DNA of 51,590 nt from an uncultured Lachnospiraceae bacterium. Its GTDB lineage: Bacteria > Bacillota > Clostridia > Lachnospirales > Lachnospiraceae. The number at the start of each line of letters is the position of its first letter. Position 1 is the first letter of the stretch. The position numbers and the translations under genes were made by a program. Positions 1 through 51,590 of the stretch are shown piece by piece. The stretch lies in the NCBI GenBank assembly GCA_902780385.1, contig CACZFF010000032.1, positions 1-51,590 on the forward strand, in the 5' to 3' direction. The notes beneath the pieces are model-generated. The model was given only the letters and a program-made list of their open reading frames with translations, was not told where the DNA came from and did no database searches.

Positions 1-165
1 ATTTTTAGAATTCCTTACCGGCTGTTTCGAGGCAAAGGTGTGCCCCGACTGTTTACGGGGAGGGGGGCATTCAACAAGTTAACTCGTGAATAATTCAGGG
101 TTAATCATTTTGTACTCCCTTTCTGTAAATAGTTTTCAAGTCCCTTTATGAAATTCATAGATTCA
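1..165. other. Left-edge intergenic stretch
   Basis: This lies downstream of the leftward kinase gene. It holds a short hairpin (CCCCG, 7-nt loop, CGGGG, about 42-60) with a G-rich flank but no following T-run on either strand. I see no gene in it. Further genes of the sugar-acid operon could lie beyond the edge. Confidence 0.4.
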
Positions 166-1590
166 TTACCTGGCTGTGAGGACCTCAACCGCTTCGCGCA
201 GTGTCGTATTCTCGCCTACGTTGCCGGGGAAAATGACGTAAGGAGTCTGAGGGAACTTGCTCTCCTCACCGGTCTGCCACACAGGAATACCGGGACGGAT
301 CTGTCCCAGGACATTGGCGCGCTTGACAGCCAGTGCCTTTGTGCCGACATCACTGGAAGTGATTCCGCCCTTGGCGATGACAAAAGCGGGCGTGACAGTC
401 AGTCTTCCGACGAGAGACTGAACAGCGTCAGAGATACGGACAGACAGACGAAGCTCATCTTCCTTGTCGCCTGTATCCGCGGTGATCAGCGCTCTGGTCG
501 TGTAGCAGCAGACTGTCTTGCCGGAGCGGATGCACTCCTCTTCCTTTGCCAGGCAGCGCCTGACTTCGTTCTCGAAAGCCTCCTCGTCGCGGACCAGGGT
601 CGCGTCGAGCTCGATGAACTCGATGTCGGTGAGCTTTTTGAGCTCCTCGACCTGGGCTGTCGTCTTGTTGGTGTGGGAACCGACGACGATGATGCCGCCG
701 TTGTCTGTCTCCTTGACGACCATCTGTGCTCTGGTGAGCAGGGGCTGATCCGAGACGCCGCCCATGACCTTGACGATCGCGGCTGCGGTGCGGAACATAA
801 ATACCTTGCCCTTGGCCATAGCGCGGTAGAGAGCTACGCAGAAAACCTTGAGATCAGCGTAATCGACTGCGTTGACAACGATCTTGTTGAAGTCCTTGAC
901 TGCCATGAGCTGGGCCTCGATCTTGTCATAGGCCATATCATGGATGTCCTCGAGAGAGATGCAGGTGACATTCTCTGCCTTGTAGGCGCCGCCGGTCTTC
1001 TCTTCCACATAAGCGGGCATGGAAGCAGCCTTGTATCCGAAGGTCTTGTCCTTAGCGAACTCTGTCTCACAGGCATTGACCAGCTCATCGCCGTATTTTA
1101 CATAATGAACGTTTCCGATGGTGAAGCGTCCGCCTTCTTTGAAGAAGGGGCACATGATCTCGCCGTCAATCTGCTTGCCGGTATATTTTTCATAATCGGC
1201 CTTGAGAAGCTCTGTCTCCAGCGGATAATGTCCGCGCAGAGTGGAATCGCTGCGGCTGATAAAGATGTACTCTCTGCCGGTCTCTTTTGCGACCTGATCC
1301 ACAACTGCCGCGATCTCGTGATGGGCCTTTGTGGTCTGCTCTGCCGTGAAGCCGCGGGAATTGGTCATCACATAGAAGAGGTTGTTCTCTTCTTCGAAGC
1401 CGGCCTTGATGCTGTCGTGATCCCAGTTGGTGTAGACATGAATATCATGTACGGTCTGGACGCCGGTGGGGTCGTCATCCAGAACGACGATCTTCTTGTT
1501 GTTGGCGGCGATCTCTTTTGCCAGGAGGGCGTCAGCCGCTGCCTCATCAATTTTCTTATAGGAAGTTAAAACATCCGCACTGATCGACAT
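166..1590 (-). CDS. otnK: Four-carbon acid sugar kinase (DUF1537, OtnK-like)
   Basis: A 474-residue protein of usual family length. The N-terminal DUF1537 substrate domain carries VVLDDDPTGVQTVHD near residues 35-50, and the C-terminal nucleotide-binding domain carries KGGITSSDVGTKAL. Family members phosphorylate four-carbon sugar acids such as 3-oxo-tetronate, D-threonate or D-erythronate with ATP in the cytosol. The ATG is preceded by AAGGAG at about 10 nt. It lies 118 bp downstream of a beta-hydroxyacid dehydrogenase on the same strand, and the pair sits opposite a GntR regulator. That layout matches the known threonate/erythronate route, in which a dehydrogenase makes the oxo-acid that this kinase phosphorylates. 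The expected decarboxylase/aldolase and isomerase are not seen and may lie beyond the left edge. Exact substrate is inference. Confidence 0.82.
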   Translation of the reverse strand: MSISADVLTSYKKIDEAAADALLAKEIAANNKKIVVLDDDPTGVQTVHDIHVYTNWDHDSIKAGFEEENNLFYVMTNSRGFTAEQTTKAHHEIAAVVDQVAKETGREYIFISRSDSTLRGHYPLETELLKADYEKYTGKQIDGEIMCPFFKEGGRFTIGNVHYVKYGDELVNACETEFAKDKTFGYKAASMPAYVEEKTGGAYKAENVTCISLEDIHDMAYDKIEAQLMAVKDFNKIVVNAVDYADLKVFCVALYRAMAKGKVFMFRTAAAIVKVMGGVSDQPLLTRAQMVVKETDNGGIIVVGSHTNKTTAQVEELKKLTDIEFIELDATLVRDEEAFENEVRRCLAKEEECIRSGKTVCCYTTRALITADTGDKEDELRLSVRISDAVQSLVGRLTVTPAFVIAKGGITSSDVGTKALAVKRANVLGQIRPGIPVWQTGEESKFPQTPYVIFPGNVGENTTLREAVEVLTAR

Positions 1591-1708
1591 ATCGCTATTT
1601 CTCCTTTTTGAATACTTGCGGCCATGAACTATGAATGCTTATGACCATAGACGCAGACCGCGGACACTTATGAATCAAACTGCAGGCTCAGGGCCTGCCG
1701 GCTTGATA

Positions 1709-2596
1709 TCATTCGGGTCTCTTTACTTCACAGTCAGCCAGCTTCTCGAAATACTGGACGATTCCGCCGTGGTCGTCATTCATGTGACCATGGATCTTGA
1801 GATACTGCATGATCTCATAGAGCTGTGCGGTGTAGGGAATCGGAACGTCGATCGCATGAGCGGAGTTGACGCAGTTCTTGATGTCCTTGTGGTTGATGCG
1901 GATGGGGCCGCCGGGCTTGAAGTTGCGGTCGATAATCATGGGGATCTTGGCGTCCATGACTGCGCTGCCTGCCAGTCCGCCGCGGATGGCCTGATAGACC
2001 TTCTCGGGATCTGCGCCTGCCTTTGCGGCAAACACAAATGCCTCGGAGACGACTGCGATGGTGTTGTTGACGATCATCTGGTTGGCAAGTTTTGCTGTGG
2101 AGCCGCTGCCGCTGGGACCGATCAGAAGTGCGGAATTACCGAGAATATCGAAGAAGGGCTTCATGGCATCGAAATCCTTCTGGTCGCCGCCGCACATGAT
2201 GGCAAGGCTTCCTGCGACTGCACCGGGCTCTCCGCCGGAAACAGGTGCATCGACAAAGCCGACACCTTTTTCTTTCAGCTTTTCATAGCAGTACTGAGAC
2301 TCTACAGGAGTGACAGAGCTCATATCGCAGACCAGGGTGCCTTCCTTGATGGTGGATGCAACACCGCCCTCGCCGAAGAGGATGGACTTTACGATGTCAC
2401 CGCTGGGAACCATAGTGATGATGACCGGGCACTCCGCTCCGATTTCCGCGTAAGATGCCTCTTTGCCGCCGTTTGCAACAACATCCGCAACTGCCTCTTT
2501 GTTAAGATCTGCGCAGACAACTTCCACGCCTGCCTTGAGAAGGTTCTTCGCCATGGGCCTGCCCATAATTCCAAGACCGATAAATCCTGCTTTCAT
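1709..2596 (-). CDS. garR: NAD(P)-dependent beta-hydroxyacid dehydrogenase (GarR/LtnD type)
   Basis: A 295-residue member of the 3-hydroxyisobutyrate dehydrogenase superfamily. The Rossmann dinucleotide motif GFIGLGIMGRPMAKNL is at the N-terminus, the substrate loop DAPVSGGEPGA near residue 118, and the catalytic-lysine helix GSTAKLANQM near 165. GarR reduces tartronate semialdehyde to D-glycerate, whereas the close relative LtnD oxidises L-threonate. Because the next gene is an OtnK-like kinase, the LtnD-type role is at least as likely as GarR, and the sequence alone does not decide. The start has a good site (GAAAGGGGA before ATG). It is the first gene of the leftward operon driven by the promoter at 2766-2794, whose operators are probably bound by the divergent GntR protein. 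Confidence 0.8.
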   Translation of the reverse strand: MKAGFIGLGIMGRPMAKNLLKAGVEVVCADLNKEAVADVVANGGKEASYAEIGAECPVIITMVPSGDIVKSILFGEGGVASTIKEGTLVCDMSSVTPVESQYCYEKLKEKGVGFVDAPVSGGEPGAVAGSLAIMCGGDQKDFDAMKPFFDILGNSALLIGPSGSGSTAKLANQMIVNNTIAVVSEAFVFAAKAGADPEKVYQAIRGGLAGSAVMDAKIPMIIDRNFKPGGPIRINHKDIKNCVNSAHAIDVPIPYTAQLYEIMQYLKIHGHMNDDHGGIVQYFEKLADCEVKRPE

Positions 2597-2738
2597 TTCG
2601 TTCCCCTTTCTTTCCCCTAATCGGGATAACCTTTACCATGACTCTTCCACTCTGTCCTTCCCTGTTGTCATGAGTCATGTCCTTTGCATCTTCCGACAGG
2701 CTCTCCTCTGCAGCAGAAAGCCGTCTGTCAAATTCGGA

Positions 2739-2751
2739 ATACCGGTATACC
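2739..2751. promoter_or_regulatory. Operator 1 of the sugar-acid operon
   Basis: The 13-mer ATACCGGTATACC contains the palindromic core GGTATACC. It is repeated exactly at 2776-2788, 37 bp away centre to centre, about 3.5 helical turns. This copy sits just downstream of the predicted transcription start of the leftward operon. Binding by the divergent GntR protein is inferred. Confidence 0.65.
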
Positions 2752-2765
2752 GTTTTGATGATTCT

Positions 2766-2794
2766 ATTTTACAGCATACCGGTATACCGGTCAA
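2766..2794 (-). promoter_or_regulatory. Sigma-A promoter of the garR-otnK operon with embedded operator 2
   Basis: On the minus strand the -35 is TTGACC (2789-2794), followed by an exact 17-bp spacer and the -10 TAAAAT (2766-2771). The spacer carries the second operator. ACCGGTATACCGGT (2778-2791) is a perfect 14-bp palindrome that overlaps the -35. A repressor bound here would block RNA polymerase directly. Confidence 0.7.
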
Positions 2795-2902
2795 GAATAT
2801 TTTGACCCGCAGATTTCACAAAATAATATCTGACAATTTGTGAAACTCTTACAATCTCGTTATTTAATTAACAGAATTCTCTAAAAAAAGAAGGCTTATG
2901 AG

Positions 2903-2964
2903 ACATGTGTGTAGTTGTGGCTGTCCTATTTGTTTTAAACGGAAAGCTGCAACCACCCACATGT
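2903..2964. repeat. Imperfect inverted repeat upstream of the GntR gene
   Basis: Two 20-nt arms (2903-2922 and 2945-2964) match at about 16 of 20 positions when one is reverse complemented. They lie just upstream of the -35 at 2976. They could be a second regulatory site for the GntR gene or a fold between the divergent units; no T-run follows. Confidence 0.4.
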
Positions 2965-2975
2965 TCCAACTACTG

Positions 2976-3004
2976 TTGACACGGCCCCAATGAATAAATA
3001 CAAT
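2976..3004 (+). promoter_or_regulatory. Promoter of the GntR regulator gene
   Basis: TTGACA (2976-2981), an exact 17-bp spacer and TACAAT (2999-3004) form a near-consensus sigma-A promoter. The coding start follows 59 nt downstream with TAGGAG as ribosome binding site. Confidence 0.7.
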
Positions 3005-3062
3005 AACATCAATGCGAAATCTCGAATAATGGATAGCTTTACTGCATCAGATAGGAGTTTTT

Positions 3063-3728
3063 ATGGCAAAGTACAAGCCTCTTCAGGAAAAGGCATATGA
3101 GTTTCTGAAGGACAAGATCACAAAGGGTGAACTGGAATACGGAAAATTCTATTCCGAGACGAAAATGGCTGCAGAGATCGGGATTTCCAGAACTCCTTTC
3201 AAAGATGCACTGGTGCGCCTCTCCCAGGATCGCTACATCGATATCGTTCCAAGCCGGGGCTTCTGTCTTCATACGCTCTCCCTGCAGGACATTACCAATA
3301 CCTATCAGTCCCGCACTGCCGTGGAAGGCTTCTGTGCCCTCTCCCTTCACACAAGGCGCAAGGAAAAGGAAGCGGCCGCGGTGATCGAGGCTCTGTTTAA
3401 AGACAACGAAAATATGGCCAAGGCGATTGCGGACCATGCCTCTTTTTCCGAGATTCTCAGCCATGATCTCGCCTTTCACAGGCGCATCGTGGAATTCAGC
3501 AGAAATGAGGAGCTGATTAATCTCTATGAATCCCACAATCACCAGCTCTACGATATTGCCATGAAGACCTTTGAACTGGAGGGAAGACCCGCCATAGCTG
3601 TCTCAGAGCATCAGGCAATTCTGGATAATATCGTTTCCGATGAAGAGGGTGCGACCGCAGGAACCTATCTCAGTGTCATGAAACATATGGACAACACAAA
3701 GGACATCGTCATTGATCTGATGGGCTGA
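3063..3728 (+). CDS. GntR-family transcriptional regulator, FadR/FCD type
   Basis: A 221-residue protein. The N-terminal winged helix (about residues 8-75) includes the typical ETKMAAEIGISRTPFKDALV recognition segment. A helical FCD ligand-binding domain follows, with conserved acidic/His features such as SHDLAFHRRIVEFSRN and SEHQAILDNI. FCD regulators usually bind a small organic acid through a metal and control neighbouring catabolic genes. The gene is divergent from the kinase/dehydrogenase pair, and a duplicated palindrome sits in that operon's promoter, so it is most likely the local repressor, released by the sugar acid or an intermediate. The ligand is not known. A terminator follows at 3829-3859. 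Confidence 0.88.
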   Translation: MAKYKPLQEKAYEFLKDKITKGELEYGKFYSETKMAAEIGISRTPFKDALVRLSQDRYIDIVPSRGFCLHTLSLQDITNTYQSRTAVEGFCALSLHTRRKEKEAAAVIEALFKDNENMAKAIADHASFSEILSHDLAFHRRIVEFSRNEELINLYESHNHQLYDIAMKTFELEGRPAIAVSEHQAILDNIVSDEEGATAGTYLSVMKHMDNTKDIVIDLMG

Positions 3729-3828
3729 CATTCTGATCTTTCCGCATGAGAAGCATTGAAAGCAGACCGTTTCCATGTGCGGGGAGCACCCGTCCATGAC
3801 CGCAAACGGGGACAAGACGATTTCCACA

Positions 3829-3859
3829 AAAAAAAAACAGCCTCCGGGCTGTTTTTTTT
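3829..3859. terminator. Bidirectional rho-independent terminator
   Basis: The stem AAAACAGCC / GGCTGTTTT has a TCCG tetraloop and long A and T tracts on either side. It closes the GntR gene and can also act on leftward transcripts from the CotH gene. Confidence 0.85.
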
Positions 3860-3982
3860 GCTTTGCTTATCTGCAGGTCTTTTTTCTTTTAATTACTGTC
3901 CTTTTTCAGATTCTTTCCATTTCTTTCCATCAAATACTTTCAAATACTTTCCGGATGATAAATTATAAAGCTATGATCAGGC

Positions 3983-5974
3983 CTATTCGGAATCAGAGAA
4001 GGGGGTCATCACCTGGTCCCGGACGATCAGGGTCTCCGGTGTGAGCAGGCTCCCGTCCTCACAGCGCCAGCCGTCGACACTTCCGTATTTCTTTCTGAAA
4101 CTGCTGTACAGATGCTCTCCATATTCCTCCGTCGGGACAAATCCGATCACCTCGCCGCGGGGCAGGTAGATGTCCATGTCGCTGAAGCCATACTTCAGCG
4201 TCACTTTGCAGTAGCCGGAGGGATTCTCCCTGTAACCCAGCCAGAAGTCCGCTCTGTCCCTGAGCCAGGAAAGGAGCTTTGACGACTCCCGGGCAAACTG
4301 ATCCTCTTCTCCCCAGCGGATCGCATCCATTTTGACAGAAGCTCCGAGGGTATTCATATAATCCTGCATTCCCTGTACGGACAGGGCACTGTCCTCACTC
4401 AGATACTCTTCCAGAAGAGGGAAAAAGCGCTCCTCCGCAAAGGTCTGCAGGGTGTCGGAAAAGACAGGGAATTTCTCCAGTTCTGTCAGCCACCCCTCCC
4501 TGTGATCTCTGAGCCAGGCACTCTGCCGCATGACATTGGGCAGCTTGCCGATGCCTGTTGCCCCCATGGAGAGATCAAAGTCCCAGACAGGTCCGCAGTA
4601 GATAAGCGGATCGTCCGCGTCCTTATAGACAAAAAAGCTGAAGCTCTCAACATCCCACTGGGCCATAAAGTCCTGCATCAGATACATGGCCGCCCAGGAG
4701 TCTGTGTCAAAATACTCATCCCATGATTTTCCGGTATCGGCGTTGATGCCGTCTTCGCTGTAGAGAGCCGCTTCCGCCTCCCGCAGGTAACCGGCAATAT
4801 ATTGGCATTCTTTGAGCGGGACCGCCTCGGGATACTTGACAACAAAGTGGTGTCTCTGCGTGGAAAACCAGTAATCCTCCTCCTCGTAACGGGCATCCAT
4901 CTCCAGAAGATACCCCCCGGAAATATTATCAGGAATCTTTTCCTGCGGGGAGGCATGTATTTCCAGCCCTTGATCATCGACCACAGTGACCGTCCGGCTG
5001 TCTGCCGCTGCCTCCTGTCTGTCGGAAGACAGTCCCGCGGCCGCCCGGTTCTTCTTCTCCAGCTTTGCGATGCGGACAGATCCGTCCTTTGCGTTGGGCC
5101 GCTGGGCCATCAGATACAGACCGTGATACTGGCCGTTGAAATAGACATTGACAAAGGCAGACTGTGGGGATGCCGGCATCCGGCACAGTGCTGCCAGATC
5201 AAAGGTGATCTTGTTGCGCAGAAAAGACGAGTCCGATGTGTTCGCGATCAGGGCAAACTTTCTCGAAGATTCCATTCCAAGGACCGACCGCTCCGAGGAA
5301 AGATTGATGCTGTATTGTTTCTTATCTTCTTTCCAGCTGCTGTTGCCCCGTCCGTGGATTTCACACCTGCCCGAGCAGTCTCTGCTTCCGTCCGGAAGAC
5401 AGACAAGATAGCTGCATTGCTCGCGGACAGACTGATCCGAATTCAAGGCATCCAGGCTGCCGGACTGAGTATTGATAAACAGAGTCGGTATCTGGCCGGC
5501 GCAATAAACGGTTAAATCCGCCTGCTCCTGGATTTCTCCTTTTCTTCCGGGAATCTCTGCGTGCCAGACAGATCCGTCCTCCAGGCAGTTCTCAGGGATG
5601 ATATCTCCGCTGTGCAGAGTAAATGTACTGCCCTCCCCGCTTGAAAGATTGCCGTCCTCTTCTTGTAAACGGGTCAGTTTCAATGTCTGAAATTTCGTGA
5701 AATAGATATATGCCCGGCCTGAAAAATCCCCGGCTGCGTAGAGCTCCCATTTTCCCTCTTCGTCCCGGCGCAGAAAAGTCTCCTGCATCAGTCTCCCTCC
5801 GACCACAATATCCTCAAAGAGACTGTGGTCTTCCCGGTACCTCTGATTCTCCAGCTCTGTTTCGCGTGCGCCCCGCCAATGAGCCAAAATGATACAGATT
5901 ATCATCGCGGCGCTGATTATAAGCATGACAGACAACGATCTTAGTCTCATGCCCTGCGTCCATGTAGCTCTCAT
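3983..5974 (-). CDS. CotH-family protein, membrane-anchored
   Basis: A 663-residue protein with one N-terminal transmembrane segment (about residues 13-31) and a large extracytoplasmic part. CotH signatures are clear: HGRGNSSWKEDKKQYSINL, the NTSDSSFLRNKITFDL stretch, GGYLLEMD and the acidic GPVWDFDLSMG motif. CotH proteins are atypical kinases; in Bacillus they act on spore-coat proteins. In non-spore contexts many Clostridia carry them as surface proteins of unknown target. The N-terminal 150 residues before the CotH fold look beta-rich and are not recognised. The gene stands alone between two terminators. Spore-related function is possible but the neighbours do not show it. Confidence 0.8.
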   Translation of the reverse strand: MRATWTQGMRLRSLSVMLIISAAMIICIILAHWRGARETELENQRYREDHSLFEDIVVGGRLMQETFLRRDEEGKWELYAAGDFSGRAYIYFTKFQTLKLTRLQEEDGNLSSGEGSTFTLHSGDIIPENCLEDGSVWHAEIPGRKGEIQEQADLTVYCAGQIPTLFINTQSGSLDALNSDQSVREQCSYLVCLPDGSRDCSGRCEIHGRGNSSWKEDKKQYSINLSSERSVLGMESSRKFALIANTSDSSFLRNKITFDLAALCRMPASPQSAFVNVYFNGQYHGLYLMAQRPNAKDGSVRIAKLEKKNRAAAGLSSDRQEAAADSRTVTVVDDQGLEIHASPQEKIPDNISGGYLLEMDARYEEEDYWFSTQRHHFVVKYPEAVPLKECQYIAGYLREAEAALYSEDGINADTGKSWDEYFDTDSWAAMYLMQDFMAQWDVESFSFFVYKDADDPLIYCGPVWDFDLSMGATGIGKLPNVMRQSAWLRDHREGWLTELEKFPVFSDTLQTFAEERFFPLLEEYLSEDSALSVQGMQDYMNTLGASVKMDAIRWGEEDQFARESSKLLSWLRDRADFWLGYRENPSGYCKVTLKYGFSDMDIYLPRGEVIGFVPTEEYGEHLYSSFRKKYGSVDGWRCEDGSLLTPETLIVRDQVMTPFSDSE

Positions 5975-6115
5975 GTATTTCCTTTATCACCAATCATGTG
6001 TGTTTCTGCCAAAAGTTGTGTTCATAGATCAAAAAGCTTCCTGTCAGCTTCACTTATTTTATCAGATTATCTGCGGATTTACAGCATGGTCTATACCGCA
6101 GGCGCATAAAAAGAA

Positions 6116-6143
6116 CCCGGAAGCGGTAAAACCGGCTTCCGGG
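6116..6143 (-). terminator. Terminator of ackA
   Basis: Perfect 9-bp arms CCCGGAAGC / GCTTCCGGG enclose a 10-nt loop. On the minus strand they are followed by TTCTTTTTATG. It lies 63 bp beyond the ackA stop codon. Confidence 0.8.
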
Positions 6144-6168
6144 CTCCAGAGTTCATATGTGTTTTATG

Positions 6169-6190
6169 CTTGCGGTCCCGAGACCGCAAG
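6169..6190. repeat. Hairpin immediately after ackA
   Basis: Perfect 9-bp arms CTTGCGGTC / GACCGCAAG enclose a CCGA loop, 15 nt past the ackA stop. There is no T-run, so it may stabilise the mRNA 3' end in front of the real terminator. Confidence 0.5.
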
Positions 6191-6205
6191 AGCAAGGCAG
6201 GGTGA

Positions 6206-7405
6206 TCAGCAAAGAGCTGCAGTCTCACGTGCGATGGCAAGCTCCTCATTGGTGGGGATGACATAAGCCTGGACAGTGCTGTCGTCGGTGGAGATCTTGA
6301 TCACTTCGCCGCGGCCCTTGTTTGCTTCCTCGTCAAGCTTAACGCCGAGATAGCCAAGGTACTGCATAACCTTTGCACGGACAAATCCGCTGTTCTCGCC
6401 GATGCCTGCGGTGAAAGCGATGTAGTCAACGCCGTTCATGGATGCTGCATAAGCGCCGACATATTTTGCCACGCGATAGCAGAAAGCGTCGATTGCCAGC
6501 TGGCAGAACTTATCGCCTGCAAGATAACCTTCTTCCAGGTCACGGAAGTCAGAGGACTTGCCGTTGGACAAAGCAAAGACACCGGACTTCTTGTTGAGGA
6601 CGGATACGACCTCAGCAGCTGTCATGTTTTCTTTGCCTGCGATGAACTCGATGATGGCGGGATCAAGATCACCGCTGCGGGTGCCCATGATCAGGCCTTC
6701 AAGCGGGGTAAGACCCATGGAGGTGTCAACGCACTTGCCGTTGCAGACAGCGGAAATGGAAGCACCGTTGCCCAGGTGGCAGACGATGGTCTTGATGCTG
6801 TCATAAGGCTTGCCGGCGACATTTGCCATCTCCTTGGAGACGAAAGCATGGCTGGTGCCGTGGAAGCCGTAACGGCGTACTTTGTACTTATTGTAATAAT
6901 CCATCGGAAGAGCATACATATATGCCTTCTCAGGCATGGTCTGATGGAAAGCGGTATCGAAAACAGCGACCATGGGAGTGTTGGGCATCAGGGCCTTGCA
7001 GGCATCAACACCGATCAGGTTTGCGGGGTTGTGCAGAGGAGCCAGGTCGGAAACCTCCTTGATCGCCTCGATGACTTCGTCGTTGATCACAACAGAGGTC
7101 GTGAACTTCTCGCCGCCATGGACGATACGGTGGCCGACTGCGCCGATCTCGTCGAGAGACTTCAGAACGCCGGTCTTCTCGTTTGTCAGCGCATCAAGCA
7201 CCAGGCTGACTGCCTTGTTGTGGTCGGGCATAGGTGTCACATTGACTTCCTTGCCTGTATCTTTCACCTTGTTCTCATATGTGATCACAGAACCGTCAAT
7301 GCCGATTCTCTCACACAGGCCCTTTGCAAGGAGAGCCTCGGTATCGGAATCAATTACCTGGAATTTCAGAGAAGAACTGCCGCAGTTGATAACCAGAATA
7401 TTCAT
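6206..7405 (-). CDS. ackA: Acetate kinase
   Basis: A 399-residue enzyme that interconverts acetyl phosphate plus ADP with acetate plus ATP, the energy-yielding step of acetate fermentation. Family signatures are present: the start NILVINCGSSSLKFQ, the GHRIVHGGE motif, HLGNGASISAV with the phosphate-binding residues, TPLEGLIMGTRSGDLDP, and FTAGIGENSGFVR. I chose the ATG at 7405 because it gives the canonical N-terminus and has AAAGGA 9 nt upstream; a start 17 codons earlier has no support. No pta gene is adjacent. The neighbour across the spacer is tmcAL, whose enzyme uses acetate. The promoter is at 7550-7577 and a terminator at 6116-6143. Confidence 0.97.
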   Translation of the reverse strand: MNILVINCGSSSLKFQVIDSDTEALLAKGLCERIGIDGSVITYENKVKDTGKEVNVTPMPDHNKAVSLVLDALTNEKTGVLKSLDEIGAVGHRIVHGGEKFTTSVVINDEVIEAIKEVSDLAPLHNPANLIGVDACKALMPNTPMVAVFDTAFHQTMPEKAYMYALPMDYYNKYKVRRYGFHGTSHAFVSKEMANVAGKPYDSIKTIVCHLGNGASISAVCNGKCVDTSMGLTPLEGLIMGTRSGDLDPAIIEFIAGKENMTAAEVVSVLNKKSGVFALSNGKSSDFRDLEEGYLAGDKFCQLAIDAFCYRVAKYVGAYAASMNGVDYIAFTAGIGENSGFVRAKVMQYLGYLGVKLDEEANKGRGEVIKISTDDSTVQAYVIPTNEELAIARETAALC

Positions 7406-7549
7406 GTTTTTCTGTCCTTTCGATAGATACTGATTGATAAGCATTGATTGCAACATTTTACAGACTCCTGCAAATGGTCAGGACATCTGCCAAAAGTCCC
7501 CTGCTCTGCAAAAAAGAACACAAGACTATTTGAAATATTACCCTATGTT

Positions 7550-7577
7550 ATTATATCATTTAAATAGATTCATTCAA
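7550..7577 (-). promoter_or_regulatory. Promoter of ackA
   Basis: On the minus strand TTGAAT (7572-7577), a 16-bp spacer and a consensus TATAAT (7550-7555). The leader to the ackA start is about 140 nt, long enough to hold regulation, though I see no known riboswitch in it. Confidence 0.6.
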
Positions 7578-7623
7578 GAATGAAAAGGTACAAATCATTA
7601 TGCAATAAAGTAATTAAGCTACT

Positions 7624-7682
7624 GTACAGACCCACCTGAAACGCGAGGTGTTTTTCGCGCGCTTTTCGCGAAAAACCCGAGT
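7624..7682 (+). repeat. Interspersed double-hairpin repeat, copy A
   Basis: This 59-nt element recurs at 21520-21577 in the same orientation with four substitutions and one indel. It holds two stem-loops: CACCTGAAACGCGAGGTG, then a CG-rich TTTTTCGCG...CGCGAAAAA hairpin. It starts a roughly 170-bp structured block between ackA and tmcAL. Confidence 0.75.
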
Positions 7683-7697
7683 TAAACGGCGAAAATC

Positions 7698-7729
7698 GCG
7701 CGCACAGCGCATTGCGCGCACAGCGCATT
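7698..7729 (+). repeat. Two tandem 16-bp repeats
   Basis: GCGCGCACAGCGCATT occurs twice back to back without mismatch. It is flanked by GCGAAAATCGC and GCGATTTTCGC, which are reverse complements of each other, so the whole block can fold back on itself. Confidence 0.75.
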
Positions 7730-7746
7730 GGAATGCGATTTTCGCA

Positions 7747-7789
7747 ACGTTACTTGTACACGCCCTCGATAGGGCGTGTACAGTAACGT
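7747..7789. repeat. Long stem-loop with 19-bp arms
   Basis: The arm ACGTTACTTGTACACGCCCT (7747-7766) pairs with AGGGCGTGTACAGTAACGT (7771-7789) across a CGAT loop with one bulged T. No T-run follows, so it is more like a mobile palindrome than a terminator. Confidence 0.7.
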
Positions 7790-7869
7790 AATTAATCGCC
7801 GAAACTGTAACCATGCAAATGTTTCCTGACAGAAGCAAGGTATTATAAATAACACGGCAGAAGGCCCCT

Positions 7870-7891
7870 CCCACCGCCTGAAGGCAGTGGG
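7870..7891. repeat. Hairpin in the leader of tmcAL
   Basis: The arms CCCACCGCCT / AGGCAGTGGG have one mismatch and a 2-nt loop, followed by TTTTCG. It ends 33 nt before the tmcAL start and could be a weak attenuator. It also resembles the subterminal hairpins of IS200/IS605 elements, but no transposase is near. Confidence 0.4.
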
Positions 7892-7924
7892 TTTTCGTCT
7901 GCAGTAAACGAAAGGTTGGAATCT

Positions 7925-9187
7925 ATGAAAGTTACAGGCATCATTATGGAATGCAACCCTTTTCACGAAGGTCATGCATTCATTCTGCGCGAGGCGCGCA
8001 GGATCACACAGGCAGACTATATCATCGCCGCCATGAGCGGTGACTTCGTACAGCGCGGCGAACCCGCCGTTTTCGACAAATATATCCGCGCGGAGCAGAT
8101 TCTGCAGGCCGGGGCAGACCTGGTCCTGGAGATCCCCCTCTATGCGGCATGCGGGAGCGCGGAATATTTTGCACGCGGCGGCATCAATCTTCTGGAGAAG
8201 CTGGGTGTTGTCACCGATCTGTGCTTCGGCTCAGAGAGCGGCGATTTTGACAACCTCATGCGCTGTGCACAGACCATTGCAGCCGCTGAGAGAAAAGGCT
8301 CCCCCGAGAGTACTGCAATATACAGGGAAAAGCTGCAGGCAGGGCTCAAGGGCGGAATGCCCTTTCCCGCTGCCCGGGCTGCGGCACTGGAGCATTTTTT
8401 CAGGGAAGAACTCGGCAAAAACAAGGAGGGCCTTGTCCTCCGCTACCCCTCTGCGCCCAATGATATTCTGGGTGTGGAATACTGCCGCGCGCTCATTCAT
8501 TCAGGCAGCAGTATACAGCCTCACGCCATCTCCAGGATCGATGTACCTACTGCGACACAGTACAGACAGGACATCCTTGCAGACCGCAGCATTCCGATTG
8601 CTGATGCAAAGATCATTCCCCGGACTTCTGTCACCCAGGTTCCCCTCTTCCCCGTCCATCCGGATGATTTTTCCGACCAGTTGATGTATGCCCTGCTCAT
8701 GCAGGAAGAGGAACTGGACTCCTTCGTGGACGTCACCCCGGAACTCGCCATCAGGATCAGGAAGCTGCTCGGCAGCTATTCCGGTTTTACCGCTTTCTGC
8801 GATCTCATCAACACCAAGAGCCTGGCCCGCACCCGCGTCAGCCGCTGCCTTCTCCACATTCTGCTGCAGATCAGACAGTACCGCCTGGATACACTGCTGT
8901 CCTCAGGAATGGTCTTTTACGCCAGACCTCTCGCGATCAACCGCGCCGCGGCTCCTCTCCTGTCCATGATCAGTCAGAACGCCTATATCCCCTTCCTGTC
9001 CAAGATGTCGGATGCCAGGAGTCATTTGTCTGAGAAAGCCTACTCCTTCCTGGAAGAGGAAATACGTGCGGAAGATCTCTACTGCCTGACACTGAGCAGG
9101 GCCGCAGGAAACTCCATGCCGAAAGAAACGCTCCCCTCCTCTGTCCCCGGAGCCCTGCAGAGGAAAATCCCTGTCAAAGAATCCTGA
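7925..9187 (+). CDS. tmcAL: tRNA(Met) cytidine acetate ligase (TmcAL, YlbM)
   Basis: A 420-residue nucleotidyltransferase-fold protein. The adenylylation motif ECNPFHEGHAFIL (HxGH type) is near residue 10, followed by AAMSGDFVQRGEPAVFDKY and ALRYPSAPND-like family signatures; residues after about 250 form the tRNA-binding helical part. The enzyme activates free acetate with ATP and forms N4-acetylcytidine at the wobble base of elongator tRNA-Met. I chose the ATG at 7925 over an in-frame TTG nine bases earlier because AAAGG is 10 nt upstream and the family begins with this hydrophobic strand. Its neighbour ackA produces or consumes acetate, so the two share a metabolite. Tandem TGACAGAGTGGCC copies overlap the stop codon. 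Confidence 0.93.
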   Translation: MKVTGIIMECNPFHEGHAFILREARRITQADYIIAAMSGDFVQRGEPAVFDKYIRAEQILQAGADLVLEIPLYAACGSAEYFARGGINLLEKLGVVTDLCFGSESGDFDNLMRCAQTIAAAERKGSPESTAIYREKLQAGLKGGMPFPAARAAALEHFFREELGKNKEGLVLRYPSAPNDILGVEYCRALIHSGSSIQPHAISRIDVPTATQYRQDILADRSIPIADAKIIPRTSVTQVPLFPVHPDDFSDQLMYALLMQEEELDSFVDVTPELAIRIRKLLGSYSGFTAFCDLINTKSLARTRVSRCLLHILLQIRQYRLDTLLSSGMVFYARPLAINRAAAPLLSMISQNAYIPFLSKMSDARSHLSEKAYSFLEEEIRAEDLYCLTLSRAAGNSMPKETLPSSVPGALQRKIPVKES

Positions 9188-9215
9188 CAGAGTGGCCTGA
9201 CAGAGTGGCCTGACA
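9185..9215 (+). repeat. Tandem 13-bp repeat at the tmcAL stop
   Basis: TGACAGAGTGGCC is present twice followed by a partial TGACA. The first TGA is the tmcAL stop codon. It looks like a replication-slippage duplication. Confidence 0.7.
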
Positions 9216-9216
9216 A

Positions 9217-9253
9217 GGGGACGATCCAATTGTTTTCATTCAGGACCATCCCC
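9217..9253 (+). terminator. Possible terminator or degenerate palindrome after tmcAL
   Basis: The arms GGGGACGATCC / GGACCATCCCC pair at 9 of 11 positions across a 15-nt loop. A T8 run follows about 17 nt later. The GGGGACG core is like the perfect hairpin at 29551-29623, so this may be a decayed copy of that family rather than a dedicated terminator. Confidence 0.4.
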
Positions 9254-9287
9254 GGCAGCTCATTCCATTGTTTTTTTTGATCAGACA

Positions 9288-9316
9288 TTGACAAAAGCAT
9301 CCGATTTGAATAAACT
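9288..9316 (+). promoter_or_regulatory. Promoter of the marR gene
   Basis: Consensus TTGACA (9288-9293), an exact 17-bp spacer and TAAACT (9311-9316). The -10 overlaps the palindromic operator at 9315-9338, consistent with autorepression. Confidence 0.7.
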
Positions 9317-9338
9317 AACTTTGTTAGAATAATCTAAC
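9315..9338. promoter_or_regulatory. MarR operator
   Basis: Two overlapping palindromes share half sites: CTAAC-TTT-GTTAG (9315-9327) and GTTAGA-ATAA-TCTAAC (9323-9338). They start inside the -10 and cover the predicted transcription start. Binding by the MarR protein encoded directly downstream is inferred from position and symmetry. Confidence 0.65.
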
Positions 9339-9390
9339 TTCTATGCAATGGATACTATGATGTCAAGATCAAAAGGAGCGCGATCAGCAG

Positions 9391-9834
9391 ATGGAAAAAT
9401 ATAAGGACTACGAGACGCTGGCAGAAAACCTCTGTGATATCCATTTCCTGTATTCCAAAGATCTGTCAAATGTGTTTGAACAGCACAGCACACGCGGTGA
9501 AGAGGCTGCACTCTTCTGGCTGTCCAGGCTTGAAAGCCCTGTGTCCGCCGGAGAGCTTGCGGCGAGGCTCGGGATCACTTCAGGAAGGATCGCAAACATT
9601 CTCAGCAGTCTGGACCGGAAAAAATATATCGAGCGCCATCGCTCCTCGCGCGACCGCCGCCAGATCAATGTGGCACTGACAGATGCCGGCGCCGATCACA
9701 TCCGTTCCATCTATAAGAACGCAAAGGAAAACCATATCAGCCTCCTGAAAAAAATGGGGGATGAAAACGCAAACGAGTTCATTCGTCTAATGAACCTTGC
9801 CATTCAGACCGCCTCGGAAATGACAGGCGCCTGA
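9391..9834 (+). CDS. MarR-family transcriptional regulator
   Basis: A 147-residue winged-helix protein of usual MarR length. The DNA-binding core AGELAARLGITSGRIANILS (about residues 52-72) is followed by the beta-wing KKYIERHRSSRDRRQINVALT, and helices at both ends form the dimer interface. There is no Cys pair typical of redox-sensing OhrR types, so the signal is likely a small ligand. The start has AAGGAGC 8-9 nt upstream. The promoter and palindromic operator sit directly in front, indicating autoregulation. No co-directional target gene follows: a strong terminator comes next, so any regulon lies elsewhere. Confidence 0.9.
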   Translation: MEKYKDYETLAENLCDIHFLYSKDLSNVFEQHSTRGEEAALFWLSRLESPVSAGELAARLGITSGRIANILSSLDRKKYIERHRSSRDRRQINVALTDAGADHIRSIYKNAKENHISLLKKMGDENANEFIRLMNLAIQTASEMTGA

Positions 9835-9890
9835 TTTTTCAACCAAATATTTTCAATAATATATTTTCAACTAAATGTGTGAAAGCAAAA

Positions 9891-9950
9891 ACCTCCTCTG
9901 CGGACTTGCATGAAATCAAGACCGCAGGGGAGGTATTTTTGCTTTGCAAA
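9891..9950. terminator. Bidirectional terminator between marR and the convergent ARH-like gene
   Basis: The arms ACCTCCTCTGCGG / CCGCAGGGGAGGT are 13 bp with one G-T wobble and a loop of about 27 nt. The stem is flanked by A-rich and T-rich tracts. It serves both converging genes. Confidence 0.8.
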
Positions 9951-9967
9951 AATCAAAAGGTTAAGGA

Positions 9968-11734
9968 TCAGCGCCGGTTTGCGCGGGAGGCTTCCCTGTT
10001 AATGAGAAAGATCGATTCAATCGTCTTTCTGGGAATGAAAAAGATCTTATCGAAAGGATTCAGTACGATTCCCTGAATCTCATCGGGAATGCTCTCCCTG
10101 AATACGGGCGGATTCTGCCCGTCGGGACTTTCCGCATTCCGGTCCGCCCCTGCAGCTTCCCGTGCCAGCTCCGAGCCTGCCGGCAGAAAACGCATAAAGA
10201 GCGCGTCCATTGCGTAGGAAAGGACCATGCCGGAGCTATTGTCAGGACCCGCTGCAGCACCGGCCGCTGCCCGGGCTTTGGCCAGAGCCGCATTGGCCTT
10301 GTCCAGCTGTGCCCGGCTCGTATAAGCGGGCTGCCAGAGTTTTCCGTCTTTCGTGCGGATCGCCTGCATGCTGTAGACCAGGCCATTCTGAGGTGCCTGG
10401 CCTGAGGCATCTCCTTTTCCTGCAGCCTGAGTATTTTCGCTGCGCTTTACAGAGATCAGGGGCACAAAGACGCGGCCCTTCTGGTTCATGCGCCGGCGGA
10501 GCACTTCCATGGCGGCAATGAGGGACTTTTCGTCCTTCTGCGCAAGCATAACATCAATTGCCTGCTCGATCGGTTCATTGCCCTGTACTGCCGCAGGGTG
10601 ACGCGCAGTGGCACGGGTCATCGCGTTCTCCCACCGCTCCCTGGCTGCGGGATTCTGATCGCGGGCTGCTTTTTTCTGCGCTTCGCGGGCAGCAAAAGCC
10701 TCTGCAGCCTTCCTGAGATCTTCCGGGAGACGCCGCAGGCCCTCGGCTTTGATATCCTCCGGAATGCCGAAAAATGCCTCCGCGGCCGCGCCTGCGATCG
10801 CTGTGATATCAGCACTGTTTCCTCCCAGGGAAACAGCCCTTCTGACCACGTCTTCAAAATCCCTGCCGTTTAAAAAAGCGGTCATGGCAGCGCGCACGCA
10901 CAGGGCGGAAAGACAGGAGGAATCGCCGTCAGCTGAACCTGCCGCTCCTGTATCCGCACTGTCTGTCATTCCTGAAAAACCGGAAATCATCCGCGCCCCG
11001 CCGGCGCGCAGGATCTCCTCCTTCATGGCTTCTTCGTCAGGAATCTTATATCCGAATTCCCGCTCCAGATACCCGGCAATATAGGGTTTCGTGCTGCCAT
11101 GAATGGCCAGAAAAACTGCGCAGGCAGCCGCTTCTGCTGCTTTGACAGCCTCTTTGCTCCGGTTGGTGAGTTCCGCCTGCAGACGAGCCATGTGCCGCAT
11201 CATATAAAGATCATCCTGAAAAGTCCAGGCCACCGGGCTGACACGCGCCGCAGGCCCCGCGTCATCGTCCTTGACCACAGGACTGCCTCCGCGGAAGAGC
11301 CAGACACTCAGATCCATGGTGTATCCGGCAAGCGGATAAGCCTGGCCGAGACGGCGCATTGCCGCCGTCAGCTCTTTCTTAAAATTCTCTTCAAAGGCGT
11401 TCTGCGGAATATTGGGGCCGTTCACATTTTTTCCGCCCACACTGACATTGACAGCACCAGCCTGTCCAGAGGTCTTTTCGCCCTCATCTTGTCCCGCCTT
11501 TCCCGCCATGATCGTAGGCAGCAACCGCTCAAACTGCAGAATACCGGCTTCGACAGCTGCCGTCATCACAGTCTTGTCAGAAAAATCCTCCCCTGCCTGT
11601 CCTTCTCCGTTTCCGGATGAGGGATCTGTTCCGGCAGCATTTGTCCGGAACAGGGGAATATTTGTATCTGTCAGGTCTTCATGCTTATATTCGTAGGGGA
11701 ATCCGATCACATCCCCGATGATTGCACCAAACAT
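9968..11734 (-). CDS. ADP-ribosylglycohydrolase-like protein fused to an SseB-like domain
   Basis: A 588-residue protein. Residues 1-330 follow the ADP-ribosylglycohydrolase fold: GAIIGDVIGFPYEY at the start, FSDKTVMTAAV near 51-61, then SLGGNSADITAIAGAAAEAFFGIP near 302-325. The metal-binding motifs are altered. The usual S/T-D-D reads S-D-K (52-54), and the usual GGD-x-D-T reads GGN-S-A-D (304-309), so four of six dimagnesium ligands are replaced. After a charged linker, residues about 385-580 resemble an SseB N-terminal domain (GRVFVPLISVKR, GIVLNPFDKIFFIPRKTI). The protein is probably a non-catalytic ADP-ribose binder or has changed chemistry. Low-complexity Gly/Ala/Asp insertions occur at 35-50, 78-108 and 255-275. 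The C-terminal assignment is by eye. Confidence 0.7.
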   Translation of the reverse strand: MFGAIIGDVIGFPYEYKHEDLTDTNIPLFRTNAAGTDPSSGNGEGQAGEDFSDKTVMTAAVEAGILQFERLLPTIMAGKAGQDEGEKTSGQAGAVNVSVGGKNVNGPNIPQNAFEENFKKELTAAMRRLGQAYPLAGYTMDLSVWLFRGGSPVVKDDDAGPAARVSPVAWTFQDDLYMMRHMARLQAELTNRSKEAVKAAEAAACAVFLAIHGSTKPYIAGYLEREFGYKIPDEEAMKEEILRAGGARMISGFSGMTDSADTGAAGSADGDSSCLSALCVRAAMTAFLNGRDFEDVVRRAVSLGGNSADITAIAGAAAEAFFGIPEDIKAEGLRRLPEDLRKAAEAFAAREAQKKAARDQNPAARERWENAMTRATARHPAAVQGNEPIEQAIDVMLAQKDEKSLIAAMEVLRRRMNQKGRVFVPLISVKRSENTQAAGKGDASGQAPQNGLVYSMQAIRTKDGKLWQPAYTSRAQLDKANAALAKARAAAGAAAGPDNSSGMVLSYAMDALFMRFLPAGSELAREAAGADRNAESPDGQNPPVFRESIPDEIQGIVLNPFDKIFFIPRKTIESIFLINREASRANRR

Positions 11735-11758
11735 AATAAACTCTCTCCTTCCAGAACC

Positions 11759-12667
11759 TCACAGTCCCAGCGCTTCGCGGATCGCCGCGGCGGCGCCGTC
11801 GTGGTCATTGTCTCCGGTGATCCTGTCTGCCGTCTCCTTGACATAATCGGGCGCATTTCCCATTGCCACGGAATAGCCCGCACCGCGCAGCATGGCGCGG
11901 TCGTTGTCGCCGTCGCCAAGGGCCATGATCTGCGAATCCGTGATGCCCAGGTGTTTTCCCAGATCCTCCAGGGACCGCCATTTGTCCGCCATCACATGAG
12001 TGATCTCCAGATCTGTTTTCCATGGAAACAGGATATGCAAGAGCCGTCCCCCGTCCCTGCCCCGGATCTTTTTAATCTGATCAGCCGCGGCATCCCGCGC
12101 CTCCCGACTGGGGAACATCAGGGAAATATTTTCCACATGGGAGGACGGATCTTCCAGAAAGGCATCAAAACCGCTCACGATTTTCCTGCTCCTGTTAATA
12201 TAGGCCAGGATGGGCGGTGCGATGGAAAAACGCTTTTCCAGCATTTCCTGAGTATGAGGATTGTGATAGCCTACACCCTTGATGAATATCTCGCGGATCA
12301 CATCATGGCCATCTGCCGCCTCCAGCACTCTGCGCACAGCTTCATGCGGCAGATGAGCCTTGCGCAGAACTCTTGCAGGTGTTTTTCCGTTCAGTGTTCC
12401 GCTCAGGATATAAGTGCCCTTTCCCAGGGCATCCTCTGCCAGGGCATAGGTGTTGGCGCCGTTGGACGTGATCACATATCGGATCCCGCAAATCTCCAGC
12501 ACCTCACGGGGAACACCCGCCAGGGGCCTTCCCGTCACCGGAACGACCTCAACTCCTGCGCGGACCGCATCCTCCAGGACACGCCTCGATTCCGCGGTGA
12601 GTTCCTTCTGCCTGGTCAGGAGCGTGCCGTCCAGATCTATTCCAATCATCTTTATCACTTTGTCCAT
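11759..12667 (-). CDS. Cof-type HAD phosphatase
   Basis: A 302-residue HAD hydrolase of the Cof/YbiV subfamily (IIB cap). The nucleophile motif I MIGIDLDGTLL is at the N-terminus, motif II VVPVTGRPLAGV near 40, and motif IV MALGDGDNDRAML near 245 with its acidic metal ligands, followed by GYSVAMGNAPDYVKETAD. Such enzymes dephosphorylate sugar phosphates or flavin/pyridoxal phosphates in the cytosol; the substrate here is unknown. I chose the ATG at 12667, preceded by GAGAGGA, over an upstream start that adds 20 basic residues and has no binding site. It ends 24 bp before the start of the ARH/SseB-like gene, so the two may be cotranscribed. Confidence 0.9.
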   Translation of the reverse strand: MDKVIKMIGIDLDGTLLTRQKELTAESRRVLEDAVRAGVEVVPVTGRPLAGVPREVLEICGIRYVITSNGANTYALAEDALGKGTYILSGTLNGKTPARVLRKAHLPHEAVRRVLEAADGHDVIREIFIKGVGYHNPHTQEMLEKRFSIAPPILAYINRSRKIVSGFDAFLEDPSSHVENISLMFPSREARDAAADQIKKIRGRDGGRLLHILFPWKTDLEITHVMADKWRSLEDLGKHLGITDSQIMALGDGDNDRAMLRGAGYSVAMGNAPDYVKETADRITGDNDHDGAAAAIREALGL

Positions 12668-12841
12668 TGATCGTGTCCTCTCCCGGATCCTGTTTCCCGC
12701 CGCCCCGAAACAGATCCTGTACTGCATCTGCTGCTGCGCTCAAGACAGTGCTGAACGATGCTGATACACGCTCTGCAGCATGAGCGCTGATACAACTTGC
12801 GGTTTTAGAGAAATATTATATCACGGCCTGCGGTTTCATGG

Positions 12842-12847
12842 TATAAT
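12842..12847 (+). promoter_or_regulatory. Possible -10 element for the alpha/beta hydrolase gene
   Basis: A consensus TATAAT lies 92 nt upstream of the hydrolase start. The matching -35 is poor at both 17 and 18 bp spacing. A second TATAAT on the opposite strand (12815-12820) could serve the Cof gene. The region from 12668 to 12938 has no gene. Confidence 0.4.
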
Positions 12848-12938
12848 GACATTCCACGGTTTGGTAAGGCGGTTTGGTAAGGTGATATAAAGCGATATAT
12901 AGTTGAATCCGCACAGACGTTTTTTCGGAGAAATCACC

Positions 12939-13760
12939 ATGGAAAAATACTTTGATCTTCATAGTGCAGATTTCACGATCCGGTGTAAAAAATATTTTGC
13001 CGGCAAAAATGATGTCGACGGAATAAACATGGAAAACGCGGTCGGTCCAGGTCCTGTCTTTAAACATGTCGTTCTTTTCTGCCACGGTTTTGCCGGGCAC
13101 AAGGACAACGCAATGGCAAATAAGCTCGCAGACAGAATCCTGGAAAGGCATGACGACACAGCCCTTGTTATTTTCAACTGGCCGGGTCACGGAGACGATG
13201 AACACGCCGGGATCACGCTCGCGGACTGCGACGCCTATCTCGGAGCTGTCCTGCAATATATACAGAAGGAACTGCGTCCCGAAATCCTGGACGCCAGCGC
13301 CACCAGCTTCGGCGGCTACCTGGTATTGAAATATATCTCGGACCACGGTGTAAATCCCTTCCGCAGGATCTGCCTGCGCTGCCCTGCCGTCGTCATGTAC
13401 CGGGTCCTCACCGAGAAGGTCCTCACACAGGACGAGCTGAGGACACTGGCACAGGGAGGGGAAGTCCCCTCGGGTTTCGACCGCAAGGTCATGCTGTCGC
13501 AGGCCTTTATCCAGTCCCTGAAAGACAACGATATCACCATCCGGGATCTAAGCCCCTATGCAGGCTGCATGCGTATCGCGCAGGGAACAGCCGATGAACT
13601 TGTACCTTATGAAGCCGTGCACTCTTTTGCATGCAGAAACGGGATCAGCATGGTCACCGTACCGGACGCCGATCACCGCTTCACAGATCCCGCAAAAATG
13701 GATCTGGTCCTCGGGACATTTATGCAGTTCCTCGATCTTTCCGACCATGCCGCTCGTTAG
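12939..13760 (+). CDS. Alpha/beta hydrolase
   Basis: A 273-residue serine hydrolase-fold protein. It has the oxyanion segment FCHGFAGHKDNAMANK, a WPGHGDDEH loop, the nucleophile elbow SATSFGGYL (serine near residue 119), an acid in QGTADELVPYE and the catalytic histidine in DADHRF, so the triad is complete. It is probably a cytosolic esterase or peptidase-like enzyme of unknown substrate. I chose the ATG at 12939, with GGAGAAA 7-8 nt upstream, over an earlier in-frame ATG without a site. The last codons and stop lie within a 33-bp palindromic repeat that is also present at 22817-22849, so the C-terminal tail (SDHAAR) may come from insertion of that element. Confidence 0.88.
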   Translation: MEKYFDLHSADFTIRCKKYFAGKNDVDGINMENAVGPGPVFKHVVLFCHGFAGHKDNAMANKLADRILERHDDTALVIFNWPGHGDDEHAGITLADCDAYLGAVLQYIQKELRPEILDASATSFGGYLVLKYISDHGVNPFRRICLRCPAVVMYRVLTEKVLTQDELRTLAQGGEVPSGFDRKVMLSQAFIQSLKDNDITIRDLSPYAGCMRIAQGTADELVPYEAVHSFACRNGISMVTVPDADHRFTDPAKMDLVLGTFMQFLDLSDHAAR

Positions 13761-13769
13761 AGCGGCACC
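13737..13769 (+). repeat. 33-bp palindromic repeat, copy 1
   Basis: The element contains the stem GCCGCTCGTTAGAGCGGC. The reverse complement recurs at 22817-22849 with a single difference (T versus C in the loop). This copy supplies the stop codon of the hydrolase gene. A second hairpin (GGAGAAA...TTTCTCC) follows directly. Confidence 0.85.
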
Positions 13770-13933
13770 GCGAGGAGAAAGCCCGGAACGGGTTTCTCCG
13801 ATGCAATATTTTTCACTCTTTAAATGTTAAACGTATGTTTTCCGGACCCGCCGGCAGGTCTTCTGCCCTTCAGATTCCTGCGGCACAGTGAAAGCCAAAC
13901 GCTTATTAATAAAATACTGGTTTAAGAAATATT

Positions 13934-15088
13934 GTGAGTATTAATGAATTCGTCCTTCCTCTGACGAAGGATTTATTAAAATACCATACGAGATGGAATG
14001 AACGCTCGCTCAAGCCTTATACAGATGAGCTCTTCGATCTTTGGGCGGAGAACAATGTCGACGGCCTGCTGGATACACAGCTGCAGGGTCCGACATTGAC
14101 ACGCTTCGGCATCATCCCCGATGACCGCCGCAGCGCGGACCGCATCGTCAGCCTGCTCCCCACCTACAAGGCAATCTTCAACCGCAGCGATATTCAAGTC
14201 TACCGTGCGGACGGACATATCTATATCGATGTGCCCTGGCAGACCGACCAGGTCTATCTGGGCGACATCCTGACGGACAGAGAGTTTGAAGAAGTACAGA
14301 GCATCCCCCAGTCAATCCCGGTCGCCATCGGAATGGACATCTACAGGCAGAGCTATTTCGCCGATCTTTCGCGGACACCCCACCTGATCGTCGCAGGTGC
14401 AGGGCGCACCGCTTTTTTGCATGGGATCATCATAAGTCTGCTCCTTTCGCATGCTCCGGAGGAGATCGAGCTCTACCTCTGCGGCCAGAGACGGAGCGAA
14501 TTTGACCGCTACAGCCAGGTTCCCTACTGCCAGGTTTCTTCCGACCCCGATGAGGAAATGGCCCTTTTGGAGGACCTCAACGCAGAAGTGGACCGCCGCT
14601 ACGCCGCCCTCTATGACAGCCGCTGCCGGACGATCTATGATTTCAACCGCAAGGCCGGTATGATGAAGCACCTGATCGTCATCATCGAGGAATACGCCAA
14701 CCTGAACGCCATCGGCAAACGGCAGGCCGCCAATCTGCTCACCCGGCTGGCGGAAATGGCCTCCGCCTGCGGGATCCATGTGATCGCAGCATCGGAGAAA
14801 AGTGTTTATTTCCGCCCCATCCGCGAGAGCTTTCCCGCACGCGTGTGCCTGCGCACCGATACTGTAGCGGATTCCTATGTCATGGTCGACCGCAAGGGAG
14901 CCGAAAAACTCGGTAAAAAAGGCATGCTCTACTATCTCGACGGTTCCTCCCAGACTCCCTACCTGCTCCAGAGCGGGATGATCACCACCAAGGAGATCCG
15001 CGCCGTCGTCTCGGCCATCATGGACAACTTTGAGCTGCCCCGGGAGGAGACAGGCCCCTCCATCTGGGACAAACTTTTCTCCAGATAA
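13934..15088 (+). CDS. FtsK/SpoIIIE-like protein with degenerate ATP-binding loop
   Basis: A 384-residue protein that follows the FtsK/SpoIIIE motor domain without membrane or gamma domains. It has RTPHLIVAGAGRTAFLHGII (about 148-167), a Walker B-like MKHLIVIIEEYANL (244-257), LLTRLAEMASACGIHVIAAS (268-287) and PARVCLRTDTVADSYVMVD. In FtsK the first segment reads GATGSGKS; here it is GAGRTA, so the Walker A lysine and the following serine are missing, and Walker B has Glu-Glu-Tyr in place of Asp-Glu-Leu. ATP-driven translocation is therefore unlikely; it may be a structural or regulatory relative. The frame has a stop just upstream, leaving GTG at 13934 as the best start, with a weak binding site. 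A HAD phosphatase gene begins 16 bp downstream, probably in one transcript. Confidence 0.7.
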   Translation: MSINEFVLPLTKDLLKYHTRWNERSLKPYTDELFDLWAENNVDGLLDTQLQGPTLTRFGIIPDDRRSADRIVSLLPTYKAIFNRSDIQVYRADGHIYIDVPWQTDQVYLGDILTDREFEEVQSIPQSIPVAIGMDIYRQSYFADLSRTPHLIVAGAGRTAFLHGIIISLLLSHAPEEIELYLCGQRRSEFDRYSQVPYCQVSSDPDEEMALLEDLNAEVDRRYAALYDSRCRTIYDFNRKAGMMKHLIVIIEEYANLNAIGKRQAANLLTRLAEMASACGIHVIAASEKSVYFRPIRESFPARVCLRTDTVADSYVMVDRKGAEKLGKKGMLYYLDGSSQTPYLLQSGMITTKEIRAVVSAIMDNFELPREETGPSIWDKLFSR

Positions 15089-15103
15089 AAAGAAAGGATA
15101 TTT

Positions 15104-15817
15104 ATGCAGTATAAAGCAGTGATATTCGATATGGACGGAACTATACTGGACACCGCCAATGACCTCACGTCGTCGGTCAACTACGCTATGGGCATGTGCG
15201 GCCACAAGCACGATTATGTGCGCGCCGACGGAATGCGTCTGTTCGGGAGCGGTGTGCACACAGCCCTGCAGCGGGCCCTGGCCATGGAGGCCGGTGAAAA
15301 CGATCCCGCCCGCCTCCGCCGAATCGGCTCTGCAGAAATGATGACGGTCCCGGGGATCGACGAAGCTGAAGTCGCAAGGATCGAAGATGTTTTCCGGCCT
15401 TTTTATCTGGAGCACAGCAGGGATGAGACCGGCCCCTATGACGGGATCATGGATCTTCTGTATGCCCTCCGCGAGAAAGGCATCAGGACGGCTGTCGTAT
15501 CCAATAAGCCCGATCCGGCCGTGAAAAAACTGGCCGCGGACTGCTTCGAGAACTTGTTTGACGCTGCTGCCGGCGAACAGTCCGGCATCCGCAGAAAGCC
15601 TGCCCCCGACATGGTGGAGGCCGTCCTGAAGGATTTCGGCATCGCCGCCGAAGAAGCTCTCTATATCGGGGATACTGAGATCGATGTCCAGACTGCGGAA
15701 AACACAGGCATGCCCTGCGTCTGCGTATCCTGGGGATTCCGCCCCGTGGATTTTCTGGAATCCCTGGGACCCTTCGCGATCATCGACAGTCCCATGCAGC
15801 TCCTGGATCTGCTTTAA
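15104..15817 (+). CDS. HAD phosphatase, phosphoglycolate phosphatase-like
   Basis: A 237-residue HAD hydrolase with an alpha-helical C1 cap. Motif I VIFDMDGTILDT is near residue 7 (nucleophile and acid Asp pair), motif II TAVVSNKPDPAV near 128, the motif III lysine in RRKPAPDMVEAVL and motif IV YIGDTEIDVQTA near 188. This pattern is that of Gph/PgmB relatives, which remove phosphate from 2-phosphoglycolate or hexose phosphates. The exact substrate cannot be read from sequence. ATG start with AGAAAGGA about 8 nt upstream. It lies 16 bp after the FtsK-like gene, and a bidirectional terminator follows. Confidence 0.88.
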   Translation: MQYKAVIFDMDGTILDTANDLTSSVNYAMGMCGHKHDYVRADGMRLFGSGVHTALQRALAMEAGENDPARLRRIGSAEMMTVPGIDEAEVARIEDVFRPFYLEHSRDETGPYDGIMDLLYALREKGIRTAVVSNKPDPAVKKLAADCFENLFDAAAGEQSGIRRKPAPDMVEAVLKDFGIAAEEALYIGDTEIDVQTAENTGMPCVCVSWGFRPVDFLESLGPFAIIDSPMQLLDLL

Positions 15818-15907
15818 AAACTGTTCTGTCTGAGTATCTGAAATCTGCAGATTCAGGATTCGCCTGCAGGTCATGAATATCAGGGCCATGATCAATATCC
15901 GGATGTA

Positions 15908-15966
15908 AAAAACCTGCCGTCCCTCGTTTTTTCCATGAAAAACGGTGAAGAGGCAGGTTTTTTGTT
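15908..15966. terminator. Bidirectional terminator
   Basis: The arms AAAACCTGCC / GGCAGGTTTT surround an inner AT-rich fold, with A and T tracts at both ends. It separates the HAD gene from the convergent epimerase gene. The rest of 15818-16061 shows no gene. Confidence 0.8.
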
Positions 15967-16061
15967 TTTTCCAGATCTTCCTAATATGCCGGATGTCTGT
16001 ATGCTTTTAAGGCATCCGTAATGTTTTTAAGGCATACGCAATGATTTTAAAGCATACACGC

Positions 16062-16967
16062 TCAGTTCACTTCGATCGTATAAGCGGCTTCAAAGGTGCT
16101 GCCGGGGGCGGCGCACTGCTCGCCGTACTTGTCCGGAAGCTCGCCGGCAAAGCCCATGTTGTCGCAGCGGCCGATCCAGGGTTCGAGGCAGATATAAGGA
16201 GCGTCGGTGTGGGGCTTGGACCAGACGCCGAAGGAAGGGAAGCCGGGAGCAGAAAGTGTGACGTAAGGAGTTTTGTCGGGATAGCAAAGGGTTACTGTCT
16301 GGACAGTTCCCTCATCAAAGATATAGGCATCCCTGTCAAAAGTCGTCTCTTCCACAGGAATAAATCCGCCGTCCAGGGCAAGCATCTGCGGATGCTCAAA
16401 ATCGATCCCCTGGCTGGGCTGATCGATCAGCACGTAGGGAATCTCTGCAGTCTTCTCATATCCGTCAAAGCGGATAAAATAATCCGTCTTTTTGTAACCC
16501 GGATCTGCCGGGCAGTTGAAAGCAGGATGTCCGCCGATGGAAAAATACAGAGGCTCCGTATCGGAAGGATTCTTTACGCTCCACTCCACAGTCACCTTGC
16601 GGCCCTGCAGGCGGTGTGTGATGGTCAGTTCAAAGGCGAAAGGATACTTTGCCCTGCTCTCTTCATTGTCGCAGAGGCGGAAGGTGATCGAATCCGCTGT
16701 CTCTTCGATCAGGGTGAAATCCATGTCCCGGGCAAAGCCATGCTGGCCCATCGGATAACTCTGTCCCTTGTAGCGGTAAAGGCCTTCGTTCACCTTGCCG
16801 ACAAAGGGAAACAGTACAGGTGCATGCCTGTTCCAGTAGGCGGGGTCAGCCTGCCACACGACTTCGTGCTGTCTGACCTTATCATAAATGCTGCACAGCT
16901 CCGCACCATGCGGGGCGACCGCGACCTTCAGAAACTCATTCTCGATGACATGCATTTCATTTCCCAT
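16062..16967 (-). CDS. Aldose 1-epimerase family protein (LacX-like)
   Basis: A 301-residue protein of the galactose-mutarotase fold, beta-sandwich throughout. Family features include APHGAELCSIYDK near residue 18, WNRHAPVLFPFVGKVNEGLY, PMGQHGFARDMDF (catalytic-type His), IGGHPAFNCP (second His) and CLEPWIGRCDNMGF with the conserved Glu. LacX-type proteins lie outside the classical GalM branch and interconvert alpha and beta anomers of hexoses or hexose phosphates; the substrate is not evident. The ATG has an excellent AGGAGG 6 nt upstream. It stands alone, bounded by the terminator at 15908-15966 on its 3' side. Confidence 0.88.
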   Translation of the reverse strand: MGNEMHVIENEFLKVAVAPHGAELCSIYDKVRQHEVVWQADPAYWNRHAPVLFPFVGKVNEGLYRYKGQSYPMGQHGFARDMDFTLIEETADSITFRLCDNEESRAKYPFAFELTITHRLQGRKVTVEWSVKNPSDTEPLYFSIGGHPAFNCPADPGYKKTDYFIRFDGYEKTAEIPYVLIDQPSQGIDFEHPQMLALDGGFIPVEETTFDRDAYIFDEGTVQTVTLCYPDKTPYVTLSAPGFPSFGVWSKPHTDAPYICLEPWIGRCDNMGFAGELPDKYGEQCAAPGSTFEAAYTIEVN

Positions 16968-17154
16968 GGTTTTCCTCCTTCTTTGATGATCTAATGTGAC
17001 AATGCTTCAGATTCCTGTGTATTCCTATGTTCTGCTGCAGTACCTGGTTCCTCCAATGTGCACAGACGGCCGCAGAGTCTTTTGCAAATGGCCGGCACCC
17101 GGGAAAAGGTGATTAAAAAAAGGGAATTAAAATACCGGCTCTGCCGGCTGCCCG

Positions 17155-18453
17155 TCATAACGTCCCGCCTGGGATCGCCTGTGCCCATTCAGGGAGCGGC
17201 GCCTCGATCATGATTTTCTCACCGGTAAAAGGCTGACGGAATCCTGCACGGTAGGCATGAAGCATGAGGGGAGGGCTCAGCCGGGGCTGAACCGATCTTT
17301 CATACCCCTCTCCCGGCTTCCTTTCCGGATTTCTTTCCGGATTTCTTTCCGGATCTCTTTCCGGTCTTCCTTCCTGATTTCTCCCGGTCTGATCGTTCAG
17401 GTCCTCCGCCTCCGGTCCGTACATGCGGTCTCCCACGATCGGATGCCCTGTCAGCGACATGTGCACACGGATCTGATGGGTGCGCCCGTGTTCGATCCGG
17501 CAGGCGACCAGGGATGTCCCGTCAGGCAGCCGTGCGAGCACTGCGTAGTGAGTCCTCGCTTCCTTTCCGTCGTCCGCGGCGATCATCCGGAAGGACTCCC
17601 GGCTCTCTCTTCGAAGAGGCCTGTCCACAGTACCCGTAAGCTGACTTCCGAAATCACCCCGGACCCTTGCAATGTAGAGCTTGACGTTCTCCCCCGCAGT
17701 CATATATCGGATGATCTTCTCTGAATCCCGCCAAAGAGGCCCCATGCCCTTGCTGCTATCCCGGTCAAATTGTTCAGCCCCTTCAGTGCAGCCATTAGGG
17801 TCTTCCCCTTCGTAAGCAAGCTGCTGTAAAAGCGGATCAAAGGAAAAACGTTCCGCCATCCCGGCCTGCCGCTGTTTGATGAGCTGCGCCGCCGTCTCTG
17901 TGTTCAGGGCGAAAACAACGATCCCGGAGGTATCTTTGTCCAGGCGTCCGGTCACACGCACATCCAGCTCCTGTCCGATGCGGCCCAGATGTTCCGCCAC
18001 CTGATTGGAGAGTGTGTCATCGAAATGTCCGGGACTTGGATGACATACTACACCCGAAGGCTTGTCCGCCGCCAGGATATCCCGGTCCTCATAGAGGATC
18101 TTCAGCGGGTACCGGTCCGCCAGCCAGTCAACAGGTTTGACCCAGATTTTCTGCAGCCTCCCGTCGCGCGCTGCAAGATATCCGCCAGTGACAGGAGACG
18201 TCCCGTCATGCGGTTCTTCCACGGGTTCTCCGCCCTGTGTCAGGCGGATCTCCAGCACATCGCCCTCCTGCAGCACCGCGTTCACGTATCTCTTTTGGCC
18301 GTTGAGCAGAATGCCGTCCCTGCGGTATTTGAAGCGGCTCAGCTGCTTTGAAGAGAACCCGATCCCGCGCATCAGATATTCCTTGATGGTTTTTCCCGCA
18401 TCCTGTCTCTCCATTTTAAAACGCAGAATGCGGGGTTTCAATGTCTCTGACAA
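17155..18453 (-). CDS. RluA-family 23S rRNA/tRNA pseudouridine synthase with low-complexity insertions
   Basis: A 432-residue enzyme, longer than the usual 290-330. It has an N-terminal S4 RNA-binding domain (residues about 14-75), the strand ILAADKPSGVVCHPSPGH, the catalytic motif VTGRLDKDTSG (Asp172), and the C-terminal EHGRTHQIRVHMSLTGHPIVGD. It converts uridine to pseudouridine in structured RNA. Extra length comes from two insertions. One of about 50 residues follows the catalytic motif (about 200-245). The other lies before the last strand and has tandem Pro-Glu-Arg-Asn units, encoded by 12-bp TCTTTCCGGATT-like repeats at about 17329-17364. The start is TTG with AGAGGA upstream; an ATG 12 codons later is the alternative. 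Confidence 0.88.
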   Translation of the reverse strand: MSETLKPRILRFKMERQDAGKTIKEYLMRGIGFSSKQLSRFKYRRDGILLNGQKRYVNAVLQEGDVLEIRLTQGGEPVEEPHDGTSPVTGGYLAARDGRLQKIWVKPVDWLADRYPLKILYEDRDILAADKPSGVVCHPSPGHFDDTLSNQVAEHLGRIGQELDVRVTGRLDKDTSGIVVFALNTETAAQLIKQRQAGMAERFSFDPLLQQLAYEGEDPNGCTEGAEQFDRDSSKGMGPLWRDSEKIIRYMTAGENVKLYIARVRGDFGSQLTGTVDRPLRRESRESFRMIAADDGKEARTHYAVLARLPDGTSLVACRIEHGRTHQIRVHMSLTGHPIVGDRMYGPEAEDLNDQTGRNQEGRPERDPERNPERNPERKPGEGYERSVQPRLSPPLMLHAYRAGFRQPFTGEKIMIEAPLPEWAQAIPGGTL

Positions 18454-18500
18454 ACAATCTTCCTCTCATAATTTAAAATGCATTATTGAAAAGATACCGC

Positions 18501-18584
18501 GATGGCGCGAAAACAAAAAATTCGTCACAGCACACACCTTCACCCGGGTATGTGCTGTGACGGCGATTTTGCTTCCGCGCCATC
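18501..18584 (-). terminator. Nested long hairpin, terminator of the lipoprotein gene
   Basis: The inner arms CGTCACAGCACA (18523-18534) / TGTGCTGTGACG (18551-18562) are 12 bp and perfect. On the minus strand they are followed by AATTTTTTGTTTT. Outer arms GATGGCGCG / CGCGCCATC (18501-18509, 18576-18584) enclose this. It ends the lipoprotein transcript before the RluA-type gene. The 70 bp between here and the lipoprotein stop are rich in ATCATCAG-like direct repeats. Confidence 0.7.
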
Positions 18585-18666
18585 AATGATCATCAGTTAT
18601 CATCAGTAATCATCATAATTCAGCTGAACTCATCAATACTGATCATCAGGATCAGAACTTAATTCA

Positions 18667-19626
18667 TCAGAACTGGAACAGATCCATAATTCCGGGAGCA
18701 AGGTTATCCGACTCAGCTGCGCCGGCTGCCTCGGCAGGGATCTCAAAGGCCTCGATCTCATTATATCTGTCGATCGTGATATCCACGACGAAGCGGTTGA
18801 CATCCAGCCTGATATTTCCGAAGGGAATGGACTCCAGCTGCTCTTTCAGCATATTTCCGACGATCTGTGAACCGATCGAAGTGCAGTCCAGTGTGATCCT
18901 GGCGGGCAGTTTGCTCTCTTTGTAAATATAAATCTCCGCAGGGACCGAAACAGTTGACCAGTCGATCTCTGCCTGATCCAGGTTGACTCCGCTCAGGGGA
19001 ATTGTGCCGTTATCGATCATATCCTTCAGGAAGGCTCCGCCCAGTGTGCTTGTGATCTGATAAGCTTCCTTCTCGTTTATCTGCACGGTCTCTTCCTTCA
19101 GTTCCGCCGAGACACTTCCGTCAGACAAGTACTTGAGCATACCGACCACAGTCGTGACCGACTCCGGCATGGTGATGGCATTTGTATTGTTCTCTTCCTC
19201 TTCGGTCTCTTTTTCTGCCTGAGTAGTCTTTTTCGTCCAGTCTCCGTTCTGCCACTTAACATAGATCGTCGAGCCTTCATCATTGCTTTCTCTGTAGAAG
19301 GTTCCGTTGATGGTCTGCTCCTGACCGACTGCGCCTACTGTAAGAGTAGTGTCTCCCCTGGCAAGTCCGGGTTCTTTGGTCAGTTCCATGTCCGTCTCGG
19401 AGTCCAGGTTTATATTCATACCGATATTGAGTGCCTCATAAACGGCTGAGATGTCTCCGTCCGTTTTGATATTCACAGCTGCAGATTCCACCTTTTTCAT
19501 ATTCGCCATAGCGTCTTTTGTCAGGGAAACGACACTCGGCTTTCCGAAACGGCCCAGGCTGCACCCGGTCATGGCCAGCATCGCGATCAGAAGAACTGCA
19601 AGAATTGTCCTGATTTTATTCTTCAT
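18667..19626 (-). CDS. Lipoprotein with DUF6612-like domain
   Basis: A 319-residue exported lipoprotein. The signal peptide MKNKIRTILAVLLIAMLAMTGC ends in a clear lipobox (Ala-Met-Thr-Gly-Cys), so Cys22 would be lipidated and the protein held on the outer face of the membrane. The mature part is beta-rich, with an acidic spacer near residues 140-155 and an AEIYIYKESKLPARITLDCT segment. The layout resembles DUF6612/LppX-like lipoproteins of Clostridia, whose role is unknown. I chose the ATG at 19626 because AGGAGG lies 7 nt upstream and it gives a proper signal peptide. It stands alone with its own terminator. Confidence 0.8.
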   Translation of the reverse strand: MKNKIRTILAVLLIAMLAMTGCSLGRFGKPSVVSLTKDAMANMKKVESAAVNIKTDGDISAVYEALNIGMNINLDSETDMELTKEPGLARGDTTLTVGAVGQEQTINGTFYRESNDEGSTIYVKWQNGDWTKKTTQAEKETEEEENNTNAITMPESVTTVVGMLKYLSDGSVSAELKEETVQINEKEAYQITSTLGGAFLKDMIDNGTIPLSGVNLDQAEIDWSTVSVPAEIYIYKESKLPARITLDCTSIGSQIVGNMLKEQLESIPFGNIRLDVNRFVVDITIDRYNEIEAFEIPAEAAGAAESDNLAPGIMDLFQF

Positions 19627-19842
19627 ATCTTTTCCTCCTCGTATCAAAATATGCCGGAGCAAAAACAATGTTTCGATATTCCTCTTTTCTGCCTGCGGTT
19701 ATGATCCAGCGAATTCAAGCAGTTTCACAAGCATTTACCGATAAACCATGCGCCGGTCCGAGCGTCCCGCGCTCCCGTATCACGGTTTATTCATCATATT
19801 ATACGTTTACGGACCTCTTTATCCTCGCAATACTGCTTTCTC

Positions 19843-21276
19843 TCAGCCCAGAATGCCTGTCGACTGCAGGAAAAGGATGAACATCAGTACCGGCACGACA
19901 TAGCGGATCATGAAGCGATAGAGATTTTTAAGGCCGAAAGAAGCGCCGCCGTATTCCACTTCCTCCACGATCCAGGCCGGACCGATGATCCACCCGATGA
20001 AAATCGAGGACAAAAATGAAATAAAGGGCATCATAAAGCTGTTACTGATATAGTCCATCAGATCCAGCAGCTGGGCGATGCTGCCGTTGGGAAGGGGCAG
20101 TTCAATATAAAATTTACTGTATCCCAGAGCGATGACGATCGAAGCCGCTGTATAGAGGACCGTCAGGATGATCGTCGTTCTGCGCCTCTCTATGTGGAAG
20201 ATCTCCATGCAGTTGGCTGTAATGGTCTCAAGGACAGAGACACAGCTCGTGAGCGCCGCGAAAGCCGCCATCAGGAAAAAGGCAAATCCAACAAGCCGCC
20301 CAAAATGAGGCATGGAATCAAAGACCTTGGGAAGGGATACGAACATCAGGCTGGGACCTGCCTTCATACCCTCAATGCCGTCGAAGACAAAGATCGAAGG
20401 AATGATCATCATGCCCGCCAGCAGAGCAACCCCGCAGTCAAAAAACTCGATCTCGTGAACTGCCGTGTTGATATCTACATCCTTTTTGATATAGGAACCG
20501 TAGGTGATCATGATGCCCATCGAAACACTCAGGGAAAAGAAAATCTGGCTCATGGCATCCAGCAGGATCTGCATCAGGCGTTTGATCGTGATCCCCTCCA
20601 GGCTGGGTGTCAGATAGACGGCCAGTCCCTGCAGTCCTGTGCGGGTGACGCCGTCCGCATCTGTGCTCTTCAATGTCATGGCAAAGATCGCGATGGCGAC
20701 GATCATGACCACCATGACCGGCATCAGGACACTCGAGCATTTCTCAATGCCTTCCTCGACTCCCTTGAATACGACGAAGGCCGTGACCAGCATGAAAGCG
20801 ACCGCATACAGAACCGCCTGTCCCGGATTCGTGATGAAATCGGTAAAAAAACTGTTCGAAGCGGCAGCCCGTCCCTCATTTGCCAGATACACGACCACAT
20901 ACCTCGTGATCCAGCCGCCTATGACAGCGTAGTAGGTCATGATGATCGCCGGTACCAGGAAGGTGATGATTCCCAGAAACTTCCATTTGGGATTCATGGA
21001 TTCATAGGCCCTGATCGAGTTCATCCCGGTCCTGCGTCCCACCGCAATATCTGATGTCAAAAGTGTAAAACCGAATGTAAGAGCCAGGATCAGATAAATG
21101 ATGATAAAAAGTCCGCCCCCGTCTTTTGCCGCCAGATAAGGAAAACGCCACAGATTTCCCACTCCGACCGCACTGCCCGCGGCAGCCATGACAAAACCGA
21201 TCTGACCGGTAAAGCCTGTTTCCTTCTTTTTATGCTTATGAGGGGTGCCTACGGCACCATTTTGTTCTGTCTCCAA
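19843..21276 (-). CDS. Neurotransmitter:sodium symporter (NSS) family transporter
   Basis: A 477-residue integral membrane protein with about 11-12 transmembrane helices, the LeuT-fold length. The unwound first helix carries GFVMAAAGSAVGVGNLWRFP with the Na+ and substrate site, and VFKGVEEGIEKCSSVLMPVM and FFSLSVSMGIMITYGSYI are further family marks. It imports an amino acid or similar amine with Na+; the ligand is unknown. The open frame extends to 21402, but the TTG at 21276 has AAAGGAAG 6-8 nt upstream and leaves a normal cytosolic N-terminus. The earlier TTG has no binding site. No partner gene is adjacent. Confidence 0.88.
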   Translation of the reverse strand: METEQNGAVGTPHKHKKKETGFTGQIGFVMAAAGSAVGVGNLWRFPYLAAKDGGGLFIIIYLILALTFGFTLLTSDIAVGRRTGMNSIRAYESMNPKWKFLGIITFLVPAIIMTYYAVIGGWITRYVVVYLANEGRAAASNSFFTDFITNPGQAVLYAVAFMLVTAFVVFKGVEEGIEKCSSVLMPVMVVMIVAIAIFAMTLKSTDADGVTRTGLQGLAVYLTPSLEGITIKRLMQILLDAMSQIFFSLSVSMGIMITYGSYIKKDVDINTAVHEIEFFDCGVALLAGMMIIPSIFVFDGIEGMKAGPSLMFVSLPKVFDSMPHFGRLVGFAFFLMAAFAALTSCVSVLETITANCMEIFHIERRRTTIILTVLYTAASIVIALGYSKFYIELPLPNGSIAQLLDLMDYISNSFMMPFISFLSSIFIGWIIGPAWIVEEVEYGGASFGLKNLYRFMIRYVVPVLMFILFLQSTGILG

Positions 21277-21583
21277 AAGTATCTTCCTTTCTGCTTCAGC
21301 TATATCATTTTGCCGCAACCGCTGTTGTAATGCTGTGCTGTCCTTCTTTTTACCACTCGCAGCCCTCCAGACCAGGTATGTAAAGACAGCGAGTATTGAC
21401 AAGGACCAGCATTAAATATATAGAAAGAAAACTGAATTGTAAATATCTTCCTTGCTTTTTGGGAATCAGGAGTACTAAGCCGTTACAGAACAGCAGTCTC
21501 TTTACAAACCATAACAGGAGTACAGACACACCTGAAATTCGAGGTGTTTTTCGCGCGTTTTCGCGCAAAACCCGAGTATAACA
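21277..21583. other. Spacer between the NSS and radical-SAM genes
   Basis: It holds repeat copy B (21520-21577), whose end is 7 nt from the radical-SAM stop codon. The rest is AT-rich and shows no gene. An in-frame extension of the transporter (21277-21402) is open but without a ribosome binding site. Confidence 0.5.
21520..21577 (+). repeat. Interspersed double-hairpin repeat, copy B
   Basis: This 58-nt element matches 7624-7682 at about 54 of 59 aligned positions, in the same orientation. Both hairpins are kept, and changes such as CACCTGAAATTCGAGGTG fall in the loop. Conservation of stems with loop variation suggests a structured element. Confidence 0.75.
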
Positions 21584-22219
21584 CTAATTCCGATCAGTCA
21601 CATAGTCAAACAGTTCGAGCCTGGAAAAACCCATTTCCCGCAGAAGCCCGGCGTTGGCCTCACGATCGGCGACTGTGTTATAATCCGGGATCCGGGGAAT
21701 TCGAACAATGATCCTCTCCGGTCCTATCAGGTCACGGAGAAGGCAGAGGTTATCGAGCATCAGGGCAGCATCGTCTCCGGTATAGCTGTGATAACGGACA
21801 GGATCCGGATCTTTGCAGTCCACAATGAATTCATCCGCGGCAGAGGCAGCTGTTTCTACGGATCCGGAAGGCACAGCAAGGCTGGTCTCCACGCGAATCT
21901 TCCATTCCGGGGAGCAGATGCTTCGAAAACGGGAAAGGAAGCCGGCATGAAGAAGGGGTTCCCCTCCACCGAAGGTGACCCCGCCTCCTGTAGCACGAAA
22001 ATAGAGGTCATCAATTTTTACCATATCAAAAAGAGCGTCTGCCGTCACCATTTCGGCAGGCGCTTTTTTGAGAAGATTTTTGTTTATACACCAGCGGCAT
22101 TGCAGCGGACACCCTGCTCCTGCCACCAGTGTCGTGACTCCGTCTCCGTCTGTTCCAATGCGATGGCGGACCAGGCCTAAAAGAGGATAGAGGAGCCCGG
22201 ATTTATCATCCTGAGTCAT
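21584..22219 (-). CDS. Radical SAM protein, glycyl-radical-activase-like
   Basis: A small (211-residue) radical SAM protein. The cluster motif is CPLQCRWC (C-x3-C-x2-C) near residue 37, followed by a GGGVTFGGGEPLLH SAM-binding segment. Fold strands with VETSLAVP, DEFIVDCKD and RIIVRIPRIPDYN match pyruvate-formate-lyase activating enzymes and YjjW-type relatives. Such proteins generate a 5'-deoxyadenosyl radical and install a glycyl radical on a partner. No glycyl radical enzyme is nearby, and the usual extra ferredoxin cluster domain is absent, so the partner is unknown. The ATG at 22219 has GAGG about 12 nt upstream; a GTG six codons earlier is the alternative. Confidence 0.82.
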   Translation of the reverse strand: MTQDDKSGLLYPLLGLVRHRIGTDGDGVTTLVAGAGCPLQCRWCINKNLLKKAPAEMVTADALFDMVKIDDLYFRATGGGVTFGGGEPLLHAGFLSRFRSICSPEWKIRVETSLAVPSGSVETAASAADEFIVDCKDPDPVRYHSYTGDDAALMLDNLCLLRDLIGPERIIVRIPRIPDYNTVADREANAGLLREMGFSRLELFDYVTDRN

Positions 22220-22246
22220 CTTTATGATATACCTCACGAAAAAACA

Positions 22247-22310
22247 GCCTCACGGATACGCGGCCTCACGGATACGCGGCCTCACGGATACGCGGCCTCA
22301 CAGATACACG
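22247..22310 (+). repeat. Four tandem 16-bp repeats
   Basis: GCCTCACGGATACGCG is repeated three times exactly, and a fourth copy has two changes (GCCTCACAGATACACG). The array lies 28 bp upstream of the radical-SAM start, in its leader. Confidence 0.85.
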
Positions 22311-22816
22311 GCATTAAGGGTACGCAACCTCTCCGGTAAGCTCAATAATCGAACTCCGGTTCCTTTATGATCTTTATACATTCATACGGTGTTTCCGCTG
22401 TTCTCAGCAAAAAGTCCGTTTTGCTTCGGGATCTTTGTTTCAGGATACACCGGGTACTGTTTACTGTTTTACTATAAAAGTAGACTTTTCCGCGGAATGG
22501 GTTACATCCTTCTTCGATGTTTCTCTGTTACCTGCGCAGTGTTTCACCAGCTCCAGGTCCGGCAAACTCCTGTAAACCCGGTAAAGATCCCCTTTTCGGA
22601 TCGCGCAAACGTACAGACCAAAACGGACTTATTATAAAAAGAAATTGCTGTCCGCATCTAAGGCATTCTAAGCTTTCTGTCGGTAATACCAGAACTTCGG
22701 GCTGTCCTTTCCTGTCTGGTAAATGGTCACTATTCTACGATGCATGCGCACTGAAGTGATCCGGCCCAAACCTCCCCTGATCCTTCACCGTTTTCGCCTA
22801 CGCGAAAACGCTTCAG

Positions 22817-22849
22817 GGTGCCGCTCTGACGAGCGGCATGGTCGGAAAG
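22817..22849 (-). repeat. 33-bp palindromic repeat, copy 2
   Basis: This is the reverse complement of 13737-13769 with one mismatch in the loop. It lies next to the hairpin at 22789-22810, so here too the element is paired with a second stem-loop. Confidence 0.85.
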
Positions 22850-22925
22850 AGTGACTACTTTAAATCGACATCTTTTTTCACACTTATTTGGATCATTCAT
22901 GAATAATCCACATGCGGCTCTTCCA

Positions 22926-23531
22926 TCAACCTCTCCTTAGCAGGAAACGAGCCTGCCAATAATCTGCCCTGGGTACCGGCACTGTGCAGAAAACGCCATT
23001 TCTCTTACGCCTTGTAACAACACGGACATAGTAATTTGTGTAGGGTTTCAGTTTACTTCCCCTGAATTTTTTTATCGCAGCACTGGTCGCGGTGGCTTTT
23101 GTATTTGTAGACTGATTCCAATACCATTTTCCCTTTGGACTAGTCGTCAAAAACACATTGTATCCGTTACAGCCATAGATTATATTCCAATTGATCTTCA
23201 TACCGGGATTGGACACCGTCCCGATTGCCTTGCCGCTCACTTTATTGGGATAAGGTGTAATAAAGGCTATATTAGACCATGGGCCGATAAAAATCTCTTT
23301 ATTAATCACGGTAATCGCCCTTACCCTGACCTGATAAACATGATTATAAGCAAGATTTTTGATTCTGTACGTTGTCTTGAATGAGTCATCTGACTTCGCA
23401 TGGCTTCCATCTGTATATGAATATAATATTTCATATACGTCAGCCTTCACCTCCGGTGAAGCAGGCTTGCAATATTCAATACAAAAAAAATCCAGAACAT
23501 AAAAAAACCGCGTAAATACCGGGCCTTCCAA
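22926..23531 (-). pseudogene. 5'-truncated fibronectin type III-like surface protein
   Basis: A 201-codon open frame whose product looks like two FN3-type repeats. One has YEILYSYTDG and YQVRVRAITVINKEIFIGPWS, the other NGYNVFLTTSPKG and YTNYYVRVVT. In Clostridia such repeats sit in exported cell-wall proteins behind a signal peptide. Here the frame opens with a TTG that has no ribosome binding site, no signal peptide and a sequence break around residue 25, and it starts 33 bp downstream of tRNA-Ala. It is most likely the 3' remnant of a longer gene, perhaps cut by an old insertion at the tRNA. A short functional gene cannot be excluded. Confidence 0.6.
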
Positions 23532-23563
23532 ACCATACAGAATTTACACGATTCATACAAAAG

Positions 23564-23636
23564 TGGAGACGACGGGATTCGAACCCGCGACCTCAGCGTT
23601 GCGAACGCTGCGCTCTCCCAACTGAGCTACGTCCCC
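23564..23636 (-). tRNA. tRNA-Ala (anticodon CGC)
   Basis: A complete cloverleaf on the minus strand, 73 nt with discriminator A. The acceptor GGGGACG/CGTCTCC contains the G3-U70 pair that marks alanine tRNAs. The D arm is AGCTCAGTTGGGAGAGC, the anticodon loop TTCGCAA lies within AGCGT/ACGCT, and the T arm has GGTTCGAATCC. CCA is not encoded. It reads GCG codons. Confidence 0.96.
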
Positions 23637-23820
23637 ATATAAATCCGGGCCGTATAAAACGACCCGGATATTTTTCCGACTTGACTATTATAGCACCTTT
23701 TTATGAAAAGGAAAGAGGAAATTTCAATAATGTTGTAATGTTTACACTTTCCATTGCGTGCTCTGGAGGTTTCCGCTCATTCACTCTGAAGGCGTGAACA
23801 GTAACCTCTGCAGTCCCTGA

Positions 23821-24957
23821 TCACCTCTTATTTCTGAGGAAAGAGGGGATCTCAAGGTTCTTCTGGCGTACAGTCTGTCCTGCAGGACGATTGTAGCCGC
23901 CGGCATTGCTGCGGAGCTGCTCGCCGAAACCGGTCTTGAGATCTCTGCTGTAAGGGCTGGACTTGCCTGCAGCAGTACCGAAGATTGTGTTGGGGGAGAT
24001 GACATCCTTGTTGCCGATGCCTGTCGCGATGACAGTGACATCGCAGGCGTCGGTGTTGCTGTCGTCGTACATAGCGCCGAAGATGATGTTGACATCTTCG
24101 CCGGCCTGCTCCTGCACATAGCTTGCAGCGTCGGAAGCATCCGCGAGGGAGATGTCACCGGAGATGTTGATGATGACATCTGTAGCGCCGTTGACAGTGG
24201 TCTCGAGCAGAGGGCTCTCGACTGCCATACGGACTGCGTCGGTTGCCTTGGTCTCGCCCTTGCCGTAGCCGATACCGATGTGGGCAACACCCTTGTCGCG
24301 CATAACGGTCTGGACGTCCGCAAAGTCGAGGTTGATGATGGCGGGAACATTGATCAGGTCTGTGATTCCCTGGACTGCCTGCTGGAGGACTTCATCAGCC
24401 TTCTTCAGAGCCTCGGGAAGAGTTGTCCTGCGGTCCATGATCTCAAGCAGCTTATCATTGGGGATCACGATGAGAGTATCAACGTTTTCCTTAATATTTT
24501 CAATTCCGTCCATAGCGCGGGTCATGCGGCTTCTGGCCTCAAAACTGAAAGGCTTTGTGACTACGCCTACGGTCAGGATGCCCTGGTCCTTGGCCAGCTT
24601 GGCAACAACAGGTGCAGCACCGGTTCCGGTTCCGCCGCCCATGCCGCAGGTTACAAATACCATGTCAGCGCCCTTGATGGCGTTTGCGATCTCGTCTGCG
24701 CTCTCCTCTGCGGCCTTCATACCGACCTCGGGATTTGCGCCTGCGCCGAGTCCCTTGGTGAGCTTCTCGCCGATCTGCAGCAGCTTGGGAGCTCTGCAAA
24801 GCTGAAGAGCCTGGACATCTGTGTTCACACCGATGAACTCAACACCAGTAATATCGACATCCACCATTCTATTTACAGCATTATTTCCCGCACCGCCTAC
24901 ACCGACAACGATGATCTTGCAAGCAGTCTCAGTATCATTGGTTTTAATCTCGAGCAC
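23821..24957 (-). CDS. ftsZ: Cell division protein FtsZ
   Basis: A 378-residue tubulin-like GTPase that assembles the cytokinetic Z ring. It shows [17 protein letters not shown] near residue 16, the tubulin signature [13 protein letters not shown] near 105, the T7 loop [11 protein letters not shown], and a C-terminal conserved peptide near the end ([11 protein letters not shown]) that binds partner proteins. I chose GTG at 24957: it has AAGGAGGAAG at ideal spacing and gives the usual MLEIKTN start, while an ATG 12 codons upstream has no site. It is the last gene of the dcw cluster, behind a terminator and with its own promoter (25041-25069). No ftsA is present in the window. Confidence 0.97.
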
Positions 24958-25040
24958 GTTAACTTCCTCCTTCAATCCCTTTTTCTTTTTCATTTATTTT
25001 AGACATGAAAATATCATGAAGATATTTCAAAATCAAAACT

Positions 25041-25069
25041 ATAATACAATCTGATTTTCGAATAATCAA
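25041..25069 (-). promoter_or_regulatory. Promoter of ftsZ
   Basis: On the minus strand TTGATT (25064-25069), an exact 17-bp spacer and TATTAT (25041-25046). With the terminator just upstream, this lets ftsZ be expressed independently of the rest of the cluster. Confidence 0.65.
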
Positions 25070-25120
25070 TGCAAAATTTCGATGTCGATGAAGTGTCCGC
25101 GGAATTTTGACCTTTACAGT

Positions 25121-25155
25121 CAAAAAAACAGGCACTTCCAGGAAATGCCTGTTTT
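25121..25155 (-). terminator. Terminator between ftsQ and ftsZ
   Basis: Perfect 10-bp arms AAAACAGGCA / TGCCTGTTTT enclose an 11-nt loop. On the minus strand TTTTTTTG follows. It lies 69 bp after the ftsQ stop. Confidence 0.85.
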
Positions 25156-25223
25156 ATCTGTCCTGATCTTACTGATCGATGAATCTGATCTACAGCGTCC
25201 GCAGTGTCTGCCGTCCCGCCGGA

Positions 25224-26567
25224 TTATTCTGCAGCTGCTGCAGCCTCCGCGGGCTGTGAAGGTTCGGCTTCTCCCTGGATCCCGGTAATCCCTTCTTCGG
25301 TCTGTGCAGCATCAGGCTGTGCGTTCTGCTGTGGCTCTGAAGAGGATGCCTGCTGTTCACTCTGCGCCTGTGCATTTGCGGCTTCCGGCTTTTCGGCAGA
25401 TGCTGTCTGTCCTTCCGCTGTCTTCTGTGCCTTTGCCTTTTCCTCCGCTTCTTTAGCCTTTTTGGCTTCTTTTGCTTTCTTCTCTTCTTCTTTCTTCTTT
25501 GCCTTTTCTTCTTTCTTTCTTGCTTCTTCCTCTTTTTTCCTTACTTTTTCAGCTTCTCTCCGGACCTCTTCCTCTGCAGCCTTCTGTGCCTGTTCTGCAG
25601 CCTTTCTGGCCGCTTCTTCGGCTTCGGCCTCGGTCATATAAGGAGAAAGGACTATATTGTTGTCTGTTTCGTGTGTACTTACGAATCCGGTCATGGAGAT
25701 CGTCCCGCTGCGTCCCTCCAGATAAGGAAGGATCTGGTGCATGCGGAACATCTTGTGTTCATATCCCGTCTTGCCGAGCATGACTTTCACATCGCCGAAC
25801 ATGGCTGTGAGGTTGCTCCTTTCATCTACATCGATCGAGCCCGGCCGGATCCCGTATTTATCGGCCTGCCGGATCAGTTCCAGTGAAAGGTCAAGCCCCA
25901 GCTGATTCTTTGCCAGGACCTGAGCGCCTGTATTGGAGTGTGTCAGGACGACGCCGTTGATGACTGTGGTATTATCGACCGTACGTCTGGAAACCGTCTG
26001 GATGATCCCCTCTTTGGAGAAATAGACATTGTTTCCCTTGTAGGAAATACAGCCGTCCGTGGGCTTTTCTATGATATTGACTCGAACAGTCGACGGATTG
26101 ACGATATCTATATCAATCTGGTCAATGAACGGAATGTCCGATACTTTGCGGTGATGATACTTCAAAGCCATCACGAAGGTGTTCTCACCGAGATTTCCGC
26201 GGGTAATAAAGGATTCGATCTGCTCCGGACTATACTTCGTGTTCCCGTATATTGCCGCAGTTTCAAAATTGAACAGCATCAGGATCACTGCTGCGCTGAC
26301 TGAGACAACAGAAAACAGCAGCAAAAGAATTCCCCGCAGGGTAAACAGCCTTCCGATGGAAGAGATCTCGACGCGGATCCTGCGCCCGCTGACCACACCG
26401 GCTTCTCCGGGGTGGATTTTGGGGCGCCCATTGAGCGCCTTTAGCGCATGTGCCCTGTGTGCCCTGCTGCCGAAGCTTCTGTCCACTTCATTCACAGTGC
26501 TTCCATACATACCGCGTATTTTATAGTCCATCGCATTATTGTCTTGTATGGATACTGTATTTTTCAT
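25224..26567 (-). CDS. ftsQ: Cell division protein FtsQ/DivIB with a long charged C-terminal tail
   Basis: A 447-residue bitopic divisome protein. It has a basic cytosolic N-terminus, one transmembrane helix (about residues 75-98) and an extracytoplasmic POTRA domain starting at IYGNTKYSPEQIESF, then the beta domain with PSTVRVNIIEKPT. Together with FtsL and FtsB/DivIC it controls septal wall synthesis by FtsW and the transpeptidase. Unusually, residues from about 315 to 400 are Lys/Glu/Ala-rich and read as one long charged helix. A Gln/Ala/Pro-rich tail follows, giving about 130 residues beyond the normal domain, outside the membrane. ATG start with AAGGA 10 nt upstream. It lies 50 bp after ftsW, the last gene before the terminator at 25121-25155. 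Confidence 0.88.
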   Translation of the reverse strand: MKNTVSIQDNNAMDYKIRGMYGSTVNEVDRSFGSRAHRAHALKALNGRPKIHPGEAGVVSGRRIRVEISSIGRLFTLRGILLLLFSVVSVSAAVILMLFNFETAAIYGNTKYSPEQIESFITRGNLGENTFVMALKYHHRKVSDIPFIDQIDIDIVNPSTVRVNIIEKPTDGCISYKGNNVYFSKEGIIQTVSRRTVDNTTVINGVVLTHSNTGAQVLAKNQLGLDLSLELIRQADKYGIRPGSIDVDERSNLTAMFGDVKVMLGKTGYEHKMFRMHQILPYLEGRSGTISMTGFVSTHETDNNIVLSPYMTEAEAEEAARKAAEQAQKAAEEEVRREAEKVRKKEEEARKKEEKAKKKEEEKKAKEAKKAKEAEEKAKAQKTAEGQTASAEKPEAANAQAQSEQQASSSEPQQNAQPDAAQTEEGITGIQGEAEPSQPAEAAAAAE

Positions 26568-26617
26568 AGCACTTTATTCCTTCTACTGCTTCAAAAAGTA
26601 TTTCCGTTCGGCGGTCA

Positions 26618-27907
26618 TCAGCCGCCGCTGTGTTCCAGTTCATATTCCGCTTCTGCCTTGACGCTGGTCCGGGAGACGCACATTACCATTCCGATCTCGG
26701 CCAACAGGAAAAATAGCGAGGATCCTCCGTAGCTGATGAAAGGAAGGGTGACACCGGTATTGGGGATGGTGTTGGTGACGACCGCAATATTGAGGACGAC
26801 CTGTACCGAGATGTGTGTGATGACTCCTGTGACGATCAGGGCACCGTACAGATCCAAAGCATTGCCTGCCACCAGGATGAATCTCCAGATCAGCATGATA
26901 AAGAGGATCATAATGCTGATCGCCCCGAACAGGCCCAGCTCCTCGCAGATGATGGAAAAGATCATATCATTCTGTGCCTCGGGCACGACGATCTTCTGCA
27001 TACTCTGTCCCAGGCCTTTGCCGAACATGCCGCCCGATCCAATCGCATAGAGCGCCTGCAGGGTCTGATAGCCTGTGTCATCCGCGTATGCCTGCGGGTT
27101 CAGCCAGACCAGGACTCGACCTCCGCGGAAGCCCATATTGTTCTGTTCCGCGGTTCGGACTATATACATTACGATTCCTATACAGCCCGCAATCCCCATG
27201 GCTGCCAGTGCAACAAAGCGCTTGTAATCCGGGCAGGCCACAAACAGCATTCCGAAGGCGATGGCAAGGATCAGGAGAGCGGAACTCATGTTGTTGGTGA
27301 TCTTCCACAGCATGACAGCGATGATTCCCGCCGGCACCATAGGCACCAGGAAGCCCCAGGCGGTCTGCAGTCTCCTGCGGCCGATCAGTTCGATGATAAA
27401 TGCCGTCAGAATAATGATCGACACCTTGGCCATTTCAGAGGGCTGCAGCGAAATGTTATCTGTAAAATACAGCCATCGCTTGGCGCCGTTGACCTCTCTG
27501 CCGAAAGGAATGACCATTATGATCAGGGCAATTGTTATCAGATATCCGGGGATGGACAAATATCGCCACCATCTGTAAGGAAAAAACGCGACCATTCCCA
27601 TGAGTACGAGGCCCATGACCGTAAAGATCAGCTGGCGCTTGAGGTAAAAGGCAGAGTCCCCGTTCTCGACAGCTGCGATATAGGAACTTGTGGAATATAA
27701 GAGCACAAGTCCGAGTGAAAGCAGTACCAGAACGATAAAGAGCAGACTGTAATCATAGATTCCCGCTTTTTTCTGCGCAGGGGCGGAAGCTTCTGTGTTC
27801 AATTTTCTGTTTCTGCCGGCTCTCTCTGTCTCCCTGCTTTTTACGGCAGTTCCGCCGGCATTTGCCGCGGGACCGGACTTTCCGGCATATCTGTTTTTTG
27901 CCAACAA
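26618..27907 (-). CDS. ftsW: Septal peptidoglycan polymerase FtsW (SEDS family)
   Basis: A 429-residue polytopic protein with about ten transmembrane helices. SEDS marks include GREVNGAKRWLYF, LQPSEMAKVSIII, the large extracellular loop with a catalytic-type Asp (NPQAYADDTGYQTLQALYAI), GKGLGQSMQKIVVPEAQNDMIFSII and NTIPNTGVTLPFISYGGSSL. It polymerises lipid II into glycan strands with the class B penicillin-binding protein encoded upstream. I chose TTG at 27907 because AGGAGAG sits 8 nt upstream; the open frame extends to a GTG at 27952 without a good site. The basic, Ala/Arg-rich cytosolic N-terminus is longer than usual. Confidence 0.93.
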   Translation of the reverse strand: MLAKNRYAGKSGPAANAGGTAVKSRETERAGRNRKLNTEASAPAQKKAGIYDYSLLFIVLVLLSLGLVLLYSTSSYIAAVENGDSAFYLKRQLIFTVMGLVLMGMVAFFPYRWWRYLSIPGYLITIALIIMVIPFGREVNGAKRWLYFTDNISLQPSEMAKVSIIILTAFIIELIGRRRLQTAWGFLVPMVPAGIIAVMLWKITNNMSSALLILAIAFGMLFVACPDYKRFVALAAMGIAGCIGIVMYIVRTAEQNNMGFRGGRVLVWLNPQAYADDTGYQTLQALYAIGSGGMFGKGLGQSMQKIVVPEAQNDMIFSIICEELGLFGAISIMILFIMLIWRFILVAGNALDLYGALIVTGVITHISVQVVLNIAVVTNTIPNTGVTLPFISYGGSSLFFLLAEIGMVMCVSRTSVKAEAEYELEHSGG

Positions 27908-28089
27908 AATATCTGCTCTCCTCACGTCTTCCTTCTGCGGCAGGCCGGTCACTCTGATCGTCTCTGACCCGCAGCCCGCAGCACAAAAGGGGTACTGCTG
28001 CTGTTTGTTTTTATCTGTCCCTGGTTTCTCTTATTTGTTTTTTATTCGTATGTATTTTTATTCTTATGTGTTTTTATTCTTATGTGTTT

Positions 28090-29514
28090 TTATTCCGGAA
28101 GATTCTGTACATACTCTCGGAAGATATCTCCGCGGACTTCATAGTTGGGGAACATGCCCCAGCTGGCGCATGCGGGAGACAGAAGGACTTCCTCTCCGGG
28201 GCCGGCAAGCGAGGTGCAGGTCTTCATGCATTCCTCAAAAGAGTCACAGAAGAGGATCTCCGTAAAGCCGTGGGCACGTGCACAGGCAGCGATATCATCG
28301 CGGGTCTGTCCGATCAGGACCAGCTTTTTGACCTTGCCGTCAAACGCTTCGATCCACTCGTCGTAGCTGTTCTTTTTGTCATAACCTCCGCCGATCAGGA
28401 CGGTGGGGCCTTTCATTGCGCGGATCCCCTGGATTGCGGCATCCGGATTTGTCGCCTTGGAATCGTTGTAGTATTTGACTCCGCCTTTTTCACCCACAAA
28501 TTCAATGCGGTGGGGAACCGGAGGGAAATCACGGATGACCGAGAGGATCGTGTCCATCGGGACGCCCGCCGCTTCCGTGATGGCGATGGCTGCCATGACG
28601 TTCTCCGCGTTGCAGAGGCCGACCAGCTGCATGTCGTTTACGTTCATGAGCTTTTGGACATTTCCTTTGCCGTCTGCGCGGAAGATATCTTCTCCGTCAA
28701 GATAATAGCCCTCGCGCAGCTTTGTCTGAGAGGAGAACCAGACGACGCGCGCCGGGCAGAGATGCTCGCCGTAGGGACGCAGGAAGGGGTCTTCGTAGTT
28801 GAGGACACATGCGTCTTCTTTTGTCTGGTTGACACCGATCCGCTCTTTGATCGCGGCGTAATTCTGCATCGTATAGTGTCTGTTCAGATGATCCGGTGTG
28901 ATGTTCAGAATGGCACTGACCGCGGGGCGGAATGTGTGTGCTGCCTCCAGCTGGAAAGAGCTGATCTCGCCCACAGTGACAGATCTCTCATCTGTTTCCG
29001 GAGCGGCAGCCGCATAGGAGCGTCCGATATTTCCCACTACAAAGGCGCGGCTGTAAAGGCCCTGCTCTGCAGCCGCCTTCATGATCTCGCCCACAAGCGT
29101 TGTTGTAGTGGTCTTTCCGTTTGTTCCTGTAATAGCAAGGACTTTTCCCTTTTCAAACAGGAAACCGAGCTCAATCTCGGAAATGACAGGCACGCCGGCC
29201 AGCAGCATGCGCTCAACGAGCGGGGAATCCAGGGGCACTGCCGGGCTGGGGACCACCAGGTCAAATCCTGAAGTCTCTCCTGCCGCAGCAGAATCAGAAG
29301 TCACTTGCGGAAGATCTCCTATCACAATGTTGATACGGGACATTTGCTCCGCTGTCAGAGTATTGTCAAATTTACTGCGGATCTGATCTTCCTGTGCTTT
29401 TTCATTCTGATCAAGGAGTGTGACCGCTGCGCCTGCTTTACTGAGCAGCTGAGCGGCGCCGATGCCGCTCAGGCCTGTTCCGATCACCAGTACCTTCTTT
29501 CCAGTGTAATTCAT
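28090..29514 (-). CDS. murD: UDP-N-acetylmuramoyl-L-alanine--D-glutamate ligase
   Basis: A 474-residue cytosolic Mur ligase adding D-glutamate to UDP-MurNAc-L-Ala. Three domains are visible: an N-terminal Rossmann UDP-binding domain (VLVIGTGLSGIGAAQLL), the ATPase domain with P-loop AITGTNGKTTTTTLVGEI near residue 128 and the NITPDHLNRH motif, and the C-terminal domain starting after VPHRIEFVGEKGGVKYYNDS (Lys/Asp ligand region). Length is normal. ATG start with GAGGT about 8 nt upstream. It sits between mraY and ftsW; a large palindromic hairpin lies in the spacer to mraY. Confidence 0.96.
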   Translation of the reverse strand: MNYTGKKVLVIGTGLSGIGAAQLLSKAGAAVTLLDQNEKAQEDQIRSKFDNTLTAEQMSRINIVIGDLPQVTSDSAAAGETSGFDLVVPSPAVPLDSPLVERMLLAGVPVISEIELGFLFEKGKVLAITGTNGKTTTTTLVGEIMKAAAEQGLYSRAFVVGNIGRSYAAAAPETDERSVTVGEISSFQLEAAHTFRPAVSAILNITPDHLNRHYTMQNYAAIKERIGVNQTKEDACVLNYEDPFLRPYGEHLCPARVVWFSSQTKLREGYYLDGEDIFRADGKGNVQKLMNVNDMQLVGLCNAENVMAAIAITEAAGVPMDTILSVIRDFPPVPHRIEFVGEKGGVKYYNDSKATNPDAAIQGIRAMKGPTVLIGGGYDKKNSYDEWIEAFDGKVKKLVLIGQTRDDIAACARAHGFTEILFCDSFEECMKTCTSLAGPGEEVLLSPACASWGMFPNYEVRGDIFREYVQNLPE

Positions 29515-29550
29515 CTTGTTTACCTCTATGTCAAAGTCTAAGCACTTTGG

Positions 29551-29623
29551 AGGAGACAGGGGACGGTTCTGTGTCTCCTGTTTTCTTGGGAAAAAGGAGA
29601 CACAGAACCGTCCCCTGTCTCCT
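29551..29623. repeat. Perfect 29-bp-arm hairpin (MITE/REP-like) between mraY and murD
   Basis: The arms at 29551-29579 and 29595-29623 are exact reverse complements over 29 bp, with the core GGGGACGGTTCTGTGTC. The 15-nt loop itself has TTTTC/GAAAA complementarity. Partial extra GTCTCCT units follow. It lies in the transcribed spacer of the division operon, so the fold will be present in the mRNA. Confidence 0.85.
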
Positions 29624-29648
29624 CGTCTCCTCCTGTCTCCTCCCTCTT

Positions 29649-30620
29649 CTACAGGGCAAGGATGGCAACGCCGCCCAGAACGGCTGTAATAATCGTGAAT
29701 ACAGCGACGACACGAACTTCAGACCATCCGCCCATTTCGAAATGGTGGTGGATGGGCGCCATGCGGAAGAAGCGTTTGCCGCCGGTCCTGCGGAACCAGG
29801 TCACCTGAATGATGACAGAGACCACTTCTATGAAATAAATGAATCCGATGATCGGTATGAAGAGGGGAAGGCGGAGCATATAGGCCATACCTGTCACAAA
29901 ACCGCCCAGTGCAAGAGATCCGGTATCCCCCATGAAAACCTTGGCCGGATATGCATTATAGAGAAGAAAGCCCATAAGGGCTCCGATCATGGCTGTGCCG
30001 CCGGTGATGACGCCGGAAGCCGCCGCCGCGGCTGCAATGACAAAAAACACTGTCACGGCAATCGTAACGCAGCTGCAGAGTCCGTCTACACCATCGGTAA
30101 AGTTGGTGCCGTTGACAGTGGCAACGACAATAAAGATCATTATGGGTATATTGAAGATGCCAAAGTCCAGCACGCTGCCGGACGCAAAAGGGATCTTCAT
30201 GCTCAGAGGCACATAGCTGATCTTCTGCACGTAAAATGCAAAACAGAGAGCTACGAAAATCTGCATGAGAAGCTTCTGCCAGGCAAGAAGTCCGTCGGAT
30301 CTTTTTTTCACGACTTTAATATAATCATCGATAAATCCGATCATTCCGAAGCCGATGGTGAGGATCAGGACAGGAAAGGTCTGTCCGTGTCCCTTGAAGG
30401 GCAGAAGGCAGCCCACGGTCACACCCAGCAGGATCATCAGCCCGCCCATATTGGGTGTACCTGTCTTTTTCAAATGGCTTTTGGGTCCGTCGCTTCTTTC
30501 TGTCTGCCCGGCTTTCAGGTCCCGCAGAAACGGAATCAGAAATCTGCCCGAGACAGCACTCACTATAAAAGCAACAAGAAACGATATTACTGCCGCTGTC
30601 AGGTCTACATCCAGATGCAT
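29649..30620 (-). CDS. mraY: Phospho-N-acetylmuramoyl-pentapeptide transferase MraY
   Basis: A 323-residue membrane enzyme with about ten helices. It moves phospho-MurNAc-pentapeptide onto undecaprenyl phosphate to make lipid I. Signatures are KKTGTPNMGGLMILLG, GFGMIGFIDDYIKVVKKRSDGL (Asp-Asp metal site), NFTDGVDGLCSCV, FMGDTGSLALGGF and APIHHHFEMGGWSE. Length is slightly under the E. coli enzyme and usual for Firmicutes. ATG start with AAAGGA 11 nt upstream; the stop of the upstream transpeptidase gene is only 5 bp away, so they are cotranscribed. Confidence 0.96.
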   Translation of the reverse strand: MHLDVDLTAAVISFLVAFIVSAVSGRFLIPFLRDLKAGQTERSDGPKSHLKKTGTPNMGGLMILLGVTVGCLLPFKGHGQTFPVLILTIGFGMIGFIDDYIKVVKKRSDGLLAWQKLLMQIFVALCFAFYVQKISYVPLSMKIPFASGSVLDFGIFNIPIMIFIVVATVNGTNFTDGVDGLCSCVTIAVTVFFVIAAAAAASGVITGGTAMIGALMGFLLYNAYPAKVFMGDTGSLALGGFVTGMAYMLRLPLFIPIIGFIYFIEVVSVIIQVTWFRRTGGKRFFRMAPIHHHFEMGGWSEVRVVAVFTIITAVLGGVAILAL

Positions 30621-30625
30621 TTTTA

Positions 30626-32704
30626 TCAGTTCCTTTCATTAGTGTCGTACAGGCCAAGTTCTTCGAGTTCAAGACGTTCTTCGTCGGTGAGAGGCTCTGT
30701 CATGTAAATATTCATGTAAGGCAGGAGTTCCGTCATGATTTTCCTGGCGACGATACACGCACGGCCTGCTTCGTCCTGTTTCTTGTTGTTGATGCGGTCC
30801 AGGACTACATAGATGCAGATCTGCGGGTCTTCTGCAGGTGCAAAGCCCAGGAAAGAGACAACCCATTGGTTGAGTTTTCGGGGATGCGTCTCTGCAGTAC
30901 CCGTTTTTCCGCCGATTCGGTAACCGGCGGGTCTCGCCAGCTTACCGGTTGCGTGGTCTCCCTCGACTGCCAGGATGCAATACTCTCGGATCAGGTCGCT
31001 GGTTTCTTCGGAGATGGTCTTTTTGAGTATGCGGGGCGAATTCGTCTGAACCGTCGAACCGCTGGCACTGGTAATTCTCTCTACGATGTGAGGCTGATAA
31101 TAGTACCCTCCGTTGATCAGGGAGCAGTATCCGGCAGCCATCTGGATCATAGTCGCCTCAAAGTTCTGGCCGAAAGAGTTACTGGCAAGGTCAACGTTCT
31201 TCATATCCTCAGCGGCATACAGGTAATCATCCGTACGCGCCTCGCCCGCCAGATCGATGTTGGTCTTGAGCCCGAAATTAAATGCGTTCTGATATTTGCA
31301 GAAAACCTCAGGACCGATCTTAAAAGCCTCCTGCATCAGGCTCACGTTGCAGGAGCGTTCGATCGCGCCGGCGACATCCAGCATTCCGTCGCCCTCCAGG
31401 TGGGCGCACTTCATAGCAGTCCCGTCAACATCAAGATAGCCGGTGCACAAAAATGTGTCCGTGGTTTTCAGCTTTCCGGATTCCAGACCCGCTGCAGTAG
31501 TAAAAGGCTTGGCGGTCGATCCCGGTTCAAAGTGGGAACTGATACAGAAGTTATTCCACAATGCGTTCAGGTATCTGGAACGGTCTTTGTCGGACAGCGC
31601 CTCCGCTTCCGCTTCCGTCAGATAATTGGTGGTTATGGCATCCTCATCATTGAGTTTGGGCATTCCCGCCACTTTTTTGATGTCATAAGGATCGTTGAGG
31701 TCAAATCCGGGCTCGCTTGCCATGGCCAGGATTCCTCCTGTATTTACATCCATGACAATGCAGGCCGCATTGTTGGAGCCGTTGCCTTTGTGTTTATGGT
31801 CCTTGAGCTCCTCGTTGAATTCCTTCAGATATTTTTCACAGATACTCTGAATATTTGCATCCAGCGTCAGGACAAGGTTGTTGCCGTCCGTCGGTTCGAT
31901 CGTCGTCTGCTCCATATTCAGAGACGCATCAAGATATCCGTAGGTTCTTCCGGGTACGCCGTTGAGAGTCTCGTCATAAAACTCTTCCAGGCCAAAGGAC
32001 CCTCTGTTATTGCCGACCGTAAACCCGATCACATCCGCCGCGAGCGTGCCGCAGGGATAATTGCGGATATAATTGTCCTCAAACCAGATGCCCCTGATAT
32101 TGGAGTATACAAGTTCGACTTTCTCGGCTTCGGAATCCGGCTTTCCCTGTCTGCGTGCTTTTTCAACCGCCTTCTGCTGCGCTTCTCTCTCGGCCTGGGC
32201 GCCTTCCTGATTTTCCTTTTCGAAAGCTCTTTTATCCTGGAAGGGCAGGTTCTTCTTCGCTATGTAATACTGGGATCCGGGATGTTCGGTCACATAGGCC
32301 CTGATCTCCTCTTTGTCGATCCCCAGGCGGGTCACTGCATTGAGAGAAGGTTCCAGGTACTCTTCTTCCTCCAGCATCTGACTTGCGTCGATGATCACGT
32401 TGTACACGAGCTGGCTGTCCGCGAGGACCGTTCCTTTTGAATCCGTGATCTTTCCCCGCTTGTAGGGAAGACTCTTATTGTCGTACGCCTGCTGTGACAG
32501 GACCTGCATCGTGTATGAACGGCCGTTGTCGCGCTGGATCAGAATAAGCCGGAATGCAAGCACCAGAAAAGCTGCTGCAACAATCAGAAATAAAACCACC
32601 AGCCTTTTCTGCATACTGATGGTAAAACGCCTTGGACCGCGCCGCACCTTCCCTTGTCCGGGGGCACCCGCACGCCCTCTGCGTTCTCTGTCTCTCCTGC
32701 TCAA
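30626..32704 (-). CDS. Class B penicillin-binding protein (FtsI/PbpB/SpoVD type)
   Basis: A 692-residue transpeptidase that cross-links septal (or spore) peptidoglycan. It has an Arg-rich cytosolic start, one transmembrane helix (RLVVLFLIVAAAFLVLAFRL), a PBP dimerisation/pedestal domain (YKRGKITDSKGTVLADS, NYPCGTLAADVIGFTVGNN) and the transpeptidase domain with SxxK in FEPGSTAKPF (near residue 390), SxN in ERSCNVSL and KTGTAE. No PASTA repeats are seen, unlike classical SpoVD. An acidic insertion with Ala/Glu/Lys runs occurs in the pedestal. I chose TTG at 32704, with an AAGGAAAG site. The frame stays open to an ATG at 32851, but that stretch is full of inverted repeats and looks non-coding. 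Confidence 0.92.
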   Translation of the reverse strand: MSRRDRERRGRAGAPGQGKVRRGPRRFTISMQKRLVVLFLIVAAAFLVLAFRLILIQRDNGRSYTMQVLSQQAYDNKSLPYKRGKITDSKGTVLADSQLVYNVIIDASQMLEEEEYLEPSLNAVTRLGIDKEEIRAYVTEHPGSQYYIAKKNLPFQDKRAFEKENQEGAQAEREAQQKAVEKARRQGKPDSEAEKVELVYSNIRGIWFEDNYIRNYPCGTLAADVIGFTVGNNRGSFGLEEFYDETLNGVPGRTYGYLDASLNMEQTTIEPTDGNNLVLTLDANIQSICEKYLKEFNEELKDHKHKGNGSNNAACIVMDVNTGGILAMASEPGFDLNDPYDIKKVAGMPKLNDEDAITTNYLTEAEAEALSDKDRSRYLNALWNNFCISSHFEPGSTAKPFTTAAGLESGKLKTTDTFLCTGYLDVDGTAMKCAHLEGDGMLDVAGAIERSCNVSLMQEAFKIGPEVFCKYQNAFNFGLKTNIDLAGEARTDDYLYAAEDMKNVDLASNSFGQNFEATMIQMAAGYCSLINGGYYYQPHIVERITSASGSTVQTNSPRILKKTISEETSDLIREYCILAVEGDHATGKLARPAGYRIGGKTGTAETHPRKLNQWVVSFLGFAPAEDPQICIYVVLDRINNKKQDEAGRACIVARKIMTELLPYMNIYMTEPLTDEERLELEELGLYDTNERN

Positions 32705-32950
32705 AATTACCGCTTTCCTTTCTCTGTAAACTGCCACCACCAAGGGAGTAAAAGTCGATTGCTCCGTGCGGCTTAGGCCGCACTCCCGCAATCGCCCCCT
32801 GTATTCGCAAATCGGCCCGCTTGCTTCACGGCGCGTGCCTTTTTTGCTCATACAGGGGGCCGATCAAATGTCTGCACGTCTGTGCGTGCGAGCACGCCCA
32901 TACGCGCAGCCGCTTGATCGAACTTTTACAGTAAAATCCGTCAGATCAGG
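32705..32950. other. Inverted-repeat-rich spacer between ftsL and the transpeptidase gene
   Basis: About 245 bp with nested complementary pairs. GTAAAAGTCGAT (about 32748-32759) faces ATCGAACTTTTAC; CCCCCTGTAT faces ATACAGGGGG; GTGCGGC-CTAA-GCCGCAC is a tight hairpin; and CGATTGC/GCAATCG encloses it. The pattern suggests a folded mRNA leader or an inserted palindromic element, not coding sequence. Confidence 0.55.
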
Positions 32951-34054
32951 TCAATGATCATTCAAGGACGAGACCTGATGAACGGAATCCTTTTCCGTTC
33001 CGGAATAGATCACGACCTGATTTCTGTCCGCGTACTTCATGCCAAGCTCATAAATCGCTTTTTTGCGGACCTCCTCCAGACTGATGCTGTCTGTGATCTC
33101 GTTATAGGAGGCATCATTCTCCGCCTTCAGTTCTGTCAGCTGCTCTTCAAGGTTTGCAATCTGCTGTGACGAACCGGTGACCTCCGCCTGAAGCGTGATG
33201 TAGAAAACCAGTATTACAGTCATGGCAACGATCAAGGCAAGCATGACGATGACTGACTGAAAACTCATGGCAGAACTGCGCACGCGGCGTTCCGGCACAG
33301 TCGTTGTCCGGCTGGCTTCATCCACTCTCACACCCCTGCCCCTGGCTGTTTCCCGGGCAATACGGCGTTTCTGCTCGTTTCTGTTTATGTTTCTTCCGCT
33401 TCTTACGGTCCCCGCAGTTCTTGCGGTTCCCGCTGGTCTCGCGGTTCTCGCAGTCACTGCAGTTCCTGCATGTCTTGCAGCTGACGTGGTTTCCGTAGTT
33501 CTTACAGTGGCCGCCGTTCTTGCAGTTCCTGTAGTTCTGACTGTGCTTGCGGCCGTGGTCCTGCCGGTACTGCTTGTTCTGGCAGTGCTTGCGGCCGTGG
33601 TCCTGCCGGTGCCGGCTGTTCTGGCAGTGCTTGCGGCCGTGGTCCTGCCGGTACTGTTTGCTCTGGCTGTACTTGCGGCTGTTCTTCCGCCTGTGGTCCT
33701 GCCGGTACTGTTTGCTCTGGCAGTGCTTGCGGCCGTGGTCCTGCCGGTGCCGGCTGTTCTGGCAGCGCTTCCGCCTGTTCTTCCAGCCGTGGTCCTGCCG
33801 GTGCTGCTTGTTCTGGCTGTGCTTGCGGCTGTTCTTCCGCCTGTGGTCCTGCCGGTGACGGCTGTTCTTCCGGCTGTTCCGGCAGCGTCTGTATCTTTAC
33901 GCCTGCGGGCGGTTTGCGTGCCCCTGGTATTTTTTGCAGCACCGGATGATCGTCCGGTCTGCATATTTTTACGATTGCCGCGGTCGTTTCCGTACGAGAC
34001 GGAGTATCTTCTTTCCAATTCGGCATTTCGGTCTGCATCAAGTGTTCTGACCAT
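32951..34054 (-). CDS. ftsL: FtsL-like divisome protein with long Thr/Arg/Ala-repeat N-terminus
   Basis: A 367-residue protein. Only the last 110 residues match FtsL: one transmembrane helix (about 260-284, VIVMLALIVAMTVILVFYITL) and a leucine-zipper coiled coil (IANLEEQLTELKAENDAS) ending in an ELGMKYAD segment. Position between rsmH and the transpeptidase gene supports FtsL. The preceding 250 residues are cytosolic, strongly basic and low in complexity. They contain repeated units such as TGRTTAASTARTSS, encoded by 42-bp tandem repeats around 33540-33850. Normal FtsL proteins have 20-60 residues there. ATG start with AGGAG 6 nt upstream. The tail could bind nucleic acid or be a disordered spacer; its function is unknown. 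Confidence 0.82.
   Translation of the reverse strand: MVRTLDADRNAELERRYSVSYGNDRGNRKNMQTGRSSGAAKNTRGTQTARRRKDTDAAGTAGRTAVTGRTTGGRTAASTARTSSTGRTTAGRTGGSAARTAGTGRTTAASTARANSTGRTTGGRTAASTARANSTGRTTAASTARTAGTGRTTAASTARTSSTGRTTAASTVRTTGTARTAATVRTTETTSAARHAGTAVTARTARPAGTARTAGTVRSGRNINRNEQKRRIARETARGRGVRVDEASRTTTVPERRVRSSAMSFQSVIVMLALIVAMTVILVFYITLQAEVTGSSQQIANLEEQLTELKAENDASYNEITDSISLEEVRKKAIYELGMKYADRNQVVIYSGTEKDSVHQVSSLNDH
33540..33850 (-). repeat. 42-bp coding tandem repeats in ftsL
   Basis: Imperfect units of about 42 bp (14 codons, TGRTTA-ASTAR-like) are repeated head to tail, with shorter variants. Most differences are silent or swap Thr/Ser/Ala/Gly. Copy number is likely to vary between strains. 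Confidence 0.75.
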
Positions 34055-34115
34055 CTCTGACTCCTGTATTTTTCCTCAACGGCCTTCTATTATAACGCTT
34101 TCTTGTCCGACAGCG

Positions 34116-35117
34116 TTACTTTTTTTCAAATATTCTCAATTTTGCGCTCGCGGACCTGCGGTTTTCCTCCAGTTCCTCTTTGCCGGGAAGGATCGGTTTA
34201 CGGGTGATCACTTTTCCTTTGGAAACGCGCCCGCACACGCAGACCGGAAATTCAGGGGGGCAGATGCAGGGATTTTCATTCCTGCGGAATGCGTTTTTGA
34301 CAATGCGGTCTTCAAGAGAATGGAATGTAATAATACAGAGCCGTCCGCCGGGAGCCAGCAGATCGATCATGCTGTCCAGAGAATCTTCCAGTACTTCCAG
34401 TTCTCTGTTGCAGGCGATTCGGATCGCCTGGAAAGTCCGTTTACAGGGATTGCCTCCCTTCTCGCGCATTTTCATGGGAATGGACTTCTCGATGATCTGC
34501 ACGAGCTGGCCGGTCGTTTCCAGAGGCGCCTCCTCACGGGCGCGCACAATATTTGAGGCGATTTTAGCGGCCATCCGCTCTTCGCCGTAATCGCGCAGGA
34601 TCCTTGTAAGCTCCTGTGCACTGTAATCATTGACTATGTCCCTTGCACTCAGGGCCGCGCTGCGGTCCATGCGCATATCCAGAGGGGCATCAGCCCGGTA
34701 GGAAAACCCGCGCTCCGGATTGTCCAGCTGATAAGAGGAGACGCCAAGATCCAGCAGAATCCCGTTGACCCTGCCTTCTGTGACCCCATCCTCAAAAAAT
34801 GCCTGCATGGCATTTCCCATATTTTCGTAATTATCGTGCACAAAAGTGACCCGGTCCCCAAAGGGGGCGAGTCTCTTTGCTGCTGCAGCGAGAGCATCCT
34901 CGTCCTGGTCGATCCCGATCAGGTGACCGCCCTGTGTGAGTCTGGACGCGATCTCATAAGAGTGCCCTCCGCCGCCAAGTGTTCCATCTATATATATTCC
35001 GTCCGGCCTGATGCAAAGTCCCTCCAGGACTTCCTCAAGCAAAACTGATGTGTGCTTAAATTCCAATTGCGCACCCCCTGCCGTGCTGTCCGCGGCCGAC
35101 TGAGAAGAAAGCCTCAC
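34116..35117 (-). CDS. rsmH: 16S rRNA (cytosine(1402)-N4)-methyltransferase RsmH (MraW)
   Basis: A 333-residue SAM-dependent methyltransferase modifying C1402 in the ribosomal P site. It shows [13 protein letters not shown] near residue 22, the SAM motif [38 protein letters not shown], the fold-specific [17 protein letters not shown] and a C-terminal [13 protein letters not shown]. Length is usual. The start is GTG at 35117 with AAGGA 8-9 nt upstream; it lies 14 bp after mraZ and is cotranscribed with it. Confidence 0.96.
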
Positions 35118-35131
35118 AGGGAGAGTCCTTG

Positions 35132-35563
35132 TCAGATTTCAAATCCGTTTCCAAGAAGCTCCTCGGCAATCTCGTTCATATCGTCGCTGATGCCGTTTGC
35201 CTCGTAAGTATCGGGATCCCAGATCTCGATCCTGGCTCCGACACCCATCAGGATGACATTTTTATCGATATGCGCGTGCCTGCGGTTCTTTGCGGGGATC
35301 AGTATCCTCCCCTGCTTGTCCGGCTCCACTTCCGCGGCATTGGACATGAAAAAACGGACAAGCTCACGCTGCTTGCGCGTATTATAAGGAAGCCCGGTAA
35401 GCTTCTGAACAAACCGCTCCCAGGCAGGCATATCGTAGACGCACAGACAGGGATCGAGACTGTTCGTGATCACGAACTTCTCTCCCAGCGTCTCTCTGAA
35501 CTTGGATGGAATGATCACTCTGCCCTTCGAATCAAGGGAATGATCATACGATCCCATGAACAT
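35132..35563 (-). CDS. mraZ: Transcriptional regulator MraZ
   Basis: A 143-residue protein of two SpoVT/AbrB-like half domains ([20 protein letters not shown] and [16 protein letters not shown]), forming the ring-shaped DNA-binding oligomer. It is the first gene of the division cluster and in other bacteria represses its own operon. I chose the first ATG of the MFMG start (35563), which has GGAGGAA 7 nt upstream; an ATG-like start five codons earlier is not supported. Three DNA repeats matching the known MraZ box lie directly upstream. Confidence 0.96.
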
Positions 35564-35564
35564 G

Positions 35565-35591
35565 CCACTTTCCTCCACTTTTACCCACTTT
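35565..35591 (-). promoter_or_regulatory. MraZ operator: three AAAGTGG boxes at 10-bp spacing
   Basis: On the minus strand AAAGTGG occurs at 35585-35591, 35575-35581 and 35565-35571, each separated by 3 nt. This exact layout, AAAGTG-type boxes with 3-nt spacers, is the established MraZ target. It begins at the predicted transcription start, and the last copy abuts the mraZ start codon, so it also overlaps the ribosome binding site. Confidence 0.85.
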
Positions 35592-35598
35592 TATGTCA

Positions 35599-35627
35599 AT
35601 AATAGCAACTTGACAGGCACTTTTCAA
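35599..35627 (-). promoter_or_regulatory. Promoter of the dcw cluster
   Basis: On the minus strand TTGAAA (35622-35627), an exact 17-bp spacer and TATTAT (35599-35604), followed by the MraZ boxes. Confidence 0.75.
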
Positions 35628-35777
35628 TACCTTTAAGGGGTTTTTCGGATGTTCGAGTGATGTTCGAGTATATTAAAACAGGGCAGAGACAGCCCTGCTG
35701 CCCTCTGCTCCTGCCGGCCCGTGTCCGTATCCGCCATAAGGGGGAAATCACATTACACAGCCCGTGTCATAAAAAAA

Positions 35778-35809
35778 TCCGGAAGAGTCTGTTTCAAAAC
35801 TCTTCCGGA
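35778..35809 (-). terminator. Terminator of lgt
   Basis: Perfect 11-bp arms TCCGGAAGAGT / ACTCTTCCGGA enclose a 10-nt loop. On the minus strand seven T's follow. It lies 30 bp after the lgt stop and separates lgt from the division cluster. Confidence 0.9.
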
Positions 35810-35838
35810 AAATACCGCTCATTTCGTTATAGATTTTT

Positions 35839-36855
35839 TCATGAATTATCCTGTGGAATCTCCTGAATATCCTTCTGAGGACTTCCGTCTGCAGGAATCT
35901 CCTGTGTATCCTTCTGAAAACTTCCGTCTGCAGAAATCTCCTGCGCCTCCTTCTGCGGACTGCCGTCTGCAGGAATCTCCTGCTCTTTCACAGGGGCGCG
36001 GCTTCTGCCGATCAGGATCATAATGACTGAGACAACCGCCATGACGATACCCAGGACCATGGAGACCGGGATCTTCGTTCCAGGTATATAGAGCTGATCC
36101 GTTCGGATGAACTCGATGATCGCCCGGCCGGTGCCGTATCCCGCCAGATAGACCAGGAAGATTTCGCCGTGAAAACGCTTGATCTTTTTCTTGAAGTAAA
36201 TGACCATGACGGCAAAGACCATCAGATTCCACATTCCCTCATAGAGGAATGTTGGGTGCACCTGAATATAATTGGTCCCTGCCTCCATATGGGCGGAAAT
36301 GGTCTCACTGATATCCGAGGCGCGGACCATGGAGATGGGCAGGCGCATGGCAAACAGGCTGTCTGTATACTCTCCGAAGACCTCTCGGTTAAAAAAGTTG
36401 CCCCAGCGGCCCAGGACCTGTCCCAGAACCAGACCAAAGCCTATGTTATCCAGAAACAGGAAGGGGTTGGCTTTTTTCTTTTTACAGAAAATAAAAATTG
36501 TGATGACAGTCAGGATGATGCCTCCATAAATTGCGAGGCCTCCTGCCCTCAGGTTGAAGATCTGAAGCGGGTTGTCCTTATAATAATCCCACATAAAGAT
36601 CACATAATAAATGCGTGCGCCTGCGATCGCGGAAATTACGAGCCAGACGAAAGCATCCCAGTAGAGATCCGGATCCTGCCCTGATTTTTGTGCAATTTTA
36701 GCGGCAATTGAAATACCCATCAGCATGGCCAGGGCGATCAGGACGCCATAGATGGCGATCCCGAAATTGCCGATCATTATCGTTTTGGGGACATTGTGCA
36801 GATAGATTCCCAGGTTGGGGAACGCAATGTCCATGTCTTCCATCATCTGCGGCAT
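35839..36855 (-). CDS. lgt: Prolipoprotein diacylglyceryl transferase Lgt
   Basis: A 338-residue membrane enzyme with seven or more helices. It transfers diacylglyceryl from phosphatidylglycerol to the lipobox cysteine of prolipoproteins. Family marks are GIAIYGVLIALAML near residue 33, RAGGLAIYGGIIL with the essential Tyr/Gly segment, GQVLGRWGNFFNREVFG (signature with the conserved Arg and Asn), HPTFLYEGMWNL and GTGRAIIEFIRTDQL. After the last helix a cytosolic or exposed tail of about 50 residues carries three 13-residue repeats (EIPADGSPQKEAQ and variants), encoded by 39-bp DNA repeats; this is not part of the enzyme fold. ATG start with GAGG 5 nt upstream. Confidence 0.95.
   Translation of the reverse strand: MPQMMEDMDIAFPNLGIYLHNVPKTIMIGNFGIAIYGVLIALAMLMGISIAAKIAQKSGQDPDLYWDAFVWLVISAIAGARIYYVIFMWDYYKDNPLQIFNLRAGGLAIYGGIILTVITIFIFCKKKKANPFLFLDNIGFGLVLGQVLGRWGNFFNREVFGEYTDSLFAMRLPISMVRASDISETISAHMEAGTNYIQVHPTFLYEGMWNLMVFAVMVIYFKKKIKRFHGEIFLVYLAGYGTGRAIIEFIRTDQLYIPGTKIPVSMVLGIVMAVVSVIMILIGRSRAPVKEQEIPADGSPQKEAQEISADGSFQKDTQEIPADGSPQKDIQEIPQDNS
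35860..35980 (-). repeat. 39-bp coding repeats in the lgt tail
   Basis: Three units encode EIPADGSPQKEAQ, EISADGSFQKDTQ and EIPADGSPQKDIQ, then a partial EIP. The units contain TTTCTGCAGACGGAAG-like and TCCTGCAGACGG-like stretches. They probably arose by slippage. Confidence 0.75.
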
Positions 36856-36948
36856 AAAAACCTCATGTTTATGCGCTCGTCATGGCCACAGGTGTTTTTG
36901 TGCGGGCACAAAAACAGACCCGGCTTTGATGAGCTGTTTCTCTATTCT

Positions 36949-37086
36949 TGTAAGAAACTGCGCATTGTTTCGTGTGAATACTACTTCTCTTTCTTTGTAA
37001 GAAGCTGCGCATTGTTTCGCGTGAATACTGCCTCTCTATCTATGTAAGAAGCTGCGCATTGTTTCGTGTGAATACTGCTTCTTACA
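36949..37086. repeat. Three 47-bp direct repeats between lgt and ychF
   Basis: Units starting at 36949, 36996 and 37043 share TGTAAGAARCTGCGCATTGT and a TTTCGYGTGAATACT continuation. The third unit ends in GCTTCTTACA, the reverse complement of its own TGTAAGAAGC start, and overlaps the ychF stop codon (37082-37084). Confidence 0.8.
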
Positions 37087-38185
37087 CGTTGAAACGGAAC
37101 AGGATGACATCGCCGTCTTTGACGACGTAGTCCTTGCCCTCCATGCCGACCAGGCCTTTTTCGCGGGCGGCGGAAAGGGAGCCCAGTTCAAGGAGTGTTT
37201 TGTAGTTGACGACTTCCGCCTTGATGAATCCGCGTTCGAAGTCGCTGTGGATCTTGCCTGCGGCCTGGGGAGCCTTGGTGCCGATCTTGATGGTCCATGC
37301 GCGGGTCTCATCCTCACCGGCGGTAAGGAAGCTCATGAGGCCAAGGGTCTTGTAGCTGGCCTTGACCAGCTTGTCGAGGCCTGCCTCGGAGACGCCCAGG
37401 TCCTCGAGGAACATGGCTTTTTCGTCGTCGTCAAGCTCCGCGATCTCAGACTCGATGCTGGCGCAGATGACAAAGACACCGCTGTTGGTCTCGGCCGCGT
37501 ACTCACGGACCTTCTGCACACCTTCATTGTCAGCGCCGTCGTTGGCAAGGTCGTCTTCAGAGACGTTTGCCGCATAAATGACGGGCTTATCGGTAAGAAG
37601 GTTGTAGGTCTGCAGCCATTTTTCCTCATCCTCGGTAAGGCCGTCCGCTGCCAAAAGGGAGGCGGGCTTTCCTCCCTCGAGGTGCTCGCGCACTCTCTTG
37701 AGGAACTCCATCTCTTTGCCGGCTTCCTTATCCATCTTGGCCGTGCGGGCGACCTTGGAGATACGGCGCTCCAGCACTTCGAGGTCCGCAAAGACCAGCT
37801 CCAGATTGATGGTCTCAATATCGCGAAGAGGGTCAACACTTCCGTCGACATGGATGACATTCTCATTCTCAAAGCAGCGCACTACATGGACGATGGCGTC
37901 AACCTCACGGATATTTGCCAGGAACTGGTTGCCCAGACCCTCACCCTTGGATGCGCCCTTGACAAGTCCTGCGATATCCACGAACTCGATCACGGCGGGT
38001 GTCACCTTTTTAGAGTGATACATCTCACCCAGAAGACGGATCCTCTCATCCGGTACCGCTACCACGCCGACATTGGGGTCGATGGTGCAGAATGGATAGT
38101 TTGCTGCCTCTGCGCCGGCCTTGGTCAGCGCATTAAAAAGTGTGCTCTTGCCTACATTCGGAAGTCCGACAATGCCTAATTTCAT
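37082..38185 (-). CDS. ychF: Redox-regulated ATPase YchF
   Basis: A 367-residue Obg-family P-loop protein that prefers ATP and associates with ribosomes. It has the G1 motif [18 protein letters not shown] at the N-terminus, G3 [20 protein letters not shown], a NVSEDDL region in place of the usual G4 NKxD, a coiled-coil insertion and a C-terminal TGS-like domain ([25 protein letters not shown] to the end). Length is normal. ATG start with AAAGGAGAA about 8 nt upstream. The integrative element begins right upstream of this gene, so its promoter region is the likely insertion target. Confidence 0.96.
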
Positions 38186-38211
38186 ATATCTCTATTCTCC
38201 TTTATAGATGC

Positions 38212-38257
38212 TTATTTTACAAGGCTTTCCCGCCTTATTTTACAAGGCTTTCCCGCC
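38212..38257. repeat. Perfect tandem 23-bp repeat, candidate attachment site
   Basis: TTATTTTACAAGGCTTTCCCGCC is present twice back to back without mismatch. It lies between the ychF start and the integrase stop codon (38271), where an element end is expected. One copy may be the crossover duplicate (att). A matching copy at the far end lies outside the window. Confidence 0.5.
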
Positions 38258-38270
38258 TTTTGTTATTCTG

Positions 38271-39506
38271 TTATTCGGTGGTTTGACCCACTTTTGACCC
38301 ACCTATGGTCGCGGCCTGGCATTTTTCAAAATTCCTGATCGCGTCATCCATGCTGTCTTCTGTTACATGCACGTAACGGTCCATCGTTGTCTTCAGGCTC
38401 TTGTGACCTAATATTTTCTGAAGGACTTTCGGCGGCATTCCATATTCGATCGCCCTCGTGGCAAATGTGTGACGCAGGGCATGCATACAGAAATGATCAA
38501 TACCGCACTCATCGCAGAGTTTATATAGATGGGTGTCGTAAGACGAGTTCTTATTCGGCATCCCGGTCCTGAAGTTGACGAACACAAGGTCTTTCATGCA
38601 GAGTGTCATCGTCTTTCCGGAGCGTCTGTCAAAGAACTCCAGGACACTATTCAGTTCAGGGGCTTCTTTTCTTGTTTTTGATTTTTCCTTCTGGTCTTTC
38701 AAGATTTCTATAGCCCTGTCTGTCAGTGGTATCGTCCGATAGCTCGATTCTGTCTTCGGCGGCCCTGCCCGCCAGAATTTTTGTTTATGCCTGAACTCCA
38801 ACGTTTTATTGACTGTTAAGGTCTTTTTCGGGAAGGAGATCGCATCCCACGTTAACCCGATCAATTCGCCCGTACGAAGCCCTGTCTCCAGGATCAGGGC
38901 ATATTGATTATAATTATGTGATTTCTTCGCCTGTTCCATGAACCTTTTCTGCTCGTCAACAGTAAGGAAATGGATATCATTGATATTTCTTACAGGTTTA
39001 AGAATGAATGATGACCCAGAAAGCGGGTGCTTTAAAATCAGTTCATTTTCGACAGCTGACCGGAACATCGATCCAATCATGATATATGTTTGCCGAATCG
39101 TTGAGCCAGCATATACGTCCGACATTTCATTGAAGATAAGCTGGCAATCCATTTTCTTGACATCTTTCAGTAATTTGGTGCCGATGGAAGCTTTGACATT
39201 GAACTTATAGCGTTCCTCATAATTGCGTATCGTATTTGGAGCCAGCCCTTTTTTGATGTTCTTGATCCAGAAGTTATACCATTCGTCTACAGTCAGCTCT
39301 GTTTCTGCAAAAGGGGCATCCCTCTCCTTGGCATTATGCCTGTACTCATATTTGGCGTCTTCCAGCCAGTTACGGGCTTCAGGTACGCTATGGAAGTACT
39401 TCTCATGCGTCTTGCCTTCTGAATCCTTAAAGCGGGCCCGGTATCGTCCGTCCTTTTTTTGGTCTATACCTCGGCCCAGGCTTTTTCCTTTCAGATTTTT
39501 CCCCAC
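38271..39506 (-). CDS. int: Tyrosine recombinase, Tn916-type integrase
   Basis: A 411-residue integrase. The N-terminal arm-type DNA-binding domain (RGIDQKKDGRYRARFKDSEG) is followed by the SAM-like core-binding domain (about 70-175) and the catalytic domain. That domain has the first Arg in LETGLRTGELIGL, HALRHTFATR (His and Arg), the LGHKSLKTTMDRY segment and the nucleophile Tyr in it. All catalytic residues are present, so it should be active in excision and integration. The start is GTG with AAAGGAG 9 nt upstream. An excisionase gene lies 166 bp upstream on the same strand, the usual Tn916 order. Confidence 0.94.
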   Translation of the reverse strand: MGKNLKGKSLGRGIDQKKDGRYRARFKDSEGKTHEKYFHSVPEARNWLEDAKYEYRHNAKERDAPFAETELTVDEWYNFWIKNIKKGLAPNTIRNYEERYKFNVKASIGTKLLKDVKKMDCQLIFNEMSDVYAGSTIRQTYIMIGSMFRSAVENELILKHPLSGSSFILKPVRNINDIHFLTVDEQKRFMEQAKKSHNYNQYALILETGLRTGELIGLTWDAISFPKKTLTVNKTLEFRHKQKFWRAGPPKTESSYRTIPLTDRAIEILKDQKEKSKTRKEAPELNSVLEFFDRRSGKTMTLCMKDLVFVNFRTGMPNKNSSYDTHLYKLCDECGIDHFCMHALRHTFATRAIEYGMPPKVLQKILGHKSLKTTMDRYVHVTEDSMDDAIRNFEKCQAATIGGSKVGQTTE

Positions 39507-39672
39507 CCTGTGCTACTCCTTTCTTTAATCGGGAAGGGCACCAATGCGCTTTTTAATTTACCACATTTTTAGGTGTCCTACAAACATTATGCTATCTTTT
39601 TCTATGTGTATTACTCACGGCTGAAGCAACAGGAGTTAGAAGCTGCGGTTTCTGCTACAATGTACTGCACTA

Positions 39673-39888
39673 TCAGATGATGAGCTGATTCTTTATGAAT
39701 TGCTCAAACGCTTCGCGCTTTACCAGTTTCTTTGAGCCAACATACAAAACGAACGGACAATTCGGCTTCCGAAGCATCTGGGAGATCTTGTTAATTCCGA
39801 TGTTACTGTATGCAGCCGCTTCAGGAATCGTCAGCGCCAGTTTCTGTGGGATTGGAACTTTCATATCGCTTGAAGACCCATCTTTCAT
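39673..39888 (-). CDS. xis: Excisionase, Tn916 Xis-type
   Basis: A 71-residue basic winged-helix protein. The segment LTIPEAAAYSNIGINKISQM and LRKPNCPFVLYVGSKKLVKR closely follows the Tn916 excisionase layout, which bends DNA at the element ends and directs the integrase to excise. ATG start with AAAGGAG 7 nt upstream. It precedes the integrase gene and is probably cotranscribed with it. The 166 bp between the two genes show no other feature. Confidence 0.9.
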   Translation of the reverse strand: MKDGSSSDMKVPIPQKLALTIPEAAAYSNIGINKISQMLRKPNCPFVLYVGSKKLVKREAFEQFIKNQLII

Positions 39889-39989
39889 AATTTTTCTCCT
39901 TTCACATTTATCTGAATTCTTGCTGCTAATAATTGTCCGCTATCATTCCTTGTCTTCTGTCTCTGCCCTTTTTGTTGCAGAGTATTGTG

Positions 39990-40114
39990 TGAATGCTCCC
40001 ATCGCCTACGCATACGCTAAGAGGCGGGGGCTTCGCGCCGCTTGCGCGGACACCGGGCGTACACGCGCCCACTACCCCGTTTGACCGGGGATACTTTTGT
40101 GCTCTGCCTGTGTG
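39990..40114 (-). ncRNA. Right-end omega-RNA-like scaffold of a decayed TnpB element
   Basis: Directly downstream of the TnpB remnant, the minus strand folds into consecutive hairpins: TGCCTG-ACA-CAGGCA, CCCCGGTCAAACGGGG, GGGCGCGTGTACGCCC and a final stem. The last stem pairs GCCCCCGCCT with AGGCG..GGGAGC, with a loop CTTAGCGTATGCGT. Such a hairpin chain with a terminal GAAGCCCCC-type stem is usual for IS200/IS605 right ends, which double as the guide-RNA scaffold. Bases below 39990 would be the guide. Confidence 0.5.
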
Positions 40115-40588
40115 TCAGGCAGGTACTGCTTTTGCATTGCCAGCAGCCATCCTGTGGTACCTGCGGCTCCCGGCAAGGATGTCATCATGCCGCATGACCC
40201 TCACTGCGCCGTACAGGTATCCATAGTCCATGCCTTCCGGGAAGATGCGCGCGTCGCATTTCCTGCCGATGTTCGCGGAACCGTTGATGTCGGCGTTCAG
40301 TGTCTTCCCGTCGTCCTGCCGGTACAGGCCCCGCTTTACGCGCCTGCCGGTGAAGACAGCCTTTTCCGCGTCCGGGGCCCCGTACACCGGCATGCGGTCG
40401 CGGTTCCTGAAGCGGGCTTTGGACGTATAGGACTCCTCCTTCTGAATGCGCATGAGCTCAGCCAGGACATCTGCCGCAAGCGGCTGGGAGGCCGAAGCCT
40501 GTATGCACATATTCAGCGCAATGAAAGCAGTTGTTGCTATTTTTGCCAGCCTTGGTTTTGCTTGAACATCTTGTCCTCCGAACCGCAC
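40115..40588 (-). pseudogene. C-terminal remnant of an IS200/IS605 TnpB (OrfB)
   Basis: The readable part has the TnpB C-terminal pattern: KEESYTSKARF, then FTGRRVKRGLYRQDDGKTLN and the RuvC III motif NADINGSANIGRK with its catalytic Asp, followed by a short tail with DYGYLYGAVRVMRHDDIL. Intact TnpB is about 370-420 residues; here about 120 recognisable residues remain. The start of the open frame shows no TnpB similarity and no zinc-finger CxxC pair is visible, so the gene is truncated and probably frame-shifted. No TnpA is present. It is the same family of RNA-guided nucleases as the IscB gene at the right edge. Confidence 0.75.
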
Positions 40589-40668
40589 AATGTGGCAATG
40601 TTTCGTTTTGGGGGCTTGCCAGTGGGCATACCCCCTCTGTTCGTCAGTTTCCTGCAGGGATATATTCC

Positions 40669-40962
40669 TTATCCATCCTGACCTTCTTTTTCTTCGTTCT
40701 CCCGCGCAGAAGAGCCGTAAGCGATGATCGGTCCGTTTGTCTTGTCAGCAGGCAGGCGGCGGATAATGTTCTTGTCTACATATCTGACTGCATCGTCAGA
40801 AGACGAAATACCCACCCTTTCTTTTGTGATGTTGACGATCTTCCAATAGTCATATATCGGAAGCATGCTGTCAGACACCCCGATAAGTGCAGCCTCATAA
40901 CCATTTATCAGGTTTGCCCCGCATCGACAGCAGGAAATGATCTTCTCAGCAAAATCCACCAT
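40669..40962 (-). CDS. Hypothetical protein of the integrative element
   Basis: A 97-residue protein I do not recognise. It starts MVDFAEKIISCCRCGANLI, with three Cys in a CCxxC pattern that could bind a metal only as a dimer. The middle is moderately hydrophobic (ALIGVSDSMLPIYDYWKIV), and the C-terminal tail is charged (ARENEEKEG). The ATG at 40962 has AGGAGA 6-7 nt upstream; an upstream in-frame ATG adds a Lys/Glu-rich stretch made of the binding-site region and is unlikely. Short genes of this kind are common cargo of conjugative transposons. Confidence 0.6.
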   Translation of the reverse strand: MVDFAEKIISCCRCGANLINGYEAALIGVSDSMLPIYDYWKIVNITKERVGISSSDDAVRYVDKNIIRRLPADKTNGPIIAYGSSARENEEKEGQDG

Positions 40963-41126
40963 TGTTTCTCCTTTCTTCTCTTCTTTTTCTTTTTTTTGAG
41001 AGAGGCAGGCCATATTTGGCTTTTTTGTTTGTCCTGCCCCATGGGAAAATACGTGGTTCCGTTATGCGCGCTAAAATGTAAGCGCATCTATTGTTTATGT
41101 CTTATTGCTTAAGGAAGTGCATTCGC

Positions 41127-41813
41127 ATGTATTATGAACTGATCCAAGAATACGAAAAGATCCTCTGTGGCGAGAGGAAACAATTCCATTCCGGATATAC
41201 ATTGACCGGCATGAACGACGGGGCTATCCGGCGCGTCCTCTATTACGCCGTCGAAGAGATCCTTGACTGGGAGCCATCTGAGATGGCTCAAAAATTCACG
41301 CCGGAGATAATCTCTGATCTTGGGCTTGTCAATATCGCCAGCAAAGTCCCATTCCCGCCAGGCCTTGAGCGCAGCAGGGATTATTTTTACTATGCGGAAT
41401 ATCTATATCCCGGAACATGTACAGAAGAATGGAAATCTGCAACATTAAAGTATTACATCAGCTATCTCAAAAGTGCCCGTAACAGGGTCCCCCCTGGCTG
41501 TCCTCGTGAATATAAAGAGATTTATCTTTTCAATTTTCTTGAGTATGCTATTTCCGCTTTTTTGCCGGCAGGCATAGAGGATGACCCAGAGGCCCTTTAC
41601 AAGTTTTTCAGCAGTGACGGTATCGATGGGTTTCTTGCGAAGGCGAAGCTCACCGAGATATGTGCTATCCAGTACCTGTATCCAATCGATATGCTCCATG
41701 CATATCTCGGAACAAAAGGGTCAGCCGTAGATCCTGAGCTTTACCCGTATTACAGGTTCCGCGCCTTCATGAACGAGAACCATCTCTGCCCGTCCTTTTT
41801 GCCCCGGGATTGA
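41127..41813 (+). CDS. Hypothetical protein of the integrative element
   Basis: A 228-residue cytosolic, helix-rich protein without a family I can name. Aromatic residues are frequent (RDYFYYAEYLYPG, LKYYISYLKSARN), and the end reads YPYYRFRAFMNENHL. There is no signal peptide or membrane segment. I chose the ATG at 41127 because AAGGAAG lies 9 nt upstream; an in-frame ATG 12 codons earlier has none. It is one of two rightward genes in a mostly leftward region, so it has its own promoter somewhere in 40963-41126. Confidence 0.65.
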   Translation: MYYELIQEYEKILCGERKQFHSGYTLTGMNDGAIRRVLYYAVEEILDWEPSEMAQKFTPEIISDLGLVNIASKVPFPPGLERSRDYFYYAEYLYPGTCTEEWKSATLKYYISYLKSARNRVPPGCPREYKEIYLFNFLEYAISAFLPAGIEDDPEALYKFFSSDGIDGFLAKAKLTEICAIQYLYPIDMLHAYLGTKGSAVDPELYPYYRFRAFMNENHLCPSFLPRD

Positions 41814-41914
41814 CATAGTGCCAGGACGCCCCATGGGAAACGGGGTATTTTCAGAACTTACGCTATAATTTCCTCGAACCAGAAACATTGCGTTTGTATA
41901 TATCGGAGGGACTT

Positions 41915-42346
41915 ATGGCAAGTAACAGGAATCTAAAGCCGTCGGACATCTATGACAAGACCGGCATATATAATGAAAAGATTGAGCCAATCGTGCGAAA
42001 ACTGATGGCTGTCTGTATCGCGGAGCGTATGCCTATGTTTGTTTCTGTCGCCACGAAGAATACGGATGAGGGGACACAGTATGCAAGCCGCGTTGTCCTC
42101 GGGACCGCGCCGGTTCGGCTTTCAGACAACCGGATCAGAAGCTATATCCTTTCCCTTAGAAAGCTCGGGAAAAACGAGCTTCCTCCCGAAGTCATGGAAG
42201 CGATCACGGTCCTTGAAAAATACACCAAATCGGTGAAGTCTGTCCCTGGAGAGTCCGGGACAAAACCTGCAGGCGTAAAACTTAAGGATGATCTTATTGA
42301 CGGATACTGTTCTATCGCGGGCGGCGGGGATAAAATTGTTGTGTAG
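41915..42346 (+). CDS. Hypothetical protein of the integrative element
   Basis: A 143-residue protein of unknown function. The first 100 residues look folded (IEPIVRKLMAVCIAERMPMF, YASRVVLGTAPVRLSDNRIR), and the rest is a Pro/Lys/Gly-rich tail ending GGGDKIVV. It has no membrane segment or recognisable motif. The ATG at 41915 has GGAGGG 5 nt upstream, better than an ATG nine codons earlier. It follows the 228-residue gene by 101 bp on the same strand and ends at the strong terminator at 42365-42390, so both may form one transcript. Confidence 0.65.
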   Translation: MASNRNLKPSDIYDKTGIYNEKIEPIVRKLMAVCIAERMPMFVSVATKNTDEGTQYASRVVLGTAPVRLSDNRIRSYILSLRKLGKNELPPEVMEAITVLEKYTKSVKSVPGESGTKPAGVKLKDDLIDGYCSIAGGGDKIVV

Positions 42347-42364
42347 ACCTGCCGCCCCTGCCCG

Positions 42365-42390
42365 CCGCCCTGCTTTGCAGGGCGGTTTTT
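42365..42390 (+). terminator. Rho-independent terminator
   Basis: Perfect 9-bp arms CCGCCCTGC / GCAGGGCGG with a TTT loop are followed by five T's, 19 bp after the stop of the 143-residue gene. It separates that gene from the convergent sortase gene. Confidence 0.9.
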
Positions 42391-42400
42391 ACGCCTGTAA

Positions 42401-43198
42401 TCACTCTTTGTAGGGAGTTGTCCCGACATATTTTGCCTGGATGATCTGTCTGTGGGTCGTTCCGACACGTCCTACACATGTGGAAAGCGTAAGGATGTTA
42501 TCTTCCTGGGAAGGCATATTTTCCTCTACCCATACAGAAGACATCCTTTTCATCGCCTGAATGAATGCACCTGTCTCCTCATCCGTCAGGATGGATACGT
42601 TGTATGGCTCTGTAATATCTTCTGTAAAGATACAGTCAAAGACCTTATATACCCTTTTCCCTCCTTTTACGTGGACATAGATGGTATCGTTAGCCCGGAG
42701 ATAATCGCCGTTCCTGAATTTTTCGATGCCGCCAAACATGCTTCCGTCAAACATATTGTGCCCATAGAGGACGGTATTGCGGCTTGACCAGTCGGCCTGG
42801 CAGTCGCAGTGCATGAAAATGGAGCCGTTCACGTTGTATTCTTTTGAGAACCCTTTAGAGAGATAGAAGCTGTTGTTCGTGCTTTTAACGACTGGATAGC
42901 TTATATTCCCTGCCATCTCCAGCCAGCCGACATAATCACTGTTCTTTGCAAACAGATCGTCCCAGTTGACGACGAGGTTTTTGGGCTTTGTTTCTTCTTT
43001 TTTCTCTGCAACAGTTTCTGTCCTTCCTTCATCCGCATCTTCGGTGACGGAAACAGAATCACGCAAGGTATCGTATTCCTCGCGGCCTTTCATGTGATCG
43101 TATGCACTTTTTATAAAAATGCCCAAAAAGACACATGCCGCCATCAAAAGCAGGCATCCCGCAGTTATCTTTAGTTCTTCAATAAGTCTCTTTTTCAC
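42401..43198 (-). CDS. Class B sortase
   Basis: A 265-residue membrane-anchored transpeptidase with an N-terminal helix (about residues 10-30) and an extracytoplasmic sortase barrel. Catalytic residues are all seen: His in TVLYGHNMFDGSMFG, Cys in ILTLSTCVGR and Arg in GRVGTTHRQI. The YGHNM and TLSTC patterns are those of class B. Such sortases attach surface or pilus-like proteins to the wall, and conjugative transposons of Clostridia often encode one. No sorting-signal protein is visible in the window, so the substrate is either elsewhere in the element or in the host. The start is GTG with AAAGGGA 7 nt upstream. Confidence 0.92.
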   Translation of the reverse strand: MKKRLIEELKITAGCLLLMAACVFLGIFIKSAYDHMKGREEYDTLRDSVSVTEDADEGRTETVAEKKEETKPKNLVVNWDDLFAKNSDYVGWLEMAGNISYPVVKSTNNSFYLSKGFSKEYNVNGSIFMHCDCQADWSSRNTVLYGHNMFDGSMFGGIEKFRNGDYLRANDTIYVHVKGGKRVYKVFDCIFTEDITEPYNVSILTDEETGAFIQAMKRMSSVWVEENMPSQEDNILTLSTCVGRVGTTHRQIIQAKYVGTTPYKE

Positions 43199-43243
43199 TT
43201 TTTATCCCTTTCTTTGAGCGACGATATTCACAAGGATCCAAAA

Positions 43244-43774
43244 CTATACCCGGCGCTTGAGCTTAAGCAGGTCATTCCTGTCCCATAATTTCACTCCGTT
43301 TTCCTTCGCCAGTTTTCTTGCTGCCTTTGTAAAATAACTGTTTGTTGCCACCATACAGCTACGCGTATGGTAATGTCCTTTTGCACCAAGGACCTGTTGC
43401 ACAGCGGCCACGCCGACGCTGTTCCTGTAGCGTTTTGCCTGTACGGCAGTTTTGACGCCGCCTCTTTTTATGATGAGGTCCGCCCCGTAATCTCCTGTTC
43501 CGCCTGTGACCGTTACCTTGTACCCTTCACTCTCAAAATATGCGGCAAGGAACTGCTCAAATTCGTCTCCTTTCATTCGATCGATCTTTGAGAGCGGTGA
43601 CCGCAGGTATCTCCTGTGCTTTGCGCTTTTGACCATTGCCTTAAATGTGCTTTTTAGCGCCCACAGGATAAACTTGAGCACGCATACAATAATGGCAAAT
43701 GTTGCCAATGCTCCGCCGATAACAAATAGCGGCGACTCTGTTGTAATGAGCCTGTATAATATTTGTTTGTCCAT
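43244..43774 (-). CDS. Membrane-anchored Mrr-like restriction endonuclease
   Basis: A 176-residue protein: an N-terminal transmembrane segment (about residues 12-34, PLFVIGGALATFAIIVCVLK), a short basic linker and an Mrr_cat PD-(D/E)xK domain. The domain shows MKGDEFEQFLAAYFESEGYK, then GTGDYGADLIIKRG with the active-site Asp and AVQAKRY (Q-x-K form), followed by MVATNSYFTKAARKLA. Mrr-type nucleases cut modified or foreign DNA. I chose the ATG at 43774 with GAGGA about 10 nt upstream; the open frame upstream includes poor sequence without a site. It may act against incoming DNA at the membrane; that is inference. Confidence 0.82.
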   Translation of the reverse strand: MDKQILYRLITTESPLFVIGGALATFAIIVCVLKFILWALKSTFKAMVKSAKHRRYLRSPLSKIDRMKGDEFEQFLAAYFESEGYKVTVTGGTGDYGADLIIKRGGVKTAVQAKRYRNSVGVAAVQQVLGAKGHYHTRSCMVATNSYFTKAARKLAKENGVKLWDRNDLLKLKRRV

Positions 43775-43911
43775 ATATCGCCCGTCCTCGCCGCAAAAAG
43801 CGGGGCTCTTCTTTCTATTTATGTGCGGCATTTTTTGCCGCCTAAACAAGTTATATGAGATACCCCCCTCTGTTTTGCCTGGACGAAAAACGCGATGGCG
43901 GGCATGTTCAG

Positions 43912-43942
43912 GGCACAAAAAAGGACGGCATTGCTGCCGCCC
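43912..43942 (-). terminator. Terminator of the 377-residue gene
   Basis: On the minus strand GGCGGCA-GCAA-TGCCGTCC (7 bp with one wobble) is followed by six T's. It lies about 115 bp after the stop of the gene at 44058. Confidence 0.75.
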
Positions 43943-44057
43943 TTTGTAATGAATTTGCTCCGGGGCGCGTCCTATCTTTCGATAAAACGCACCCGATTTT
44001 TGCTGCTTTAGTATACTGTCCCGTTTTGCGCGCGGTCAGGAACAGCACACTTCATCT

Positions 44058-45191
44058 TCAGGCTTCTGTCACTTTCGTGACATAGCCCCTGTCGCGCGTG
44101 AGCACGACGCTTACCGTGGCCACGTCATACCCCTCGTTACCGAGGACAAACGTTGTCTCGCGACCGTCAATGTCCACCTTCAGGGGGACAGGATAGGCTG
44201 CTGCTGCATCCAGTACATCCTCGCCATAGGCGTAGCGGGCTGCGTGGGGGAAGTTGGTGTAGGCGATCCCCTGTGTAGTTGTCACCAGCAGGTTATTGCC
44301 GTCTCCATGCATAGGGGCCAGCTTCTTCACTGCGCCCTTAACGGGAACAGGGCGGAGATCTTTCGCTTCCATAACGTCTCCCTCTTCCTTATCGAAGATA
44401 ATGGAGTACCCGTTTACGGAAGTGTCCCATTTCTGGGCAGGCGGATTCAGAGGCTCTTTGTTGGCGAGCCAGCAGGAATCGCCATCGGCAGTCTCTGCCT
44501 CGATCAGCGGGACCTTGGAGATGAAGTAGACGTTGACCGTCTTCCTCTCCTCCGTCTCCTGCTCTGTCACGAGTGCCGGCATGAGCCCGTGGCAGAATCC
44601 GTCACGGATCTGGTACCGCATAAAGATCCTGGATCCCTGGAGGCCGATAACCTCCTCGGTGACCGCGGTCTTTTTCTCGGGTTCCTTGCCTTCCTCAGCA
44701 GACAAGGTGACTTCATGTTCGTCGTGGAACAGGAACACCTGCGCGTCCCTGGTTCCCCAGACAGGCGTGATCATCATTGCTTCGGTAGCAGGGATCTTAT
44801 AGAAGAATCCGCTGCTGTGAGCGATGAAGAACAGCTCATTTTTGCCGCCGGACAGGGCCTCAACGGCAACATAAATGCCGTGTTTGTCCTCCGCGATGAT
44901 CTTGCGGAGGTTCAGCGTTCCTGTTTCGATCCTCTCGCCGTTGTGGCGAAGAACACCATTCTCCAGAGTGTACTCGCCGGGCTTAGGGCCGGGGTCGGGG
45001 GTGTCGTTGCCGAGGAACTGGAAAAATGTTTCGAGCTTGTCTGCGGGGACATCGACAATGTCCATGGACTCATCCTGTTCGTTGGTAACGAGCTGCAGTG
45101 TCACGGCCTTTTTATCAACAGCCGTAACCATGTAGGTCTGTCCGTTGAACAGGGACTTAAATGTGTCGTTGATTCTTGTGTTTTTCTTCAT
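44058..45191 (-). CDS. Hypothetical beta-rich protein of the integrative element
   Basis: A 377-residue cytosolic protein I cannot place in a family. It reads as beta-strand rich: an N-terminal module (FNGQTYMVTAVDKKAVTLQL, then an acidic VDVPADKLETFF), a linker NDTPDPGPKPGEY and a larger module of repeated short strands (GIYVAVEALSGGKNELFFI, AQVFLFHDEHEVTL, VNVYFISKVPLIEAETADG). It has no signal peptide or catalytic motif. I chose the ATG at 45191, with AAAGGAG 9 nt upstream. Its upstream region shares a TTTTTGTTAT stretch with that of the WGR-PARP gene, which may be a common promoter element. Confidence 0.65.
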   Translation of the reverse strand: MKKNTRINDTFKSLFNGQTYMVTAVDKKAVTLQLVTNEQDESMDIVDVPADKLETFFQFLGNDTPDPGPKPGEYTLENGVLRHNGERIETGTLNLRKIIAEDKHGIYVAVEALSGGKNELFFIAHSSGFFYKIPATEAMMITPVWGTRDAQVFLFHDEHEVTLSAEEGKEPEKKTAVTEEVIGLQGSRIFMRYQIRDGFCHGLMPALVTEQETEERKTVNVYFISKVPLIEAETADGDSCWLANKEPLNPPAQKWDTSVNGYSIIFDKEEGDVMEAKDLRPVPVKGAVKKLAPMHGDGNNLLVTTTQGIAYTNFPHAARYAYGEDVLDAAAAYPVPLKVDIDGRETTFVLGNEGYDVATVSVVLTRDRGYVTKVTEA

Positions 45192-45372
45192 GGTGTTTTT
45201 CTCCTTTCTCCATGAAATCAATTAATGTTACCTATGATATGGAAGAAAAGGCTGCCTATAACAAAAATCATTTTGCGGCTTGAGAAAAAGAAACCGCCTG
45301 CGCTGCACCTGTCCGGTGTGGGGCAAACGGTCTCCTTTTTAGTTAATATTTTTACAGGTGGCAGGCAGATAA

Positions 45373-45894
45373 TCAGTACATTCTCTGCGGCCAATGATTC
45401 TTACGCTTATTGTCGTAATGCCAGACAGTAAGCGGGATTTTGTTCTTCTCACAGTATTTAGCCACTGCAAGCACTCCTGCGGGGATCGCTTCCAACAGCC
45501 CGTCCGCATACAGGTGCAGCTCCGTGTCGGATTCCTTGATGGCCGCGGTCGAGTCCAGTTTCTCGGAGACAGTCATCTCCATCTTCGAGATGTTATTCCA
45601 ATCAATGAAGTTATTGGTGATTACTGCTTCTGCTTTGGGCCATCCGGTTCCAAACAGGCTCATACACACCGGTTTGCGGGATGCAGGAAAGAGGTGGAAC
45701 TCATATTCCTTGCTCCTCTTCACAGGGGAAACATTGATGCTGCCGACGGGAAGAGTCAGCGCGCTTACGAACTGGTCCCCGGTTTCCTTGCAGACCCAGG
45801 TATGGGTCTCCTTGCTCAACAGGATAAAATGATAGCCTGCGAACTCACAGGTCATATTGTTCGATACCTTTCTAAAAAAATCTTTCTCTTTCAT
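45373..45894 (-). CDS. Hypothetical protein downstream of the nuclease-helicase gene
   Basis: A 173-residue protein without a recognised family. It begins MKEKDFFRKVSNNMTCEFAG; the middle has strands ending in VCMSLFGTGWPKAEAVITNN, and an acidic helix-like segment follows (ESDTELHLYADGLLEAIPAG). The C-terminus is basic (YDNKRKNHWPQRMY). ATG at 45894 with AAGGAG 6 nt upstream. It follows the nuclease-helicase gene by 80 bp on the same strand with a hairpin between, so it may be the third gene of that unit, but termination at the hairpin is possible. Confidence 0.65.
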   Translation of the reverse strand: MKEKDFFRKVSNNMTCEFAGYHFILLSKETHTWVCKETGDQFVSALTLPVGSINVSPVKRSKEYEFHLFPASRKPVCMSLFGTGWPKAEAVITNNFIDWNNISKMEMTVSEKLDSTAAIKESDTELHLYADGLLEAIPAGVLAVAKYCEKNKIPLTVWHYDNKRKNHWPQRMY

Positions 45895-45918
45895 AAAATA
45901 CTCCTTTTCTATTGGAAG

Positions 45919-45946
45919 AGCCCCGTTGGCTTGAGCCAACGGAGCT
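45919..45946. repeat. Hairpin between the nuclease-helicase and the 173-residue gene
   Basis: The arms AGCCCCGTTGGCT / AGCCAACGGAGCT pair at 12 of 13 positions with a 2-nt loop. On the minus strand no proper T-run follows, so partial termination or mRNA processing is more likely than full termination. Confidence 0.6.
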
Positions 45947-45974
45947 TTGTCCTTTTTCTTGATACAGGGCAGTT

Positions 45975-48683
45975 TTAATCCCCGGAGGAATCACCGCCTG
46001 TATCATGCATTGCCGCAAGGGCTTCCTGCAGGAAGAAGTTATCTACCTTGTTGTTCTTCGTTCCGTTAGACTTGAGACCCGTGACATAAAGCTCGTCACG
46101 CGCCCTTGTTGCGGAAACAAAGAGAAGGCGCCGGATTTCTTCAACTTCTGCATGGGTCACGCGCCCGTTCTTCATGTACTTTGTGATGGTGTTGTAGATG
46201 ACAGGCCACTCAAGTCCCTTGGAACTGTGTGCTGTTACCAGTGCCACTCCGGGGTACTTCTGTGTCCGTCTGTATTCCACTCCTTCACCATACATGGAGA
46301 AATTGCGGCAGTATTCGATAATCTCATCGATATCCTTGTTTTCGAGGGAGTCGCGGAAGTTTTCCACAGCCTCGTCATCCATTGCGATCTCGTCAATGTA
46401 CTCCAGGAAAAGTTCTTTCCCCTGGTACTCATTGCCGGAAATTGCGGATGCCCTTTCGATGATATCCGTGATCATCGCTTCTACTTCTTCAGCGGGATGA
46501 TCCATGATGCCTCCGCCAATAATGGCATTGGCGGCAATGGCTGCATCTTTCGTATCTGTTGCATCGGTCACCACTCTTGCAAAACTGAGGATCGCACGGA
46601 TCCGGCTGTTCTGCATGAGAGGTTCCGGAGCGCCGAACATGGAAGGGATACCTGCCTTAGTCAGGGCATCGGCGATTTTGATAAGTTCGTTCTTGGTGTA
46701 GGCAAGAACGGCGATGTCTTCGGGGTGCATTCCCGCCATCAGGTGCTGGCGGATCCCGGAAACGATGTAATCATATTCATCCTTCTGCTTGGAGAAGGAA
46801 TTTACGATAACAGGCATGCCGTCCGGCCTTGCTGCAATGAGGTCTTTGTCGACCTTGTCGCGGTTCGGCTCGATGAGCTTTTCTGCGAACGCGCAGATCT
46901 GCGGGGTGGAACGGAAGTTCCTGTCGAGATAGATATCTTCGACATGTTCCCCGATATAGTCCTCGAAATGTACGATGTACTCCGGGGATGTATCGCGGAA
47001 CCCGTAGATCGCCTGGAGGTCGTCGCCAACGACCATGAGGGACTTATATGTCGGGATTTCCTTGAGTTTCTTTACAAATTGGATCTGCCCCTCGGACGTA
47101 TCCTGGAACTCGTCTACGATGATGTGGGCAAATTTGTAATTATTCTCAAGATAACCCGGATCCATTTCCAGGACTTTGAAGGTCAGGAGTTCCTGGTCAT
47201 CAAACTCGATCAGGCCTTTTTCCTTCATCGTCTCTTCATATTCGTCATACAAGTCGACGAGCTTGGCAAGTGCTGCGTCACTGATCTCGTCGTACGTCGC
47301 TGCGTCTCTTACGTCCCAGGAGCTGACCTGTCCGCCGTTACTACTTTTCACCCTTTTACAAGCTTTGAAAACTGCTTTGGCAATACTGAGTGCTCCTCGT
47401 GTTCCAAATCCTTTCGTGGCGGAGAAGTTCATGAATGCCCTTCCGCCCCATTCCAGGATCGGCTTCCGGTTCAGGAGGTCTGCGATGATCGCAAACTGCT
47501 CTACATCATCGATGACTTTGGGCTTTCTCTTGAATCCGAGGTCTTCCCAGTTGTCAAGGACGATATCGTTCTGGAGGGCATTGAATGTCGTTACGGTGAG
47601 CCCTTCAAGGGTACGCCCGAACGCCTGCTCAACGCGCCGCTTCATTTCACCAGCGCCGCTCTTCGTGAAGGTGATCATCAGGATCTCCCACGGCTTAACG
47701 CCACTCTTGAGGAGCCTGACGACACGCTCCACGACGACCTTTGTCTTGCCGCTTCCCGCTCCTGCGATGATACGGGCAACGCCTTCAGAAAAGGCGATCG
47801 CCTGCTCCTGCGAAGGGGAGAAACTGACCTTGGCTGTTGCGGCACTCTCTTTCTCTTCTTCCTCTTCTACTTTCTTGGGCGGAAGCGTATATTTGCAAAT
47901 ATCGTAGTTCTTACAATATTCGCAAGTGCTCTCCGCCTGCTCTTCTTCCTGGATGCCCCGCTTGTTCATCTCGACCAGGTCTTCCATCTTTTCATCCAGT
48001 TCAGTCTTTTCCCCGAAATAAAGGTCGGTTTTCTGAACAATGTTATCGCCCTCTCCGAAGAAGGACTGGCTGCACTGGTTCCAGGAACCAGTATCTGAAG
48101 TCTTTTTCAGGAAGTAGATGGAGGCGGTCACATTCTTGAAGCCAAGCATACGCCCGTACAGGATCATTGCGTAAAGCAGCATATCCCGCTGGAAGGCGTT
48201 GTTCCTGCCCGTTTGTGTCATAGTAGGTTTGCCGACCTTGAAGATGACAAGTTCGATGGAGTTCCCACACTCGAAGGCCACGTCCGGCTTCACGACATAG
48301 GGAATATCTCCTATCATGACTTTCATTCCCTTCGGGAAGGACGGCTTGCGGTTATCCGCTTTGACATATCGCATCACCCGTCGGTGATCCCAGAGCAGCT
48401 GCTGCTGCATCTGTTGATAATTTTTGAAGCCGCATTCAGGGTAGCGGCCCTTCATGTACTGCATGATCGAGGACGGATCGCGCTCATTAAAGATAAGCGA
48501 AGCTCTGATCGTGCTTTTTACAATCACGGACCGGAAATAGTTTTCCGGCTGTGTAGCTTCCTTAAGATCTACGAGGAAGCTCCTTGCTTTCACACAGGCA
48601 TCTGCCTCTGTGAGCTTGAAGAAGCTTGTTCCTTCAACGATATCGACATCCGATGTGTCGATTTCTTTTATATTATTTCCCAT
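45975..48683 (-). CDS. Cas4/AddB-like Fe-S nuclease fused to a UvrD-like SF1 helicase
   Basis: A 902-residue fusion. Residues about 50-265 resemble a PD-(D/E)xK RecB/Cas4-type domain: YVVKPDVAFECG (Asp134) and ELVIFKVGKP (Lys149), closed by a C-x2-C-x5-C triplet (254, 257, 263) and an earlier Cys30, the layout of an iron-sulfur staple. The usual acidic residue before the FK lysine is Ile, so cleavage is uncertain. From about 285 a full SF1A helicase follows: the Q-motif SFSPSQEQAI, Walker A IIAGAGSGKT, IVDEFQDTSEGQ, MVVGDDLQAIYGFRD, DRNFRSTPQIC, VTAHSSKGLEWPV and FVSATRARDELYV. All helicase motifs are intact. ATG at 48683 with GGGAG 8 nt upstream. It lies 49 bp downstream of the WGR-PARP gene. 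Confidence 0.88.
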   Translation of the reverse strand: MGNNIKEIDTSDVDIVEGTSFFKLTEADACVKARSFLVDLKEATQPENYFRSVIVKSTIRASLIFNERDPSSIMQYMKGRYPECGFKNYQQMQQQLLWDHRRVMRYVKADNRKPSFPKGMKVMIGDIPYVVKPDVAFECGNSIELVIFKVGKPTMTQTGRNNAFQRDMLLYAMILYGRMLGFKNVTASIYFLKKTSDTGSWNQCSQSFFGEGDNIVQKTDLYFGEKTELDEKMEDLVEMNKRGIQEEEQAESTCEYCKNYDICKYTLPPKKVEEEEEKESAATAKVSFSPSQEQAIAFSEGVARIIAGAGSGKTKVVVERVVRLLKSGVKPWEILMITFTKSGAGEMKRRVEQAFGRTLEGLTVTTFNALQNDIVLDNWEDLGFKRKPKVIDDVEQFAIIADLLNRKPILEWGGRAFMNFSATKGFGTRGALSIAKAVFKACKRVKSSNGGQVSSWDVRDAATYDEISDAALAKLVDLYDEYEETMKEKGLIEFDDQELLTFKVLEMDPGYLENNYKFAHIIVDEFQDTSEGQIQFVKKLKEIPTYKSLMVVGDDLQAIYGFRDTSPEYIVHFEDYIGEHVEDIYLDRNFRSTPQICAFAEKLIEPNRDKVDKDLIAARPDGMPVIVNSFSKQKDEYDYIVSGIRQHLMAGMHPEDIAVLAYTKNELIKIADALTKAGIPSMFGAPEPLMQNSRIRAILSFARVVTDATDTKDAAIAANAIIGGGIMDHPAEEVEAMITDIIERASAISGNEYQGKELFLEYIDEIAMDDEAVENFRDSLENKDIDEIIEYCRNFSMYGEGVEYRRTQKYPGVALVTAHSSKGLEWPVIYNTITKYMKNGRVTHAEVEEIRRLLFVSATRARDELYVTGLKSNGTKNNKVDNFFLQEALAAMHDTGGDSSGD

Positions 48684-48704
48684 AATTTTTCTCCCATTAT
48701 AATA

Positions 48705-48722
48705 AGGCCCCATAAGGGGCCT
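48705..48722. repeat. Hairpin between the WGR-PARP and nuclease-helicase genes
   Basis: Perfect 7-bp arms AGGCCCC / GGGGCCT with an ATAA loop lie 10 bp after the PARP stop and just in front of the helicase ribosome binding site. The T-run on the minus strand is broken (TTATTAT), so read-through is likely; it could set the ratio of the two proteins. Confidence 0.65.
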
Positions 48723-48732
48723 GCTGTTTGGA

Positions 48733-50304
48733 TCACGCGGCCCATTTGATGGCTTCCTCGTCACCCTTATTACAGAACACGATCAGCCCTTCAAGGCATA
48801 ACGCGGGTTCCTGGTAAAAGATGATCTCGTCCATCATGAACCGGCCATACTGCGATTTGTAGTCCAGGCAGTTGTATCCGCCTTTTTCTACAATGCTCTT
48901 ACATTTCTCCCCGAACTCCCCGTTCTTCGGAATGAAAGGCTTTCCGTAAGCGGCACGGTATACACCGATAACGCCAACATCCTGCTCTCCATGTGCCCAT
49001 TTAGAACCGTTGAAGTCTGTGTATCCCAGGGATTTATAAAAGTCTCTGGCAGTATAAATACCATGGCCGAAGGCTTTTCCGTGGATAGGCGCATCGGGGT
49101 TAAGGAGAAGTCCGTTCATAATGATGGACTTCCAGTTGGCAGTAGAGCTGCCATGGATGAACTCATCGGTCACCTCGATGCCCTTCGCCTTGATATAGGC
49201 GTCAAACCGTTCCCGGAAATCCGGAGCATCTACCTGGATATACTTGAATGAATACTCGGGCTGGATGCGGAATTTTTTCCGGATCCTTTCGGTCTCTTTT
49301 TCGTCCGCGGCTTTCATGGAAATATTCCCGAAAGGGGACACCACTTTAATTTTTTCCCCGTTCTTTTCTGTCTGTGCAGGGAGTACACCTTCCATGGACC
49401 TGATGAACGTTTCCCATTCATCAATCCTTTTCTCGATAAGTTTTTTCTGCTCCTCGGGGTCGTCCACCTCAGGGACAAGGAAGTCTGACAGTTTTTTCTT
49501 CGACTTTCCATCCTCGAAAGATACGTCCGTCACCTTGATCAGCTTTGCGATAACATCGTTGGCTGTTTCAGCAGTATGGACATCTTTGAACTTGTTCCAC
49601 GCCTTCCATGCGGAATTGACCATCCTTCTGTTGAAGGGCAGCTTGTTGGAAAGCCAGTCGACGTTCATTGTTTCCGAAACCGACTGCCTGGCCCTTTTTA
49701 CGAAGAAATCATTTGCGCGGAGTACAAGGTCGTCCTCGTCAGAGAGCGGCATGTCATTGGGATCCCCAAACATTTTTTGAAGCTCCGCAATCTCCTCGTC
49801 TTCGTCGTACATCTCATCCGTCAGGTCGTCGTATCCTGCAGCCAGAAGAGTGTAGTATTTGAACCAATAAAACCAGGTCTGATAGGGCCTTTTCAAAACG
49901 AATGCGCCGGATACAATGTCGGCACCTGCATTTTTTGCCCCTGTCTGCCCGAATCTTGCGCCCACATCGATCGTACGCGGCCCCATGTTGTTAGGAACAA
50001 TGTCGTAAAAGACATGGGAGCCTGTTTCCAGGTCGACCTTACGGAGCTTCTTTACTCCGTAAAGTGACGGGGAAAACCAGATGTGGCATTTGCCGGGTTT
50101 CAGCCCAATCCGTCCATCTTCCTCTTCTACTTTGATGGTTGCGGTCCGGTGGTCTTCTGTTTCAATACAGATTTCCCCCGGTTCCGTGAATTCATGTCTG
50201 CAGATTTCTTCGGCGATCGGCTTCCAGAAACTGCTTTCGTCGGCGTCTTCCCTTGCCAGTATTTCTGCAAGAAGACAGCCGTTGTATGAAATTTTTACTC
50301 TCAA
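48733..50304 (-). CDS. WGR-domain PARP (poly/mono-ADP-ribosyltransferase)
   Basis: A 523-residue protein. An unrecognised N-terminus (1-80) is followed by a WGR-like domain (about 84-165, with ARFGQTG in place of the WGRxGxxG core and AAGYDDLTD near its end), a helical linker (about 195-345) and a PARP catalytic domain. The H-Y-E triad is complete: His384 in EFIHGSSTANW, Tyr417 in GHGIYTARDFYKSLGYT and Glu493 in DEIIFYQEPAL. PARPs move ADP-ribose from NAD+ onto proteins or nucleic acids; WGR domains sense DNA ends. The glutamate suggests chain elongation is possible. Bacterial WGR-PARPs are uncommon. The start is TTG with AAAGGAGG 7-8 nt upstream. It is the first gene before a nuclease-helicase, suggesting a DNA-damage or invader response. 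Confidence 0.85.
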   Translation of the reverse strand: MRVKISYNGCLLAEILAREDADESSFWKPIAEEICRHEFTEPGEICIETEDHRTATIKVEEEDGRIGLKPGKCHIWFSPSLYGVKKLRKVDLETGSHVFYDIVPNNMGPRTIDVGARFGQTGAKNAGADIVSGAFVLKRPYQTWFYWFKYYTLLAAGYDDLTDEMYDEDEEIAELQKMFGDPNDMPLSDEDDLVLRANDFFVKRARQSVSETMNVDWLSNKLPFNRRMVNSAWKAWNKFKDVHTAETANDVIAKLIKVTDVSFEDGKSKKKLSDFLVPEVDDPEEQKKLIEKRIDEWETFIRSMEGVLPAQTEKNGEKIKVVSPFGNISMKAADEKETERIRKKFRIQPEYSFKYIQVDAPDFRERFDAYIKAKGIEVTDEFIHGSSTANWKSIIMNGLLLNPDAPIHGKAFGHGIYTARDFYKSLGYTDFNGSKWAHGEQDVGVIGVYRAAYGKPFIPKNGEFGEKCKSIVEKGGYNCLDYKSQYGRFMMDEIIFYQEPALCLEGLIVFCNKGDEEAIKWAA

Positions 50305-50405
50305 TTTTTTTCCTCCTTTTCATCTCCATGATTGCAACTTCAGTTTCATGCTTTATGTATAGAAGAAAAGAAGACAGCATAACAAAAAATACCGGCATAC
50401 AAAAA

Positions 50406-50447
50406 GCGAGCCACATCTTGTAATGCTATCTACAAGATGTGGCTCGC
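50406..50447 (-). terminator. Perfect 17-bp-arm hairpin, terminator after iscB
   Basis: The arms 50406-50422 and 50431-50447 are exact reverse complements (GCGAGCCACATCTTGTA) with an 8-nt loop. On the minus strand TTTTTG follows. It ends iscB transcription before the PARP gene, whose promoter must lie in 50305-50405. Confidence 0.85.
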
Positions 50448-50495
50448 AAGCAATATATATGGCGGTTTTAGCCTTTCTCCACTTTTTTTATCATC

Positions 50496-50539
50496 GGCGG
50501 GCTAAGACTCGTGGCTTCAGTCATGAGATACAGCCCGCC
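50496..50539 (-). mobile_element. Right-end stem-loop of the IscB element
   Basis: The outer arms GGCGGGCT / AGCCCGCC (8 bp, perfect) enclose a second stem, CTCGTG / CATGAG (one G-T pair), with loop GCTTCAGT. It lies 24 bp after the iscB stop. Subterminal hairpins of this kind, with a CATGACTGAAG-type core, mark the ends of IS200/IS605-superfamily units. Confidence 0.55.
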
Positions 50540-50563
50540 CCGTGGATTGGCTCCTGCAATGCA

Positions 50564-51590
50564 TTACAGCACATAGACAAGGCCTCTGTTTTTCCTGGCG
50601 ACCGTGCACTTGTCTGCCCGGAAGTTTTTCTTTCCGCACCCAACAGCCTGGAAATACTCGCCCCTGTTGCTCTGCCCGGACTTGATGTAGCGCTGCCCTC
50701 CATAGAAGAACTCAGCCCCGGGAAGGACGCGTGCCGGGTCGTTCATGAGGCGCTTGCTCTTTACGACATGCAGCACCGATATCTGCTGCCTTGACAGCCC
50801 AAGCTGGCTCAGCGCCGGGCCCTGCTGTTCGTAGCGGGGCTTCCGGTTCTTCGCTATGGTGGTGTACTTTGGCTCGCCTTTTTTGGTGAAGCCTGTCTGT
50901 ACCTGGTAGGCACGTTCCCTCTGGCTCTTGATGAGCGCCCGGTCATGGCGCCTGAACTGCCTTACCTCAAAGATATGCGCATTGTCTGTTACGTCAGATA
51001 TCGGCGCCCCGTAAGCGGCGATGCAGACCGCGTCGTCCGCGTGGGTCTTTCCTGTAGAGAGGAGCTCCCTTACAGCGGCAGTCTCCCTGCCGGTGCAGGT
51101 GTCCACAGAGGGGAACATTTTCTCCAGCCCTTTCAGGATCCCGGGGACGGCCTGGTTCAGGACTGATGTCCCGGCATAGCGCTTTCTTTCTCCGTCAGCC
51201 GGGAGTTTGAGCTCTTTCCTGTGGAGCTTGTCGTGGCAGGACATGCAGAGGCCCGCGATGTTGTACCAGCACTCACTCCCTCTTTTGCCCCTGGGCAGGA
51301 TGTGGTGGTAGTGCTCTATGACCGCCTTCCCGCAGCACAGGCACTTCCCTTCCTGCAGGTGCCAGATGTAGTCCTTCACGTCACGGTAGCCCCTGAGTTT
51401 CCCGTTCTGGAAGTCGGTACCGTAAACGGAACCGTCATCCAGCTGCATGAAGGCGAACTTATTGACCTCCAGTGTCCAGCTGTCTACAGGGAGGTACTTC
51501 CTGATCCGCCGGACCATGTTCACATGGGTGCGGATGAGCTGTTTTACGGAAGGCGTCACCCAGCCCTTCGGGCGGCTGCGGTTGTTGAAC
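50564..51590 (-). CDS. iscB: IscB RNA-guided nuclease, partial at the window edge
   Basis: The frame runs open to the right edge, so the N-terminus (RuvC I) is missing; 341 residues are seen. The first visible residues, FNNRSRPKGWVTPSVKQLI, belong to the Arg-rich bridge helix and its exit. Then come RuvC II (WTLEVNKFAFM), an HNH domain (EHYHHILPRGKRGS) with zinc pairs CLCC and CMSC, RuvC III in GKTHADDAVCIAAYG and a C-terminal RNA/target-recognition region. All visible catalytic residues are intact. IscB is the ancestor-type relative of Cas9 and cuts DNA guided by an omega RNA encoded upstream of the gene, here beyond the window. A GTG at 51559 is not the real start. No TnpA is visible. Confidence 0.92.
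   Translation of the reverse strand, partial: FNNRSRPKGWVTPSVKQLIRTHVNMVRRIRKYLPVDSWTLEVNKFAFMQLDDGSVYGTDFQNGKLRGYRDVKDYIWHLQEGKCLCCGKAVIEHYHHILPRGKRGSECWYNIAGLCMSCHDKLHRKELKLPADGERKRYAGTSVLNQAVPGILKGLEKMFPSVDTCTGRETAAVRELLSTGKTHADDAVCIAAYGAPISDVTDNAHIFEVRQFRRHDRALIKSQRERAYQVQTGFTKKGEPKYTTIAKNRKPRYEQQGPALSQLGLSRQQISVLHVVKSKRLMNDPARVLPGAEFFYGGQRYIKSGQSNRGEYFQAVGCGKKNFRADKCTVARKNRGLVYVL

What the first reader, a model, noticed from the sequence alone, without database searches (positions are those of the whole stretch)
45975..50304. WGR-PARP paired with an Fe-S nuclease-helicase fusion: candidate new conflict system
Seen: adjacent leftward genes 49 bp apart encode a protein with a complete PARP H-Y-E triad and a WGR-like domain, and a protein with a Cas4/AddB-like Cys-cluster domain fused to a full UvrD-like helicase. 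Known: WGR-PARPs sense DNA ends and use NAD+; RecB/AddB-like nuclease-helicases process DNA ends, and Cas4-type fusions occur in defence loci. Inferred: both respond to broken or invading linear DNA, one by processing it and one by ADP-ribosylating a target or depleting NAD+. The 173- and 377-residue proteins next to them could be further components. I know of no described system with this pair.
Basis: partly seen in the sequence, partly recalled or inferred. Interest (0 to 1): 0.85.

Follow-up and report, generated by a model that had tools for sequence, protein, structure and literature searches.

The report
PARP–helicase repair pair on mobile elements
On a piece of mobile DNA inserted in a bacterial chromosome, an enzyme built like the human DNA-break sensor PARP1/2 is probably made together with a DNA-unwinding motor carrying an iron-sulphur domain; relatives on giant plasmids and large phages sit among DNA-copying and DNA-joining genes, so the pair looks more like a DNA-repair kit of mobile elements than a new immune system.

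Summary
A leftward two-gene operon encodes a PARP (48733-50304) and a UvrD-type helicase (ATG at 48683, 49-nt gap). The PARP has the H-Y-E triad and models as WGR, helical and catalytic domains, closest to DNA-bound PARP1/2. The helicase has an N-terminal four-cysteine RecB/Cas4-like domain that has lost the motif III acid in 7 of 7 relatives, so 'nuclease' is not supported. The pair lies in an element that begins with a tyrosine integrase beside chromosomal ychF. The same pair, same order, is on Butyrivibrio megaplasmid pCY360 (28% and 49% identity); I saw adjacency nowhere else. WGR-PARP relatives recur on megaplasmids and viral contigs. On viral contigs a macro-domain-cluster gene lies beside the PARP in 57 of 77 loci, and ligase, polymerase or primase genes are often near. 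One phage contig carries both genes: helicase between DnaB and DnaE, PARP one base after a DNA ligase gene. I favour a DNA-break repair/replication module of large mobile elements over a conflict system. The PARP family is in print; I saw no description of the pair. New variant of a known kind.

The parts
48733..50304 (-). WGR-HD-ART ADP-ribosyltransferase of the PARP type, 523 aa, TTG start; extra N-terminal ~80-residue beta/alpha domain; divergent WGR ~85-165; helical regulatory domain ~189-306; ART domain ~311-515 with H384/Y417/E493
45975..48683 (-). SF1 UvrD/PcrA-like helicase with N-terminal four-Cys RecB/Cas4-like domain (degenerate (D/E)XK), 902 aa, ATG start
   Evidence: Pfam, NCBIfam; Cys and motif comparison in 7 relatives; start and Shine-Dalgarno
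48684..48732 (-). 49-nt intergenic gap with Shine-Dalgarno-like GGGAGA before the helicase ATG: the two genes are probably one transcript
   Evidence: sequence
50406..50447 (-). intrinsic terminator-like hairpin (17-nt perfectly paired arms, then TTTTT) between the upstream iscB-like gene and the PARP: probable 5' edge of the operon
38271..39506 (-). tyrosine integrase, 411 aa, at the chromosome/element junction
   Evidence: Pfam Phage_integrase E 1.5e-29; not found in 9 same-genus ychF loci, 7 of them with over 1 kb upstream
38211..38256 (.). two perfect tandem copies of a 23-nt sequence between ychF and integrase; candidate attachment-site core (inference; no third exact copy in the genome)
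   Evidence: homology to relatives ends between 38240 and 38185
45373..45939 (-). 188-aa ORF, 35 nt after the helicase stop; no family; not shown to belong to the pair
   Evidence: no pCY360 match
44058..45221 (-). 387-aa ORF downstream; no family; not shown to belong to the pair
   Evidence: no pCY360 match
41091..41813 (+). 240-aa orphan family shared with pCY360 and with the G1175 mobile contig; marks the element's kinship
   Evidence: 25% identity, E 3e-13 and 2e-15

Best explanation
The pair is a DNA-break response module carried by a large integrative/conjugative-type element. It belongs to the replication, recombination and repair toolkit that large phages and megaplasmids carry, not to an anti-phage system. 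Proposed steps: (1) the WGR domain binds nicks, gaps or ends that arise on the element's own DNA during transfer, replication-fork collapse or attack; (2) DNA contact opens the helical domain and switches on the ART domain, which ADP-ribosylates nearby proteins; (3) this mark recruits or regulates the co-expressed UvrD/PcrA-type motor, whose N-terminal Fe-S domain serves as a DNA-holding clamp rather than a cutter, to clear proteins or unwind the end for repair; (4) a ligase seals the DNA and a macro/PARG-type hydrolase removes the mark, both supplied by the replicon or the host. Shown here: the gene arrangement, triad, predicted WGR-HD-ART fold, helicase motifs, four cysteines, loss of the nuclease acid, mobile location, conserved pair on pCY360, and replication/ligase/macro neighbourhoods of relatives. 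Inferred: co-transcription, an Fe-S cluster, DNA-dependent activation, the target, the clamp role and the order of steps.
For: Pair conserved in order and orientation on pCY360 at 28% (PARP) and 49% (helicase) identity, and the only adjacent shared pair found between the two elements. The PARP's best fold matches are PARP2 and PARP1 bound to DNA breaks. In 77 viral PARP loci, genes of a macro-domain cluster lie within 300 bp on the same strand in 57 (33 of 49 non-redundant at <90%; 11 of 22 at <70%); ATP-ligase cluster in 23, NAD-ligase cluster in 21, DNA polymerase III cluster in 34, primase cluster in 31 (each cluster named from one scanned member). On phage contig G848 (148,716 bp) the Fe-S helicase lies between DnaB and DNA polymerase III genes, with an ERCC4 gene next, and the PARP start codon follows the stop of a NAD-dependent ligase gene after 1 nt; both genes on one contig. 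In Cellulophaga phage phi17:2 a DNA ligase gene is the second gene after the PARP, and in huge phage LR756511 an ATP-dependent ligase is the next ORF listed. pCY360 carries its own ligA, dnaE, CHC2 zinc finger (primase-type), ssb, macro-domain and TIGR02452 genes. Four cysteines 7 of 7, motif III acid lost 7 of 7.
Against: Adjacency known from two elements only. G1175, a 99%-complete same-family genome with the helicase on a contig with a conjugation gene, shows no PARP by the A4 profile, and 0 of 28 other PARP-bearing viral contigs over 100 kb match the helicase domain, so neither gene needs the other. No DNA-dependent activity, target or phenotype is known for these proteins. The window's WGR is divergent (FGQ in place of W-G-R; Pfam silent). 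The phage G848 PARP frame stops before the catalytic Glu. No ligase or macro hit came from the ORFs of the 13-kb element part that were scanned; four macro genes lie on other contigs of the genome, whether on the element is unknown. A review of viral ART genes places about 44% of phage ARTs in head-packaging contexts (PMC9503650, section 27).
Confidence: 0.5

Rival explanations
1. Conflict system: the helicase arm recognises invading or recombining linear DNA and the PARP arm ADP-ribosylates DNA or proteins, or depletes NAD+, to stop phages or rival plasmids.
For: UvrD-Cas4-like fusions are reported in defence neighbourhoods with Type III RM and Dcm/Vsr genes (PMC5704561, passages). The helicase matches GajB models (PADLOC best E 2e-58), and an Mrr-type endonuclease lies 2 kb from the helicase in the same element. 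pCY360 carries Wadjet and Cas12a genes elsewhere. DarT-type DNA ADP-ribosylation is a known phage defence (PMC9503650, passages).
Against: GajB models score UvrD helicases broadly; no GajA-type neighbour among the window ORFs scanned. PARP has 0 PADLOC families at E<=0.01. No active nuclease motif. Relatives are carried by phages themselves in replication gene sets. None of the 18 features within 10 kb of the pCY360 pair is annotated as defence, but 12 of the 18 are hypothetical.
Confidence: 0.2
2. Host take-over or anti-defence tool: the PARP modifies host proteins (as T4 Alt/Mod do) or interferes with NAD+-based host immunity when the element enters; macro domains clear ADPr signals; the helicase is a separate replication gene.
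For: Reviews predict ART/PARP roles in host modification and macro domains in countering ADPr signals (PMC7824862, passages; PMC9503650, passages and section 27). Macro-domain-cluster genes flank many viral PARPs.
Against: A WGR-HD architecture fits DNA-gated activity better than a free host modifier. Frequent neighbours of the viral PARPs are ligase, polymerase, primase and DnaB clusters; whether terminase or portal genes are neighbours was not tested.
Confidence: 0.2
3. No functional link: two mobile-element genes that happen to be neighbours in one group of related elements.
For: Each gene is found without the other; on the Aneurinibacillus plasmid both occur about 122 kb apart.
Against: The pair stays adjacent in two elements whose PARPs are only 28% identical and that share few other genes; short gap, own Shine-Dalgarno, upstream hairpin.
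Confidence: 0.1

Closest known systems
Bacterial WGR-PARPs (Herpetosiphon aurantiacus, Clostridioides difficile CD160) and eukaryotic PARP1/2/3
   Same: WGR, helical and ART domains in that order by model; H-Y-E triad. A B. proteoclasticus PARP is already listed in the 2014 survey (PMC4245714, passages). C. difficile PARP is reported active and H. aurantiacus PARP DNA-dependent (PMC5966428 and PMC4245714, passages).
   Different: 18-30% identity to the relatives aligned; WGR and regulatory domain below Pfam detection; extra N-terminal domain; paired with a helicase gene.
PARPs/PARTs of jumbo phages (PMC7824862; PMC9503650)
   Same: Same ART family, also on very large mobile replicons; best viral fold match is a bacteriophage ADP-ribosyltransferase, E 2e-23.
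   Different: The passages and section that I read describe phage ARTs near head-packaging genes; the viral WGR-PARPs surveyed here often sit with macro-domain, ligase and polymerase genes, and mostly without this helicase.
UvrD-Cas4-like fusion proteins (PMC5704561)
   Same: A RecB/Cas4-like domain fused to a UvrD-like SF1 helicase.
   Different: That family belongs to pfam12705 and is predicted to act as a nuclease in RM and Dcm/Vsr loci; this one has no PF12705 hit at E<=1, a degenerate active site, and sits beside a PARP. Which end of the fusion bears the nuclease there was not seen in the passages.
[quoted passage not shown]
   Same: Fe-S 'iron-staple' domain with four cysteines joined to an SF1 helicase.
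   Different: Bad moves 5'-3' and cuts ssDNA (abstract); this motor is UvrD/PcrA-like, so presumably 3'-5' (recalled), with lost nuclease residues.
Gabija GajB
   Same: UvrD-like helicase core (PADLOC E 2e-58).
   Different: Matches begin at residue 286 or later in the rows shown, so the four-Cys domain is outside; no GajA-type partner among the ORFs scanned.

Membership tests
WGR-type PARP (PARP1/2/3-like) | H-Y-E catalytic triad in an ART fold | tested here: met
   H384/Y417/E493, invariant in 13 of 13; ART domain aligns at rmsd 2.5-3 A over about 165-200 residues in several rows
WGR-type PARP (PARP1/2/3-like) | WGR domain by sequence profile | tested here: not met
   no PF05406 hit at E<=1 in the window protein, though 11 of 13 rows of the alignment hit at E<=1
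WGR-type PARP (PARP1/2/3-like) | WGR and helical domains by fold | tested here: met
WGR-type PARP (PARP1/2/3-like) | activation by DNA breaks | not testable with these tools
   needs a biochemical assay
UvrD/PcrA-like SF1 helicase | UvrD N- and C-terminal helicase domains with Walker A and DExx box | tested here: met
   PF00580 and PF13361; GAGSGKT at 308, DEFQD at 524. It is below the PcrA, UvrD and Rep equivalog cut-offs
Fe-S RecB/AddB/Cas4 ('iron-staple') nuclease | one Cys before and CxxCx5C after the core | tested here: met
   7 of 7 relatives
Fe-S RecB/AddB/Cas4 ('iron-staple') nuclease | (D/E)XK motif III and Q motif | tested here: not met
   acid absent in 7 of 7, Lys absent in 2 of 7, Gln of the Q motif absent; D-Y-K and Q are present in the AddB-type rows printed for comparison (AddB identity by Pfam for L238). 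The register rests on sequence alignment only
Fe-S RecB/AddB/Cas4 ('iron-staple') nuclease | PD-(D/E)XK fold | tested here: inconclusive
UvrD-Cas4-like fusions of pfam12705 (PMC5704561) | PF12705 match of the nuclease part | tested here: not met
   no PF12705 hit at E<=1, while the AddB-type row L238 hits it at E 6e-37
Gabija | GajA (OLD-type ATPase/nuclease) partner beside GajB | tested here: not met
   no such domain among the neighbouring window ORFs scanned
Anti-phage defence system | phage resistance when expressed | not testable with these tools
   experiment needed

The most novel reading that the evidence does not exclude
Large mobile elements and phages run a complete, reversible, DNA-break-gated ADP-ribosylation pathway for repairing their own DNA: WGR-PARP as writer, macro/PARG-type eraser, ligase and a dedicated Fe-S helicase as effectors. 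In this lineage the PARP directly recruits or modifies the helicase. This would be a prokaryotic counterpart, perhaps a source, of eukaryotic PARP1/2 DNA-break signalling.
Probability: 0.25. Interest if true: 0.85.

Novelty: new variant of a known kind. Interest (0 to 1): 0.55.

Why it matters
PARPs in bacteria are sporadic and of unknown role (PMC4245714, passages). The survey here finds them on large mobile replicons, often next to likely ADP-ribose erasers and near DNA replication and ligation genes, and supplies a conserved helicase neighbour on a cultured organism's plasmid. That makes a concrete test possible of whether PARP-dependent DNA repair exists outside eukaryotes.

Tried and rejected
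Gabija as an identity: rejected, see the membership test. The 188- and 387-residue ORFs as partners: no family and no pCY360 counterpart. The iscB-like gene as part of the operon: set apart by a hairpin with a T run. Integration-site end-mapping: the 23-nt repeat has no third exact copy in the genome, so the element's far end was not found.

Peptide-pattern scans that confirmed nothing: viral contigs; genome contigs. Of the three loci, L019 was a chance match, L020 and L021 were used. Genome surveys at E<=0.001: PARP in 2 of 146 and 2 of 392, both times G000 itself and a divergent PARP in G105; PF00644 in 2 of 391, G000 and a 184-aa ORF with a short PARP match in G230; helicase N-terminus in 1 of 392 and 4 of 397: G000, G1175, and two weak matches in 1,128-1,150-aa frames, of which the G919 one is AddB-type by Pfam. 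The phage collection gave no match to the phage-type helicase N-terminus; the plasmid collection gave two records, the Aneurinibacillus plasmid and pCY360.

Helicase N-domain structure: the model was too poor to use, so only a VIA second look was run. In VIA lists an unlisted family is not excluded. PARP tree: the window groups with pCY360 (100/99) but on an end branch of 3.86, so its deeper place is unsure.

Literature: none of the papers whose passages I read describes this gene pair. Searches. I saw passages of PMC9503650 (plus its section 27), PMC7824862, PMC5966428, PMC4245714, PMC5704561 and PMC7430649; all other papers only as listings. Most subscription papers are not in the library.

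Full report
What is there. Of bases 1-38.2 kb, the ORFs scanned look like ordinary chromosome: acetate kinase, FtsZ, Mur ligase, PBP, MraW, Lgt and YchF genes among them. Just upstream of ychF lies a tyrosine integrase (38271-39506). Nine same-genus ychF loci (of 19 non-own genomes with a match) were compared: none has the integrase, though two of the nine hold under 300 bases upstream; homology to the window ends between 38240 and the ychF start at 38185. Two perfect 23-nt tandem repeats lie in the junction. From there to the contig end the genes look like mobile-element cargo: a TnpB remnant, class B sortase, Mrr-like endonuclease, two family-less ORFs, the helicase, the PARP and a truncated IscB-like gene.

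The operon. The PARP starts with TTG at 50304 behind a strong Shine-Dalgarno. Its stop is followed after 49 nt by the helicase ATG at 48683, also with a Shine-Dalgarno. A 17-nt perfect hairpin with a T run separates the PARP from the IscB-like gene upstream; terminator-like hits are frequent in this region (34 found against 15.3 expected), but this one has by far the longest stem. Co-transcription is inferred.

The helicase. UvrD/PcrA-like core. N-terminal domain: one Cys near residue 30 and CxxCx5C at 254-263, present in 7 of 7 relatives: window, pCY360, an Aneurinibacillus plasmid, three viral contigs and the same-family genome G1175. In the AddB-type rows the motif reads D-Y-K; here the acid position is I, R or K in all seven, the Lys is missing in two, and the Gln of the Q motif is missing. 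I therefore predict a non-cutting, probably Fe-S, DNA-binding domain. Fold evidence is inconclusive.

Where relatives live. The same two genes, in the same order and strand, are BPR_RS17450 and BPR_RS17445 on pCY360 of Butyrivibrio proteoclasticus (27.8% and 48.6% identity). Of the window ORFs of 80 residues or more searched against the eight pieces of pCY360 at E<=1e-3, the others that match are a 240-aa orphan, the sortase, a TnpB fragment and a few antisense or short frames, so the pair is the only adjacent shared pair found. PARP relatives lie on 10 plasmid records of 360 kb to 1.17 Mb, pCY360 included, in Pseudomonas, Brevibacillus, Paenibacillus, Jeotgalibacillus and Aneurinibacillus besides, and in 9 phage records, both at E<=0.01. 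The A4 scan of viral contigs matched 150 stretches, 145 confirmed, best 80 kept. In 77 of the 80 the PARP fell into one ORF cluster (3 dropped: L067, L099, L101). Within 300 bp on the same strand lies a member of the cluster whose scanned representative is a macro domain, in 57 of 77 (33 of 49 non-redundant below 90% identity, 11 of 22 below 70%). Clusters represented by ATP ligase, NAD ligase, DNA polymerase III, primase, ERCC4 nuclease, PD-(D/E)XK nuclease and DnaB occur within the flanks, at most 8 kb a side, in 23, 21, 34, 31, 17, 27 and 16 of 77. Clusters are single-linkage, each named from one member, and I ran no control for how often such genes lie near any gene of large phages.

Joint occurrence. 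Besides the two adjacent cases, the Aneurinibacillus plasmid carries both genes about 122 kb apart, and phage contig G848 carries both about 22 kb apart: helicase between DnaB and polymerase III genes, PARP start 1 nt after the ligA stop; that PARP's frame ends before the catalytic Glu. Two smaller viral records with the helicase (36,007 and 14,689 bp) show no PARP. Against a strict link: G1175 has the helicase on a contig with a type IV coupling-protein gene but no PARP found; its contig breaks 403 bases upstream of the helicase with no long open frame there. And 0 of 28 other PARP-bearing viral contigs over 100 kb match the helicase domain.

How it works. From the anatomy and company I infer a DNA-break response for the element's own DNA: break-gated ADP-ribosylation, a motor with a clamp-like Fe-S domain, and sealing and erasing enzymes from the same replicon or the host. 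Shown and inferred steps are separated in the best explanation. The defence reading stays open (0.2): related fusions occur in defence loci (PMC5704561, passages), and ADP-ribosylation of viral DNA is a known weapon (PMC9503650, passages).

What is known. Bacterial and phage PARPs, including one in B. proteoclasticus and one in Cellulophaga phage phi4:1, are in print (PMC4245714, passages), as are jumbo-phage PARPs (PMC7824862, passages) and WGR-containing bacterial PARPs with activity (PMC5966428, passages). Fe-S domain plus SF1 helicase enzymes are in print (PMC7430649, passages). The pair, and the frequent PARP-macro adjacency in viral contigs, I did not see described in what I read.

Noticed in passing
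viral loci L029-L108 (e.g. L104:7540-7980 with the PARP after it): A macro-domain-cluster gene lies directly beside the viral WGR-PARP in 57 of 77 loci, upstream in 53 and downstream in 4: a candidate writer-eraser pair in large phages.
   Followed up: partly
L240:9560-12647: In phage contig G848 a NAD-dependent DNA ligase gene is followed after 1 nt by a WGR-PARP gene whose frame ends before the expected catalytic Glu.
   Followed up: partly
window 50564-51589 (-): C-terminal part of an IscB-like RNA-guided nuclease (NCBIfam guided_IscB E 3e-28, below the curated cut-off; RRXRR and HNH in Pfam), cut by the contig end.
   Followed up: no
window 43244-43918 (-): Mrr-type endonuclease domain (PF04471 E 6e-33) behind a hydrophobic-looking N-terminal stretch; PADLOC's best match is the Mrr part of ZorD.
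   Followed up: no
window 41091-41813 (+): Orphan 240-aa family shared by the window element, pCY360 (269123-269836) and the G1175 mobile contig (L237:14874-15695, minus strand); marks a group of related elements.
   Followed up: partly
window 38211-38256: Two perfect 23-nt tandem copies between ychF and the integrase; no third exact copy in the genome.
   Followed up: partly
L003:8928-9431 (pCY360 BPR_RS20155): A DUF3990 gene (E 4e-38) lies two genes upstream of the pCY360 PARP; it also gives weak matches to ART-PolyVal (E 6e-4) and PARP (E 0.004), so a second ADP-ribosyltransferase is possible.
   Followed up: partly
window 9968-11734 (-): Chromosomal ADP-ribosylglycohydrolase domain fused to an SseB domain, a possible host eraser.
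   Followed up: no
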